A DNA stretch of 64,000 nt from contig NC_003284.9 in NCBI RefSeq assembly GCF_000002985.6, positions 6,386,001 through 6,450,000 of the forward strand, read 5' to 3'. The notes under the pieces are model-generated. The model searched no databases and was not told the origin of the DNA. It saw only the letters and a list, made by a program, of their open reading frames with translations. Shown here piece by piece: positions 1 to 64,000 of this stretch. The translations under genes and the position numbers were made by a program. The stretch is from Caenorhabditis elegans (Eukaryota > Nematoda > Chromadorea > Rhabditida > Rhabditidae). Numbering within the stretch: the stretch's first letter is position 1; each line of letters starts with the position of its first letter.

Positions 1-1863
1 ATTGAGCGAACAGGAGTGTCAGAAACCGAGTCCGTATTCACAACAGAAGATATTGAATACACCCTGGAAGGCCTGTCATCAAGTTTTTCGTACAGTGTAC
101 ATGTGGTTGCTCACGCACCAGTTCATAACGACGATAGGAATTGGTTCAAGTCAAGAATATCAAACGTCATATTGTTCACAACTGAAGACGCATTAATTGT
201 TGCGAAAAGCGAAGATCGACTACCTTCAAATGTTGCATCTCACTATTTATATTGCAAAATGAGGACAATTTTTAATGCTGAAAGTTCAATCGAATGGGTT
301 AAAATAAGTGCAAATGGCGAAGAAATAATCACAACGGATAAAAAATATTCCATTGTTTCTTATCAATCAGAGTTGGATTCGAAAACTATTGTATCATCGT
401 TGAAGATTTTCGATTTTAAAGATTCGGATTTTTCTACCTATCGATGTTATATCAAGGATACACGAATTGAGTACTCAGAAACTGTGATTGTAAAAATTGA
501 TTTTAGTGAGCAAGCACCAAATAGTATTCCACCGGATACGTTGCTTGAATGCTGCTCAAAATATAATCATAAATCAGATTGTCAGTCAGTGTGCTCACAA
601 GGTACTGATGATAGGAGATCTATGTTGAGACCAGGTTTGCAATTCTTCATTAATCTCTAAATACTTTAATTAAAGTTTAGGTGCATTTCTTCCACCTCCA
701 AAAAATTGCGAGAAAGAAGTGGATCACCTCTTTAAATGCTCCATATCTCGCCTAAATAGTGCAGCATGCTGTATTCACTCGGAGGTTGGTTTTTGTTTTT
801 AATTTTGTTACTAACAAATTGGTACTAATACAATGATTATTATCAATTTAGGTGTCATTCTTTTGCTTGGGAATGTGTGATGTTAAATTCGATATTGATC
901 CGCAGCGGGTGAAATCCTGCCGAAAACATGTGACAAATGTAAGTTTCGTATTCCAATTTATAAATATTATTAAAATATAGAGTTCGAAAATTGAGGATTT
1001 CGTTTCAATATGTATTCTTGGAAAATTTAATTCCTTTGAATCAGCATACAAGAAAAAACAAAAATGAACTGCTAAAAATTGCAAATCCTTAATCTTAAAA
1101 TGCAAATTACCGTCTCTCTCTCCAATTTCACCGTTCGATTTTTTTTTCAAAATAAGAACTCACTGCCTACTTTGACCATTTGGCATCTTAGCTTCTTCTG
1201 ATTAGTTCAAAAGTGGGTGGAGCACACCGCTGATTGGTTGCAGTTTTAATTTTGTAGGAAATTCAAAAAAGGAAACTTGAGTTGAGAATTCACAACTTTC
1301 CAAGTTCGACTTTTTAATCTTTCGATTTTTTATAATTTTTCATGTCGATTTAGCATAAGATCCCGTGTACTTAAAAAAAAACTCCGAAAAATACAATTAT
1401 TATTTGTTTTTTGGTTATTAAAGTATTCAAAAACTATTCAAACCTATTGAGTTTTATTTTCAAGATTATTGCATGCAAGCTGGATGAAAAAAATACGCGG
1501 CCTGAAGCAGTATCTAACGTGATAACGACACATGTCTATGTCTACACGTTTCGATTTTCTTGGGACAAAGCACTCGATGCAAAGGTAAAAAATTACATCC
1601 GGAACTTTTTTTTAAACTAGAACTTTTTCAGGCTTATCATGTCTACAGTAGAAAACGCGAAGGGGATTGGACGGTTCGTGTGACACTGGATCACTCCGTA
1701 GATATTGTTGATTCTGATGAGGTAGTACACTTGTTTAAACTCGGATCTTGAAAATAAAAATCAATTTCAGGTCGTTCTAATTTCTGTCAACGAATTTGGT
1801 CCTTCCGAACAACATCGGCTTTACTATGATGAGGACGGATGGCTTACTGTAGATCATTGGTGA
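1..1863 (+). CDS. Ig / FNIII / DB-module extracellular protein, 3' part (IGDB-like)
   Basis: Partial at the left edge. Exons read 1-634, 681-784, 852-938, 1465-1584, 1632-1721 and 1771-1863, with phases that agree at every junction. The first exon enters in frame (…ERTGVSETES) and holds the end of a fibronectin-III-like domain, then an Ig-like domain whose conserved cysteine lies in STYRCYI. Next comes a cysteine-rich stretch with paired cysteines (LLECCSKY…C…C, then AACCIHSE…FFCLGMC), typical of the nematode DB module. The last three exons look like another FNIII domain (VRVTLDHSVD, VVLISVNEFGPSEQH). Nematode proteins with this domain mix are secreted or cell-surface adhesion/matrix proteins. 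The 3' end is uncertain: TGA at 1861-1863 overlaps a good GTGAGT donor at 1860, but joining it to the acceptor near 2065 also makes a stop at once. A polyadenylation signal AATAAA lies at 2199-2204. Family assignment is by motif only, so no symbol is given. Confidence 0.75.
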
Positions 1864-2259
1864 GTAAATGGATATGAGATCAGTAAAATTTCACAGAAGA
1901 CCACTGATCAGATGCATTGAAACTGTGCGTAAATACATTCCTACAATTTTAATCAAAAAAATCCTATGACTTTTTGTCTGCGTTCGTTTGCCTGCGTAGC
2001 CGGCCTTGATCGTGCTGCCAGATCCGTTTTGAACCAAAAAAACTGACGGCGTCTTTGTGTTTACAGAAATTGGATGAATGTACACTCTACGCCGGGAATT
2101 CGCAAGTGGAATTAGCGATGATCTTGTTTTTGTTCAAAGACTCTCCATTATTCAAAATTGTATCGATGAGTGACGGGTTTAGAATTTTTAATTATTATAA
2201 TAAAAATTATCAAATATCGATTATTATCAAATTACACCGATAAAAGTAGACCAACTAAC
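1864..2259 (+). other. 3' region between two opposite-strand Ig genes
   Basis: Probable 3' UTR of the plus-strand gene, with AATAAA at 2199-2204 and an acceptor-like TTTACAG ending at 2065. A GC-richer island at about 1965-2035 reads on the minus strand as an actin-like peptide (see findings). Otherwise nothing recognised. Confidence 0.4.
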
Positions 2260-5200
2260 CTTGCAATGTCGGTGTCACATGTCCTTGTTCCTGACCAAAA
2301 GCACTGAGAATTAGTTGTCCATCTTTTCTCCAATCCAGCGAAAAACTTTCCTCGTTGAACAAGCTAATAGAGCAGGGCAGAGTAATTGGTGCTCCAGCTT
2401 TACCCCAATATGCTTTCATCTGAAAATCTATCAATTTTAGACTATAAAACGTATTTCTAATGAAACTGCAGGAAAGGAAATCGGGAAATCTGTCAACATG
2501 GGTATTGAATTTCTTTTTATACTTGGCTAAAATTAAAATCTGCTCGCTATACAAACATTCAGATTTGACGACTAAGAATAAAAATTGAAAATCCTGAATA
2601 CTAATATTTATGTACCAATGTAAATAATAAAGTAAAAATATGATTTAGAACATAAAAAAAACTAGCGTATTTTTTTGCATAGTAGAGATGCCATGAAATT
2701 CATAACTTTTTGAAACATTTTATTGTGACTGTAAAGACAGTTTAATGTAAGGTTGGAGGCTGCAAGCGTCTTCCGTTCCGCGCAGACAGCTGTTCCAAAT
2801 GTGTTGACCTCTATGAGCGCGTAGAAGCGGAAAAAGAGAAGAAGCCCTAACCATGTAGTAAAGTATATATGTTGCGGATATAAGTTGCAACGTTTCACCA
2901 AACACTACACACTGCTTGCGGTCAGTTGGTGGTTCCAATTCTTAAGTAAAGTGGTAGAGAAGAAGTCAGGTTCCTAGAGTTGAGGCTGGATATGAAGTAA
3001 CAAGTGTGTGGGTGTCAGTGTAAAAATAGGTAAGCAAAACGCACACACATTTTCATTTTCATTCGACAGCCGAAATAAATCAAAGTATTTTCAAGTGCCA
3101 GGAAAATGTATAATTTTTTGAGAATTTTTTCCTCTATGCCCAACTCAAGTCTTGAAGATTGAGTTTTTGAGGCTTGAGAACGATATGCGAAATTCAGAAG
3201 AAGAATGTGTAATGAGAAATGAAAAATATGAGAAGAGAAATAAAAAACCAGAGTTGAGGGTTTTTATGAATATACTGAGATTTCAAAAGCATGAAACCCT
3301 GACGTTGTGAAGCTTTTTTGTGACATGTGGCTTTAACATGCAATTTAAGCTTGGGAAAACGAAAAAAAACGAAAAATGCTTAAAACTCATTTAACAGTAG
3401 AGTAAAGCTTGGTCCGTTACATTTTGTAATAAGGAAAGTTTTGATATAAACTACTCGTATTCAATACAAAATTCAAAATGTTTGCGCTTTCCAACTTTGA
3501 CCCAAATTCTTTGGCACTTAAAACACTTTTTTTTCTTAATATGAGACAAATTGAACCCAGAATGAGAGATTTGAAGCAATTTGAAGCATAGTCCCCACAA
3601 GTGTCCGCGCTTCTTTATTTCAACCATTTTCAATAGTAAATTGGCAAATTATAGAGTTCGTTGGTTTAATTAGTATTGACCTAAAACCACATGCTGGATA
3701 TGCGATAGTTTCCTACCAGAAATGTGCGGCATTCGGCAATAGAAATATGGCATATGCCGAATGTCGAATTTCGGAAATGACGCAAAATTTATTTTGATCG
3801 AGTAAGAGAAATAACAAGACAAAATTCGAATATATTCTCAAGAGGCAGCCAATTAGGGGGAGTAGGTCGTAAATATTGATCTGAACAAGTTTTATACAAT
3901 TACCTAACGATTTTTGGTAGACCAAAAATAACACAGGTATTCGAATTCGACATATACCGAATTCCGGAAAAATTTTGGTTTGGCACATGATTATGACACA
4001 CCTTTGTTCCCAACCCCAAAAGCACTACTGTTGAATTGCACAACGTCTACCAAAAGTCTGTCAGCAAGGAGTCAAGATGAAACGAAAGAGTGTTCGGTTT
4101 GCGTGTATCAAATTACGACTTGAGGGAGTTAATTGTATATTCTGTTGTTTGTAGAAGAGTCGCCGAAGTCAGTGACTCCATAATAGAAACATGATTATCG
4201 CCTTGTTTCAATGAGTTGGTAGGAGTGGGTAGATTAGCAAATTCAATTACGTTTGAAAACGGGAGAGCAAAGAGTGCTACTATTTTTTTTCTTGAAAAAA
4301 CGGGATTGACCTTCTCCAAACAAAAAGTAATGAAAAATGGGAAGATAGGAAAAAACACGAGTGCACTAAAGAACTCGCGGAAACTCTTGGTTCTGGACAA
4401 TAAAACAGGAAAAAACATGAATTGACACGCCAAGTGTCAAAGCGAATAATTCAAAGATTGTCCCTTCTTTTTGTGCGCTTCTCTGTGACACTGCGTGATG
4501 ATGTTCTGCGCATTTTTCCAACTATCCTATCTTTCCCTCATCACTCGTTTTTGAGGATGAGTACTCACGCTTTCACCATCTCTCTTCCTCACCATTTTCT
4601 ATGTTACCCTTCACATCCTTCCTTCAACTATAATGGAATCACAGTACTAGTTTATCACATTGCCCTTCTAAAAGATCGAGTTTTTCAATAAAAAGACTCA
4701 AAACAAGTGGGAATATAGAAGCGAACTTTTATTCATCGTCAATTCGAAATTTGGAGGAGAGATAAAAAGAACGCATTGAATAATTTATAAGGTCACGCAA
4801 TGGTATAGTTGGATACTAAAATCTTGAGAATCATTAAATAAAGCCTACAGACTATAGAGGACAATTTTGATTTTAAAATTCAACGGTGATGAAATGATGT
4901 AAAATCTTATTCAATCTGAAATCCTGTAAGATAACTGTACAGTTTTTTCGTTACTCTATATTCACTTTAAAGGTGGAGTGGTCAGTGAGAAAAACATAAA
5001 AGTGAGAAAAACATAAAAAAATAGGCACATATTCAAATTAAATTAGTGATTGTTTTATTAATCCATTTATTTAAAACGTGAATAGTATTTTCATACTAGG
5101 TTTGGAAAATATAATGTTAAACAATAAATTTCAAAATTCTGGAGTTATAATCCACGAATAAAATTTTTTTAACACAATTTAATAAATATCAAGAAGAAAA

Positions 5201-5591
5201 CTTGTATTTCATCAACGACTGCCAAAAATAATAATGAAAAACAAGTTCTCACCGCTTTTTGACCCGAAACAAAACAATTTCCAAGAATTTTCGAAAAGTT
5301 TTTTTTATGATATTTGGTTATTTGAGCCCCTTAGGAATGGTTTAAAACATTTTCCCACTGAGCGTACTCCACCTACAAATGGTGGGGATTTTAACCAAAA
5401 ACGTAAAAGTCACAATACCAACTTGAGTTTTCAAAAACACATATCCTTATTGCTGACATTCACAATTTTTCAACCTTGGAAATATGTCAACAACTGAAAC
5501 TAAGAACAAAACATTTGGTTTGAAAAACACTCACCTCCCCATCATCCGTCTGTCTTCTTATAAATTTTGCAGCATACCGGGACGACGACAT
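2260..5591 (-). CDS. Ig-superfamily protein, first exons only
   Basis: Two minus-strand exons join in frame. Exon 5535-5591 starts at the ATG at 5591 and encodes MSSSRYAAKFIRRQTDDGE. It sits one base after a TTATTTTCAG acceptor, as expected for a spliced-leader trans-splice site or an upstream 5' UTR exon. Exon 2260-2419 encodes the start of an Ig V/I-set domain (GAPITLPCSI, first Ig cysteine; then SLDWRKDGQLILSAFG, the Ig tryptophan strand) and ends in phase 1 at a GTTAGT donor. The intron between them is 3.1 kb. There is no signal peptide in these exons, so another upstream start is possible. The following exons must lie at lower coordinates, where the plus-strand Ig/FNIII/DB gene sits, so the two loci interleave or overlap. 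The style resembles neuronal cell-adhesion molecules; the exact family was not identified. Confidence 0.6.
2420..5534. other. 3.1-kb intron of the minus-strand Ig gene
   Basis: No further exon could be supported on either strand. The region at 3715-3980 contains two related AT-rich segments with the motif TATRCCGAAT…TCCGGAA, likely relics of a dispersed non-coding repeat. A slightly GC-richer block at 2750-2940 is open on the minus strand but has no coding character I can defend. Confidence 0.35.
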
Positions 5592-8500
5592 TCTGAAAAT
5601 AAATTTTAGGTTTCTGAACAACTTTTGTTGTTAAATAAAACGAAACATGAGCACAATTGCCAGTGAATCGCTACGGATACACATATACATTAAAAGGTGG
5701 TGTTGGCTCATGAATAAGCGCATTATAACTCTTTTTGGGTGTGGCTTTCCTCGATTTGACCTCCCGTTTCCTCGCAAGTATTGCCTATTGCCTTCTGCCA
5801 GTTTTATAATAGTGTAATCATGGATATACATAAGGTGTCCGAAGAAAGTGGAGATGGAAGGAGAGTGAAAACGAGAAACGCTAAGGAGCTAAACAATTAA
5901 CAGAATTGCGGTCTTGCTAAGAATGGACAGATGTTATGAATCCGGTTCAGTAGCCAGTCATAATTTTTATTGGATCAAGCAAGAACACGGCACACAAAAA
6001 GTCTTTGAGAACAAAAAAAAACTTAATTTATTTATAATCTGAAAAAAATCCTAATCCAAAATTTAAAATTGAAACGGCTAATATTTATTAAAATTTTCCA
6101 TAACTTGTCCATTAATTTTAAAGCCTGTATGTATGTAGTTTTGTAGACAAATTCGATAATTGTAAATATGTTTTGCAGGCTTTCATAAACTTTTAGTGAC
6201 CTGTTGCAAAACCATACATTGTGAAAAATTTTTTAAAAAGTCGTAATTTTTAAAAAAAATTTTAAAAAATTAAATGTTGAACTGGGCAATCACAAAAGAG
6301 TCGGAGTTTGTTAGTTGACTTAAAGTTTTAAAGTTTACATCAGATTTTTCAAAGTTATGGAAATACTATTACTTTAAAACTTCAGGCATTTGTATATATT
6401 GCCGTTTTGCTTCGGAATATAAAAAAAACACGGAAAATTAGTGAATTTTGTGTTTAACAATTTTAATAGCATGTTACGTTTTTCAAAATATCAAATGAAG
6501 CTAACGCAAAAACTGAAGAGTTTTAAAATGTTTTTAGCAAAAGTCATATTGTCAAATGCTTCATGCAAAAAATTAAAGCAGCTGATATTTTGCGTGTGTG
6601 CGAGTTACTCATGACTTGCAGTAAAACACTCTATTAAGAAGGTATAAAATACGGTAATCCACAAATTAATTATGATTCAAACTACCGAAAATAACTTTTT
6701 CTAACTATAAGCCTAAACAATGAAAAATGTAAAATGTATATCACGTTTAATTAAAATGGAGAAATGAATGAAATCTTAAATTTATTTCAAGGTGAGGGTA
6801 CAAGTACCCATTTTTGTGTCACTGCTCTTCCTAATATCAAAATTTGAAACGTCTGGAAAGCCAAAGATAATTGTAGAAAACTTCGAAAGTTGAAATTTTT
6901 GTAACATCAAACCAATTCATGTTTTTGTTTTAAGTTTCGATAACCCCCATTTCATGTCCAAACATAATGAGAGTTACAAGAAACAAATTGGGTTTCTGAG
7001 ATAATATTGATGCGTTCTGATAATGGTTTTTCATATTCACATGTGCAAATCTTCTCAAAAACAACTGTGTGTTCTTCTTGAACTCCATTTCAACAATTTT
7101 TTCTGTTATCATTTTGAACCAGTGAAATTTCCATTTACAATATAAATTGTCTCTAAATTTGACTAAAGAAACTTTTTTTAAAAGATAATTAAGTTTCAAT
7201 TTTTCATCGTTTCCTTGTATGCTTGTGAGTATGTGTCAACTGGGGGAAGTGTCGTTTATTTCAATTTTACATTCAACAGAGCGGAAACCTGGAATAGAAA
7301 GCTGAAGGCGGGAGGTGAATTGGAGCATTTTCATATTTTTGTCGTCTTGTGATCCATACAAAGCGATTGCAACCTGAACAAAGCCCCTGCAATGGTGAAT
7401 TGCACAAGAATCGCTATGCTATTTTGCTTTTAGACACGTTGAAATCTTGAAGTGAATTTATGTTGAAATTGTTTTTTTTTTCACTTTGCGATTGCATCTT
7501 TTTAAAGGTCAGAGTAGAAAATGTAGCGTGCTGTGTGGATAGATCGCAACACGATCAAAACGTTTCTACACGGGTAGCTCAATTTTTTTTTCGATTTATT
7601 TTGGAAGGATAAATTTTATCATTATTGCACCAATTTTCAAAAAAAAAAGTCATAAAGGTTGAATTGTACAAGATTTTAAATAAATGCACATAGCATGTTC
7701 CACCAAATACCATCACAGAAAAAAACTACAAAATAATCTCACATTCCCGATAATTTTCAGTGAAAATTTTGATTAACTTGCCAAATTTTGAAATCACGAT
7801 TTTGCCAAATAATTCGAACTTGTGCAATAATCAGAAACAAAAAAAAATGAAACATAGTTTTTGAAAAATGTGTAGAAAAACACATTTTGGTATAGGTGGT
7901 TTTCAATGTGTATCAGAAATTTAAAAAATTATGATTCCTATTCTTAAGAAATGACTACATTTAAAACATCTATTTACTAGGGATTCCATGCAGGTATCAA
8001 TTTTGTCGAACTGTCTGACTCGCCTCCCTTGCGCCACGACCAGTGCCCTCCGATAAATGCGGCGCCAAACCCAAAATTTGGCGAGCTCTTCTGAACACAT
8101 ATCCATTGCACTTTGTAGTGCAAACACCAAATCTTTGATTTCACGCCAAAATACAGAAAGAATCTTCAGGCCCTGAAACCGCTTCTGCTTTTCATAAAAG
8201 CTCCAATAAAAACTATTTGGAGCCTCAATGTTTATTTAGTAATTTGTACAGCTTTCTTTTTCTATTTATAGTCACTTCCCTTTCCGAGCACTTCTCTCAT
8301 TTTTCTCGTTGTCCATTGATCTTTCAAAATTTTTGAACAGTTATGAATAAGTTACAACTGTTTTTTGTTTCAATTCAACGTTGCGATGTTTAAAAATGAT
8401 GGTTTTGTGTGTATTTTTCCTCTTTTTTGTGCAACAATTCTGTCATATGCTGCCTATCTGCACTTCCCATAAACACACATGACCTCGCTTTTCATCTATT

Positions 8501-11500
8501 TTCACTTCACACTCATATATTTTGGTTTTTATAATACACCAGAAAACTATAATTTTCATTTGTCAAGCTGATCTTTTCTTCGGCAGAAGGGAAGGTCGGA
8601 AGGTGCACTTTTACCATCGAGCCGCATATCACAAACAGAAACCAGCCATGCTCACTGAGTCAAGATTAAAATCAAAATTTTGTTCAATACACTTAGATTC
8701 TAATACATATTGCAGAAAAAATTTTAGAAGCAAAGAAAAAAAACATGATGAAAAACTCAATTATTGACTGGTTTTCCTGTCGGTGACAGCACTTGTCACA
8801 GCCAGGAAAATGCACCAATTTTCAGTTTTCAATTTTCAATTAACCACTGGTTCATTTTCTGGTTTTATCCACTGATGCTTTTCCTACTGCTTTTTCTCGC
8901 CCACACTTCCTGATTTCCCTCTCAACTTGTCCCTCCTCTGTGCAAGAATGCCTCAGCTCCTCCAGATAAATAGAAAAACGTTTTTTTTTCTTCTAAAACT
9001 TTGAAAATTCCTCGAAGGCGTTGGCAGAAATTGAAAAAATGGGCAGTGTTATCTGATCTTTTCAAGCTTTTCATTCAGTCGTCTGTTAGCGGATGCATAC
9101 ATGTGCGTCGAGAAACAAACATCTCACATTGCCAACAAGGATTTCAAAAAAAAAACCAAGCAGTTTTTTGTGGCGTTTTTTCTAACTTTTTTCAAATTAG
9201 AAGCAAGCCGAAATCTTTTTGGCAATAATTTACAGTCTTCTGCAAAGATGATGGATCACGATTACATGAGCATTTTGTTTTATTCCGTCACTCTTTTTTT
9301 CAGCTGACAATTGTTGTGCTTGCTGGAGGGCGACAAAAGTGTGAGTCAGGGATTAAAAGAGCAGCTACATTTTAAAAATTCTTTAGTTCTTCTCCAATTT
9401 TTCGTTTTTCTTGGCAAAAAATGTTTCGATTTTCATGTGTCCAATGTTAAAAGGTCTAGCTAGAGTGTTGATTGTTCCTTATTGTTTATATTGCTGTAAT
9501 GCACCAGTTGGATATTTCGGAGGGTTCAGCTAAAATTAAATAGCTCATTTCGAAAATTAAAAAAAAACTCATATTGAAAATTGATCTTCTGGGATGGGGC
9601 CTTGTTGAATAAAGTTGTGAATGTTGATATAATTTTAAAGGGAGAGTACGACCAGAAAGAAAATGATCAAAGGCTATTTCCATGATTCTTAAATTATCAA
9701 ATAGCATACTAAAACGCTTCAAAAATGTTGGAAAAATGTTTATTTCGAGTCAAAAAACGTGATCTCAGTTTTCACCAATTTTTTTCTAAGATTTGTTCAT
9801 TCCAACTATCTTTTAATAAATTGTTCTTAATCATAAGGATGCAAATCTGCAGCATTGCTCAAAGTTTCTAAAAAAGTCCACGTTTTTGACAAATTTGTCA
9901 ATTCACCAAAAGTTTGACTGAAAAATTTGAAAAATCTAGAAACCTGTGGAGTGCTTCATTATGATATTCAGTCGTGTTATATTAATATAATTATGACTCT
10001 ACTCTACTCTAGATTTTAGAATCGCTACTGTCGGTATTCCATCCTGAAAACAAAAACCTATAACCTTTACACTCCATTAATAAAAAATTCACGTAGAATT
10101 ATTGAATTTCTTCCTTATCTAAAATTATTTTCCAAAAACTTTAACGTTTAGTTTGCACTTCTTGGTTTTATTCCTTTCAAATACATTAACCGTGGGGATT
10201 TTAGACTTTTCTAAGGCGCTTGACTATGATTTTTGTTTTGGTTTAATGTTTTCTATTCATTTTTAAATATATAAAAAAGCTAAGAAATCTCAATCCTTTA
10301 CAAATTCTCTTGATCTTACTTAGTGTACATAAAGATTTATTTTGATTTTTGGATATTTGATAACATTTTTGGTTCCATGCATATTTTTCTCAGGTGTAGT
10401 TCTTAAATGACGTCATCGAGACAAAATGTTGCAGTCATGTGTGTGCTCAGTGCCCTATTAATTTCAAGATGATGCATGTTCCCAGCCAAAGAGACCAATG
10501 ATCGGGAAAGTTGTAGAAACAAAAAAATGGAGAATATGAATATTTGCGTTTCCGGTCAACCCGCCCTGTCTAGCTTCACTCGTTACAGATGTGACTAGAA
10601 CATGCGATAGCGATAGCAAAAAAAAAAACTAATAAAAACAAGAAAGTTTGCAGTCAGCAAGCTTGACTTGTCTCACGAAACTTGTCAAAATGTTTTAGAA
10701 CGTTCTAGTTTTTAGATAGTGAGTCAGCAAGTGAACACATTAATTCTATTAGAGAATTGTACTGATTTCATTTTATAATATCGCTTTGACTTGCAATTTT
10801 GATAACCTGCGAATTACTATTCGTAAACTATGAAAAGTAGAGAGTACAAATTTTATCCAGACAAAGGCTTATGGAGCGTAACTTATTAAAATTGTTTTCA
10901 CTGGTCTTCTTAGATTATCAAGTTTACTTCCTTTTCTGACGTTTAAACACAAACTTCTACGAAAATCAGCAGAGCAAGAAATATCACATTCTTCAATTTC
11001 TTTCACTTCCTTTGCTCGCACTTTTTTTGCTCCTGTCAAAACCATGAAAAACGCGCCGAGTGGAAAGTGCGTGGAATACCTTTTTTTTTAAATCGCTCAA
11101 CAATTTTCTCACATGCTTTAGGGCAACCACCGTTTTTCGTGTGGCTATGTGAGTTTTGAAAAGAAAGGTAGTAGTGCGTCACAAAAGAATGGTGAAGTGA
11201 AGCGTTTCCGGGAATGTTCCCAATTTTTGACATGGTTGCCCCGCCGCTTTTTTTTGGACGCCGTGGTGCTGAATTCTAAAGTTGGGATTTTTTTCGGCTT
11301 TTCACGTTGGTTTTAAAACTTGGAGACCTGCATTAATTGCGAAAATGACTAGTAGAAGTGAGAATGGTACCTTGTTTGGTGAATATGCAGCCGACATTGC
11401 ACTAGGTCGGATATGAACTCGTTACCTTTCATATTGCCTATGTCTGTTAAATGAGTCACTACTTGTATTGTATTAGGATACATTAAGTTGTTGCGTTTTT

Positions 11501-13390
11501 TTTCTAATTTTTTATGAGTCCAACAGTATTTCATGTCGGTTACTCATGTAGATATCTATTAGGATACAATACAATGTGTGTGTACTTTTATTGACGAGCC
11601 ATCGGGTGGTTTACAATAAATGTGCAGTCTTACAGAATAAATAGCCGAGGCAAAACTCACTAACTAACTATGTGGAATAGGTAAATCAGTAAGTAATTTC
11701 GAAATTAAAATACCGGGTCTAAAAATGTGTATTATTTATTCTACAGTTTAGAACATATTTCCCAAGTAGACTGACATAGCTCACAAATGTTATATCTGGC
11801 TATTCAATGTGTGTCAGATTCTTTCAGACCATGTTTGTGTCAAATACATTTGAAAAAAAACCTCACATACACACAATAATCCTAAATTACTTGCGTTGAG
11901 TGCTGCACTTATGAGATATATAAATTATATATCAGCCATCGTCTCTTCTTTATTTCCTTCTTCTACAACCACTTTTTGCTCTCCTGTCAGATAGATGCAA
12001 AAAGTTTGCGCAGTGCATCCTCCTTTTCACCACCTCAAAATTTCCTACTCATAACTCATCTTCATTCTTTCATGCTCGTCGAAATTGAGAACTTTTTCTT
12101 ATTTCATTTCTAGTCGTTTTTTAGTGTTTTCGTGTTTTTTCATTCCCTTTCCCAATTTTTCCATCAACGTTTATTTTTTTTCTTCTTCTTTGAATTTCGA
12201 ATTGAATTCTGCACGATAAACTGAGCGCATATAATTGAACGGAGCAGTATCAGGCGAGACTTCATTTTTTGACCCTAGGAAGAGGCACTTTTCACTACGA
12301 TCTATACTCTTCAAATTGAATTATCCCTTCTAAGTGTGCAGCACCCCATGCACCAAGAAAAAACCTATTTTCTAGGTGTGTGCTCCCAAGATTACGTGTC
12401 ATTTTGTTTTTTTTTTCATATCTTTTTTTAAAACAATTTCTTTTACATTTCAAAGTTTTAACTTTAATTTTAATTAGAATTTTAATAAAAACAACGTTTT
12501 TAAAAGTTATTCAACACAAGTTAAAACTAAAATATTTCAAGTTTTTATTTTCTGAGCTAGATTTGAAAAAAACATTTCATTTTCTAGCAAAATAGTATTG
12601 GTTAACAAAAGCAGATGTCATTCAGAAATCTCTTGGCAAAAATTTTTATTTCAATTTTTCACCCATGGGTATTCGACAAACTTTTTTTATAGATCAAAAC
12701 AAAAAATACCATTTTCAACTTTTTATGTACAAAATTATTAATTGAAAAAAAAATTACTGATTTTCAAATGACTTTTTTGATTGCCTTGGAACTTTTTTTA
12801 AATGCCACTTACAGTTAGCGTAGCGAAATCTGATGCTTTACCTGTTCGAACAAAAAATGACCCAAATAGCTGAATCTCGTTATAAGGAGTTCTGAAAATT
12901 TCTTAAGAAATTTAAGGGGGACCTAAAGTTTAGAAAAAAACAAGATTTATTGCAGCTAAAACCTCAATGATTCCGACTTAACAAGTAAGTTTTGTTTTCA
13001 ATTTCACAGTCGATGAGTGCACGAATATTAAACAATTTTGAGCATCCATCGACCAATATTGTACCTAAATCAACAAATACTCTTATAATAAACAATCGAA
13101 TTATGTATAAAAGGGTAAGAATTGAATAAAAATTAAGTTCCAGACAATGAAATTCTAACGAAATGGCAAAATTAAAGATTTAGCTGACATCAGGCCTTTT
13201 TCTTAAACTTTAGAAATTTACGAAATCCTCATTACGAAATTCAAACCTTTTGGGTTATTATGAATCGACAAAAAGAACAAACCTCAAATTTTGAGCTTTT
13301 TTTCTTCAAAAATTACAACTTTTTTCAACAAAATTAGGTAGCATTTTCAAATTAACCAAATATTTTTCAACATTGACATTTTGATTATTG
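5592..13390. other. Long intergenic region, left part
   Basis: About 7.8 kb with no supported gene; it could carry regulatory DNA for the minus-strand Ig gene. A short GC-richer island at 7980-8110 is open on the minus strand for about 70 codons but has no start context or splice partners. A palindromic CRE-like TGACGTCA lies at 10408-10415. A degenerate dispersed-repeat copy occupies about 9630-9810. The rest is AT-rich with homopolymer runs. Confidence 0.4.
9630..9810 (+). repeat. Degenerate dispersed repeat, copy 1
   Basis: Reads as a series of landmarks (GGGAGAGTACGACC, then ATTCTTAAATTATCAAATAGCAT, CTTCAAAAATGTTGG, TTTCGAGTCAAAAAACGTGATCTCAGTTTTCACC), shown here in pieces. The same order of landmarks recurs at 14045-14245, 15970-16150 and 25855-26040. 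The pattern resembles an abundant C. elegans repeat beginning AAGGTGGAGTAGCGCCAGTGGG. Only an eye-level match. Confidence 0.45.
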
Positions 13391-13949
13391 ATTTATGAAT
13401 TTTTGTCATTGTTCGAAAATGGAGAGTTTTATAGATTTCACCCTTGAACTTGCTACACATCGTCTCTTGATCTCGTCAAGCGCCTCATCCACCCTCAACT
13501 TTTTTGCTCATTTCTGCTCGTCTTTCTTCCTTCCGATTCCGATCAATCTAATTGAAATTATCAGCAATCCGTCAGTGGTTCTTCGTCCGACGAACCACTG
13601 CGTAGTCCGGTGGCGACAGCTGATGAGCCACTCTATCTTCTCGTCCAAACACCTAATTACAATTAGAAACAGTAAAAAGCAAGATGAGATAAAAACGAAG
13701 AGAAGGGAGGAAGACGACATTGATCGCATGGAAATGAGCAAAACCTACCATAGGGAAAAGAACAAAAACGCGACAAATTTCTCAGTGTTGATAGAGGAGT
13801 TGAGAGAAAGAGAGAGGGAGGTGTCGGGAGAACTTTTTTCCTTCCTCTCTTTCCTCACCTCTCTCAATCTTCATTTTCTTTCCTATCACTTACAAAAGTT
13901 CGCTTGTTCGTTTACTTCGCATTGTCTAAGTTTCACACCAAACTGTTAA
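13391..13949 (+). other. Unexplained 184-codon open frame
   Basis: An ATG-led frame runs from 13395 to 13949 with no stop, much longer than other frames in this intergenic region. The predicted peptide has a serine-rich start, a lysine/arginine-rich acidic middle (KTKRREEDDIDRMEMS, then EELREREREV) and no signal peptide or known motif. The codon pattern is not convincing, and an opposite-strand frame is open over 13508-13741. A 9-bp inverted repeat (CAGTGGTTC … GAACCACTG) sits inside at 13574-13601. It could be a GC-richer promoter-type region with chance openness rather than a gene. Confidence 0.15.
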
Positions 13950-14044
13950 CCCACAATATATCGGTTCAAGTTCTATAGCAAAAATAGAACTTTTCGTTTT
14001 TGTAACTTGTTGTTGCTCATTGAGCAAATGGTGTTCTTTTGTCG

Positions 14045-14245
14045 TTTAATTGAAGGTGAAGTACGACCAATGGGGAAATAGTTAAAAACAATTTATATGG
14101 TACTAAAATTACGAAGTATCACAATAAAATTTTCTCGAAAGTTTTGGAACATATTTGTTTCGAGTCGAAATGCGGTGAGAACTCAGTTTTCATCAAATTG
14201 TGTTTTAAGATATTCACATTATAGCACTATAGATCTCTCGAAAAG
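14045..14245 (+). repeat. Degenerate dispersed repeat, copy 2
   Basis: Shows the same ordered landmarks as the copy at 9630: GAAGTACGACCAATGGGGAA, then TACTAAAATTACGAAGTATCA, TTCTCGAAAGTTTTGG, TTTCGAGTCGAAATG, CTCAGTTTTCATC and a terminal TAGCACTATAG. Longer and better preserved than copy 1. Confidence 0.45.
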
Positions 14246-15969
14246 TGTGGCGAACACAGTTTTCACCACCTTTTGACTCAAAATAAAAACTGGTTCACAA
14301 AATCTTTTTTTTTTCTTAGTGGTAGGAGTTTCATTTCTCATGCCAAAAATGAAAATAGTGTTGCAGTATTGCCAAATTTTAAAAAATTCGAAAATTACTG
14401 AGTTCAAAATTTTTCAAATTAAAACTAGCAAAACATCTAATTTTTACTCTGGCTTTGGTGATTGGAAAATGTTGCAAAATTTTACAGAGAATTGGATTTT
14501 TGATTGTTCAATAACCGTACAATTGCCAAATTTAAAAACTGTTGACAAATTGCCAACTTGTCAATTGCCGAGTTTTAAAAATTTTGATAATTAAACTGGA
14601 ACGAAGATGGGTCTTAAGTTCCCCTATACAAAAAATGCGTCCTATATATAAATTTGAATTTGAAAACAAGAGTCTGTTAAAGAGTATCCAAAAGCAAACT
14701 TTTACCGCCCATACAACATAAACAGTAAAACCCAAAAACTCCTATTGGTAGAGCTCATTTTTACATTTCTAAACCTAAGCTTCACCTAAATTTTTTTCAG
14801 CATTTTCAACAAGAATTCCAGTAAACTTTGGAAACCCTCTTTTTCTTTTCAATTGTTTCATTTTCTCTCTACCCAGCTAGCTGTCTAACAATATCGCCGT
14901 GAATGCCATGTTCCATTTCTCAATGCTCAATTCGGTTGTACTTCTTTTTCACATGACTGAGTTCCAACTTTTTTATATATGTTGTTGATTGTTCCTTTTT
15001 TCCTGCTCACACTATGCGTGGCAATTAATTGTGCATGACTTTCACAAGTTACTTTGAAGGAAATAGATGCAGACAATGGGAGGAATGGGGGACAAAAAAG
15101 GAAAGGCAAAAAAGTAAATATGAATGAAATTGCTGCCCTCATCATCACTAAATATGTACATGTCAATGTTATCTCGGCACATTCTCTCCTTCATCATTCT
15201 TTTCATTTTTTGTTCGCCACTTTGCCACCTCGAAGGTCTCTCTCGTGACCAAGATTCGATTTATCATTGCAGGAGGATATGTGTTATGTCAGGAGGAAAT
15301 TCATAACGCCTCGATGGATGACTTGGCATGATTTTTTTTGTAATATGCGCTCAAAAATTTTCAAGACGGCGGGATGCTCTTCTTGAATAATGGATCATTC
15401 ACAAAGCCGGGGTTGAATTGTTTGACAAAAAATTTGAGAAGGACTTTGGAGGCACACACAGCTTTCTCTGTTAGCTCTCGTTTTCCACATTGAGTCAAAA
15501 CAAGTGAATAAAAATACTATTGTTCACTCCCGCCCAGAAGGACCTTATTAGTTAGGTTTTGAGGTTTGAGTTCTGCTTGCCAAGATACTACTTTGTTTTT
15601 CGTACTAACTGCATGACTATCTAATTATTAGTTGCGTACTAAATACCGGGGGAGAGCAGGCTAGTATATCTTAGCAACTAGTTTTAGATCAAAAACATAA
15701 TGGATGAAATTTCTAGGTGGATACATTTTTAGTATGCATATTCCCCAATAGTTTTGCACCCTCAGTAGCTAAAATGTATTTAGTTCAATCAAAGTTTTTA
15801 TGAATGTGTTGGATAGGAACGTGAACCTTTACTAGTTATTGGCGTGAACAAAGGGTCAAAGTGAACTCTTCTTGTATTTCGTATTTATTCCAGACTTCTC
15901 CGGTTTTACTAATAAACCTTCTTATTATTCTCTATCGTCGTCACGACACAACAGAATGTATCTTTCTAT

Positions 15970-16150
15970 CAAAGGTGGAATAGCACATGTGGGATATTGT
16001 TAAAAACCACTTATTGCATGCCAAAATGATAAAATATCATAGTTATAATTTACAACAAACTCTCGAAAAATATTTTTGTTTGACAGTCAAAAAATGGCAA
16101 CTGAGTTTTTCTCACTTTTTGAAAACCCTATAGCACTGTCGCATGTTAGA
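15970..16150 (+). repeat. Degenerate dispersed repeat, copy 3
   Basis: Begins AAAGGTGGAATAGCACATGT and continues with ATGATAAAATATCATAG, CTCTCGAAAAATATTTTTG, CTCACTTTTTGAAAACC and TATAGCACTGTCGCATG. The opening is the closest of the copies here to the common form of this C. elegans repeat. Confidence 0.5.
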
Positions 16151-17423
16151 TCCCCTACGGTATTTGAATATTAATATTTGAAATTACACCAAAAAGTTCA
16201 AAGGAAAAACCATAGGAGTGGTTTGTAACAATTTCCCACTGTTACTAAATCTTTAACAAACTTCTGAAACCATTTAGAAAACTATTGCAACTTCTGGGCA
16301 AATTTTTTGCTATTTTTCATGTGACTGATCTTCAGATTCCGCGAATTCAAAACGGATTTTTAAAAATGTTTATAAAATTTTGATTTGTAATTCAAAAGTT
16401 TGCTTGAAAAGATTTTACGGTTCGCAATGTCGTTGGGCATTATGGTAAAAACACGGTATATAAATTGTGAGAACACAAAAACAGTATTTGGGATAGCTTT
16501 CACTTCAAACTGGGCCAATGTCCCAATAATTTTATTAAACAAAAAATACTCATTCACCCTGCTCGTCTAGTCAAAAATGTTGAAGGACCGTTGATCACGC
16601 AAAACTACCGACTTTGGTCGAGGACATAATTTGTCCCGATCACGCGCAACAAACGTTTGGAAGAAACCAAGAGGCGCGTATCCCAACAGGCATTGAATTG
16701 GCTCCAAAAAATGTCACATTCAATTGTAGGTAGTGTTTTGTGTGGGGCACATACATACTCACACACACGCGGCCTCCTCTCCAAGTAGTCCTCGACGACG
16801 TAACACCTCAATTTCATGGGCTTTTAACGGCAGTGTTGTCCCACACAACTAACAAAAAGCCAATGGCTTCCAACACGGGGCACCCAAAAAACTTGTCTGG
16901 AGACCAAACCACCTTCGATCCCTGTTAATTTTCTTTGCATTGATCGATGCTCATCATTTTTCTTCATCTTCTTCTTTTCTTTAATGTTTGCTGATACCTT
17001 GGATCAAATGTAAATATTAAAATTTTGCCTGCATCCTTCCGCATTCAAATTTATTTTCTTCTCTCTTTTTTCCCCAATTGAGTATACATCAGTGCTTCAC
17101 TCATCTTTTTTACTTTATTCAAGTATCGGGTATGTATGGCAGTTCATGTTTTTCCAACAAGTATAAAGATGATTAAACTTCATCTCAATGAATTATTCAT
17201 GTTATAACTTTGTCTGTGAACCTTGAAGCTGTAAGCTGAAATTGTCAGGAGTCTTCTCCAGTCTTGTGATTTTTTGTTCAGTTTCCGTCATACCTAGCAA
17301 AAACAAATTTCACTTTTCCTTGCGTGTTGTATGTATCTCAAGGCTTGTTTCTTGTTTGAAAGCTTGAATTTTTTTGGTTATCGGTCTCGGGTTTTGTTTA
17401 TATATATTTTTTTTCATTTTCAG

Positions 17424-20400
17424 AACAAGATGGCAAAACTTTCCAAAGAAAACCTGCTGCTCTTGTTCACTGTTCTTGGAGTTGTCGTCGGAATTGGACT
17501 GGGATTCTCGTTGCGAGACCCAAGCAAAGCTTGGTCAAAGCGTCACCTATCTTACCTCCGATTTCCGGGAGATCTATTTGTTCAGATGCTAAAAATGCTC
17601 ATTCTTCCTATGATCATGTCAAGTATTATGTGAGTTTGTTGCCACAAAATAATTCCGTAGACACAGATACCCCCCTCTTGCCTCTTGACGTTTTCTTCAG
17701 CTCGCTGATCTTTCAATGACCCTCAACTCAATGCGCTTTTTTGCGCTTGCGCGACTAGTGTTTAACACGTTAATAATTTGAAAAGGTACTTGGTGCAAAC
17801 GACAACACATGTTAGACCAAAGATACTCTCCAGGGTTTAGAGCAATGATAAACAAAGAATTGAAACTGGACATATCTTGCGGTACAGGCTGAGTTATTAA
17901 TTGTTATTATTAAAATAATAATTAAATATATGTACGATAATAAATTTTCAGTAAGAAAAATACGTATTGGGTACCAAAGTATGGAAGTTGAAATTTTTTC
18001 AAATACAATCGTCATTTGAAGGTTTTTTAAACCATCACTTTTACAGGATTCGTTTTCAAAAACCAACTGAGTCTGAGTGCATTTTTGAGTGGTTGTATTT
18101 AAAAATTAAGTCAGCGAAATTTATTAAAAATAGTTTTTGTCGTTTATTTAAAAAAAACATGGGAAATTTGAAAATTGCTGAATTTGTCAAAATTATAAAA
18201 ACCTGAAAGTGAACAGCTGTGAATAAAAGTTGAAACTGAAAAATTCAAAAAAATCTACCTGAAATCAAACTTCCTCTACAATATCAAACGCATTTCCAAT
18301 CAAAACCAACATTTTCAGTACGAGTTTGGCCTCATTGGATTCTGGAACTGCAGGAAGATTAGGAATGGTGTCTATGATTTATTACACGTTGACCACATTT
18401 TTTGCTGTATTTCTTGGTAAGATCAACACTTTTGAAAATGTTTCTTTGAGTTCAAAAATGTTATATTTTTCAGGAATCGTATTAGTGTCCGTCATCAAAC
18501 CAGGAAAATGGACCACAACTAACATTGAAGATCTTGTTGGACACGTAAAAACCACACCCTGTGTTGCTACCGCCGTGGATACTATCATTGATCTTATGAA
18601 GTTGGTTTAATAACACGTATAAGAACTAATTTGAGAAAACTTCAGGAGTTGTTTCCCTGAAAACCTGATAGAGGCTACATTCCGATCGCAGAAAATCTGC
18701 CTGAAGTTCTTCAATGGGACAACTGAGATACCACCGGAAATTGCCATGACTATGTCTCCCGGTAATGAGCCTTGTGTAATATTTTATTAGACATATTTTG
18801 TTTCAGAACAACGCGCCCAGTTCACTGAAGTTCCGGAGAAGATCGTGTCTGATGGTATGAATATTCTTGGACTCGTTGTTTTCAGTGTTGCTCTTGGAAT
18901 CGTGATTGGAGTAATTGGAGAGGACGGAAAACCAATGAAGAATTTCTTCAAAAGTTTAGAGGCTTGCAGTATGAAACTAATCGGATGGGTCATTATGTAA
19001 TATTGAAATGTTATCGCAGAAATCATGATTAACTACTTTTTAGCTACTCACCAGTTGGAATAACATTCCTTATCGCTGCCCAAATTGTTGGAATGAAAGA
19101 TCCAGGACAAGAGTTGCATCGTTTGATGGGTTATGTGATCACAGTCATTTTGGGCTTGCTGATCCACGCGTTTGTTGTTATTCCATTGCTTTGTGTGGTG
19201 GTAAGTTGTATTTTTTCAAATATAAGCTTTCTAATGCTAACAATTAACTAGTAGGTTAGTTGATATTAAAAATATATGTTTCCGTTTTTTTGCTAATATT
19301 GAACATTCACTTTTCTAAAAAAAAATTCTGGAAATAAAACTTCAAGCACTGATTAATCTTGACTCGAATCGAGAATGATAGGAAAATTAATTTTAAATAA
19401 TATTTGGGCACGGTTACTACAGGGTGATTCAAGGTTATAGCAAGGAAATTGAAAATATACCAATTTTGAGCTTTTTGGCAGTCTTAAAATGATTGTACTT
19501 GACTGATGTTTTCGAATGTTGTTATTTTGTAATTATTCGTACCTAAAATCGTTTTGATAATTCAATTTTTTTCATTTTCTTTTCTACCAATCATATAATT
19601 AGTATTGGTGTTTTTAATGGAATTAAAATAGAATTATTGAGTTTAAAATGTTGATTAAATTACCATTTCCATGAGAAATACAGTCATAAGATAGTGTAAC
19701 TAAAATATAGTTGTATACGAACAGTACTCTGAATTTATTAATTTTTAGCTAGCTCGCCGTAATCCGATAAAATTTGTCGGTGGAATGGCCCAGGCTCTGC
19801 TCACTGCCCTTGCAACAAGCTCCAGTTCTGCAACACTCCCCCTTTCCATTAAATGTTGCGAAGAAAACAACAAGGTTGACCCAAGAGTCACGCGATTTGT
19901 ATTACCGTTGGGAGCCACCATGTTAGTATATAAATGTACGAATTGATCAGAAACCAATAATCTTTTAGTAACATGGACGGAACTGCCCTTTACGAAGCTG
20001 TCGCTGCCATCTACATTTCTCAGTGCTACGGAAATGATTTATCTCTGGGAGAAGTTGTGCTGGTGTCTTTGACAGCTACACTTGCCAGTATCGGAGCTGC
20101 CGGAATTCCACAAGCTGGTAGGATAATTAAAAGGAAAATCGGAAAGTGAAAAATAAAAAATTATAGGAATTGTCACAATGATCATGGTTCTAATTGCGAT
20201 TGGACTGCCAACCAACCTCTTCATTCTCATCTTCCCAGTCGATTTCATGCTAGACAGACTTCGAACAACTGTGAATGTACATGGAGACAGTATTGCTACA
20301 GCAGTAATTGAAAGACTCTGTGAAGATCAGTTACAAAAAGGTATTTTAAAACAAAACCTGAAAAATTGAAGTTTAAAAGTCAGTCTCGGCGAATTTGAAT

Positions 20401-20803
20401 TTCAAAAACTTCAAAACTAAACTCTTCAGATACACATACGAAGCATTTGGAGGAAAATGATGAGCAAGTCAAGTTCATTTAAAATCATCAATTTCTTAAA
20501 ATAAGTATGAATATTGGGTGCTTTTAACTTGTTCATCTCAACCAAGATTTCAAATTAATTTAAAATCTTAACGCATGATTTTAAACCAGACTTTTAATTT
20601 AAACATTGGCTGAATATAACTGCTTCTAATATGATTTTTTCTAACAAAAATATACGCTATTTCCTTTGAAACAAACTTTTTTTGCAGGAGGTCATCACCT
20701 TGATACAAATGATCAAGGATACAGCATGCTCTCCACAAATGCATCTCCGGATCCAAAACGAATCACTATCGGAAACAATTGCGAAAACTCTCATATGCTG
20801 TAA
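17424..20803 (+). CDS. glt-4: Sodium-dependent glutamate transporter (EAAT/SLC1 family)
   Basis: The CDS starts at 17430, six bases after a TTTTCAG acceptor (probable spliced-leader site at 17423/17424). Ten exons join in frame: 17430-17629, 18319-18416, 18474-18600, 18646-18761, 18807-18996, 19044-19200, 19749-19921, 19969-20117, 20167-20340 and 20688-20803, giving 499 residues. SLC1 signatures are plain: [13 protein letters not shown] near residue 70, the serine-rich hairpin [11 protein letters not shown] near 320, [14 protein letters not shown] near 355, the second hairpin [12 protein letters not shown] near 395 and [12 protein letters not shown] near 430. The usual TDD after the second hairpin reads TNL (GLPTNLFIL), a non-standard substrate-site neighbour. 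The extracellular loop carries an NGTT glycosylation site. The protein should clear glutamate from extracellular space, coupled to sodium. AATAAA lies at 20992-20997. The symbol rests on recalling that the X-linked C. elegans family member is glt-4 (T22E5.2). Confidence 0.92.
20430..20482 (+). CDS. Possible alternative last exon of glt-4
   Basis: An ACTCTTCAG acceptor ends at 20429, inside the last intron. Spliced to the donor at 20340 (phase 1), it reads on in frame as a short acidic tail ([17 protein letters not shown]) to a TAA at 20480-20482. This would replace the 38-residue tail of the main form. There is no clear polyadenylation signal right after it, so it is a candidate only. Confidence 0.3.
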
Positions 20804-22698
20804 ATTGATTCCATAGCTCGTGTTTTGATCTTTTTTGAGCTATACAGTTTGTTAACGTATGATGAGAAATTGGGAGTAATGTAAAAGGGGTCTATCACTT
20901 TTTCGATTTTGGGTTTTATGTTCTCTTCAGACATGTTAAGTATGTAAAAGAAAGTACGAAAATGTATACAATGGTGATAATATGTAAAATTAATAAAAAA
21001 GAAATTGATTCTTAAAAAATGATTTGTTATAATCATGGGTGAACATTTTTTTTTCAAGAAATCTTAATAATCTCCTAAATTTCGGTATTTAAAATGTTAC
21101 CTCAAAAATATTTTTCATGTGGCTAATACACTTTTTAGGGGAACTTCAAATTCAGCTTAGACATTTAAAAAATAATTTTAGAGGTTTAAAAATCTTCTTG
21201 TGAGCCCATTTTCTTTGTTTTTTTCCATTTTCCTGGTTTTGTAGTCAGGAAATGTCATGATATTAGCTGAAAAAACATAAGTGAAACTTCTAAAATTCAG
21301 TATTTCAAATGTCAAAGACGAATTCTAAGTTCCCTCAAAATGTACTAATCAGATGAAACGCATTGTACGATTAACGTTTACACATTGAAAATCGATTTTT
21401 TGAGTTTGTTTTTTGAAATGAAAATCTTTTGGTTGTAATGAACTTGTTTACCTGTTTTACCCGAATATTTTTCGATTTTTTTTTTGAATTTTTTGTACTT
21501 TTTCACAACATTCTAAAAACTATAAATCCACAAATGAAAGACCATTCTGAGTGATATCTGTGTCTCCAAATTAGTAATTTCATCACTAGGTACATTTTTG
21601 AATACACTATCTGTAAACGAAAGCTTTCAATTTTTTTCATTCTTAAAACAAAACAATTCCCAATTTCTCATCAACTTCTATCCCAATTATTGAAAATTTA
21701 TGCTCGTTAGTCTTTGTATCCCAATTGATTATTTCTTCTCACTTCAAAATTCTATTTTTCTGTTGTCATTTTATTGTACATTTCTCGATTTCCTGGTGTA
21801 AACTTTGTTGCTTCTCGGTTGTAATTCTCTACTGAAACCCAGTTCCTCACTGTTCTCGCCCCGTTGCTTTCATTTCTCACTTTGCGAAAAAAAAACATAA
21901 GCAAATACTATGAGGCCTATTTGTCAGACTTTCCAGATGTTCTTCCCAACCATAACTACTCCCCAAACTCTAAAAATTCCCCAGGTCGTTTTCAAAATTG
22001 GCCCCAGATGTGTGTCTCGTATCTGTTTTGCTTATTCAAATCTAACCAATAACTTTTATTTTTGAATTTGATAACTTGATTTTGAATTTGATAATGTGTA
22101 TAATTTTTATCATAGAATGTTTTCAAATGCCTCTCTGATTAGTTTGTTACACACATCAAACTGTGGCGTGTCATGCCGATTTTCTCTCCTACCACAAAAA
22201 ACTTTGCCCCAGAAATTCATCAACTTTGCTGTTGTAAGCAAATTTTTTCTCACCGCTTTCAAACGATTATTTTTCTCATTAGCTAGATCCCAATTTCTCA
22301 TATTTTTCCAATTCCGTCTTAGTCCTTTCCTTTTTCAATTTATATTATTCATATATATTTTTTCCGTTGACTCGACTTATTCAAACTTTAATAATAAATA
22401 TTATAATCAAAATTTGTCTTTCCACGAATTCTTGTTTTAATCTGTTTCATGAAATGCTTACAATTCGAATGGGAATGCAATTTTTATGATAAAGACTTTA
22501 CTGATAAGCACAAACCGGAGAGTATGCAGAAACAGAGTACTTGAAGAATTGGAGAATTGGTTAATAAATTGGAAACAAATGCAAAAAGTTTTGATTGGAA
22601 TATTAGAAAATGGATTTTTTTTGGTTGGGATTGGGTTTATTTTAATAAATTTGATAATCAAAAAATTGTGAAATGAAAAAAGGTAAAAAACAGGAAAT
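20804..22698. other. Intergenic region between convergent glt-4 and mup-2
   Basis: Contains the glt-4 3' UTR (AATAAA at 20992-20997) and, from the other side, the mup-2 3' UTR with an AATAAA on the minus strand at 22636-22641. The intervening 1.5 kb is AT-rich; nothing else was recognised. Confidence 0.5.
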
Positions 22699-24208
22699 TT
22701 ATTCGACAACGACCTCTTCTCCAACATTTGGATCCTCGGTGACTTGTTGTGGCTCGAAGTCATCAGTTGGAACGAAGAGTGGGACTGGCTCGACTGGTGC
22801 TCTGGCTCCCTCAACCTTGACCTGCTCAACGTACTTTGGTGGCTCCAAGTTTTTGCGGATCTGCTCGAGTTCTTCGTTTTGCTTGCGTCCCCACTCTGCT
22901 GGTGGTCGTCCGGTTCCGCGGACGAGGGAAGCCTGCTTCTCCTCTTCTGGGTTCTCGAACAAGTACCGACGGTCTCCGTAAGATCTTCTGTCGGTTTGAC
23001 GGTCGAACTTAGAAGCGGTGGTGATCTTTGGTGGATGGACAGAGGAAGCAGCCTCCTCTGGGTCAAGTCCCTTCTTGAGAGCCTTGTTACGGGCGGCTTG
23101 ACGTTGACGCTCGTGTAACTCTTTCATCTGAAGTAATTGAAATTTGGTTGAATGTCACACACAATATCAAATAAGTCTCATTGAATAGTTTAAACTTACG
23201 TCATAGTCTTGACGTTCACGTCTCTTCTCCAAGTCGTACTTCTCAGCCTCGAGCTTGACGATACGAGCATGAAGGCCTCTGATTCTCTCCTTCAAATCGT
23301 TTGGAAGAAGTCCAGAGACGTCTTGTACACGGCAGACGGCGGCCAAGAAGTTTCTCTTGGCATCCTCCATCTGTTCCTTGCTCATGACATCCTTTCCTCC
23401 CTTAGCCTGAAAGTTTCTTAATTAGTATTCGATTTAAAAATGATACAATAAAAATACCTGAGCCAAGTTTCCGAATTGAGCAGCTTGGTCTCCCTTGGAG
23501 GCGACAGTGAAGTTGCGTCCAGCTCCGGCTTCAACTCTTCCGTTGAAAGCTCCAGCCATCATTTGTTGACGACGGACCTTCTCCTCGTTCTTGCGGATCT
23601 TCTCGGCATCAGCCTTAGCCTTGCGTTCGTCTTCTTCCTTGCGACGGCGCTCGTCATCTTGACGTCTACGTTCAGCGAACTGACGCTCGTCCTCTTCACG
23701 CTCAGCTCGGCGCTTCTCTTGCTTCTCCTTGAGTTCACGAAGCTCTTGTTCGATTTGCTCCTTCTCAAGAACACGGCGCTGCTCGTAATCGAGAAGTTTA
23801 GCGGCTTCCTCTTCCTCGTGACGCTTCTTGGCGGCCTAGATATGAATTTGGTTAACAATTTTATGAATGAAACGGAAGGTCTCCCAAGAAGTTATACTCA
23901 CCAACATGGCAATCTCAGCCTCAGTCATCTCCGCTGGTGGCTTCTCCTCTTGGACTGGAGCACGACGCTCCTTGACCTCTGGTGGAGCGACTACTTCCTC
24001 GGTGGTCTCCTCTCTACAATTTCAGTGTTATACAAAAAATCACGAATTCAAAGCTTAAACTTACGGCTCTTCAGCCTCAGCTGGGGCCTCTTCGGTCTCC
24101 TCGACCTCCTCCTCCTCGACCTCCTCATCAGAGCTAAAAAATTAAAAATTAGAATGTCTAGAAAAATGATAGGTATATAACTTACTATACCTCCTCCTCG
24201 TCGGACAT
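22699..24208 (-). CDS. mup-2: Troponin T
   Basis: Six minus-strand exons join in frame: 24186-24208, 24065-24133, 23902-24013, 23458-23835, 23200-23406 and 22699-23127, giving 405 residues. The order is typical of invertebrate troponin T: a very acidic start ([20 protein letters not shown]), a long charged helical middle ([20 protein letters not shown], about residues 100-140) for tropomyosin binding, a troponin I/C-interacting part ([18 protein letters not shown]) and a proline- and glutamate-rich C-terminal extension absent from vertebrate troponin T. It anchors the troponin complex to tropomyosin on muscle thin filaments and passes on the calcium signal. Codon use is strongly biased to C-ending codons, as in highly expressed muscle genes. 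The ATG lies 19 bases after a TAATTACAG acceptor at 24228, a probable trans-splice site. Length and sequence agree with C. elegans MUP-2. Confidence 0.95.
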
Positions 24209-24228
24209 GATTAGTTAGGTTTAGGTTC

Positions 24229-25145
24229 TGTAATTATATGAAAGTTAAATTCTCAAAATTCAAAATCTCAAAACATATTGATAAGAAGTGATGACACAGA
24301 AGAAGAAGGAAATTTGAGTATGTGCCGGTGGGATGTTGAAATCGACAATGAAGAGATATGAAAGTGCTTGCTCCGGGAGGCCGTCGTTGGCAGATAAGTG
24401 GGAGGGGCTGGCGGGAGCGGGAGCTCTCAGGGAAAAGAAAAGTATAACATACGGACACAATCTGTGCTGTAAACCTTACACCTACGCAGAGTGAGCAGCC
24501 GTGCCCTCCTCGTGTGGCTCTCGTCTTTCTCTCTGCCTGGGGCTTCCCGCGGGCAGTCTGCGTTTCCTCAGAATACGCAGACTTCTGTGATGTGCTATCG
24601 TAGAAATAGGGCATCATGTTTCGATCCGAAGGCTCAATATATTTTTGAATCACCAACATTGATTCGAGAAACGGGTTTCTCTGCTTCTCTCTCGATCACC
24701 AAGATGTGCACTTCACTATCTCTTCCTCCTACGCTGACACAGACAAGGGACCAACAAGAGACAGATGATGATGAAGAGTTTGGACAAGTTGAAAAAAACA
24801 ACATAGTTTATACTGGTCAATTGATAAAAATTTCTAACAAGTAGTTAATATGTTTTAGAAATTACTGTGATTTTCCTATTATTCTTGTATCTTCCACTGC
24901 ACACTAATTCTAATTGGTCAGCTTTAAAATAATAAAAACGCGTTAAATATTTATGTGGTTCAAAAAGTTTTGTTAAAATTTAGGTAAAATACGGTAAACT
25001 TATTTTATAATTACGAATTTTCAATGAATCATCACTTTTATTTAAATATTTTAACGCGCAAATGAAAACGTAGTGCTCTTTAAAATTGATCCATTTAAAG
25101 TAAACAAATCATTTTAATATTTCTACAAATATTAAATTTCAAAAT
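24229..25145. other. mup-2 upstream region
   Basis: Contains a GC-richer block at 24360-24560 and a purine/pyrimidine-rich stretch to 24780. Both strands are open here for 110-140 codons, but without start context or splice partners, so it is read as promoter DNA of the muscle gene rather than coding sequence. Confidence 0.4.
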
Positions 25146-25477
25146 TCAATGTTTAGAAATCAATGATATTTGTGTAATAGTTTCCAATTTACCGAGGCAC
25201 CTTGCCAATCGGCTATCATCTTTTTCCAACAAGCTCGTTTCCACCAAAAATCCACTCACAGTGGCCCCTGCAATAAGACAAGCGGGGCGAGCATACGAAT
25301 AATATTTGGGTGGCACAATTGTAAAAACGCAAAACAATAATACAAATATTCTTTCTTTTCATTTGAATGCAGCTGATGATCTTCGAGACGTTTTCATTCA
25401 AATTCTTGTAAGCCAGTGTCAATTGGCCGTCTGGTTCAGTTGCGGGGATCCAATTAAGGGAATTTGAAAAATTGATT
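25146..25477 (-). CDS. Candidate exons of an unrecognised protein
   Basis: Two minus-strand exons fit together: 25344-25477 (…NWIPATEPDGQLTLAYKNL…, ending in phase 1 at a GTATTA donor) and 25146-25267 (after a TTGCAG acceptor, …ATVSGFLVETSLLEKDDSR…, to a stop at 25146). Reading frame and phase agree and composition is more coding-like than the surroundings. I could not find a start: the open frame continues upstream to 25575 only with a GTG, and the splice choices I tried gave stops or the wrong phase. No domain recognised. It might be a small gene with a missed 5' exon, or a decayed gene upstream of mup-2. Confidence 0.3.
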
Positions 25478-26980
25478 CTAAATAATAAATAAAACATTAA
25501 TTTCAAAGAACATAATAATAAACAAGGCAAAAAAATTACGAAAAGTGTGTTCAATGTGGTGACAACAGTCCACACTAATTAAATTATTGCAAAAAAATAG
25601 TGTTATTCTAAGAAATACGAACATCTTTGTGAAATACAAAATAAATGTAGTAATTAATCATCAATTTCAAAACTTTAGTCTAATTAATTTGATATTAACA
25701 TATGAGATCAAAGATATAGATTACATTTTCGAAAATGTCAAAAAATTACCCTTATTCAGAAAATGTATGTTTTTGACACCTTGTATTTTTCTTGTATTTT
25801 ATAACATATTTTTTGAAACATTGTATTTTTGGTTTCTAACTAGCAAATTAGTCTATGGTGGAGTAGGGGCAGTGGGGTAATTTTTCTGAACTACCACTCT
25901 TATAGTACCAAAACTATCAAATATCATAGTAAAAAGTTTCAAAAACTCTTTGCACATATTCAAAAAATTGACACACAAAAAGTGAAAATTACTAAGTTTT
26001 TATCACTTTTTGAGAAAAAATAGCACAGTCGCATGTTCGAGCGAATAAAATGTTTGAATATTATTATTTAAAACATAGGTAGACCATGAAATTTGAAACA
26101 ATTTTTATTTGGCCATTTTGGCACTATAGATTTTTATCAATTTTCCACAATCGCGCTATTCTACGCTTAATGCCACCGAAAACTTTTAGAATTATTTGTA
26201 ATTCTGTAGTTAAAAATCTAAGTTTCACTCTGTGAAAATCATTTTGAACTATTTTTTAAGATATTAGATCTATTGATTAGCAATTTTTTAGATTATTTGT
26301 TGCTAAAAAGCTGTCATTCGCTAGACTTTAGGAATGAGAATTGGTGTTTCAAAAAATTATGGCTAAAATTAAGTCTTGAAAATATGAGTGTATATCACAA
26401 GCAGCTACCGTGTTTTAGCGCGTTTTCCTATTATTCTATAAAACACGTTTCAGAGATGTTTCTGGAAGTATTTTTGGCAACTGGTTGGAATCAAAATCAA
26501 TTAAAAAATCTGATTTATTCAGAGGGTTTCAGTGACTTTCGACGTTTTTTAACCAGTTTTAAATATTACTCAGGTTATCAATAATCGTTTTATTTAGTTT
26601 TTCTTTTTATAGATTCCCAAGTTTACGAAGATATAATCTTAAACTTTAGTCGAGTCATTTTAAAGGGTGTAAATATTTTTTATTTTGCTCAAAGTTTCCA
26701 GGTTACTTCAGCTTTTCTATGTAAAATTGTTATTTTCATAAACACTACATTTAATACTTTACTGCACCACATTTAGACCCAAAAGTGACGCCATGCATTT
26801 CAACTCAACCCCATTTCTTAGGAGAGAGGCGGGGCCTAGTTCTAAAATTGGTATCTGTGGGTAGCTGTGAACTCGAGTGGGAGCCACACGCCTTTTTCGT
26901 CACTTTGACTTGTCCCTCTTGACTTCTATTAAGTTCTTTTTGCACCCAATTTGTTTGGTATTTACTTGACAAGATTTACT
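25478..26980. other. Intergenic region with a dispersed repeat
   Basis: No supported gene. It holds copy 4 of the dispersed repeat (25855-26040). A 103-codon open frame at 26273-26584 has AT-driven composition (F, L, N, K rich) and no splice context. A GC-richer strip at 26820-26900 precedes the small secreted-peptide gene. Confidence 0.4.
25855..26040 (+). repeat. Degenerate dispersed repeat, copy 4
   Basis: Begins GGTGGAGTAGGGGCAGTGGG and follows with ATAGTACCAAAACTATCAAA, TATCATAGTAAAAAGTTTCA, then AAAATAGCACAGTCGCATG. This is the clearest match to the repeat seen at 9630, 14045 and 15970. Confidence 0.6.
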
Positions 26981-27439
26981 ATGTCACCTAAATTCATCAC
27001 ACTTCTTCTGATTGCTTGCCTTTTTGCAGGTACGTTTTTCATAGTTTGAAAATGTTTCATACTTTGTTTTACGATACTTTTTTCTCATGCTGCATGTTGT
27101 ACTTGCAATATTTCAATTTAAAGTATGTGTGTGTGTGGGAGTTAGTTAGTTACTTTGACTTGACAAGTGAAAAGAGTGATGTTGAAATTGAAATATGTAG
27201 GAAGTAAAAGTAGTTTAAAGTACCAACAACATATATTTAACACATTAATTTCAGCATTTATAAATATTGTTTAACTTTCAGGAGTATGCAGTAAATTTAT
27301 CGCAATGATTGACCGAGCAGAAGTTGATCCTGAGGAGACTATAGACTTGGAGGAGGATCGCAAGGTGTGCTTCTGCTGTCGCGCATTCGTCTGCCGCCAT
27401 CAATTATGTCCTTGTTCGCGGTTCACCGCTCTATTTTGA
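26981..27439 (+). CDS. Small secreted cysteine-rich peptide precursor
   Basis: Two exons (26981-27029 and 27282-27439) encode 68 residues. The N-terminus is a textbook signal peptide (MSPKFITLLLIACLFAG, cleavage likely near residues 18-20). The mature part starts with a 25-residue acidic stretch (EVDPEETIDLEED) and ends with a basic, cysteine-dense tail, DRKVCFCCRAFVCRHQLC then PCSRF, with six cysteines in 16 residues. The donor is GTACGT and the acceptor TTAACTTTCAG; phase is kept. No family was recognised. An acidic propiece followed by a cationic cysteine-rich tail is a layout used by several kinds of secreted peptides, including antimicrobial and signalling ones, but that is analogy only. 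It lies alone between mup-2 and the claudin-like gene. Confidence 0.6.
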
Positions 27440-28161
27440 TTTTTTTGTGTTTATTTAAAAATGAAGTGAATTAAAGTGACGTGTTTTTATCCACTCTTTT
27501 AACAAATACCGATAAACTTCCACCGAAAAGTAGCGCTTCATGCCTCAAACATGATTGATGGTAGAACAATACTCTGAATTTCTTTGTGTTTCTTCCGCAT
27601 CTTTTCTTAGCTCCCATCAGTATGTAAACGAGCTTGCGAGGGCCACTTGGGAATCACTGGCAGCGTGATTGAGACACTAAAAACGACGTATTTTCCAGTC
27701 CTCGAAGATCCCGTTCTAGATATAAATATGTATTGCGTCATCATTTGAAAATGTTTTTATTTTTTCTGAAAATACATTTAGAAACAAATTGAGATCTGGA
27801 ATTCGGCGGGACTGAACAAAATTTGAGCATTGTTAGTGTAATGTAGAACTACAAGGAAAGGTTTTCAACCCTCAGACATCAAATCGAAAACGGCTCAGTA
27901 CCACTCAAAAACTAAAATTTCCGAAATGATAATTTACCCATAAACATCCTTAAATGTCGAAAGTCTGCCAAAACTGGCTGGAAAGTAGAGAAAAAAATTT
28001 CAGATCAAAACGGTTGGAGTTCAGAGTGCAGAATGCACATCTCTCGTTTTGATGTCTGTCGGGACGGGAAAATAAAAACCTTTCCTTGTTAGATAAAATC
28101 ATCGGTAAAAATACATAAAGCTTCAGAAACATTGACAATATTTTGCTGAGCAAGACTCAAG
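27440..28161. other. Spacer between convergent genes
   Basis: 3' flanks of the secreted-peptide gene and the claudin-like gene. A GC-richer block at 27600-27720 has no start, splice partner or RNA-gene signature that I can see. A minus-strand AATAAA lies at 27756-27761. Confidence 0.35.
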
Positions 28162-30400
28162 CTACACCCTTCCTCCATGATTTGTCCTGACCAGTTCTAC
28201 CCCGTCACGGTCACTCTCGTTCACATTTGATGGTATTGGCTGATGTCGATTGATAAGTCCTCTAAGACGAGTTTTCGATGCATCCATCTGCTCTCTAAAC
28301 AAGAAGTAGAGTGCTCCAATAAATGGAAGTAGGCCACCGAGGAAGAAAAACCAAAAGCCGGATCCGATTTTGTATTTGTACTGAAAATAAAATCGTTTTG
28401 AATAACAAGAATTAATTAGCTAGGAAACAGTTAAAATATGTTTTTTGCTTCGTTTTACCAAAATATGTTTCTTTAAACTCAAACTTTCAAATTTCGTCTA
28501 CACTTTTTTTTTTAGTAAAAAGCTAGGAAATTTCTATAATTTTCTGATATCAATAACGTTTTGATAAATTTGAAGTATCAAAATAATTTATGCGTTCTGT
28601 CTTAAAAATGTATGTAGGTTATTGAGTAGTGGAAGAATTCAGCTAAATACAACTTATATATTTGCTTATAATGACCTAGAATTCTCCAATTATTGGTGGG
28701 CTGGTAACCTTTCAGACCTTACATCACGTTTTGGTTTTTTTCAATGTTCATTTTTTCGTAGACATTTTTTGTGGGTGAAAAATTATTGATGAAAACAAGA
28801 GATTTTGGTAATTTAATAAAGTACTTCAAAATATATTATAACTTTATTTTCCTCAGTATGAAGTTTTTAAAAAAAGTAATCGTAAAAATCATAACGATTT
28901 ATTTTTATCATATTTGCGTCAGATAACTTCAGCTTATGATTCTAATACACCCTTTCGAAAAAAGACTATTAAATTTGCAAAGAACACTCGTTGCAATACC
29001 AAAACACTTAAAAATAATTTTCATAGTACGCTTCGCTGAACAAACAGCTTATTGAATTAAAGGCTAGAAACCCTTCTGCTTCGATTGGAATATATGAAGT
29101 AACTTTATACTTTCTTTGAATCATCGTAAAAATCTTACATCTTCTTTTCTCAGAGACAATGGGAGAAGATTATCAGTGTAAGTTTCGTAAAGTACAAGTA
29201 GTAGGAGAATAATCCAAAGGCCAACTGCAAAAATAAGCATTAATAGTTTGTAGTCACGTTTTGGAACCGCACCTGGAACGAGCATTGCATGGAAAAATGC
29301 GAGTTTTCGCTTTTTTGTCAATTCTGTAAATGACTGGCTACAACAGTGTCCAATGGTATATGCGAGGTAGAAAATTTGAAACGCCAATATGACCAGAGCA
29401 ATGTGGAATGTCACTCGAACAACTGAAAAATAAATATTTAGTGGAGAAAAATAAACTTATAATATATTTTTAAATAATACCTTTATTTTTTATTACAGCC
29501 ACATCGAAACACTTTCAACTAAAGTTAAAAAACTTAAAACGTTTGTTTATCGTTTCCTTATTTTCAGATAATTCTTATCGAGATCTGCAATGCAGGCCAA
29601 AAAACAATTGGGACGACCTACATGCCTAATTATTGATTGATTTATTTATTTAACTTAACTTAATGTTTAATTATTATGATAAATTATTTTAAATCAATCA
29701 AAAAAACAGATTTCCACAATTTCTGGTTTCTAAAAACTTTCGCCGACTCAAATTTGAGCAATTGTTGAAAATGTTAATTTTCGGTTGTTTTGACAGTTTT
29801 TGATGATGCCAAAATTGCCAATTTTCATCCGTGACTACATTTTGAAAACAAAAAAGTAAATGTTGGCACAATTTGTCATCTCAGTCGTGTTCCAGAAAAC
29901 AGATTCAGAAAACTGAGATTTGAGACACATTGAGCTTGAAACGTGAACTTTTTCGTATAGAGAAATTTGGAAATTTTTCATATTTTCGGCAATCGGGAGT
30001 TTTGGCAAAATTCAAACAACGTACCAGTTGAAGCGGCCAACACTTTGGTAAACGGATCTGGAAACTTTTCCGCTTTATCTTCAAAATCCCATGGAAGGCA
30101 GAAGATGTTCTCGTTTCCTGGTGCATTGTTACGGTAACAATCGTGTCCTCGAATTCCTCTCTGAAATATATTTTTAATTATTCAAGTATAACAACTTAAA
30201 CACCCTATTCTTCTCAATTGAAATTTAACAAAATTACTTACCTGAAACTCATCGTTTTCGTTTGGTCTGTCCAAAACAATCCAAGCATTATTAACAATTC
30301 CAAATGACGTGAGCATAAGTGAAAAAACGAGACAACCAACTGATACTACAAAACGCATTATATCTGGACTCTCCGGAGTACTTGATATACTTCCCGGCAT
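28162..30400 (-). CDS. Four-pass membrane protein, claudin/Clc-like
   Basis: Four minus-strand exons join in frame: 30242-30400, 30025-30160, 29139-29422 and 28162-28380, giving 265 residues. The ATG at 30400 lies nine bases after a TATTTCAG acceptor. There are four hydrophobic segments: about residues 16-37 (CLVFSLMLTSFGIV), 102-122 (FHIALVILAFQIFYLAY), 160-182 (LMLIFAVGLWIILLLLVLY) and 200-220 (FWFFFLGGLLPFIGALYFL). The first loop is the long extracellular one and holds two cysteines (GHDCYRNN, NIFCLPWDF), while the tail is hydrophilic and cytoplasmic. This is the PMP22/claudin plan; nematodes have a Clc-like branch that it resembles. The likely role is cell-cell contact or channel regulation, but the family call rests on topology and the cysteine pair and not on a decisive motif. 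Confidence 0.75.
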
Positions 30401-30410
30401 TGTGAAAAGC

Positions 30411-32519
30411 TGAAATACAGAAATTTTAATAAGTAAAGTTTGCGCTTTCAAAAAAAAAAAATTTCAAATTATATATAAAATAGCACAGAAAACATGAGGA
30501 TTGAGGCCAACAGAGAAATCTCTTGGGAAACATTTGCATTTTGACTTGAGAATAGAGGGAAAAGTGAAAATAATTCAAGTTTGAAGATGGGATATCTACT
30601 TGCTTTTCGACTTGTTTAGAAATGTATGAATGAGTTTTGAATTGGTTTTTTTTTGCACTTGCTCGAATTTTTTATTCAATAAAACTGTTTTCATTTTCAA
30701 ATACCTTATGTACAACAAAAAATGTTGTCTGACTACCAATTCCTAAGATATTTAGAAACAAGGATAGCTATACAGCAGTCTCTACCTGTCATTTCTCTCC
30801 CATTTCCTCTTCTTGTTAGATCGTATTGCCGTCGTGGAAATGTGGGAAAACGAGAACCCGAGATAGAGGAGAGACAGTAAGAAGCGTCTGCGATCTACAT
30901 CTGAATAGCGCTATCTCATCCACCAGTTTCTGCATAACTTCAATGAATCAACAATAGATGCGCGGGAGACGCATTGATTCGGGTTGCAAGGACGCCAGAA
31001 GTCAATATGTTGAAATAATGAGACGTCCAGTTAATTTAAGATGGTATATTGTTTTGTGTACAACAGTTTCGAAAATGTTCTGTGTAAAACGGGAAAATCG
31101 AATTTTTGGAAAAATAAATAAATTAATAAAAAGTTGTTTCAAAAATATTTGCCAAAAATTGTTATAAATTTTTTCTTGAAATTTTGAAATTTTAACAGTA
31201 ATATCAACAAAACAACTCGGAAAATTATCAACTTTGTTGATTCAAAATTTGTGGATTCAAATTCTCGCAAAACTAAAAAAATTTACAAAATATACCAGGA
31301 AAACTATGCATTTAAAAAATTTAGATTCCAAATCGCAAATTGAATAAAAAATTTTAATTAAGAACCATCCAAAAATCAATGAAAATTTTTGATTTTTGCG
31401 AATTAATGAAATCTCAAAACACAACAGGTGTTTTTCTTATAACAGTTTCTTTCAGAACAAAACAGTTCTTTTGCAGATCAAAATACAACGGAACACTTCA
31501 GGTGAAATTTAACAAAATGAGAAAGCAGGTGAAACAAAGACTTGAGTGAAAGACCAAGCAGTTTGTGTAACTTCTTGCTCACAATCTTATTTCAAAATCT
31601 TTTCCTCGCAATTTGCTCATCTTTGTCTCAGGCTCTGTCCAGTTGTAAAAAGTAATATAAAAACAGTGCTTTTTCATTAAAACAAATATCAAGGCAACTC
31701 TTCTGCCGGTTTTCATTGTTTGGTTTGAAAGTGCTTTTCTGTTTCAACCACCGAAAATTTTTTGATGAATCAGCTACTCAAGAAAAAGGAAAAAAAAACA
31801 AACTGATGAAGAGAGGTAATCCTCTTCTCCGTTTCCCTCTCAAGAAGTCAAAAAGCAATTGGTTGCTATAGTAGCAAAGCATATGTAGTATAGCAAAAAG
31901 AGTGCTGGACGCCACTTGAGTATTGACATTTTGAAGAAAAGGAGAAAGAGAAAACGCGTTGACAGATATAGCTGAGTGATGGAACTGCCCGTTGGAACAT
32001 TTGCTGATAGAATTTAACTCAAATATAATTCGTTTGATTTTTTTTTCGAAAGAATCATCAAAAATTTCACAACAGCATCGCGTCTGAATATGTCTGAATA
32101 AAAAGTTTTGTTAATGAAAATTAGTTAAGAAAATATTTTCAAAGACATTTGTTTTAATTTTTTTTTCCTTAAAAATATTTTGAGCCCAAAAACAATTTAA
32201 TATAAATGTCTTTAAAATATTTCACAGCAGTTTTAAATTTCAATTAAAAGTACCCAACATTTTTAATTTTTTTTGTTGTCTTTTCAATATTTTTGTTGGA
32301 AACACGTGAAAAAGTCTGGAGAGTCATTTGCAATTTAGATGGCACACTATTCCTTTTAAAGTAATTGAACGAAAAATTAACTTGCAAATATCAAAAATGG
32401 TCTGACGCCAGAAGGGGAAATTCTAACAATTTTTCCAAATTTCGGACATTTACCAAAACGTTGACTGAATAGTGTTTTGTTGAGACCTTAACGATTGAAA
32501 AAAAATTAAAAAAAAAAAA
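30411..32519. other. Upstream region of the claudin-like gene
   Basis: About 2.1 kb with no supported gene, AT-rich. A GC-richer strip at 30780-30990 (gagaacccgagatagaggag) is a candidate promoter element for the minus-strand gene. Short open frames here have random composition. Confidence 0.4.
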
Positions 32520-32880
32520 AACTCTCAACCACATGTTTTAAAACAAGTGGTGCAGGATCTGACAAAATATGGATGGGTGATTCTCCCTCTACCACCGAAT
32601 TTTCCTGACATTGCTCTAAGTGATTATTGGCTTTTCTCCGATCTGACTCTTGCCCTTCAAGGTATAGCTTTCAAAACAAGAGAAAATTTCAAATCTGATA
32701 TCAAGCAATACTTCGAGTCCCTGCCCGCTGGATTCTACAGGCAGGGGATCCACAAGTTACCTCAACGTTGGCAGGACGTTGTTGATCATGATGGAACATA
32801 TAACTGATTTCTTGTTTTAGTTTGCTTCGAGAAATAAATGATTGAAAAATAGGACAGGACTTTCTTGCCAACTTAATAAA
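32520..32880 (+). mobile_element. Mariner transposase relic (C-terminal end)
   Basis: An open frame at 32520-32807 reads NSQPHVLKQVVQDLTKYGW, then NFPDIALSDYWLFSDL, then FYRQGIHKLPQRWQDVVDHD. This is the C-terminal part of a mariner transposase: the aspartate of PDIALSDYWLF corresponds to the third catalytic acid of the D,D34D triad, and GIHKLPQRWQ is the usual end motif. The N-terminal two thirds are missing, replaced by an A-rich tract (about 32495-32520). Downstream, 32852-32878 (GGACTTTCTTGCCAACTTAATA) resembles a mariner terminal inverted repeat, so the right end is probably present. Not functional as it stands. Confidence 0.8.
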
Positions 32881-34108
32881 ACTGTAATTTAAACTCAACT
32901 TTCAAACGGTGAATATCAAAATAATGTGCGTAAGTCATTGGTTGGGCATGAATTCATTAATTAGTATAGTGTTAACAACTTTGCGTGTTTAGTGTTAAAG
33001 AAAAAAGTAAGAATTGGGGGTATTCTACAATTGTTTTTCAGAAAACCAAAAAGCAAACAATTTTTGAAACGTGATATCAACAAGTTGTGCACCTTCAACA
33101 AACATTTCCGCTCATAATGAGATGTTACACGAAAAAAAGCATCAGAATCGATTTCATGGCATATGAAAGCGTTAATGAATAAGAAAACGAGAAGTGTCTC
33201 CTGCTCAACTCATCTTCATTCCAACACTTCTCGCAAAGCCAAACCTAATGAAAAGATTTCTTTCTTTGTCATCGTCGAATTGAAGAGAAGACAACGGAAA
33301 GAGGGGAGGGCGAGAAAATGTATTTTTCTGGCTGCAGAGGTCCGAGAGTTGCCAAAATTGACACAATGCTCAATGGTCAAAAGCAAGGAGCCAACAAAGT
33401 TGAGGCGAAGAGGGGTAATCAATTCAAGACACGCATGAATAAGAGATAGAAATCCAAGATTTCATGTTTCAATTTTGACTTGTAACAAAAAACTTTTTTC
33501 ATAATTGTATGTATATACGTTTCTTTTTTTCACCCAAACCTGAGGCGTTGTTTTTCAGAACCAAAATAATCCCAAACTACCAACTTTCTTAGACCTTCTG
33601 TTAAAAAAAGTATGGATGTTTAAAGTTTTGGAAAAAATGCCGTCAGTGTTGTAAAACACGGAACTTGATTTTAAACTGACTACCGCCCTTTAATATATAT
33701 TTTTGTTATCTATTACCCATTTTTCGTTAATTTAGTTACATTTTCAGTATATTGGTCCACAAAATAGTATCACATTTGCATACTTGTCTACTGAAAATAC
33801 ATCTTAATTAAGAAAAGAACACGTAATAAGTTACAAAAATATGCATTAATGGGTCATACTCAAAAAAAAACACCAGACAAAAAAAAAATATATATATATA
33901 GCTAAAATCTTATATTTCTGGCAAAATATAAGATTTTAGCTGAAAAAAGGCTATTTTTTCAAATGTTTCAAACGATATAGTTTTTTGATCAATGTTCAGA
34001 ACATCTCATAACAGAATTCAAATATCACCTTTTACTAGTTAACTTGCTCTTACAGATAGATTCAAATCATAAATAAATCAATTTAACTTTATTAAGAAAA
34101 AAAACAAA
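32881..34108. other. Intergenic region with a perfect hairpin
   Basis: No supported gene. A 91-codon open frame at 33163-33438 has no splice or start context. A 17-bp perfect inverted repeat lies at 33900-33941 (separate entry). Confidence 0.4.
33900..33941. repeat. 17-bp perfect inverted repeat
   Basis: Arms AGCTAAAATCTTATATT (33900-33916) and AATATAAGATTTTAGCT (33925-33941) are exactly complementary around the 8-nt loop TCTGGCAA. A run of TA dinucleotides precedes it. Could be a tiny foldback element or an RNA hairpin; too short for a standard microRNA precursor. Confidence 0.6.
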
Positions 34109-34760
34109 TCAAAGATTTGGCATGTCTTGAATCTCGACATAAGTTGGAGTAGAGTAAATAGTATATCCATCACGAATTCCGTATTCACGGAGTGGCTTGG
34201 AGTCCTCTAGGTGAGTTGCTAGAAACATTAGACTTTTGTAATTTTTTAGGTAAAAATCTTACTCCCAAAGACAATCCATTGAATTTGTGAAGGAACAGTA
34301 GTCATCTCTTCAATTTTAGATTTTGCCTGAAACAGTTTACATAGGAAGGTTTTAGAAGATATGAAAATTTATAGATTTTCTAGAATTTGAAAAATACTTT
34401 AGTATGATATGTATTTATTTTCAAAATCAATCAAATTTTCATTCATTTCTCTATTCTAATTAAAAGTGATTTGAATTTTTACTACATATGTAGGCATGCA
34501 AATAATTTGTTCCTAAGCTTTAATTAAAATAAAATAATTACTTTTCTGATAGGGGCATACAATAAACACGTATAATACTTTTGGTTGTCAACTTTATCAC
34601 TCGAAGTGTAAAGCTTACCTCAGCTACTGTAGCATTATCTCCAAGGTTCAAATCAATAGTATGTCCTGCATACTTTCTGGTTTTGTTGTAAACGATAGCT
34701 TTAATGTGCCTGGAAATAATTGCGGTTAAAGTTTTGAAAAATTAAATAGAAAACTTACAT
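34109..34760 (-). CDS. Small ubiquitin-like protein
   Basis: Four exons on the minus strand: 34759-34760 (just AT of the start codon), 34619-34709, 34263-34326 and 34109-34218, giving 88 residues. The start codon is split AT|G by an intron with a GTAAGT donor and TTTCCAG acceptor. The protein lines up along its length with ubiquitin: HIKAIVYNKTRKYAGHTIDL for strands 1-2, TVAEAKSKIEEMTTVPSQIQ for the main helix (ubiquitin VENVKAKIQDKEGIPPDQQ), WIVFGTTHLEDSKPL for LIFAGKQLEDGRTL, then REYGIRDGYTIY for SDYNIQKESTLH. There is no C-terminal Gly-Gly; it ends EIQDMPNL, so it should not be conjugated like ubiquitin and more likely acts as a stand-alone ubiquitin-fold protein. A minus-strand AATAAA lies at 34088-34093, just after the stop. 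Specific function unknown. Confidence 0.8.
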
Positions 34761-35128
34761 CTTTATTTTGAGTGGCCGGTCAACTTTTCGAGACGACGCC
34801 ACACTTTATATGTTTTCTAATAAGCTGCATTTTGCACAGAAATTAAAGTGCCTGTTCTGACCCGCAATTATCGTTTTTGTGTCCAAACGTTCTCGAATTT
34901 TTGGATAAACATGACAGTATAATTTGGGCTAATCAAAAACAAATGGAAGAATAGAAAAATAAGAAAATACGAAATGTATTCGTGCATGATGTTAATATTG
35001 GTTTTTATCTGTGTTTAAATAAACAAATACCCATTAAATTTTGAAATGTTTCATTAGAACCTGGAAGTATTGAATATTCGGATTATTTTTTGAACACATA
35101 TAGTATTTTACAACAGGAAACAATTATT
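34761..35128. other. Short spacer
   Basis: 5' flank of the ubiquitin-like gene and 3' flank of the carboxypeptidase gene. No clear spliced-leader acceptor before the ubiquitin-like start; nothing else seen. Confidence 0.4.
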
Positions 35129-38100
35129 TTACAATAAAAACTTGGTAATCAAAACGATAAACATAGAGAAAGAGACCGATAAAACTGAAGAAGTTTTAGT
35201 GGTAGTAATTACTGGTGCAGCAGTTGCAGTTGAGGAGACAGCACCTGATGTTGGAGCAGATGAAACTGGCACAACGGTTAAGATAGGCCCAGTAGGTCCT
35301 GCTGTTGCTACTGAAGGAGGTGGTAGAGTTACTGGTGACTGATTGGTTGGGCTTGGCGTATTTGTTGTTGAGGAGACAGCACCTGATGTTGGAGCAGATG
35401 AAACTGGCACAACGGTTAAGATAGGCCCAGTAGGTCCTGCTGTTGCTACTGAAGGAGGTGGTAGAGTTACTGGTGGTGCTTGAGTTACTGGTGACTGATT
35501 GGTTGGGCTTGGCGTATTTGTTGTGCTGGTTGAAGCAACTGGAGCACTTGTTCCAACTGGTCCAATTCCTTGTTCCTGCAAAACATTCGCTTTGACTTTT
35601 ATGTTGTGGGTTAAAAATAGACTGATCAGCAAATTTTTAAAATTATTCTAATTCAAGTAATGATCCCAGAAAACTTACAAGGAATTGGGCAAGAAGTGGC
35701 TGGCGCACCATACTAACAGCAATTGATGTGTTATAGTTTCCTTGCCCATGGACAAAGTTGTTCATCATTTGAAGAACTGGTCCTGGACGATCAGTTGGTG
35801 ACATGTGTCCGGCTCCCTTGACAGTCAAAAGGTCAATAGTCATGTTGTTCTTTTGGAATTTTTGAACGTATCCACCAATTTGTCCTCCGTACATCCACGA
35901 TCCTCTTGGCTGGTTCGAAACAAACGTTTGAGCAGCGGCGAAGTTGTTGATCATTGACTCGGCTTCGAACATTGAGCACACAGAGTCTACATCTCCGTTA
36001 TAGATTAAAACCCTGCAAAAAATTTATTCAATAAAATGTTGTTTTTCACCATTTTACTTGAGATTATAACCGCTGTTAAGAATGTCGGTGAATACTTGAG
36101 TTGTGTCGTTGTAGAGATTAGCGTAGTTAATTTTGCTGAAAAATAGCTAGCATTGAAAATCAAGAATTACAAACTCACTTGCAGAATCCCCATCTTGGAA
36201 CTGAATCCGGAATATGGAGTGCATCACGGACGTGAGACAAACTTAAATAGTTGTTGATAGCTCCTAAACTCCAGCACGAGTATCCCCCAGTAGCATCAGT
36301 CGACAATGGATCTTGTGGGGCAGTCTGAAATCATATTGGTTTTTCGTTGAAACTTTCTATTGTAGTACAAACCTTGGTAATAGCCTGTGGAATAGAAGTC
36401 TTCAACTTGTGGTCCACGTCGAGCCTGGAGAATTTCTCTTTCATCGCAAATGGATTTGCCTGGTCTCTTGGTGTAACATAGCAATCTTGATACAAATTAT
36501 ACTGATCGTACAATGCCTTCCAGTTTCTGTCATACGACAAGTTTTCAACAAGGTTCGCGCAGTCTTGAAGTGTCTGGTTGTTAGGGAACTGCTTGGCAAT
36601 TACATTGACTCCAGAATCAATTGTAATGTAGTAGTCATAATTGCAGTCACCAGAAGAATCAGCTGATGGGCAGCAAGCACGAAGCTTCTCCCACATTCTG
36701 AAAATAAAACAGTAAATCTAGACGGTGATCATGAAAATCCTACGGTTTATCGTAAATTCCGTGGAAGTAAAGGAAATCTGGAAGCGTTCTGACATCGTTC
36801 ACAGCACTGACCATTCCATTTCCAATGCCCATACCACGAAGCTGAATGTTAGATTGTCCAGCCTGGATCTTTTGAATCAAAAGTCTAGTAAGAGTTGGAA
36901 CGTATACTCCACCATATGATTCTCCAGTAATATAGAGCTCGCTGTTTCTGTGTGGTGGATAGGTAACGAAGAAATCTTCCAAAGCGGTGTAGGTGTCCAA
37001 AGCGGTCTTATCGTCATCCCATGTTGTATCGTTGTTCACGTTCTTATCTTGATATGAGAATCCGACTCCTCTTGGAGAGTCAATAATCAGGATGTGAGCA
37101 GCCTTGTTCCAGGAGTAAATGTTTTCAAAAAGAGTTTCGCCATCAGGGTTCACAAAGAATGGTCCGATTTCGGAGAAAAGTCCTCCGGTTGAAGCACATC
37201 CTGGTCCTCCCTGAAGCCAAAGAATGATCGGATCTCCTTCATTTCCGGACTGTGATTCGACGAACCAGTAGAAGAGCTTGTTTCCTCGAGTTGCTTGGAG
37301 ATAACCCGAGTGTTGCATAAAGTTGACGTTCCATGTGACTCCTGGTAGAGAGAAAATGTGATCAGCCTTTCTACGTGGAACTGTAACTGGAGCTGGTTGG
37401 TATTGTGGAAGAAGTTGTTTGCGAGAATAGTCAAGAGTCAAGTTTCTATTGTAATCCAATTGGTTCACAAAGTTGTAAATCATTTGAAGGGCTGGTCCCG
37501 GGCGATCTTGAGGCACAAAGTGTCCGGCTCCCTTAACCGTCAGTTGATCAAAGACTACCTTGGTGTTCTTGGCAGTGTTGGTGTAAGTGAACTGTTTCCA
37601 ATAACCTCCGACACGGGGCAAGAATTGACCTTGTGTGTAGTTCCATGGCCCATGCTGACGGGTAACAGCCAAACCATTGTCCTTGGCAAGTTTCTCGAGG
37701 AACCATTGATCTCCCAAAAATTGGCAAGCCATATCAACATCTCCGTTGTAGATCAAGAATCTCAATGGATAACCAGTGGCGAAAATGTCAGTGAAAACAG
37801 AAGATGTGTCATTGTGTTGTTGAATATAATTCTCGTTCATGTTATCGTTGCAGTCGGTCCAGTATGGGAGAGAAGTGGGAATATGAAGGGCAGTACGAAC
37901 TTCTGGAAGATTCATATAGTTTTCAGATGAAGCTCCGGAGAAGCAGGTAAATCCTCCGTTGGCATCAGTAGACTGATAGTTGATCTTCTTCTGAAAGTCG
38001 ATAAAATTAAAGAATATATTATGTTGAATTCAAACTAACAGCCTGGTCCACAAACAAAGTAGATGGAAGGAATGGCGAAACATCAGCAGCTCTCTTTGAT

Positions 38101-41100
38101 CGTCTGTTCTGAACTCTGCGAATTCCACTGGCCAACTCATTCAATTTTGAGTCTCCGGCTCCTGGGGCAGTGTAGCAGTCGGCAAATGTATTATAGACGT
38201 CATTGCTGAAAAATAAAAATTTAAAACTTTTGCACGTTTTTTAAAACTCACTCGGTGGTCCAAACATCCAAGAATCCTTGTTGGGTAACAAGTTGACCGC
38301 ACTGACCGGCAAGGGAGTTGTCATTAACTTTAGGCCACACATTTCCAGAAGTGTCAATGTTGACGTATTTAATGTAGTCGCAATAGGCTTGGGGAACAGA
38401 AGTGTCACAACATTTAGAGATTGCATCCCAGTCACTGGAAATTGAACTATTAATGAGTTCAGTTTGGTAAGATTCTTACGATTTGTCCCGTTCTCCTCTG
38501 AAGTAGAGGAGGGAAACAGCGGAGTTGATCTGTTGAATTCCTGACAGCTCTCCATTTCCAATGGCTACACCGACAAGGTTCACATTTTTTATTGTACCGG
38601 TCTGAAAATTATTAGAGTTTAAAGAATTTTTAAAATGAAAAAGTTTTTACTTGAATAGCGTTGATGAGTGCACGAGTAAGTGTTGGAACGTAGATTCCAC
38701 CATAAGACTCTCCAGTGATGTAGAATGGACGGTTTTGGTATTCTGGGAACTTGTTGAAGAAGCTAGCAAGAGCCAAAACAGTATCAGAGGCGGTCTGAAA
38801 TCAAATTTTTGAAAATGAACTGAAACTCTGATAACCTACATATGTGTCATTGTACATGGTATCAGGTGCAAATTCGTTACTGCGGAAGGAATATCCAACA
38901 TCTCTTGGCGCTTCAAGGAAAAGAACGTTTCCGGCCTTGTTCCACGAGAAAGTGTTTTCGAAAAGAGTTTTTCCATCAGCATTAACATGGAATGGTCCAA
39001 GTTCCTCCAAGAATCCTCCAATCGAGGAGCATCCTGGTCCACCATTAAGCCATAGGATAAGTGGATCATAAGTAGCATTGAGCTGTGACTCAACAAGCCA
39101 GTAGTGAAGGTAGTTTCCTGCGGATGCATTAAGGTATCCAGAATACTGTTTGAAGTTTGGAGTAAACGTAAGACCAGGAAGATTGGTGACTTCATCTTGA
39201 GCCTTAGTCTGAGTTGGTGGAGGTGGTGGAGCATCGCGTTCAGTTGGTTGTCTAACAGTGTCTTGCTCACCAGTCTTTGCAAAATTACCTGCACGGACAA
39301 CCTTGTGGACCTTAACGTGAACTCTGTTTCCATTATGAGCGACTCCAGTTGAAGAACGATTGAGGGATGCAGCGAGTTGTTCTGCGACCACATACGTGTT
39401 CTTCAATGGGTGCAAAGTTGTGTCAATAACAGTAGGATTGCTGTAGTCTTGATTACGGAAGAAGTTGGCAATCATTTGAAGTGCTGGACCTGGACGATCA
39501 GTTGGAACCAAATGTCCAGCTCCCTTGACAGTGATAAGATCAACAGAGAAGCCAGCGTTGTTGTCAAATTTCTTGGCGTATCCAGCGATTTGTGTCATAT
39601 ATCTCCAATCGGCACGTGGCTTGGTAACTGGTAATTGATTCTTGAGAGCAAATGCCTCAATGAACCATTGATCTCCCAAATAATTGCATGCTTGATCAAC
39701 ATCTCCGTTATAGATCAACACTCGAAGTGGATACTTGGAGTCGAGAATATGTTGGAATACGGATGTAGTATCGTTGTGCTGTTGAACATAGAGTCCATTG
39801 ATGGTGTCACTAAAATAACGTTTTAGAGTATAATTCAAACATATTGATACTTACTTGCAAGCGGACCAGGCTCCTGCTGCAGAAGAAACGTGAAGTGCAC
39901 TGCGTACATCTGGAAGGTTAATCCAGTTGGCAGCTTGAGTAGTTCCATAACAAGCAAGTCCTCCTTGGTTGTCGGTAGAAGACGTGGAAATCTTAGCACC
40001 TTGGTCGATGAATCCTCTCATGTGCTCCTTCTTTTGCTTAATGCTCATTCTAGATCCGAAGGCTCGGTCGGCCTGTTGATAGCAGTCTTGATAGATGTTA
40101 TAAACGTCGTTCAAACTGTTCCAGAATCTTTGTTGACCCAAGTCAGCAACCTTGTTAGCACAGAAAGATTTATCGTTTGGAATGGCAGTTCCGTCTGGCC
40201 CAAGGTGAATGTATTGAGCAAAGTTGCAGTACTCAAACCATTGAGAGCTGGTCTTTGTCTGATTGCAACATGGCTGCAGGGAATCAAAGTCACTGAAAAA
40301 CACAAGATTAATCTTAAAATTTGATTGAATGTGCGCACTCTTTGCTGAAAAGCCCGTGGAAGTAACTCATCATGATTGCGGAATTGAATTGTTGGATGGC
40401 AGAAAGCTCTCCGTTTCCAATCGACATACCAACCAAGTTCAGTTGTGCGAAATCTCCGGACTGGAATTAGAATAAGCTAACTGTGATACAAATATTTAAA
40501 AGTATCATACCTGGATTTTGTCAATAAGAAGGGAAGTAATAGTTGGGACGTAAACTCCACCGTAGGATTCTCCTGTAACGAAGAATGGGCGGTTGATGTA
40601 TTCTGGATAGACAGTGAGGAAATCTTTAAGCGCGAGGTAGGTGTCGGTTGCAGTCTGAAACAGATAAATTCCTTTTCTGAAAGATCATTGTCATTCAATT
40701 ACTCTCTGATCATCCCAGATCGTGTCATTGTTCAAGCTTGGGTCTTGAACTGAGAATCCAACTCCTCTTGGAGATTCCAAAAAGATCACGTTAGCTGCTT
40801 TGTTCCATGAATAAACATTTTCAAACAAAGTTTTGCCATCAGGATTTGGATGGAATGGTCCCAGCTCTGTGAGCATAGCCATAAGACCTGAACATCCTGG
40901 TCCTCCAGTAAGCCACAAGACGAGTGGGTCGGTGGTTGGGTTTCCTTGAGACTCGACAAACCAATAATGAAGATAGTTTCCGGTAACACCATTCAAGTAA
41001 CCCGAGTATTGCTTGAAGTTAAGTCCGTATGTAATTCCAGGAAGGTTCCAAACTCTGTCGGCTTGCTTACGAGTCCCTGTAGATAGTGATTTTTTCCAAT

Positions 41101-44100
41101 TGCGGTCTTTTTTTCATATTTGTTTTTTTTTTTGGTGTTTGCGAAGATGTTACAACCATTCTAAACTACATAGAAAAAATGTTTTTACTTGTTTGTTCAA
41201 TCTTTGTTAAGTTCTGCAATCGAATAATACATCGTTTCCTTTTACGGTACTTTCTCCACAAAGATCATATTACGCGGCATGCCTAAAGAAAGTAAAACGT
41301 TAACTGATAAGAACTCTCCTATTCGTCCTATTTGTGGTAAACTTTCACTGATAAACTATGCAGATCTAAAAATTTTTAAGAAGAACTAGAAGAAATGTTG
41401 CGACAGCACTTTTATTGTCATCCCGTAGCCCACTGATAATTTTTTGTGACCAACTGAAATTCGCGTCTTCTGAGTCTCTTCACGAGAAGACTTACAAGTT
41501 TTTTGTGGTGGGGCGAGGAATTGGGAACGAAGAGGTGTAGCGGTCAGATCGTACGGTACTTGATTACTGTATCCACCATTAGTATTGTACAAATAGTTAT
41601 AGAAGATTTGAAGAGCTGGTCCTGGTCTGTCCATTGGCACCATATGTCCGGCACCTTTCACAGTCAAGAGATCGATGCTGAATTGCTGATAGTTCCATGA
41701 TTTGAGATATCCGGCAAGTGTTGGAATGTATTTGTTCTGAGTACCCGCGCGAGTGAAATTCCATTGTTGACGGGGTGTTGTGAGAGTCATTTGATAAGAA
41801 ACAGTGGCCAAGTTCTCAACGAACCACTGATCTCCCAAATAGTTGCAGGCAAGATCGACGTCTCCGTTATAAATGAGAACCTTCAATGGGTATCCAGAAT
41901 CAACGAGAAATTGGAACACTGGGGTGGTGTCTGGGTATTGTTGAATGTAATACTTAGCGTTGATATCGTCACTGCATTCTTGCCAGACTGGGGCAGCGGC
42001 AGGAATGTGAAGAGCGCTACGAACATCGGTACGTCCAAGCCAAGCGGTGGTAGCATCATCAATATAGCATGGATAGTTGTTGAGAGCATCAGTCGACATC
42101 TTGTTGTACAACGACTAGAAATAAAAATTTTTGTGTTTTTATTTTAAATTACTGACTTACCCCTTGATCAATGAATGGATTGAAACCGTTGCTGAAAAGA
42201 TTGTAGGCGTCATTGGCTCCAGTGGTAGAAAGAGTGGTTCTCATGATCTTTCTCATTGTTTGTTGATGAACCTTTGCATGTCTCTCTTCGGCTGCTCCGA
42301 AGACTGAAGAATCAAAATTGTAACAATCCTGGTACGAGTTGTAGACGTCATTGCTGAAAAAGGTTGACCTTTAAATTAAAAGAAGGGTTTTTCCATACTA
42401 TGTTTCCCAAATGGAGTTCAATGAGAGGTTGATAACCATCTTTCCACAGGCAATAGCTTGAGCGTCATTTGTGTCATTTCTCGGAGATGGATTTCCAAAG
42501 TTGTCGAACACAACATACTGAAATGTACCTAATGAATAGAATTAAAAATAAGAAACGAACCTTGGAATAATCGCAGTCAACCAGTGGATTGTTCAAAGTA
42601 TCTGGGCAACATTGGCGAAGGTTCTCCCATTGTCTGAAAGGATATTCATTTAAAAGGTTAGTACACGGTGTTTGCAGATATGGCGGAGAATACCGGCCTT
42701 ACGGGCCATGTTAATGTGCATGTGTTCAAAACAGAAAGTATGTATAGCCCATTTGTGAAAAAGTGATACCAGGTGTCAATTATTTTTTAATACACCTTTG
42801 ATTTTTCTGTATACTTTATAATTTGAAATTTCATAACATTCTTTTTCAACAACAAATGAATAAATCTTTAAAAGGACATGCGAAAACTTTACGAAATTAC
42901 GATATAAATAGGAAAACGTGCGTAGGAAGAAAACAACTTCCGTTAACCATGCATATTCTCAACACCCGTTTTGGCAAACAACTCTTATCCGTGTCCTACT
43001 AAATCTTTCAATTTTGTGTTTTATTATATAACTCCAACGAGTATGTGAGCTCAAAAATTTACTTACGTTGTTCCAAGCATTCCTCTGTAGTAGAGAAGAT
43101 CAATTCCTGAGTTGGTAAGATGCTTACGACTCAAAGCTCCATTTCCAACAGCAAAACCTTTCAGATTGATGTATGGCGTGGTATTGTTTTGGATCATCTG
43201 AACGACGAGCTTGGTAAGGGTTGGAACGTAAACTCCTCCGTATGACTCTCCAGTGATATAGAAATCTCTTCCCTGATATTCAGGGAATCTTTGGAAAAAT
43301 TGAACCAAGGCAAGAGCATTATCAGTTGCAGTCTTGTCGTCGTTGTAAAGAAGATCTGGAGTAGCGCTTTTTTCTCTGTAGGAGAAACCAACATCTCTTG
43401 GGGACTCCAGGAACAGAACATTTGCAGCCTTATTCCAGGAATTCACATTTTCAATTACAGTGACGCCATCCTTTTGAATTCTGTATGGTCCATTCTCGCT
43501 GAGTAGTCCTAGAAGTGATGAGCATCCTGGACCACCATTGAGCCAAAGAACGATTGGAGCTGTTTGTGGGTTTGTTTGAGATTCCACAAGCCTAAAATTC
43601 AGAAAAATTTCCCTTTTTGCTTCTTGATTTATTATTATTCTCTCTAGACACTTTCGGCAGCAGCGCATTGTCACTCTATTATCGTCAGAAAACGATTTTC
43701 TGACGAAATTCATGATAATGAGTTAAGCACTACAAAGTTTGATAGCACAATCGTCGTCATGAATTAAAGTTTCAATCGTTTAGTACTGCTTATCATCAGT
43801 ACGGTGTTAAATGATTTATTCCCGCTTACGAGCAGATCATCTTTAAAGATTTTCACACTTGGTGTCCATTGGAATTGTATATTTGCTTACAGTCCAAAAA
43901 AGAATTAAATGCAAAATGAAAGCTAGGAAACTAAAAATATGTTATAATAAAATATGGAGAAATAATAACTTATATCGATAAATTTGAGACAAAGCTATTG
44001 AATTGTGAGACTAACTAAAAAAGAAGGGAGTGCATAAATGTTTATAGAAAACAGTTCAACTTCAGATTTATATTTATCTTATACTATATCAATAATTCTG

Positions 44101-44473
44101 GTTTTTAAAATAAAAATTATTGATGCTCACTCGAGTTATATAACGTTGAAGCTTAGGTACTTATTTGGTTGAAATCGAAAAAAAACTTTTTAGAGTTTAT
44201 ACCTCTTCCAGGCTTGTTAAAAATGGAAAAATGTGTTAAATTTTGTTATATTTTCTGAATGCAGTTTACAAGCTTTACACTTTGAAAAAAAACTAACCAA
44301 TAATGAAGATGATTTCCTTGAGATCCGTCCAAATATCCGGAATATTGCTTGAACGTTGGAGTGAATGATAATCCGGGAAGATCGTTAACGAGATCGGTGT
44401 CCTTGCTCGCAATCCGTGAGGGAGCTGCTAGCGCAGCGCCCAGAAGGCAAAGGATGCCCAGTGATCGGAGCAT
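35129..44473 (-). CDS. Four-domain serine carboxypeptidase, surface-anchored
   Basis: Twenty-one minus-strand exons join in frame from ATG 44473 to stop 35129, giving 2314 residues (C. elegans K10C2.1 as I recall). A signal peptide opens it ([19 protein letters not shown]); an in-frame ATG at 44518 would add 15 residues and bury it. Four S10 peptidase domains follow at about 31-555, 579-1060, 1137-1645 and 1670-2160. Each keeps the full triad: GESYGG serine near 175, 723, 1281 and 1814; LIYNGDVD aspartate near 449, 965, 1542 and 2064; KGAGH histidine near 519, 1026, 1613 and 2124. The carboxylate-binding [10 protein letters not shown] loop is intact in domains 1 and 3, [10 protein letters not shown] in 2 and [10 protein letters not shown] in 4. 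A Ser/Thr/Pro stalk (2167-2290) and a terminal hydrophobic stretch with no cytoplasmic tail ([14 protein letters not shown]) suggest GPI anchoring. A TGATAAG motif lies at 44519-44525, between that upstream ATG and the upstream flank. Likely releases C-terminal residues from peptides in the gut lumen or lysosome. Confidence 0.92.
35228..35512. repeat. Tandem duplication in the carboxypeptidase stalk
   Basis: A unit of 138 bp occurs twice in direct order. The block starting TTGAGGAGACAGCACCTGAT at 35230 recurs at 35368 with no difference that I can see over at least 108 bp, and the flanking GATTGGTTGGGCTTGGCGTA also occurs twice. The unit is 46 codons, so the frame is kept. It encodes the Ser/Thr/Pro stalk. 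Confidence 0.9.
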
Positions 44474-44518
44474 TACCGGGTTTTCCGGGTGAGCGTCCGA
44501 TTGAGAATGAGCTACCAT

Positions 44519-44525
44519 CTTATCA
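44519..44525 (-). promoter_or_regulatory. GATA-type motif at the carboxypeptidase 5' end
   Basis: TGATAAG on the minus strand, about 46 bp upstream of the chosen ATG. Nematode gut genes are usually driven through TGATAA sites bound by ELT-2-type GATA factors. A single site is weak evidence. Confidence 0.4.
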
Positions 44526-44878
44526 CTCGGTTAGGGTCTTCACCCTACCCTACCCGGCTCCGCCCAAATTTTACCTTTTAATGACGCCAGGTGCTGTGTA
44601 CTTTTCGCCTCTTTGGAGTTTTTTGTCAGTGTGAGTTATGCATGGCGATGCTTATTGAGTTCAGTACAAAGTTAAAAACTGTGAATACAATTTATTAAAC
44701 AATTGTTCTACATTTCAATGCAGCAGTTATACAATGCTCAAAACTAATAAAAACAACGAAACAATAAAACAAAACTTTTAAAGCATTCGAGTATGTTGTC
44801 TCGAATAAATATTTGACTTCCAAAGCGGGCAGCTGCTCAATTTTCCGCGACATCCAAAAGTAGTTAACCTGGAAATTA
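44526..44878. other. Spacer between the carboxypeptidase and the receptor-like gene
   Basis: Upstream of the carboxypeptidase there is a GC-rich run (44527-44570, CCCTACCCTACCCGGCTCCG). At 44822-44868 a minus-strand stretch is open after a TTTCCAG acceptor and could be an alternative 3' exon of the receptor-like gene. Confidence 0.35.
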
Positions 44879-47788
44879 TCATATAATCTGTGATGCCACT
44901 TGTACTCCTACCAATGAGTTTATCGCAGGCGTGATAAATTGCAAGTCGAACAATCGTAAAGATGCAATTTTCAACTTTTCCAACTGAAACCTTGTTAATT
45001 TTTCAAGAGTTTGATTTTCTGATTTTTTGCAAAATACAATAAAAGCAAAGAAACGATTTAAAAAATTTATATATTTGATCTCACTATCATTGTTTACCTC
45101 AGAGTTTGCGTAGGAGCAAACTAGGAATAAAATGCAAAATGGTGTAGAAATGAACGCAAAAACTGTAATTGACATCATGTTTTTCAGAATCAGGAGTAAA
45201 CAATATGTAATCAGTATCAGCCACAAAAGCAGAATAACTGATACTTTTCGGTTGTGCAGTTGAAGGCAAATCGTGATATCCTAAAATTGTTACACCATTT
45301 CTAATTGTTACAATTTTAATGTTTTAAAACGAAAAAAATTGACCATTTATTTGTGACAAGGTTCCAGCATCTACATCTTGAATTTTGGTTGACTTCGGAC
45401 ATTTCACGATTTTAAAATGGTCCAAAACTATCGAATTTCGTAAAAAACACATCTTGAAACTTTTTCAAAAACGCAATATTCTGAATTTTGTCTACTTGAC
45501 AATTTGAAATTCAATAATTGTTTAAAGTGTCCTCCTAAAATAAAAAGTAATCCATTTTTGTAGCAAAAACCTAGCATATATTATTTGAAATATTCTAATA
45601 TTTTTTCTAATCGCAGAATGATTTGTTCTTAGCATACAATAAGTATTTTTGCGTTAACATGTCACAGTGTCACAAAATCAATTTTTCTTGTCAAAGCATA
45701 ATTTTGCAATGAACACTGAATAACAAATAGAAAATTATAACAGTGCTCAACCTACAACTATGTTTAGCAATTTGCATTTTATTGGATCATTCTTTGTATG
45801 TTTTCATTTTTGGTATGTTCTTATTCTTGGTGTGTACTTTTTCTGCAAGTATTTAGAAAAGACTGACTAGATCTAAGGTTGATGGAATTGTTTGAGCACG
45901 GCGACGGGGCTAAAAAGTTGTTTTTGAAATAGTTGGAATATTTCTTAAAACGGTGAATATGTCGCATTTCCGTGAAAGATCTTGACCTCCTCACTGATGA
46001 TAAAATGGCCTTAAAGTCACATATCAACATAATTTCACGTCTTGCCCTCCTCCGATCTGAGCAAATCCTAAAGTTTTTTTCGTTCACATATTCTTAATTC
46101 TATGTCAACCTATGTGAAGTCTATGTAAACCTATGTTTCTCCTATTACAGAATGATGCTATGTTGTATTTCCTCCCTCACCCGACTCTAAACTTGCAAAC
46201 ACATAAGATTCTCCGATCCAATATTACACCAAACGAGTACTACAATGTTGCATTATAAAATTCAATTCACAATCTACTAAACCAATACTTCAAATTGTTC
46301 AAAATTTTGGTTATTCCAATACCTTCATTTTTAATGCCAAATGCTCATACTCTGTTCTTCCATTACATTTCTCCAAAAACATTCCAAGTTCGCTCAGTTT
46401 TTCTCCGATTCGATAAACGCAATTTGTCCAGATAACAAGAACAACTACGAGTCTGGTTGTAATTATGATGCATAGAATGACCAGAACAATATCGTAAGGC
46501 GAATTGTTGAAATGAAATTGAACCGATAGCAGAACAAGTGCAACACCGAAAAGTGCTTGCATAGTTACTACTGATGTTCTGAAAATGATTTTAAACATTT
46601 TAAGCGTTCAAAAAAGGAATTTAAACAGGGAAAGTACTGAAAGTTGTGGTAACTTTTTTTGCAAAACTTAATCCGGTTATGTACGAAAACACAAAATTAT
46701 GTTATCTTTAAAAGTGAGGTTGAAAATTATTCAAAAATTTGGTTGTCGCCCAAGTTTTTTATTTTCAAAAATGAGGTTTTCACCGTTTTCTTCTTAAAAT
46801 ATTCAGAAGTTCTTATTGTCTATCAGGGAAAGTACTTCAGCTTACAATTTAACTTCTAAAAGAAATTTATGACGTTTGAAAGCTGGCCTCTAGGTCAGTT
46901 CAAAAAATCAGCGGAATTACATCACATTGAACTAGGAAAAAGTCGATCAGAAATTTATTCAGTGTATTTTTTCATTTCTTTGAAGCCCGTGAATTTGTTT
47001 CAAATTTTGTGTTTTGGACATTTAAATTGTTCGAAAAAAAAAACATTTAAAGTTTAATGTGTTTCATTGTTTGTGGATTTTTCCTATGATTAGTTGAATT
47101 GGTCAATAAAAATTCAAGCATATACTTTATCTTAATATACTTTGTTTTCAACCGGTACTCCTTATTTAAATTTGTTTTTAAAAGTATTCACCTTAAAAGA
47201 GATGCTCTATTGTTTCTTATATCCAAAGGTGAATCGAAAAATCTTGAGAGTTCATTTTTCGTCACTGTGGTCATTGATATGCATGTCAACGTAGAAATTG
47301 ACGAAATACCTGAAAAAAGTGAATTTTGCTCGTGTATTTGCTGTCTCAATTTTATTGTTATCATCTTCCACGAGACTTTGTCAAAGATTAGCTGTTTTCT
47401 GATGAGGATGACGTTTTAGAAACAAAAATCATATTTCGTTATTATTAGTAATAATGCAAATTTTTGAAGAAAAAAAACGAACCAAAAAGTACTGTTCGCA
47501 TATTCCACAAAGAAGAAGGAAACATGAGAACTTGATAAACAGCGTGAAGCAAAAATATGCCAATTAGAATTGTTACATATATTGGATTTCTTGCCAAATA
47601 CAAAAAGAGACAACGAAGAACAGCCTCAACTATAGCTTTTTCCTGCTCTAGTTTCAATCCCTGAAAAAAAAAGTTAAAATACATATTTTGATTTATTTAC
47701 AATTCAAAACTTCCTTAAAACTAACTTCAAACTTGCAATTAAATTTTTTTCTCAAGCTTTTGAGCATTTTCTCGAAGGAGGAAGGCAT
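44879..47788 (-). CDS. Multi-pass membrane protein, gustatory-receptor-like
   Basis: Six minus-strand exons fit in frame: 47726-47788 (MPSSFEKMLKSLRKKF…), 47483-47660, 47192-47309, 46323-46578, 45098-45280 and 44879-44983, giving 300 residues. Six or seven hydrophobic segments are visible, among them IYVTILIGIFLLHAVYQVL, ALFGVALVLLSVQ, IVLVILCIIITTRLVVVLV, VILLLWLILITYCLLLIL and TVFAFISTPFCILFLVC. The last exon ends DLQFITPAINSLVGVQVASQ, in the position where gustatory-receptor-like proteins place their final helix. No soluble domain is present. By topology and a lysine/glutamate-rich inner loop (RIGEKLSELGMFLEKC) it resembles nematode GR/SRR-type chemoreceptors, but these are poorly conserved. 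The protein is short for the family, so an exon may be missed in the introns at 46579-47191 or 45281-46322. It could also be an unrelated membrane protein. Confidence 0.55.
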
Positions 47789-48433
47789 CAGAAGTTGAAA
47801 AAAGAATAATGCAGGTCTCTCAGTTTTCAATGAACCATGGAATGCTACTCCGGAATTGCGCAATTTAGGTACGCATAAATGACCCGAAGCATGTGTTTTT
47901 CAAAGTAAGTTTTTTTTATATAAATAAATAGTCTATGAATACTTATATTATTCAACCTAAAACTCATATTGTTTTCTAATGCTTCCGGAGGTCCGTACGG
48001 AATATATGGCGCCGGGCTGAAACAATGTTTCCCCGCTCTTTCTGTGCCAACATACATATTTTTACTTCCAAAAAATCTTTGCTGGATTTACTTCGGAAAA
48101 TTTTACTATGATTTCTAGTGGAGATAAAAAAGTTGATTCTTTTTCTGACATTCAAAATCTTATAGGAAATATTTCTCTAATTTCAAAAAATTTTATGTAT
48201 CTAATTCATATTGAGCAAATTGAAATGTCCGGATTTTTTTTTGTCAGTTTTGAGCTCTACTAAAAAAAATGAACTTCTCTAGAAAAATTTATACAAAATG
48301 TTTTTATGGCCCTGTTAATCAAATTAATACAAAAGTAACAAAATTGTAATAAAGTTTATTCGTCTTAAGCATATTTCCAAATTCTGGGATAATATTGCAA
48401 TTACAAACTACGAATAGGAAAATAGACATTGTC
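47789..48433. other. Intergenic; contains one copy of a 32-bp repeat
   Basis: Holds copy 1 of a GC-rich 32-bp repeat at 47985-48016 (separate entry). The rest is AT-rich with no gene seen. Confidence 0.4.
47985..48016. repeat. 32-bp repeat, copy 1
   Basis: CCGGAGGTCCGTACGGAATA followed by TATGGCGCCGGG, identical to 49111-49142 in the same orientation. Markedly GC-rich in AT-rich surroundings. Confidence 0.85.
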
Positions 48434-49040
48434 TTATTGGGAGATCTCCCAGAGAATGGTCGTGGTATGAAGAGCTGTTGTTATGCTTCTGCGATCTTCG
48501 ATACTACACTCACGAACTATTTCAAGATGTTTGTCTACACATGAGATCGCTTCATGCCGGTGTTTGTGTAACAATGCCAGTTCATTTAAAAAATCGTTCT
48601 GGGTCGCATCTTGATGATTTGATAAACATTCACTATATTGAAACACGTCACCCTTAAAACATTATCTCGCGAAAATACAAACTAGTTTTTTTTTATTTAT
48701 TTAAATTTACGGTTTACCAAATGCCGTTGCATAATTTACTCGTGATGTTTTCAATATGAACTAAAAAATGTTTATTATAATATAATAATGGTAATAAATC
48801 GCTCAAAAGTTTTTTGTTAATGTTTTAGCAATTGTTTTAAGTTTTGAAAACTTTTGTATGGCATATAAATAAACAAGACACAATTATTTAGGTCTTTTAA
48901 GTCAGATGAATAGATCATTTCAAGTGATTCCCTTGACCGTGCGGTCGAAAAATTGCATAATACATACTTTTAGTAATAAATGATGATGCATCCGCAATAT
49001 GTTTTAGATGCATTTGAAGTAAGCAATATTGTTTTTTCTT
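48434..49040 (-). pseudogene. Array member E: 5'-truncated secreted-protein gene
   Basis: The last exon (48434-48652) is well kept and parallels array member D: VFQYSECLSNH, SCVDKHLEIVRECS, then ALHTTTILWEISQ to a stop, with the same acceptor position (…TTTTAAG|GGTGACGTG). The middle exon survives only as a 3' remnant at about 48945-49040 (LKHIADASSFITKS, matching LKHIAEASMFISKS of D). Beyond 49040 the similarity stops at a GC-rich junction near 49045-49060, just before the 32-bp repeat, and no signal-peptide exon follows. The donor after the middle exon is also lost. The copy appears cut by a rearrangement or insertion and cannot make a secreted protein. Confidence 0.7.
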
Positions 49041-50497
49041 GGGCCGGGGCGGTAGTCTGCTAGTCATTAGTGATGCATCATACTCAAAATAGCCGTGTAA
49101 AAATACGTGACCGGAGGTCCGTACGGAATATATGGCGCCGGGTGAAAAAGTTCTAGTGCATTGTCCAGGCAGCATGTCCAGTAAGTCCAGTAAGTGTCCA
49201 GTAAGGCGTCGTCGTCGCTCAGACTCCTCGGACTATGTCGGGCCAACACATTTCAGCGGCGCGCACATCTGCACAATTACGATTACATATTATCGATTTC
49301 CAAACTTCAAGCGCATAAAAAAGTTAACTACCCAAACTGCCTGGTTACGAAAATTTTAATATGTTCCAAACCAACACTTTATTAATATTTTCTTCATTTG
49401 TCATATCAAGTTATTATTTTTGCTAGCCTTGAACAGCTGGATCATCATTGGACTATCATCTTTATATTGCTTCAAGATGGCGTCCTAACAATGATCTTGC
49501 CGATTTTGGACCTTTTTTGTGAATATAGATGCAATATAACATGAAAAGTCGACAGGAGTTGTAAAATAGTAGTTTTGAAGTAAGAATCTTGTGTTTTGAA
49601 TGCTCAGGGAATGTTTAGTAGCAATAATCATGTCCCATTACAACCCCCAATTTCTCAAGATATGTTTCATAAATTGATATGCATCACACCTGAATTGTGA
49701 TTCGAAAAGTTCAAGTGAGTTGCAATTAAACAACTTTGCGTGCGAAAGTGGTGAGGGGATATACATTGTGAAAAATGGGAAAACACAATTCATGAGGGAC
49801 CTCATTAGTACATCAAATGAGCTATGTAGATCATTTTTGCTAGAAAATCGTGGTTGAAAATGTGGATTGAAGAGAACTCAGTTCTAAACCAGAATATTGA
49901 AGAAAGAATATTATTTTGTGTTTTCCATTATAAAAAGTTAGAAGGATGTATAGGCCATTGAAAGTATAATGTGCACCAAGAGATCACGCGAGGATAATAT
50001 ATCACATGCGTGACTTAAGAAGGAAGTGAATCAAAAGAAAGATTTAATCCGCTTGGGTGGCACGTTGATGCGTGATCAGAACTATCAGAACAATGAACAT
50101 TTTGAGATTGACGCTAGAGTTTTTGCTAAAAATTCAAAAAAGACCATTGCAATTACAGAGATCTTAGTGAGAATTATTTTACCAAACTTTCAAAATCGTA
50201 TGACAAAGCTTCTACCTACTTTTTTATTTGTTGCTCACTAGATACCTGATACCTTGAGCAATTGTAAATTCTTTTGCATTTTTCAGCTTAATTAATTGAA
50301 AAGCTCACATTTAATAACTATAGTAGTACAACTTGAAACAACTTAATTGGAGAGACCTAATTTCGGGGCCCCTTTCAAACTTCCGAAAGATATAGATTAG
50401 GTAGATGTTTACTTGTGTATGTGTAAACTTAAATTGAAAAAAAATAAATTGATGTTTATTATGCTCCAAACGAGTTTTCACCAAAAACAATTGAAGA
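49041..50497. other. Region between array members E and D
   Basis: Holds the second 32-bp repeat (49111-49142), then a short GC-rich stretch with three copies of GTCCAGTAAG (49177-49206) and GTCGTCGTCGC. From 49400 to 50450 it is AT-rich with no supported gene; a 71-codon plus-strand frame at 50026 has no support. The D 3' UTR ends near 50455 (minus-strand AATAAA at 50455-50460). Confidence 0.4.
49111..49142. repeat. 32-bp repeat, copy 2
   Basis: Exact copy of 47985-48016, same orientation, 1.13 kb away; it lies just past the breakpoint of array member E. Confidence 0.85.
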
Positions 50498-51634
50498 CTA
50501 TTGACGGATTTTCGGAAAGTGAGCATTGTCATATTGTGACATTTCCCAGAGAAGTGCGGTGGTACGAAGAGCTTCTGATATGTTTCTACGATTTTCGTCA
50601 CAACACTCGTATATTGTTTCCAGATGTTTGTCTACGCAAGATACCACGTCATAGCGGTGTTCGTGTAGCGATTCCAACTCTTTTAGAGTGTTGTTCTGAT
50701 TCAAGTCATAGTGTTTTGATAAACATCCACTGTATTGAAACACATTACCCTTAAACACGTAATTTCATGAAATAAAACTGCAAAAATTTTTGTCGACTTA
50801 TTTGTTGATATTGTTTTTATTCTAAACGTCTAAACTATATTAACAAAAAAAAATTCTAGCTATGCCTTGAAACGTTGTCTGAACATTGTCTAAATACACT
50901 AAAATTATAGAAAATCGTATCAAAAAATTAAAAATGTACGAAAATTTCTGTCAAAGCTTTAGTGAAATGGCTGAATGTTGGAAACTGTTATACATAAATG
51001 TATATAACATTTGTACACTTTTTCGAGAGTGTTAATATAATTTTCGTACTATTTACTTTTGCACAAAAAGTTGCGCTTTTTTGATTACGTCTTGAATTTT
51101 GAGAATTCGCCGCACCTTCTCAGCTAACTTTAGCAACTTCTTTGATTTCAATTTCTAAAGGGTAGGTTGAGAAGTTGTTGCAAACTGTCGAGACAGTTTT
51201 ATGATTACCTTCATCGTACAGTCAGAAGAATGTTGGATGCTTTTTGAAATAAACATTGACGCTTCTGCAATATGCTTCAGACGCAATTGAGGTGAGCAAG
51301 TATATAATGTTAGCTGCTCAGTGAAGCATCTTGACAATTGTTGATATTGGCTAACAGAGTAACTTAAGTGATAAGCCATGCCTTCCGGTGTAGTAAGGTT
51401 ATACATGATTCCACGGTATCTAGGATCCATGACTGACTAAATTAAAGTTTTCAAATATAATCAAAATAGGACACTTACTTTTCCACTTGCAACACACTCT
51501 TCCAGTTGTTTTTGACTCTGTTCAGTTTCGCATTTTGGTGATAATACCTTTTTTTCTATCACGGCAAATCCAATATCGACAAATAATGCATTAGTATATA
51601 AACTTACAATGAGAATCAAAAATATAGAAAACAT
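50498..51634 (-). CDS. Array member D: small secreted cysteine-containing protein (intact)
   Basis: Three minus-strand exons, all phase 0: 51479-51634, 51209-51436 and 50498-50749, giving 211 residues. A signal peptide (MFSIFLILIVSLYTNA) is followed by cysteines in a repeating pattern: CETEQSQKQLEEC in exon 1; RCFTEQLTLYTCS and SDCTMK in exon 2; GCLSKH, SCVDKHLET and YECCDE in exon 3. Exon 2 is exactly 228 nt, the length shared with members A (229) and B (228). The body is predicted helical, with no membrane segment after the signal peptide. This is the only array copy for which I find an unbroken reading frame with good splice sites throughout. Secreted nematode families with spaced cysteine pairs (such as the DUF19/T20D4.11-like group) look broadly similar, but I could not confirm membership. 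Function unknown; expansion in tandem suggests an environmental or gut role. Confidence 0.7.
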
Positions 51635-51883
51635 ATAGAGAATGTGTTATTAATACATATCATCGTCTTTTATAATAAAAAGTTACTTTTTTGAACAATT
51701 ATAAAAACAGTTTTTTTTTTGTATTTTTTTTTGTAATATTCTATATAACAATAAACCATTATATTAATATTACTGGCTTTTTGTTGTATTCATTCAAATA
51801 AAATTTGAAAATTCAAAAGGAGAATCAATCATCATAACGACAACGAGACAGATGATACTAATAACAATATCTTTTTTATAATA
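51635..51883. other. Upstream flank of array member D
   Basis: AT-rich; nothing recognised up to the foldback element. Confidence 0.4.
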
Positions 51884-52676
51884 TTAGGTCTCCAAATAAG
51901 TTCCGGGTCAAAAATCATAACTTTGTTCGCTGCGTATCGATTTTTATGAAACTGTGGGAATTTATGTTATCAACCATGATCTTTCATTTGACAATAGTCA
52001 CAAAATTTTTTGGCAGTCCGAAGTGCCCTAACTCGGAGCCAATTTTTTCAGGCATTTTTCAGATCTCGCTTCTTTTCAGGTTAGTTTAGTACACAGTGTA
52101 AGAAAACAAGACAAGTTTGAAAAAAAATCCGTCCAAAAAAAAAAAAATTTTTGTCGGTCGGCAAAAAATCTTCAAAAAAAATTTTGTCGAAAATTCTTGA
52201 TTTTTTATACAAAAATGATGTAATCATGTGCAAACTAATTTTACACATACAAAACATTTGAGTATGATATTTGGATCTCGAGAAATACTCGACGCACTAA
52301 ATTGAAATGTTTTGTATGTGTAAAAATAGTTTGCACATGGTTACATCATTTTTGTATAAAAAATCAAGAATTTTCGACAAAATTTTTTTTGAAGATGTTT
52401 TGACGACCGACAAAAATTTTTTTTTGGACGGATTTTTTTCCAAACTTTTCTTGTTTTCTTACATTGTGTACTGAACTAACCTGAAAAGAAGCGAGATCTG
52501 AAAAATGCCTGAAAAAATTGGCTCCGAGTTAGGGCACTTCGGACGGCCAAAAAATTTTGTGACTATTGTCAAATGAAAGATCATGGTTGATAACATAAAT
52601 TCCCACAGTTTCATAAAAATCGATACGCAGCGAACAAAGTTATGATTTTTGACCCGGAACTTATTTGGAGACCTAA
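51884..52676. mobile_element. Foldback mariner-type MITE, 793 bp
   Basis: Nearly the whole segment is one inverted repeat. The left end TTAGGTCTCCAAATAAGTTC and right end GAACTTATTTGGAGACCTAA are perfect complements, and the arms stay complementary for about 370 bp each, with scattered mismatches, around a short centre near 52270-52290 (TTTGGATCTCGAGAAATA). TA dinucleotides flank both ends (51882-51883 and 52677-52678), as expected for Tc1/mariner target-site duplication. The end sequence resembles mariner termini. There is no transposase frame, so it is non-autonomous. Confidence 0.9.
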
Positions 52677-52678
52677 TA

Positions 52679-53691
52679 TATATTTTTTTTCAAAGAAATA
52701 ATAGGCACATTGAAAAATTGGGCTAAAATATCCAGTGCATTTTTCAGATCATTTGTAAGTCTGAAACTGAATTATTGAACAGTTCTATTAAACTGTAATT
52801 GTTAATGAATCTTGATGAAATTAGTTGAAAATCGAGAAGCTAGTACAAGAAAAACGCTATGTAAATTCAGAGTTTTATACCTAAAATGTAAACGCAATCA
52901 AAAGTTTAACCGAGCAAAAGCTTCTATCAAATATCAAATTACCGATTTCAACAAAGTGATATTTCACAAAAAATATCAATTGGAAATTTAAAGTATGGGT
53001 TTGTAATTTCGACAGTTACTTGATGCGCTGGGTGGTACTATTCAATACATATCCTTTTGCACATTTGCAAAGAGCTTTTTTGCCAACGTAGTTATCAAGT
53101 TAGCTTTGAACAGTATATCGAGTTAATCAAGCTGTCTGGTTGTTCAACAATTTTGAGATCATAAAACTGAGTCCGTACGAGAGAGCATTTATTTACGAGA
53201 ATAATAGGGCAGGATCAAAGTTCAGAATTGTTGAAGAAAAGTTTCAGTTCTGAAACAAAAGAAAAAATATATACAACTTCTCAAAACTTCTGAAATTCAA
53301 ATTGTCTAAAACACTTTTACAACTTTTATTTCAAACAACTTTAAACTAACAAAGTAAGTATATCCGTTGAAGAAAATAGTGATTGAAAAACCGACGCTGT
53401 GAAACTATTCCGTCATAAGATACACACATTGAATAACTCCGTAAACATCGTTCAAAATTTGACTGTATTTCCAGTTTTAGATTCCAATGAAAATTTATTC
53501 CAAATTCCAAAAAAACTTTTTCAAAACTAAACACCCAAACTTTAAAAAAAATCTTTTTCACTAAAAAAATCCAGGAGGCAACGAATTTTTTTGTACGGAA
53601 AAAAATTACAATTGTGTTTTCAAAGAGCCGTGTTAAAATGATAATTATATGAACATGTAATTTATTCAAGCCATTTCAAAAAATAAACTCA
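52679..53691. other. AT-rich spacer
   Basis: No supported gene. A 107-codon minus-strand frame at 53346-53669 is phenylalanine/lysine-rich with no splice context. Confidence 0.4.
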
Positions 53692-54550
53692 TTAATGTTG
53701 TTTAATAATGGCATATCTGGATATATCCCAAAGTGAAGCTGTAGTATGAATAGCCAAAGATACTTTCCTTCTATTGTTTGATGTGTATTTTGTTTTTACG
53801 TAGCCGTCAACGCAATTGATAATTTGTTCCATGTTCTTGTGCAACACTTCCAACTCCTTCAATGTATCGCTTCTTTCAAACGGATAGGAGTATGATAGGC
53901 ATTCAGAGTATTTATTAACAAAACTATCATCCTGAATTTGCAAAATCCAGAAGTGTTAAAAGATTGCCAAGATTTCATTGAAATACCCAAAAAGTTGATT
54001 TCAAGAAACGGACTGAATCGAATTGTGCGTTTCATTATTTGCGAGAATTTTTTTTTAATTGTAATTGCAAAGAAGTTTTTGAGTTTTGAAATTTAAATCA
54101 CAGACGAAATAATATTTTGGCAAAATACATTAACTCGTAAAACATTTATCCCAACCTGTATAAAAGGGTTCATCAACGACATAACCGTGTTTTGAATGTC
54201 GAGAACACTCATCAATCATCTTCGAAAAACATTCCATTTCAAAGTAGTGCTGTTCCATGCAATATTTGATACTATAATACATCGTCAAGTAATCTGATAT
54301 TCTTAACCTTCCATTCAAAGCAAAAATTCTTTTTTGATAAAATTGCTGAATACGAGTTATTATATATTGTTTTAGCTTTCAAACAAACTCTTGCTGGAGC
54401 AACGCACGCTTCCATTTTTGATTGAAGTTGAGCATTATCGCATTTGTAAGTTGAATTTAAATTCATTTCCATTATTGTTAATCCATAATCAAAAAGACCG
54501 GCATTTACAGCGACAGGAAGGACAAAAATAGCGAGAATTGAATGAAGCAT
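53692..54550 (-). CDS. Array member C: divergent secreted protein, status uncertain
   Basis: Three recognisable minus-strand exons. Exon 1 (about 54389-54550) has a signal peptide (MLHSILAIFVLPVAVNA) and CDNAQLQSKMEAC, the cysteine pair seen in member D. Exon 2 (about 54135-54345) is cysteine-rich (KYCMEQHYFEMECFSKMIDEC) and shorter than the 228 nt of A, B and D. Exon 3 (53692-53931) matches the family closely (NKYSECLSYSY, LKELEVLHKN, NCVDGYVKT, HTTASLWDISRY). The first intron (GTTTGT…TATTCAG, 43 nt) keeps frame. The second junction does not: the only donor I see after WDKCF is phase 1 while exon 3 is phase 0, so splicing would meet a stop at once. Either a donor was missed or this copy is also frame-damaged. 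Confidence 0.5.
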
Positions 54551-55255
54551 TTTTAGAATGGTTCAAATTATTAAATGTTATTTATTTTTATATCATCTCA
54601 AAATTCATAGTTATTGTCGATATGACAAAAGGACATAAAAAAACTCAAAGTTTTCATTATTTATTCTGAAGTTGTTTGATGTATGGTGAATAACTCACCA
54701 ACAATGAAAATTTAAAAAAAACAAATTCAATGTAAGAAAACATTTTTACTTTTTTGAATGTAACAAATGACAAAAAAGCAGTTGAAACAAATTTCTACTG
54801 GACTTCTCCTGGACTATGACGTTCAATAACAAAGTAACAGTGCTGCTGGATCCTCAATTGAACAAAATTGAAAATTGCCCGAAACGACCAAATTTGACAA
54901 TTTTCAGGCGCTCTGAAATAGACAGGTTGACAAAATTTGTAAGCATTGGAAGCTCCTGATCCTCTACTCTTCTTTTAATAATTAACAAATATAAATTCTA
55001 AAATTAGGCGGTAAATGCGAAACGTACACCAAAAATTATGGGATAATTGACAATTTCCCATTTGATATTAATAACCGTTTTTTGTTCTTATCATCTACAA
55101 ACATTAAGGCAAATTGTTAATTCAGAAAAAAATGTAAGCGGAAAAGTTTTTTTTTTAGAAAATATCAACTTGCTGTATAAATTTGCAAATTTGACTGTTT
55201 TGCTTGAAACAAACAATATTTTAAATTCCCTTCTGATTAACTGTATTCAACGAAC
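54551..55255. other. Spacer between array members C and B
   Basis: No exon 3 homologue for member B was found here, although the other members keep it about 50-460 bp after exon 2. AT-rich, otherwise featureless. Confidence 0.4.
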
Positions 55256-55708
55256 CGGTCCCCAACAATTGCTGGATCCCACCTGGGATAGTATGTCGCT
55301 CAGGATTTCAGATAATCTGCCGAAAATATAGCTTAATTTTATTTGTGCACTACACACGTTTTCTTCATTGCTTGCACATAAATGCAAACCAGACACTGCA
55401 GATGAAATCATTGACAGTTCTTGATAACCAATTTGTTTTTCTGTCAAGTTGCTTTGAATTCTGTGATTATCCACTAATGATTTCTGAACTGTTCACACTA
55501 CATTATATGTATATTGTTGCTCACTTAGTTTATTGTAAACTTACAAAACCGTAGCAGTGCATTATTTGAAATTAGTCTGCTCCGTTTTGTACTCACACTC
55601 TTGAAAGAATAGGTATTTTATAAAATCGCTTTGAAGAAGGTCTAATGCATAATCAATAACTCCTGCATTAACTTGAGCCAGAAAGCACAGAAAAAGTATT
55701 ATTCGCAT
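55256..55708 (-). pseudogene. Array member B: frameshifted, lacks last exon
   Basis: Exon 1 (55545-55708) starts with a good signal peptide (MRIILFLCFLAQVNA) and follows the family pattern to QECEYKTEQTNFK, then meets TAA. It is 164 nt where member A has 165. Restoring one base in the short A run would reopen it in the right phase, so a 1-nt deletion is inferred. Exon 2 (55256-55483) is 228 nt, fully open and close to member A (SGLHLCASNEENVCSAQIKL; SNCWGP). No third exon follows before member C. Two independent defects make this a probable pseudogene, though an alternative donor (GTGAGT inside exon 1) could give a short secreted peptide. Confidence 0.65.
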
Positions 55709-56712
55709 GGTGAAAAATGTACCAAATTGCTGCTCTCATATGTATTGGGTTATTGTCACTTTTTCATTGTGATTTACAATGCTGGCACAAGAAGCTTTTG
55801 AAATGAACAGTATATAATTAATAATTGTGAATTCAACTGGCTCTTTGTGATATTTCAATATCACACAGAAAAAATCATATTGTATTTTATATACCATTCA
55901 GTTTATTTATTATATACAGAAGTTCATATTACAGTCATTGTTCCCGACATCAAACATTAGTTCCATTCTGCCTTGTCCGTTATAACGCAACTATTGAAAC
56001 TGTCAAAAATTATGTGTTCTTAGAATTTTCAATTATATCAATGTGAATATTGATGTTCATAAATTCAAACTTCTTTTTACTTTACATATTATTTTAGATC
56101 AAGAAGAGAGTAACCTTCACAACAGTATTTTAAACTCAATATTGCGATTTTTCACTTCTTCGGAATACCTACAGTATGTTTTTTGAAATCACTAAAAATT
56201 TGTTAATTTCAGTTGAAAACATTGTATCTGACACTCAATATTTTATATCAGATGAAAACATCATATTTGACGCAAAATTTTTATTTCATTTAAAAACATC
56301 ATATCTGACGCGCAATTTGTTTTGTTTAAGTGGAAAACATCATATTTGGCGAGCAATGTTTCATATCAGTTAAAACATCACGGTATTTGTAAAGTTTTAA
56401 CACGTAAAGCTGAAATAAAGTACTAGCATGTTTTGGACACTTTTTTAAAATATTGCAACAATAAACTAATTGTTTTAAAGCAAGTGTTTTCAAATTGTTT
56501 CCTTTTGCTGCATTGGCTCTATTTTCACACATTCCGAAATGTCGACGATGACAAAGTGCATATTCAAATTTTAGAGAAGCAGTTAAAAAGTATATTTTGC
56601 AAATCGTATTTGTTCCGTGAAATTTATCATTATTCGGTGTATATTCAATATGTGTTGAAATGCTCGATTATTCATTATTTAACATCTCATATAGTGTCAA
56701 CAACGAAGAGAA
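55709..56712. other. Spacer with a short tandem repeat
   Basis: Contains an imperfect tandem repeat at 56210-56385 (separate entry). No gene seen. Confidence 0.4.
56210..56385. repeat. Imperfect ~39-bp tandem repeat, about 4.5 units
   Basis: Units centred on GAAAACATCATATTTGACGC recur with a period of about 38-40 bp: GAAAACATTGTATCTGACAC, GAAAACATCATATTTGACGC, AAAAACATCATATCTGACGC, GAAAACATCATATTTGGCGA and a final partial TTAAAACATCACGG. Each is followed by an AATTTT/TTTCAT-rich half. Confidence 0.75.
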
Positions 56713-57433
56713 TTAGTTGCAATTGTGATCAGGATTGAGCATATTATACAAATTTACAATTTTGTTCACGATTGTTGCGACTTCGTGCCGATTTTTTTTG
56801 TTGCATCCTTGAGAAGATTCCATGTGTTGATCTAAGCAGGTGACAATTGCGTCTTGATTTTGACGGAGAACGTCCAACTCTTTTAGAGTATTTCTATTTG
56901 TTAATCCATAATTGTTTGAGCAAGAAACGTATTGGTGATATAGCTCGTCCTGAACAATCATTTTACATACACCAAAAAAACCATTTTAAAAGTACCTCTT
57001 TCCAACAGTCACTCGGACTCATTTCTGTGGAAAAGCTATGAACGATTTCAGTGATTTTAGAGGTAATTTCATGAATTTTTATTTGTGCACTACACACATT
57101 TTCATTGTTTTTTTGTACATAATGACATCCATCTCACTACATTATTAAGTGAAAGCAGCTCTTCATGAAGAGTTGGTTGTCTTGTTGAGTTGTTTTGATA
57201 GTTTTGGATAATCGCCAAACTTTTCTGAAATATTTTACTGTCACCAACTTATTTTCTGGGAAACTTACTGAAAATGAGCTGCCGCAATTTTGGAATTGAG
57301 TTTGCTCCTTTACGTCTTTACATTCGTAATTTAGTTGGTCTTTTATAGCAGCCATGTTCACAATGTCGGTTGCTATGTCAACCACTCTGGCATTAGCTTG
57401 AGCTAAAAAAACCGCAACAAGTATAATTAGCAT
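56713..57433 (-). pseudogene. Array member A: one-base frameshift in exon 2
   Basis: Exon 1 (57269-57433) has a signal peptide (MLIILVAVFLAQANA) and ECKDVKEQTQFQNC. Exon 2 (56996-57224) is 229 nt where B and D have 228. It runs into TGA right after CTKKQ at a run of seven A; with six A the frame would continue through the same NENVCSAQIK segment seen in member B. Exon 3 (56713-56949) is intact (SCSNNYGL, TLKELDVLRQN, TCLDQHMES). Splice sites are good and a TATATAAG box lies at 57472-57479, about 40 bp before the ATG, so it may still be transcribed. Either a recent pseudogene or an assembly/sequencing error at the homopolymer. Confidence 0.65.
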
Positions 57434-58231
57434 GGTGAAGATTTTAATGAATTGTTGCAAGACAGGTTCTTATATAGTTATGTGTTTCAAGCAGTATTTA
57501 TGAGACAGTTTGAGTCACAATACAAAACAGACAATGTAACAAATAAATCGTTTTGAATATGTCGGGTGATGTTTGATGATCTTTTTTATTAAATGGAAAA
57601 TGTCATTTTGTATTTTATGACAACCATACAGTAATTGTTAGATGTGAATGTTTACATTAAAAAATGATCATTCGATACAATGAGTCAAACTTCGTCAGTC
57701 ATTATCCAATAAGCTTTAGAACAGAATAATGATATGTTTTTACTAACATTTCTACTGATAATTTTTAAATAGAAAAATTTTTTAGTCCCTTTTGTTTGTT
57801 TGACGTTATTTGGACCGACCGGTTGCACATGCAACAGCGAATGCTTTAACTAGCCTACTATGTTTAACTTCTTCCAACCGCCCTATGTAGAATCTGCTTC
57901 TAACTACATAGTAGGCAAGTTAGTTCGTTTCAACATTCAGAAAATGATCAGTTTTGGAAAGTTTAAGATACTTTCTTCGAAATCTTTGTATATTTGAGAA
58001 TATAAAACGTTCTGAAAGTTTGGGAAAGTTTTTGAAACACTCTAGAACTTTGTAGAACATTACTATGTGTAGATCAGAAATACTATCAAATATGTTCTTA
58101 AACCCATTCCCAACTATCCCAATAGTCTTACAATGTTTTCAGAAATTTCTCAAATGAATCTGAATATGAACCGCATAACGGCACTTTTTAAATTTAATGA
58201 TTTATTTTTATTCCACTTTCAAATATTAACA
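57434..58231. other. Spacer between array and aspartic-protease homologue
   Basis: Upstream flank of array member A with a TATATAAG box at 57472-57479. An inverted repeat lies at 57853-57863 / 57906-57916 (GCCTACTATGT … ACATAGTAGGC). Nothing else seen. Confidence 0.4.
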
Positions 58232-60606
58232 CTAATCTTGGAGAAGCGCTGGAGTGAACCCGACTCTTTGCATGATTGGATCGAAATATGTGCAACGTCC
58301 ACGATACAATGGAAGACCGAGAATGATTCTGAAAAATTTTTGCATGATTCAATCCATCTTCTCAATCATTCCTTACCTATCAGTGGTTGGAATAATTTGG
58401 AGTCTACATGTTCCGAAGAAGCTAATAACAAGATCTCTTTCCGTAATTGAGACTGTTGTACCTGAAAATAGAGCAATTATGTAAAACAAGTGGAAGGTAC
58501 ACTGAAATCGACATACCAGAAACAAATCCAAAAGTGAGGGTGATCTTAGTGTTACATGGAACAATTGTTGGGTAGATAGCATTCATAACGTTTGTGCTGA
58601 TGCCAAGGGAGTCAAACACCTGGCTAATGTAAGTTTTTGGAAGTCCAATTTGGGCGGTGGTGGTGTCAAGGTAAGTCTGAAATTTATATTTGTTGATACA
58701 TAAGAGATGCAATAAACTCACTTGAATGTACTTGTTGTTGGAGTTGGTGGCGGATGATCCTACAACTTTGAAGGAAGACATCGTGAGTTGGTATGCATAT
58801 GCAGAAGCCAATGGGACGTATGTTGGGTTTGGAGCACAGTGCACTGGATCAAATCCTCCGTAGTAAATAACTCCGTGGGTTCCGAGATCATCAGTTTGGT
58901 TGAAGTGCTCGAGCCAGATGGAGTAGAATGTGCCCGAAATGTCTCCAGCGTTAACACCTTGAACGAATGGTGAGTTTCCACCGATTTGCGATGAGGCTGT
59001 GAATCCCAATCCCAAAATTCCATCAGCACCCAATCCATCCATCAAAAGTCCGAGGTCGGTAGCTTGCATAAACTTCACGCCTGGAATGGTGATCAAATCA
59101 GTTTTGCGGTCTCCGATCTGGAAAAAAATTGTTAGGACTTAAAAAACAAATTGAAAGTATTACCACAACAGTGTCTTTTGCATCAAATCCTTGGAAAGTT
59201 CCAAGATTATTCTTGTACGTGTACTTATTTCCATATGCATAGTAAGACGACGACTTTGCTTGGTTGAATCTTCTCTTGTTGTAGCAATTATTTGCGGTCT
59301 CTGAAACATTTTCCAGTTTGTATCTTTTTCACTCTTATCAGTAGTGTGGAGTTTTCAAAATTAGGAATGTTATGTGCACTAAGTGATAGTCTTTGACCGA
59401 TAATCAACATAAAAAACGATTTTAGTGCCGATATAATAGGGCAAATTGTCAGCAAAAGCTGACAAAAACTGTCATCATTTCGTGATTATGTTCGAGATGT
59501 TTTATACATTTAAAAGTCGTAAAACTATCAAATTGCAATCAAGAAAGCGATTGGTTGAAACTCACTGCAACTCATATCTGGAATAACAATGTCAGCGGTC
59601 GAAGTGTCAATGACAACAGTGAAAAGTTGTCCTGGTGTTCCCATGGTCAAGTTAGCAACGAAGAAGGTTGAGGTTTGCTCCAGAGTTTGTCCTCCTGGAA
59701 TTAAACTTCAGTTTTGAAAATCTAAGGAACTTGTGTATTATATACCAAAAGTAATTTTCAGTACAAAACAATTCACTAGTGGAATGTAATAGATTTAGAA
59801 AACCATTATTCCTAACAAGGGAAGGCTCTGAACTCGTTATCGGACTTCGTTACGCCACTATATACATTCGATAGAGAATAGTTACAGATGATCACTCCAA
59901 AAATTTAGCTGCTTCAGAGCAGGTTTGATCAAGTTACGACATTTTGAAAGTGCCAAAATACCCCTTTTTAAAAATTCCAAAAAAATCAAAAAAAAAAAGT
60001 TTTTTTCTAAAAGTTGATATAAAATGTTTTCAAATAGTTGGAAATGATGGAAAAATCATACCACACAAGTTTCAGTTCATAATTCTCAAAACAACCAATA
60101 TATAATTGGAAATCAACCGCAACATTGTGTTTGTAAGTTATAAGCTTTATTCTAAGTTAAATACATTCTACTCAATGTCGTAAAGGAAATAATGTTTGTT
60201 CATTCACTGTACATTTTATGTGGCTTCGGGATATATATATACGTGCTCTTAAAACAACTTACCGCTCTCCACTATTATTACTCCCAGTTACGTGTCTATC
60301 CCTATTTTGAATAAAATATAACGTTAATGTACCATTAAATGTTCATGTTCAATCAAACGTGATCGAAATTTTTATACGCTTCGGAAAATAATTCAAAAAA
60401 AAAATCAAAAATAATGCTTAAATGTTCATTTTAAATTTTGTAAAGGCTTCCATTTACAAACACCAAATTTCACTTTATCTGAAACAAATCTGTAAATTCT
60501 CATACTCACCTTTGGTAATGTTGGTAACTGCAGCATGAACTTTGAAAGGAATCACAAAAGCTGAGGTCGAGGCCACAAAGGCCAAAAGCAAGATTGTCTT
60601 GATCAT
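58232..60606 (-). CDS. asp-14: Aspartic-protease-fold protein with altered active site
   Basis: Seven minus-strand exons join in frame: 60510-60606, 59566-59694, 59164-59300, 58722-59117, 58517-58676, 58377-58461 and 58232-58328, giving 366 residues. A signal peptide (MIKTILLLAFVASTSAF) is followed by a short propeptide-like segment and a pepsin-type bilobal body: MGTPGQLFTVVID near 50-62, a flap tyrosine region (YTYKNNLGTFQGFDAKD), GADGILGLGF, then YYGGFDPVHC and YLDTTTAQIGLP. The C-terminus (IILGLPLYRGRCTYFD) matches pepsin ILGDVFIRQYYTVFD. Both catalytic aspartates are kept (about 62 and 257), but the motifs are D-T-S and D-T-T instead of D-T-G. Intron 1 is 815 bp. A GATA-type ACTGATAA (60667-60674) lies about 60 bp before the ATG, consistent with gut expression. 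Gene name from memory of C. elegans K10C2.3. Confidence 0.85.
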
Positions 60607-60666
60607 GATTGAACTGAGAATGATTTCCAAGCAACCAGCTCTCCTATTTATTCGCTCATGCTTTGA

Positions 60667-60674
60667 ACTGATAA
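60667..60674 (+). promoter_or_regulatory. GATA-type site upstream of the aspartic-protease homologue
   Basis: ACTGATAA, the core of the nematode gut GATA consensus, about 60 bp upstream of the ATG at 60606 and within 175 bp of the end of fah-1. A single-motif call. Confidence 0.4.
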
Positions 60675-60831
60675 CATAGAAACCAAAAAATCGTGACAAA
60701 CCCCTATCATTTTCGACACTGCACACTTCCACTTTCATCACTTTTCGTGGGCTTCAGAACTTTATTCGACGAGATACTACTAACAAACGAGAGAATGAAA
60801 CAAAAAGCAAAACGATTTAATTACGATGATT

Positions 60832-62908
60832 TTAGATATCGGCTGGCAGGACTTTTCCGCGGCACTCTCCGAAACCAATTCTGACTCCATTCTTTTCACA
60901 AACTCCAGAAAGGTTGACCTCATCTCCGTCCTTTAAGAACTTTCGGATTTCTGAGCCAACTGGAACTTCTTTGGCTCCGCGCCACGAAAGCTCGAGCATG
61001 GATCCATATGCACCTTCTTCTGGTCCAGATACAGTTCCTGATCCCAAAAGATCTCCAGCGCGGAGGTTGCATCCATTGACGGTGTGGTGAGCAAGTTGTT
61101 GTTTTAGAGTCCAATACAAATGCTAGAAATTACAGTATTGTAGTTGAGAAAACCTTAACGAGCGTTTATGATCCAATTTACAGTGAACAGTGTAGATAAT
61201 ATCGTTTCTACTAAACTTGAACATACCTTGAAGTTAGTTTTACAGACAATATGGTCCACAGCATCTCCTTCTGGACGGATACTGACGGCCAAATTGATGT
61301 CAAGGGTAAATGGGTCATCGTGATGGAGATATGCTGGTGGAACTGGATCTTGTACTGGATTCTCAACAAAGTATGGACGAAGAGCTTCAATTGAGACGAC
61401 CCATGGAGAAACAGTTGTGGCAAAGGATTTAGCAAGGAATGGGCCGAGTGGAACGTATTCCCAAGCTTGGATATCGCGAGCTGGAAAAGTTTTTTTTCGG
61501 ATGAGTATGGAGCAAACTTGAAAATAACTACTGTTGAATTTTCTTGTCACCAAAATGTCGAGTTTAAATGTTTTTGTTTGATATTTAATTAACATCGTTA
61601 CTCACCACTCCAGTCGTTCATGAGCACAACTCCAAAGATACGATCCTCAGCCTTCTCGATTGGAACACGAGTTCCCAATTCATTTTCTGGACCTCCCACA
61701 AAGAACGCCATCTCGAGCTCAAAGTCCATAAGCTTTGATGGACCAAACGATGGAACCTCAGCTGAAAGCGGACACATTTGCATTATTGGTGCAAATCTAA
61801 ATCTTACCATCTGGGGCCTTAGTTTGTCCAACTGGTCTTTTCAAGTCTGTTCCAGATACAACGATTGATGAAGCTCTTCCGTGGTATCCGACCGGAAGCC
61901 ACTTCCAGTTTGGCATCAGAGCATTTTCCTTTCCACGGAACATGATTCCGACGTTGGTGGCGTGATGGATGGAGGAGTAGAAATCGGTGTAATCTCCGAT
62001 TTGAGCTGGAAGGTGCATTGTAGCATCGGATTGAGCGACAAGAGCCCGGCTTCTGTAAATAAAAACATAAGAATATTATTACAAAGTTTCTTGGTTGTTT
62101 TAAACAGAGTTATATGTAAGTTGTGCGCAAAACGTACAAAGCTTCTAATTACAGTATGAGATTTCAATTTATAAATCAAAAATTAATATAAAAATGTAGG
62201 TTTTTCTCGATTTTGAAATAGATTTTTTTAAAAATAATGCCTACAAGTCGCCAACAAAGTTTAACGATATATTTAAAGTCAAATGAAGTATTTCAAAAAC
62301 TTTGACGGGTTTCCAGGCGTTCTCAATAAAATAATTTTTTTCAGATTGACCGAACATTTTCACATACTTCTATATACATTTCAACTTGCCAACTTGCTGC
62401 ACAGTATTGATTCAACTTTGCAATTATAAACTAACGATAAAAATTAAAACTTGTGAAATAGTTGTTTAGATTTGGTTAGTAGATTATCAGACACACTTTG
62501 TACTACTTTTTAACTTTTTCAAATTTGTTTTGCCAACTTATTCACCTCAAATGAGCGTTATCCCTAAGAACAGCACAATCCTCTGAGAGCAGTTGTTGGA
62601 TTCTTGCACGAGCTTCCAACCAGGCTGGACGTGGCAGTGCCATGAACGCGTTCAATGTGCTCTGCTTGAAAACATCCTGATGTGCCTTCAATTGAGGTCC
62701 GTCAAAAAGATTGGCAATTTCTGCCAAGTTGAGGATTTGATCTCCAATTGCAACTCCAATGTGGCGGGAAGACTGAAAATATTTAGTTTAATTTTGCTTT
62801 AGAAATAATTATTTATACACTTACGTCAGCCTTTGTTGAGAAAACACCATACGGTAAGTTTTGAATTGGGAAATCCGAGTTTTGAGGAACAGAAACGAAG
62901 GATTTCAT
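60832..62908 (-). CDS. fah-1: Fumarylacetoacetase
   Basis: Six minus-strand exons join in frame: 62825-62908, 62546-62772, 61808-62052, 61606-61761, 61227-61480 and 60832-61122, giving 418 residues (mammalian enzyme 419). It hydrolyses fumarylacetoacetate to fumarate and acetoacetate, the last step of tyrosine breakdown, in the cytosol. The N-terminal domain reads [15 protein letters not shown]. Catalytic and metal residues known from mouse FAH are all visible: Asp and His in [15 protein letters not shown] (about 127 and 134), the two Glu of [13 protein letters not shown] (about 200 and 202), the Asp of [12 protein letters not shown] (about 235) and the Glu of [10 protein letters not shown] (about 366). 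The VGYHGRASS loop is intact. Codon use is biased to C-ending codons, suggesting high expression. The next gene downstream starts 226 bp away with its own GATA site, so an operon is unlikely but not excluded. In C. elegans loss of this enzyme damages the gut. Confidence 0.95.
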
Positions 62909-64000
62909 GATTTAGCCTGCAAAGCAATACAAGTTTTGAAAAATGGAGTTGAGTAGACAGCAGTCTGTTATGTCTCCGAAACTGTACACGCATGCGGCGT
63001 TGAAACAGAAAATAGCATACAGGTTGGAGAGGGTGCTAGTGACAAATACAAAAAGGAGTCGTACACGCATAGGCCAAGGTCGATACACGACTAAACGACC
63101 ACCAATAAAAACAAAACGATAACCAAAAAAAATGACTGCACACAGACAGTGACAATGACAGATGTGCACCACTGAAACCGCTATATAAGGTCTCACAAAT
63201 CTAATTGAAAAGATAAGATGATGATAGTGACGTCAATTGGATAAAACAATAGAGTATATCAGATAAGTTTTGACAAGAGAGAGAAAACTACATTGGATGC
63301 AAATTGAATTGCGAAACAGTCACGTGATGATTTTTTCTTGAATGTTTGGATGGCATTATTCTATAGTTGTTTGTTTGCATTGGCAATGATACTGTTTCAT
63401 GAATAAAAAGCAAGTAGGAGTATGACGATTTTAAAGAGTGGAGAACTAGTGTTTTTTAGAGTTGCTTATGTTTATAATATAGAAATCTCAATTCCATGAA
63501 GATAAATTGCTACTAAAACGCTTTTTATATCAGAAGAAAAACGGTCTCTAGCAATTTGTATCTTAGAAAACTCTTACCACCATTTCGAGTAGAGAAAACG
63601 TTTCACAATCGGATGTAGGTTTTTAACCTGTAGATTTCAGATCACCACAGCCTGCTGAGCAGGTCAAAAGTTGTAACTTAAAGGTGAGTTGTATTGTTAA
63701 ATATTATCGGTAATTGATAAACAGGTACGGCGAGTGAAATGGTCAAAAAAATATAAAAATAATTTATTTCTATAATAAAGGGTTGTAATACACAAGAAAC
63801 ATTTTTTAAGGTTAAACATTTTGAAAATACAAACACCAACAGCGATGAACTATTGAATTAACACTTTCTCTACTGTCGTTGAGTATAAGTGTTAGTTTCA
63901 AACTTTTTATATCTTGTTGGATTTTGCTTTTACGAAATCAAATTGAATTAAAAACTTTCAAAAAATTAATTTATTGAAGCCAGTAGTGGACAGAAAAAGC
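62909..64000. other. fah-1 upstream region
   Basis: No gene supported to the window edge. Contains a palindromic TGACGTCA (63228-63235), GATA motifs (AGATAAGA near 63211, CAGATAAG near 63260) and an M-box TCACGTGA at 63320-63327. The rest is AT-rich. Confidence 0.45.
63320..63327. promoter_or_regulatory. M-box / CLEAR-like E-box upstream of fah-1
   Basis: TCACGTGA, the preferred site of TFEB/HLH-30 and MITF-type bHLH factors, 412 bp before the fah-1 start. A TGACGTCA (63228-63235) and GATA motifs lie within 110 bp. Functional relevance is inferred only. Confidence 0.35.

Follow-up and report, generated by a model that had tools for sequence, protein, structure and literature searches.

The gene on the minus strand between positions 35129 and 44473 of the window (the whole stretch of 64,000 nucleotides of Caenorhabditis elegans DNA that was analysed) carries four complete S10 domains, and its product is likely to be a serine carboxypeptidase that is secreted, bears four active heads on a single chain and is tethered to a membrane through a GPI-type end on a Ser/Thr/Pro stalk. 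We take the gene to be K10C2.1 on C. elegans chromosome X (UniProt Q94269), in keeping with the guess made in a preliminary description of this DNA that it would already be catalogued; its interest lies in whether the heads differ.

Gene structure and catalytic residues

In the spliced reading, the coding region runs from the ATG at 44473 to 35129 on the minus strand in 21 exons and specifies 2314 amino acids, counting that ATG. All 20 introns are of the GT-AG type, and the frame has no internal stop and closes with one terminal stop ending at 35129. The Pfam search returned Peptidase_S10 (PF00450) in four stretches with a score of 1638.3 bits, where the curated cut-off is 21.9 bits, and the best stretch spans profile positions 1-420 of 420. 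Both the spliced reading and this search thus bear out the preliminary description, which had seen a single gene of 2314 residues with four complete S10 domains and had named a PF00450 search for four matches as a check. Matches to GLEYA, DUF2920 and CUE scored below their own Pfam cut-offs, were located inside the S10 domains, and were set aside. The features are as follows.

35129..44473, minus strand: whole coding region with stop codon, 21 exons, 2314 amino acids (spliced reading)
44417..44473, minus strand: signal peptide, residues 1-19 (direct reading, judged by eye)
41497..44401, minus strand: S10 domain 1, about residues 25-568, N-type loop; catalytic Ser175, Asp449, His519
39428..41074, minus strand: S10 domain 2, about residues 570-1055, T-type loop; catalytic Ser723, Asp966, His1027
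39209..39427, minus strand: long linker between domains 2 and 3, Pro-rich at its end, about residues 1056-1128, within exon 11
37394..39208, minus strand: S10 domain 3, about residues 1129-1655, N-type loop; catalytic Ser1281, Asp1542, His1613
36744..37990, minus strand: exon 16, one open exon holding the latter part of domain 3 and the start of domain 4
35679..37393, minus strand: S10 domain 4, about residues 1656-2166, Q-type loop; catalytic Ser1814, Asp2064, His2124
35129..35575, minus strand: last exon, with the Ser/Thr/Pro stalk and a hydrophobic C-terminus of the GPI-signal type
35224..35475, no strand assigned: in-frame direct repeat in the stalk, two 114-nt copies, 98% identical, 138 nt (46 codons) from start to start

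Elsewhere in the window, an aspartyl protease gene, presumably K10C2.3, is represented in part at 58422-59138 on the minus strand (PF00026, E 1.6e-15). A single open frame at 61155-61601 on the same strand gave no Pfam match at E 0.001; it may correspond to fumarylacetoacetase (fah-1, K10C2.4).

Separate transcripts for each domain, which the preliminary description had named beforehand as evidence against its reading, are excluded at two of the three domain joints. Exon 11, which runs uninterrupted over residues 928-1251, contains the joint between domains 2 and 3, and exon 16 (residues 1457-1872) that between domains 3 and 4, so that separate genes or transcripts are ruled out at both. The joint of domain 1 with domain 2 alone is placed at an intron (intron 6, with a length of 419 nt, GT-AG, 41077-41495, minus strand), and there the single transcript rests on the splice; no methionine was found upstream of domain 2 in the open frame that holds its start. 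Since this is the one joint to coincide with an intron, domain 1 might also be made alone, as a soluble protein, by early polyadenylation in intron 6, next to an anchored full form. Indeed, the unspliced intron stays in frame for 35 whole codons before it meets a stop, and its coding strand contains a single AATAAA. That AATAAA, however, is at offset 79 and precedes the stop at offset 107, so that cleavage at the usual distance would fall at about the stop, and a lone AATAAA in an AT-rich intron easily arises by chance. The position of the signal ahead of the stop leaves a form with domain 1 only poorly supported, and we consider it very improbable.

The Ser, Asp and His that had been claimed for every domain are kept in all four on the spliced reading, as are both Glu of the carboxylate site and a pair of loop Cys. 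When the 15 S10 domains of nine loci in this one genome are aligned, the Ser is present in 14 of the 15, and the Asp, the His and both Glu in all. One Cys in the GGPGC loop and another in the latter half of the domain form a disulphide in cathepsin A and carboxypeptidase Y (CPY); both occur in 12 of the 15 domains, neither in three, and never one singly. The four K10C2.1 domains are 41-51% identical to one another, and the protein has 21 N-glycosylation sequons. Domain 4 has the longest branch of the four in the tree, and its sequence around the catalytic Asp differs from that of domain 1 and the others; given these changed surroundings, it may be weak catalytically.

A search against solved structures, which covered domains 2, 3 and 4, found cathepsin A chains as the best relatives of each (E 5.5e-90, 6.2e-85 and 2.5e-84, respectively). 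Cathepsin A, the lysosomal protective protein of MEROPS family S10, has the same triad and Glu pair, but it is a soluble protein with a single domain per chain, whereas K10C2.1 has four domains, a stalk and a hydrophobic end, and departs from cathepsin A at loop position 51 in domains 2 and 4. Yeast CPY and wheat carboxypeptidase II belong by sequence to the same family as the K10C2.1 domains; they are one-domain enzymes of the vacuole or the seed.

Loop and pocket differences among the domains

The C-terminal carboxylate site of CPY consists of Asn51, Glu65 and Glu145, and the role of position 51 in that enzyme is said to have been treated by Mortensen in 1994, in a paper listed among the references of PMC6609556. 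In this numbering, position 51 is N, T, N and Q in domains 1 to 4, with Asn in two of the four, and the letters of the differing loops in domains 2 and 4 are as the preliminary description gave them. Neither loop is a private novelty of this gene, however. Thr51 together with Gly58 recurs in a single-domain paralogue on chromosome II (11.74 Mb), Gln51 recurs in a divergent paralogue on chromosome V, and the single-domain paralogues with a T or Q loop have intact triads. Placing domain 2 as sister of the chromosome II paralogue was rejected (AU p 0.00019), so the T-loop change seemingly arose twice; the loop codons of the two differ at several places, which disfavours a recently copied tract. 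Domain 4 as sister of the chromosome V paralogue was not rejected (p 0.303), that row being a very long branch.

The chromosome V paralogue is 22-25% identical to the four K10C2.1 domains, lacks the loop Cys pair and shares Gln51 with domain 4. We take it to be of the SCPEP1 type, and mammalian SCPEP1 carries Gln at loop position 51. According to the available text of one study, purified Scpep1 cleaves off the C-terminal Trp of endothelin-1 and is an active carboxypeptidase (PMC3937211). A Q loop is thus compatible with activity, provided that the chromosome V gene is of that type.

The loop is not the only place at which the domains vary. Positions 60, 64 and 398 of CPY have a role in the S1' pocket, and the corresponding residues are L/S/M in domain 1, M/T/L in domain 2, G/E/F in domain 3 and G/S/M in domain 4. 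As these make four different sets, all four pockets may differ in preference, and the earlier division of the domains into two of standard and two of changed specificity is too simple: the T and Q loops recur elsewhere, both Glu are present in all four domains, and the pockets do not sort two by two.

Perhaps, on the other hand, the heads are redundant: tandem duplication would have raised the dose of enzyme in each molecule, and the differences in loop and pocket would reflect neutral drift that leaves preference unaltered. The recurrence of T and Q loops in single-domain paralogues with intact triads would agree with this, as would the retention of both carboxylate-site Glu throughout, but redundancy leaves the variation at positions 60, 64 and 398 to be explained, and an identity of 41-51% is more divergence than plain dosage needs, although drift would look alike within one genome. 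We regard redundancy as possible but doubtful, and prefer heads that differ in preference.

A second four-domain gene and the origin of the array

A six-frame PF00450 search of the genome (100,286,401 bases in seven contigs), in which only the best candidates were scored, gave at least nine S10 loci, five on contig C2, one on C3, one on C5 and two on C6. The profile is covered once by seven of these nine and more than once by both loci on C6. The other C6 locus, at 14.760-14.772 Mb of chromosome X, which we assume to be Y16B4A.2, also has four S10 domains, and the four-domain arrangement is therefore not unique in this genome. The K10C2.1 protein served as guide for reading this sister gene and the genes with a single domain, so that their exon ends are approximate. 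The sister resembles K10C2.1 in its signal-like start, in the Pro-containing linker that joins domains 2 and 3, in a basic insert within domain 3, and in its Thr/Pro stalk and hydrophobic end. It differs in that Gly replaces the catalytic Ser of domain 1 (GEGYGS), the sole exception among the 15 aligned domains, that the loop Cys pair is missing from domains 2 and 4, and that all four loops have Asn at position 51. Judged by the lost Ser, domain 1 of the sister is apparently dead.

If one head of the sister has lost catalysis, some domains of K10C2.1 might likewise be structural or binding modules and not peptidases, a change seemingly under way in the sister. Cathepsin A offers a parallel, in that the available text of one paper ascribes to it distinct protective and catalytic functions (PMC5078471). 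All four K10C2.1 domains, however, keep the Ser, Asp, His and both Glu, and we hold non-catalytic modules in this protein to be quite unlikely, again preferring four active heads.

The preliminary description had proposed a phylogeny of the four domains against other nematode S10 proteins; the one run here stays within one genome, and in it the K10C2.1 domains do group together, with support of 94/97, which is under the program's star level, and of 96/96.9 in a second tree under a simpler model. The second tree and the joint AU test used 14 rows and 451 columns, with the chromosome V row left out. The grouping bears on whether a four-domain gene was duplicated whole to give two X-linked genes whose domains correspond one to one. 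In favour of such an event, both genes have four domains, the linker, the basic insert and a similar stalk and end, and the positional pairs of domain 2 (p 0.0897) and domain 3 (p 0.199), taken singly, were not rejected. All four positional pairs held jointly were rejected, however (AU p 0.0026), as were, singly, the pairs of domain 1 (barely, p 0.0475) and domain 4 (p 0.0182). In addition to the grouping of the K10C2.1 domains, an intron at alignment column 177 is common, among the 15 domains, only to domains 2 and 3 of K10C2.1. The two genes do have further intron places in common, columns 127 and 319 among them. One clade of all eight domains was not rejected (p 0.251; 0.467 in the simpler-model analysis), the sister's four as one clade was borderline (p 0.0437), and the groups of both genes taken jointly gave p 0.133.

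We set aside simple one-to-one duplication on the joint test, with the shared linker and insert arguing the opposite way, and hold a whole duplication to be rather unlikely; homogenisation within each gene could reconcile it with the grouping by gene. The rejection of one-to-one orthology suggests either parallel growth of the two arrays or descent from an old ancestor with four domains, followed by homogenisation inside each gene, and both fit the sequences. It is tempting to go further and to suppose that two tethered proteins each reached four heads largely independently, K10C2.1 becoming an immobilised array of four preferences that strips mixed peptide ends side by side on a gut or vesicle surface, and the sister coming to hold a non-catalytic head, but we think this combined history unlikely.

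Stalk, processing and proposed working

The Ser/Thr/Pro stalk and hydrophobic end of the preliminary description are upheld by composition and hydropathy. Thr and Pro each make up 20%, and Ser 16%, of residues 2169-2290; the final 16 residues are hydrophobic, with a mean Kyte-Doolittle value of 2.0, and a Lys is the fourth residue from the C-terminus. A signal-like start and a hydrophobic end without a cytoplasmic tail fit a GPI signal, but the Lys speaks against one, and the C-terminal end may, alternatively, be transmembrane. A GPI anchor and a site on the gut surface are plausible. The two 114-nt copies in the stalk may vary in number among wild strains. Tandem Repeats Finder reported nothing in 34000-45500, despite the presence of this repeat there.

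Domain 3 contains a furin-like basic site, RRSKR, at residues 1435-1439 (38091..38105, minus strand). A match to R-x-K/R-R occurs in this domain only among the four, and in one of the other 11 rows of the alignment (chromosome II, 7.23 Mb). The basic site falls between the parts that match the 32-kDa chain (query 2-222) and the 20-kDa chain (query 342-506) of cathepsin A, in the region at which that enzyme is cut, and we predict that domain 3 is probably cut there in the manner of cathepsin A.

Upstream of the ATG, TGATAA, an intestinal GATA site, occurs three times within 460 bases, where the average over the window would predict about 0.5; the excess is a weak signal, because the 460-base stretch was picked after inspection and the 2 kb upstream hold four against about 2.3 expected. 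In the available text of a study of C. elegans secretions, Q94269 and K8ESM2 are two carboxypeptidases among the eight proteins common to the top 10 of three of four vesicle-enriched samples, and neither is named among the leading proteins of the fourth (PMC7261840). Vesicle-enriched fractions can also contain soluble secreted protein. Silencing of cpr-5 partly blocked amyloid clearance, and silencing of the other proteases tested, including K10C2.1, did not, as far as the accessible part of the report goes (PMC12270918); the accession also appears in a list in PMC3343120. Y16B4A.2 is named as an intestinal carboxypeptidase (PMC8705817) and as a cathepsin (PMC9842765) among genes with measured transcripts, in the available text of each. 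The accessible portions of the literature naming K10C2.1, the sister or their accessions do not describe four domains, an exact-phrase search, mostly outside subscription journals, gave no paper on tandem S10 domains, a search for luminal secreted proteins of worms likewise yielded no paper, and activity data for K10C2.1 were not found in the literature. Of the other matches to the names and accessions, a tick paper was probably matched by chance, and some papers name other ctsa genes only.

From these features we infer activity, pocket preferences, cleavage, anchoring and location as follows. The protein would trim C-terminal residues from peptides in an acidic space, perhaps the gut lumen, a lysosome-related compartment or the surface of shed vesicles. 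In each domain, the Ser, Asp and His would hydrolyse the last peptide bond, while the Glu pair and the loop residue at position 51 would hold the carboxylate of the substrate's C-terminus. The heads probably differ in the last residue that they prefer, through positions 51, 60, 64 and 398, and one protein would then cover a wider range of peptide ends; domain 3 would probably be cut at RRSKR, with its pieces staying together.

It is customary to treat S10 carboxypeptidases as enzymes of one domain. With four heads that look intact and pockets that differ, this natural chain makes it testable whether physical linkage or surface tethering improves exopeptidase digestion, and since K10C2.1 is catalogued and belongs to a standard laboratory animal, such tests are easy. 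The chain also allows the study of how duplicated domains divide or lose activity, and the sister gene, in which one head is apparently dead, offers a ready comparison.
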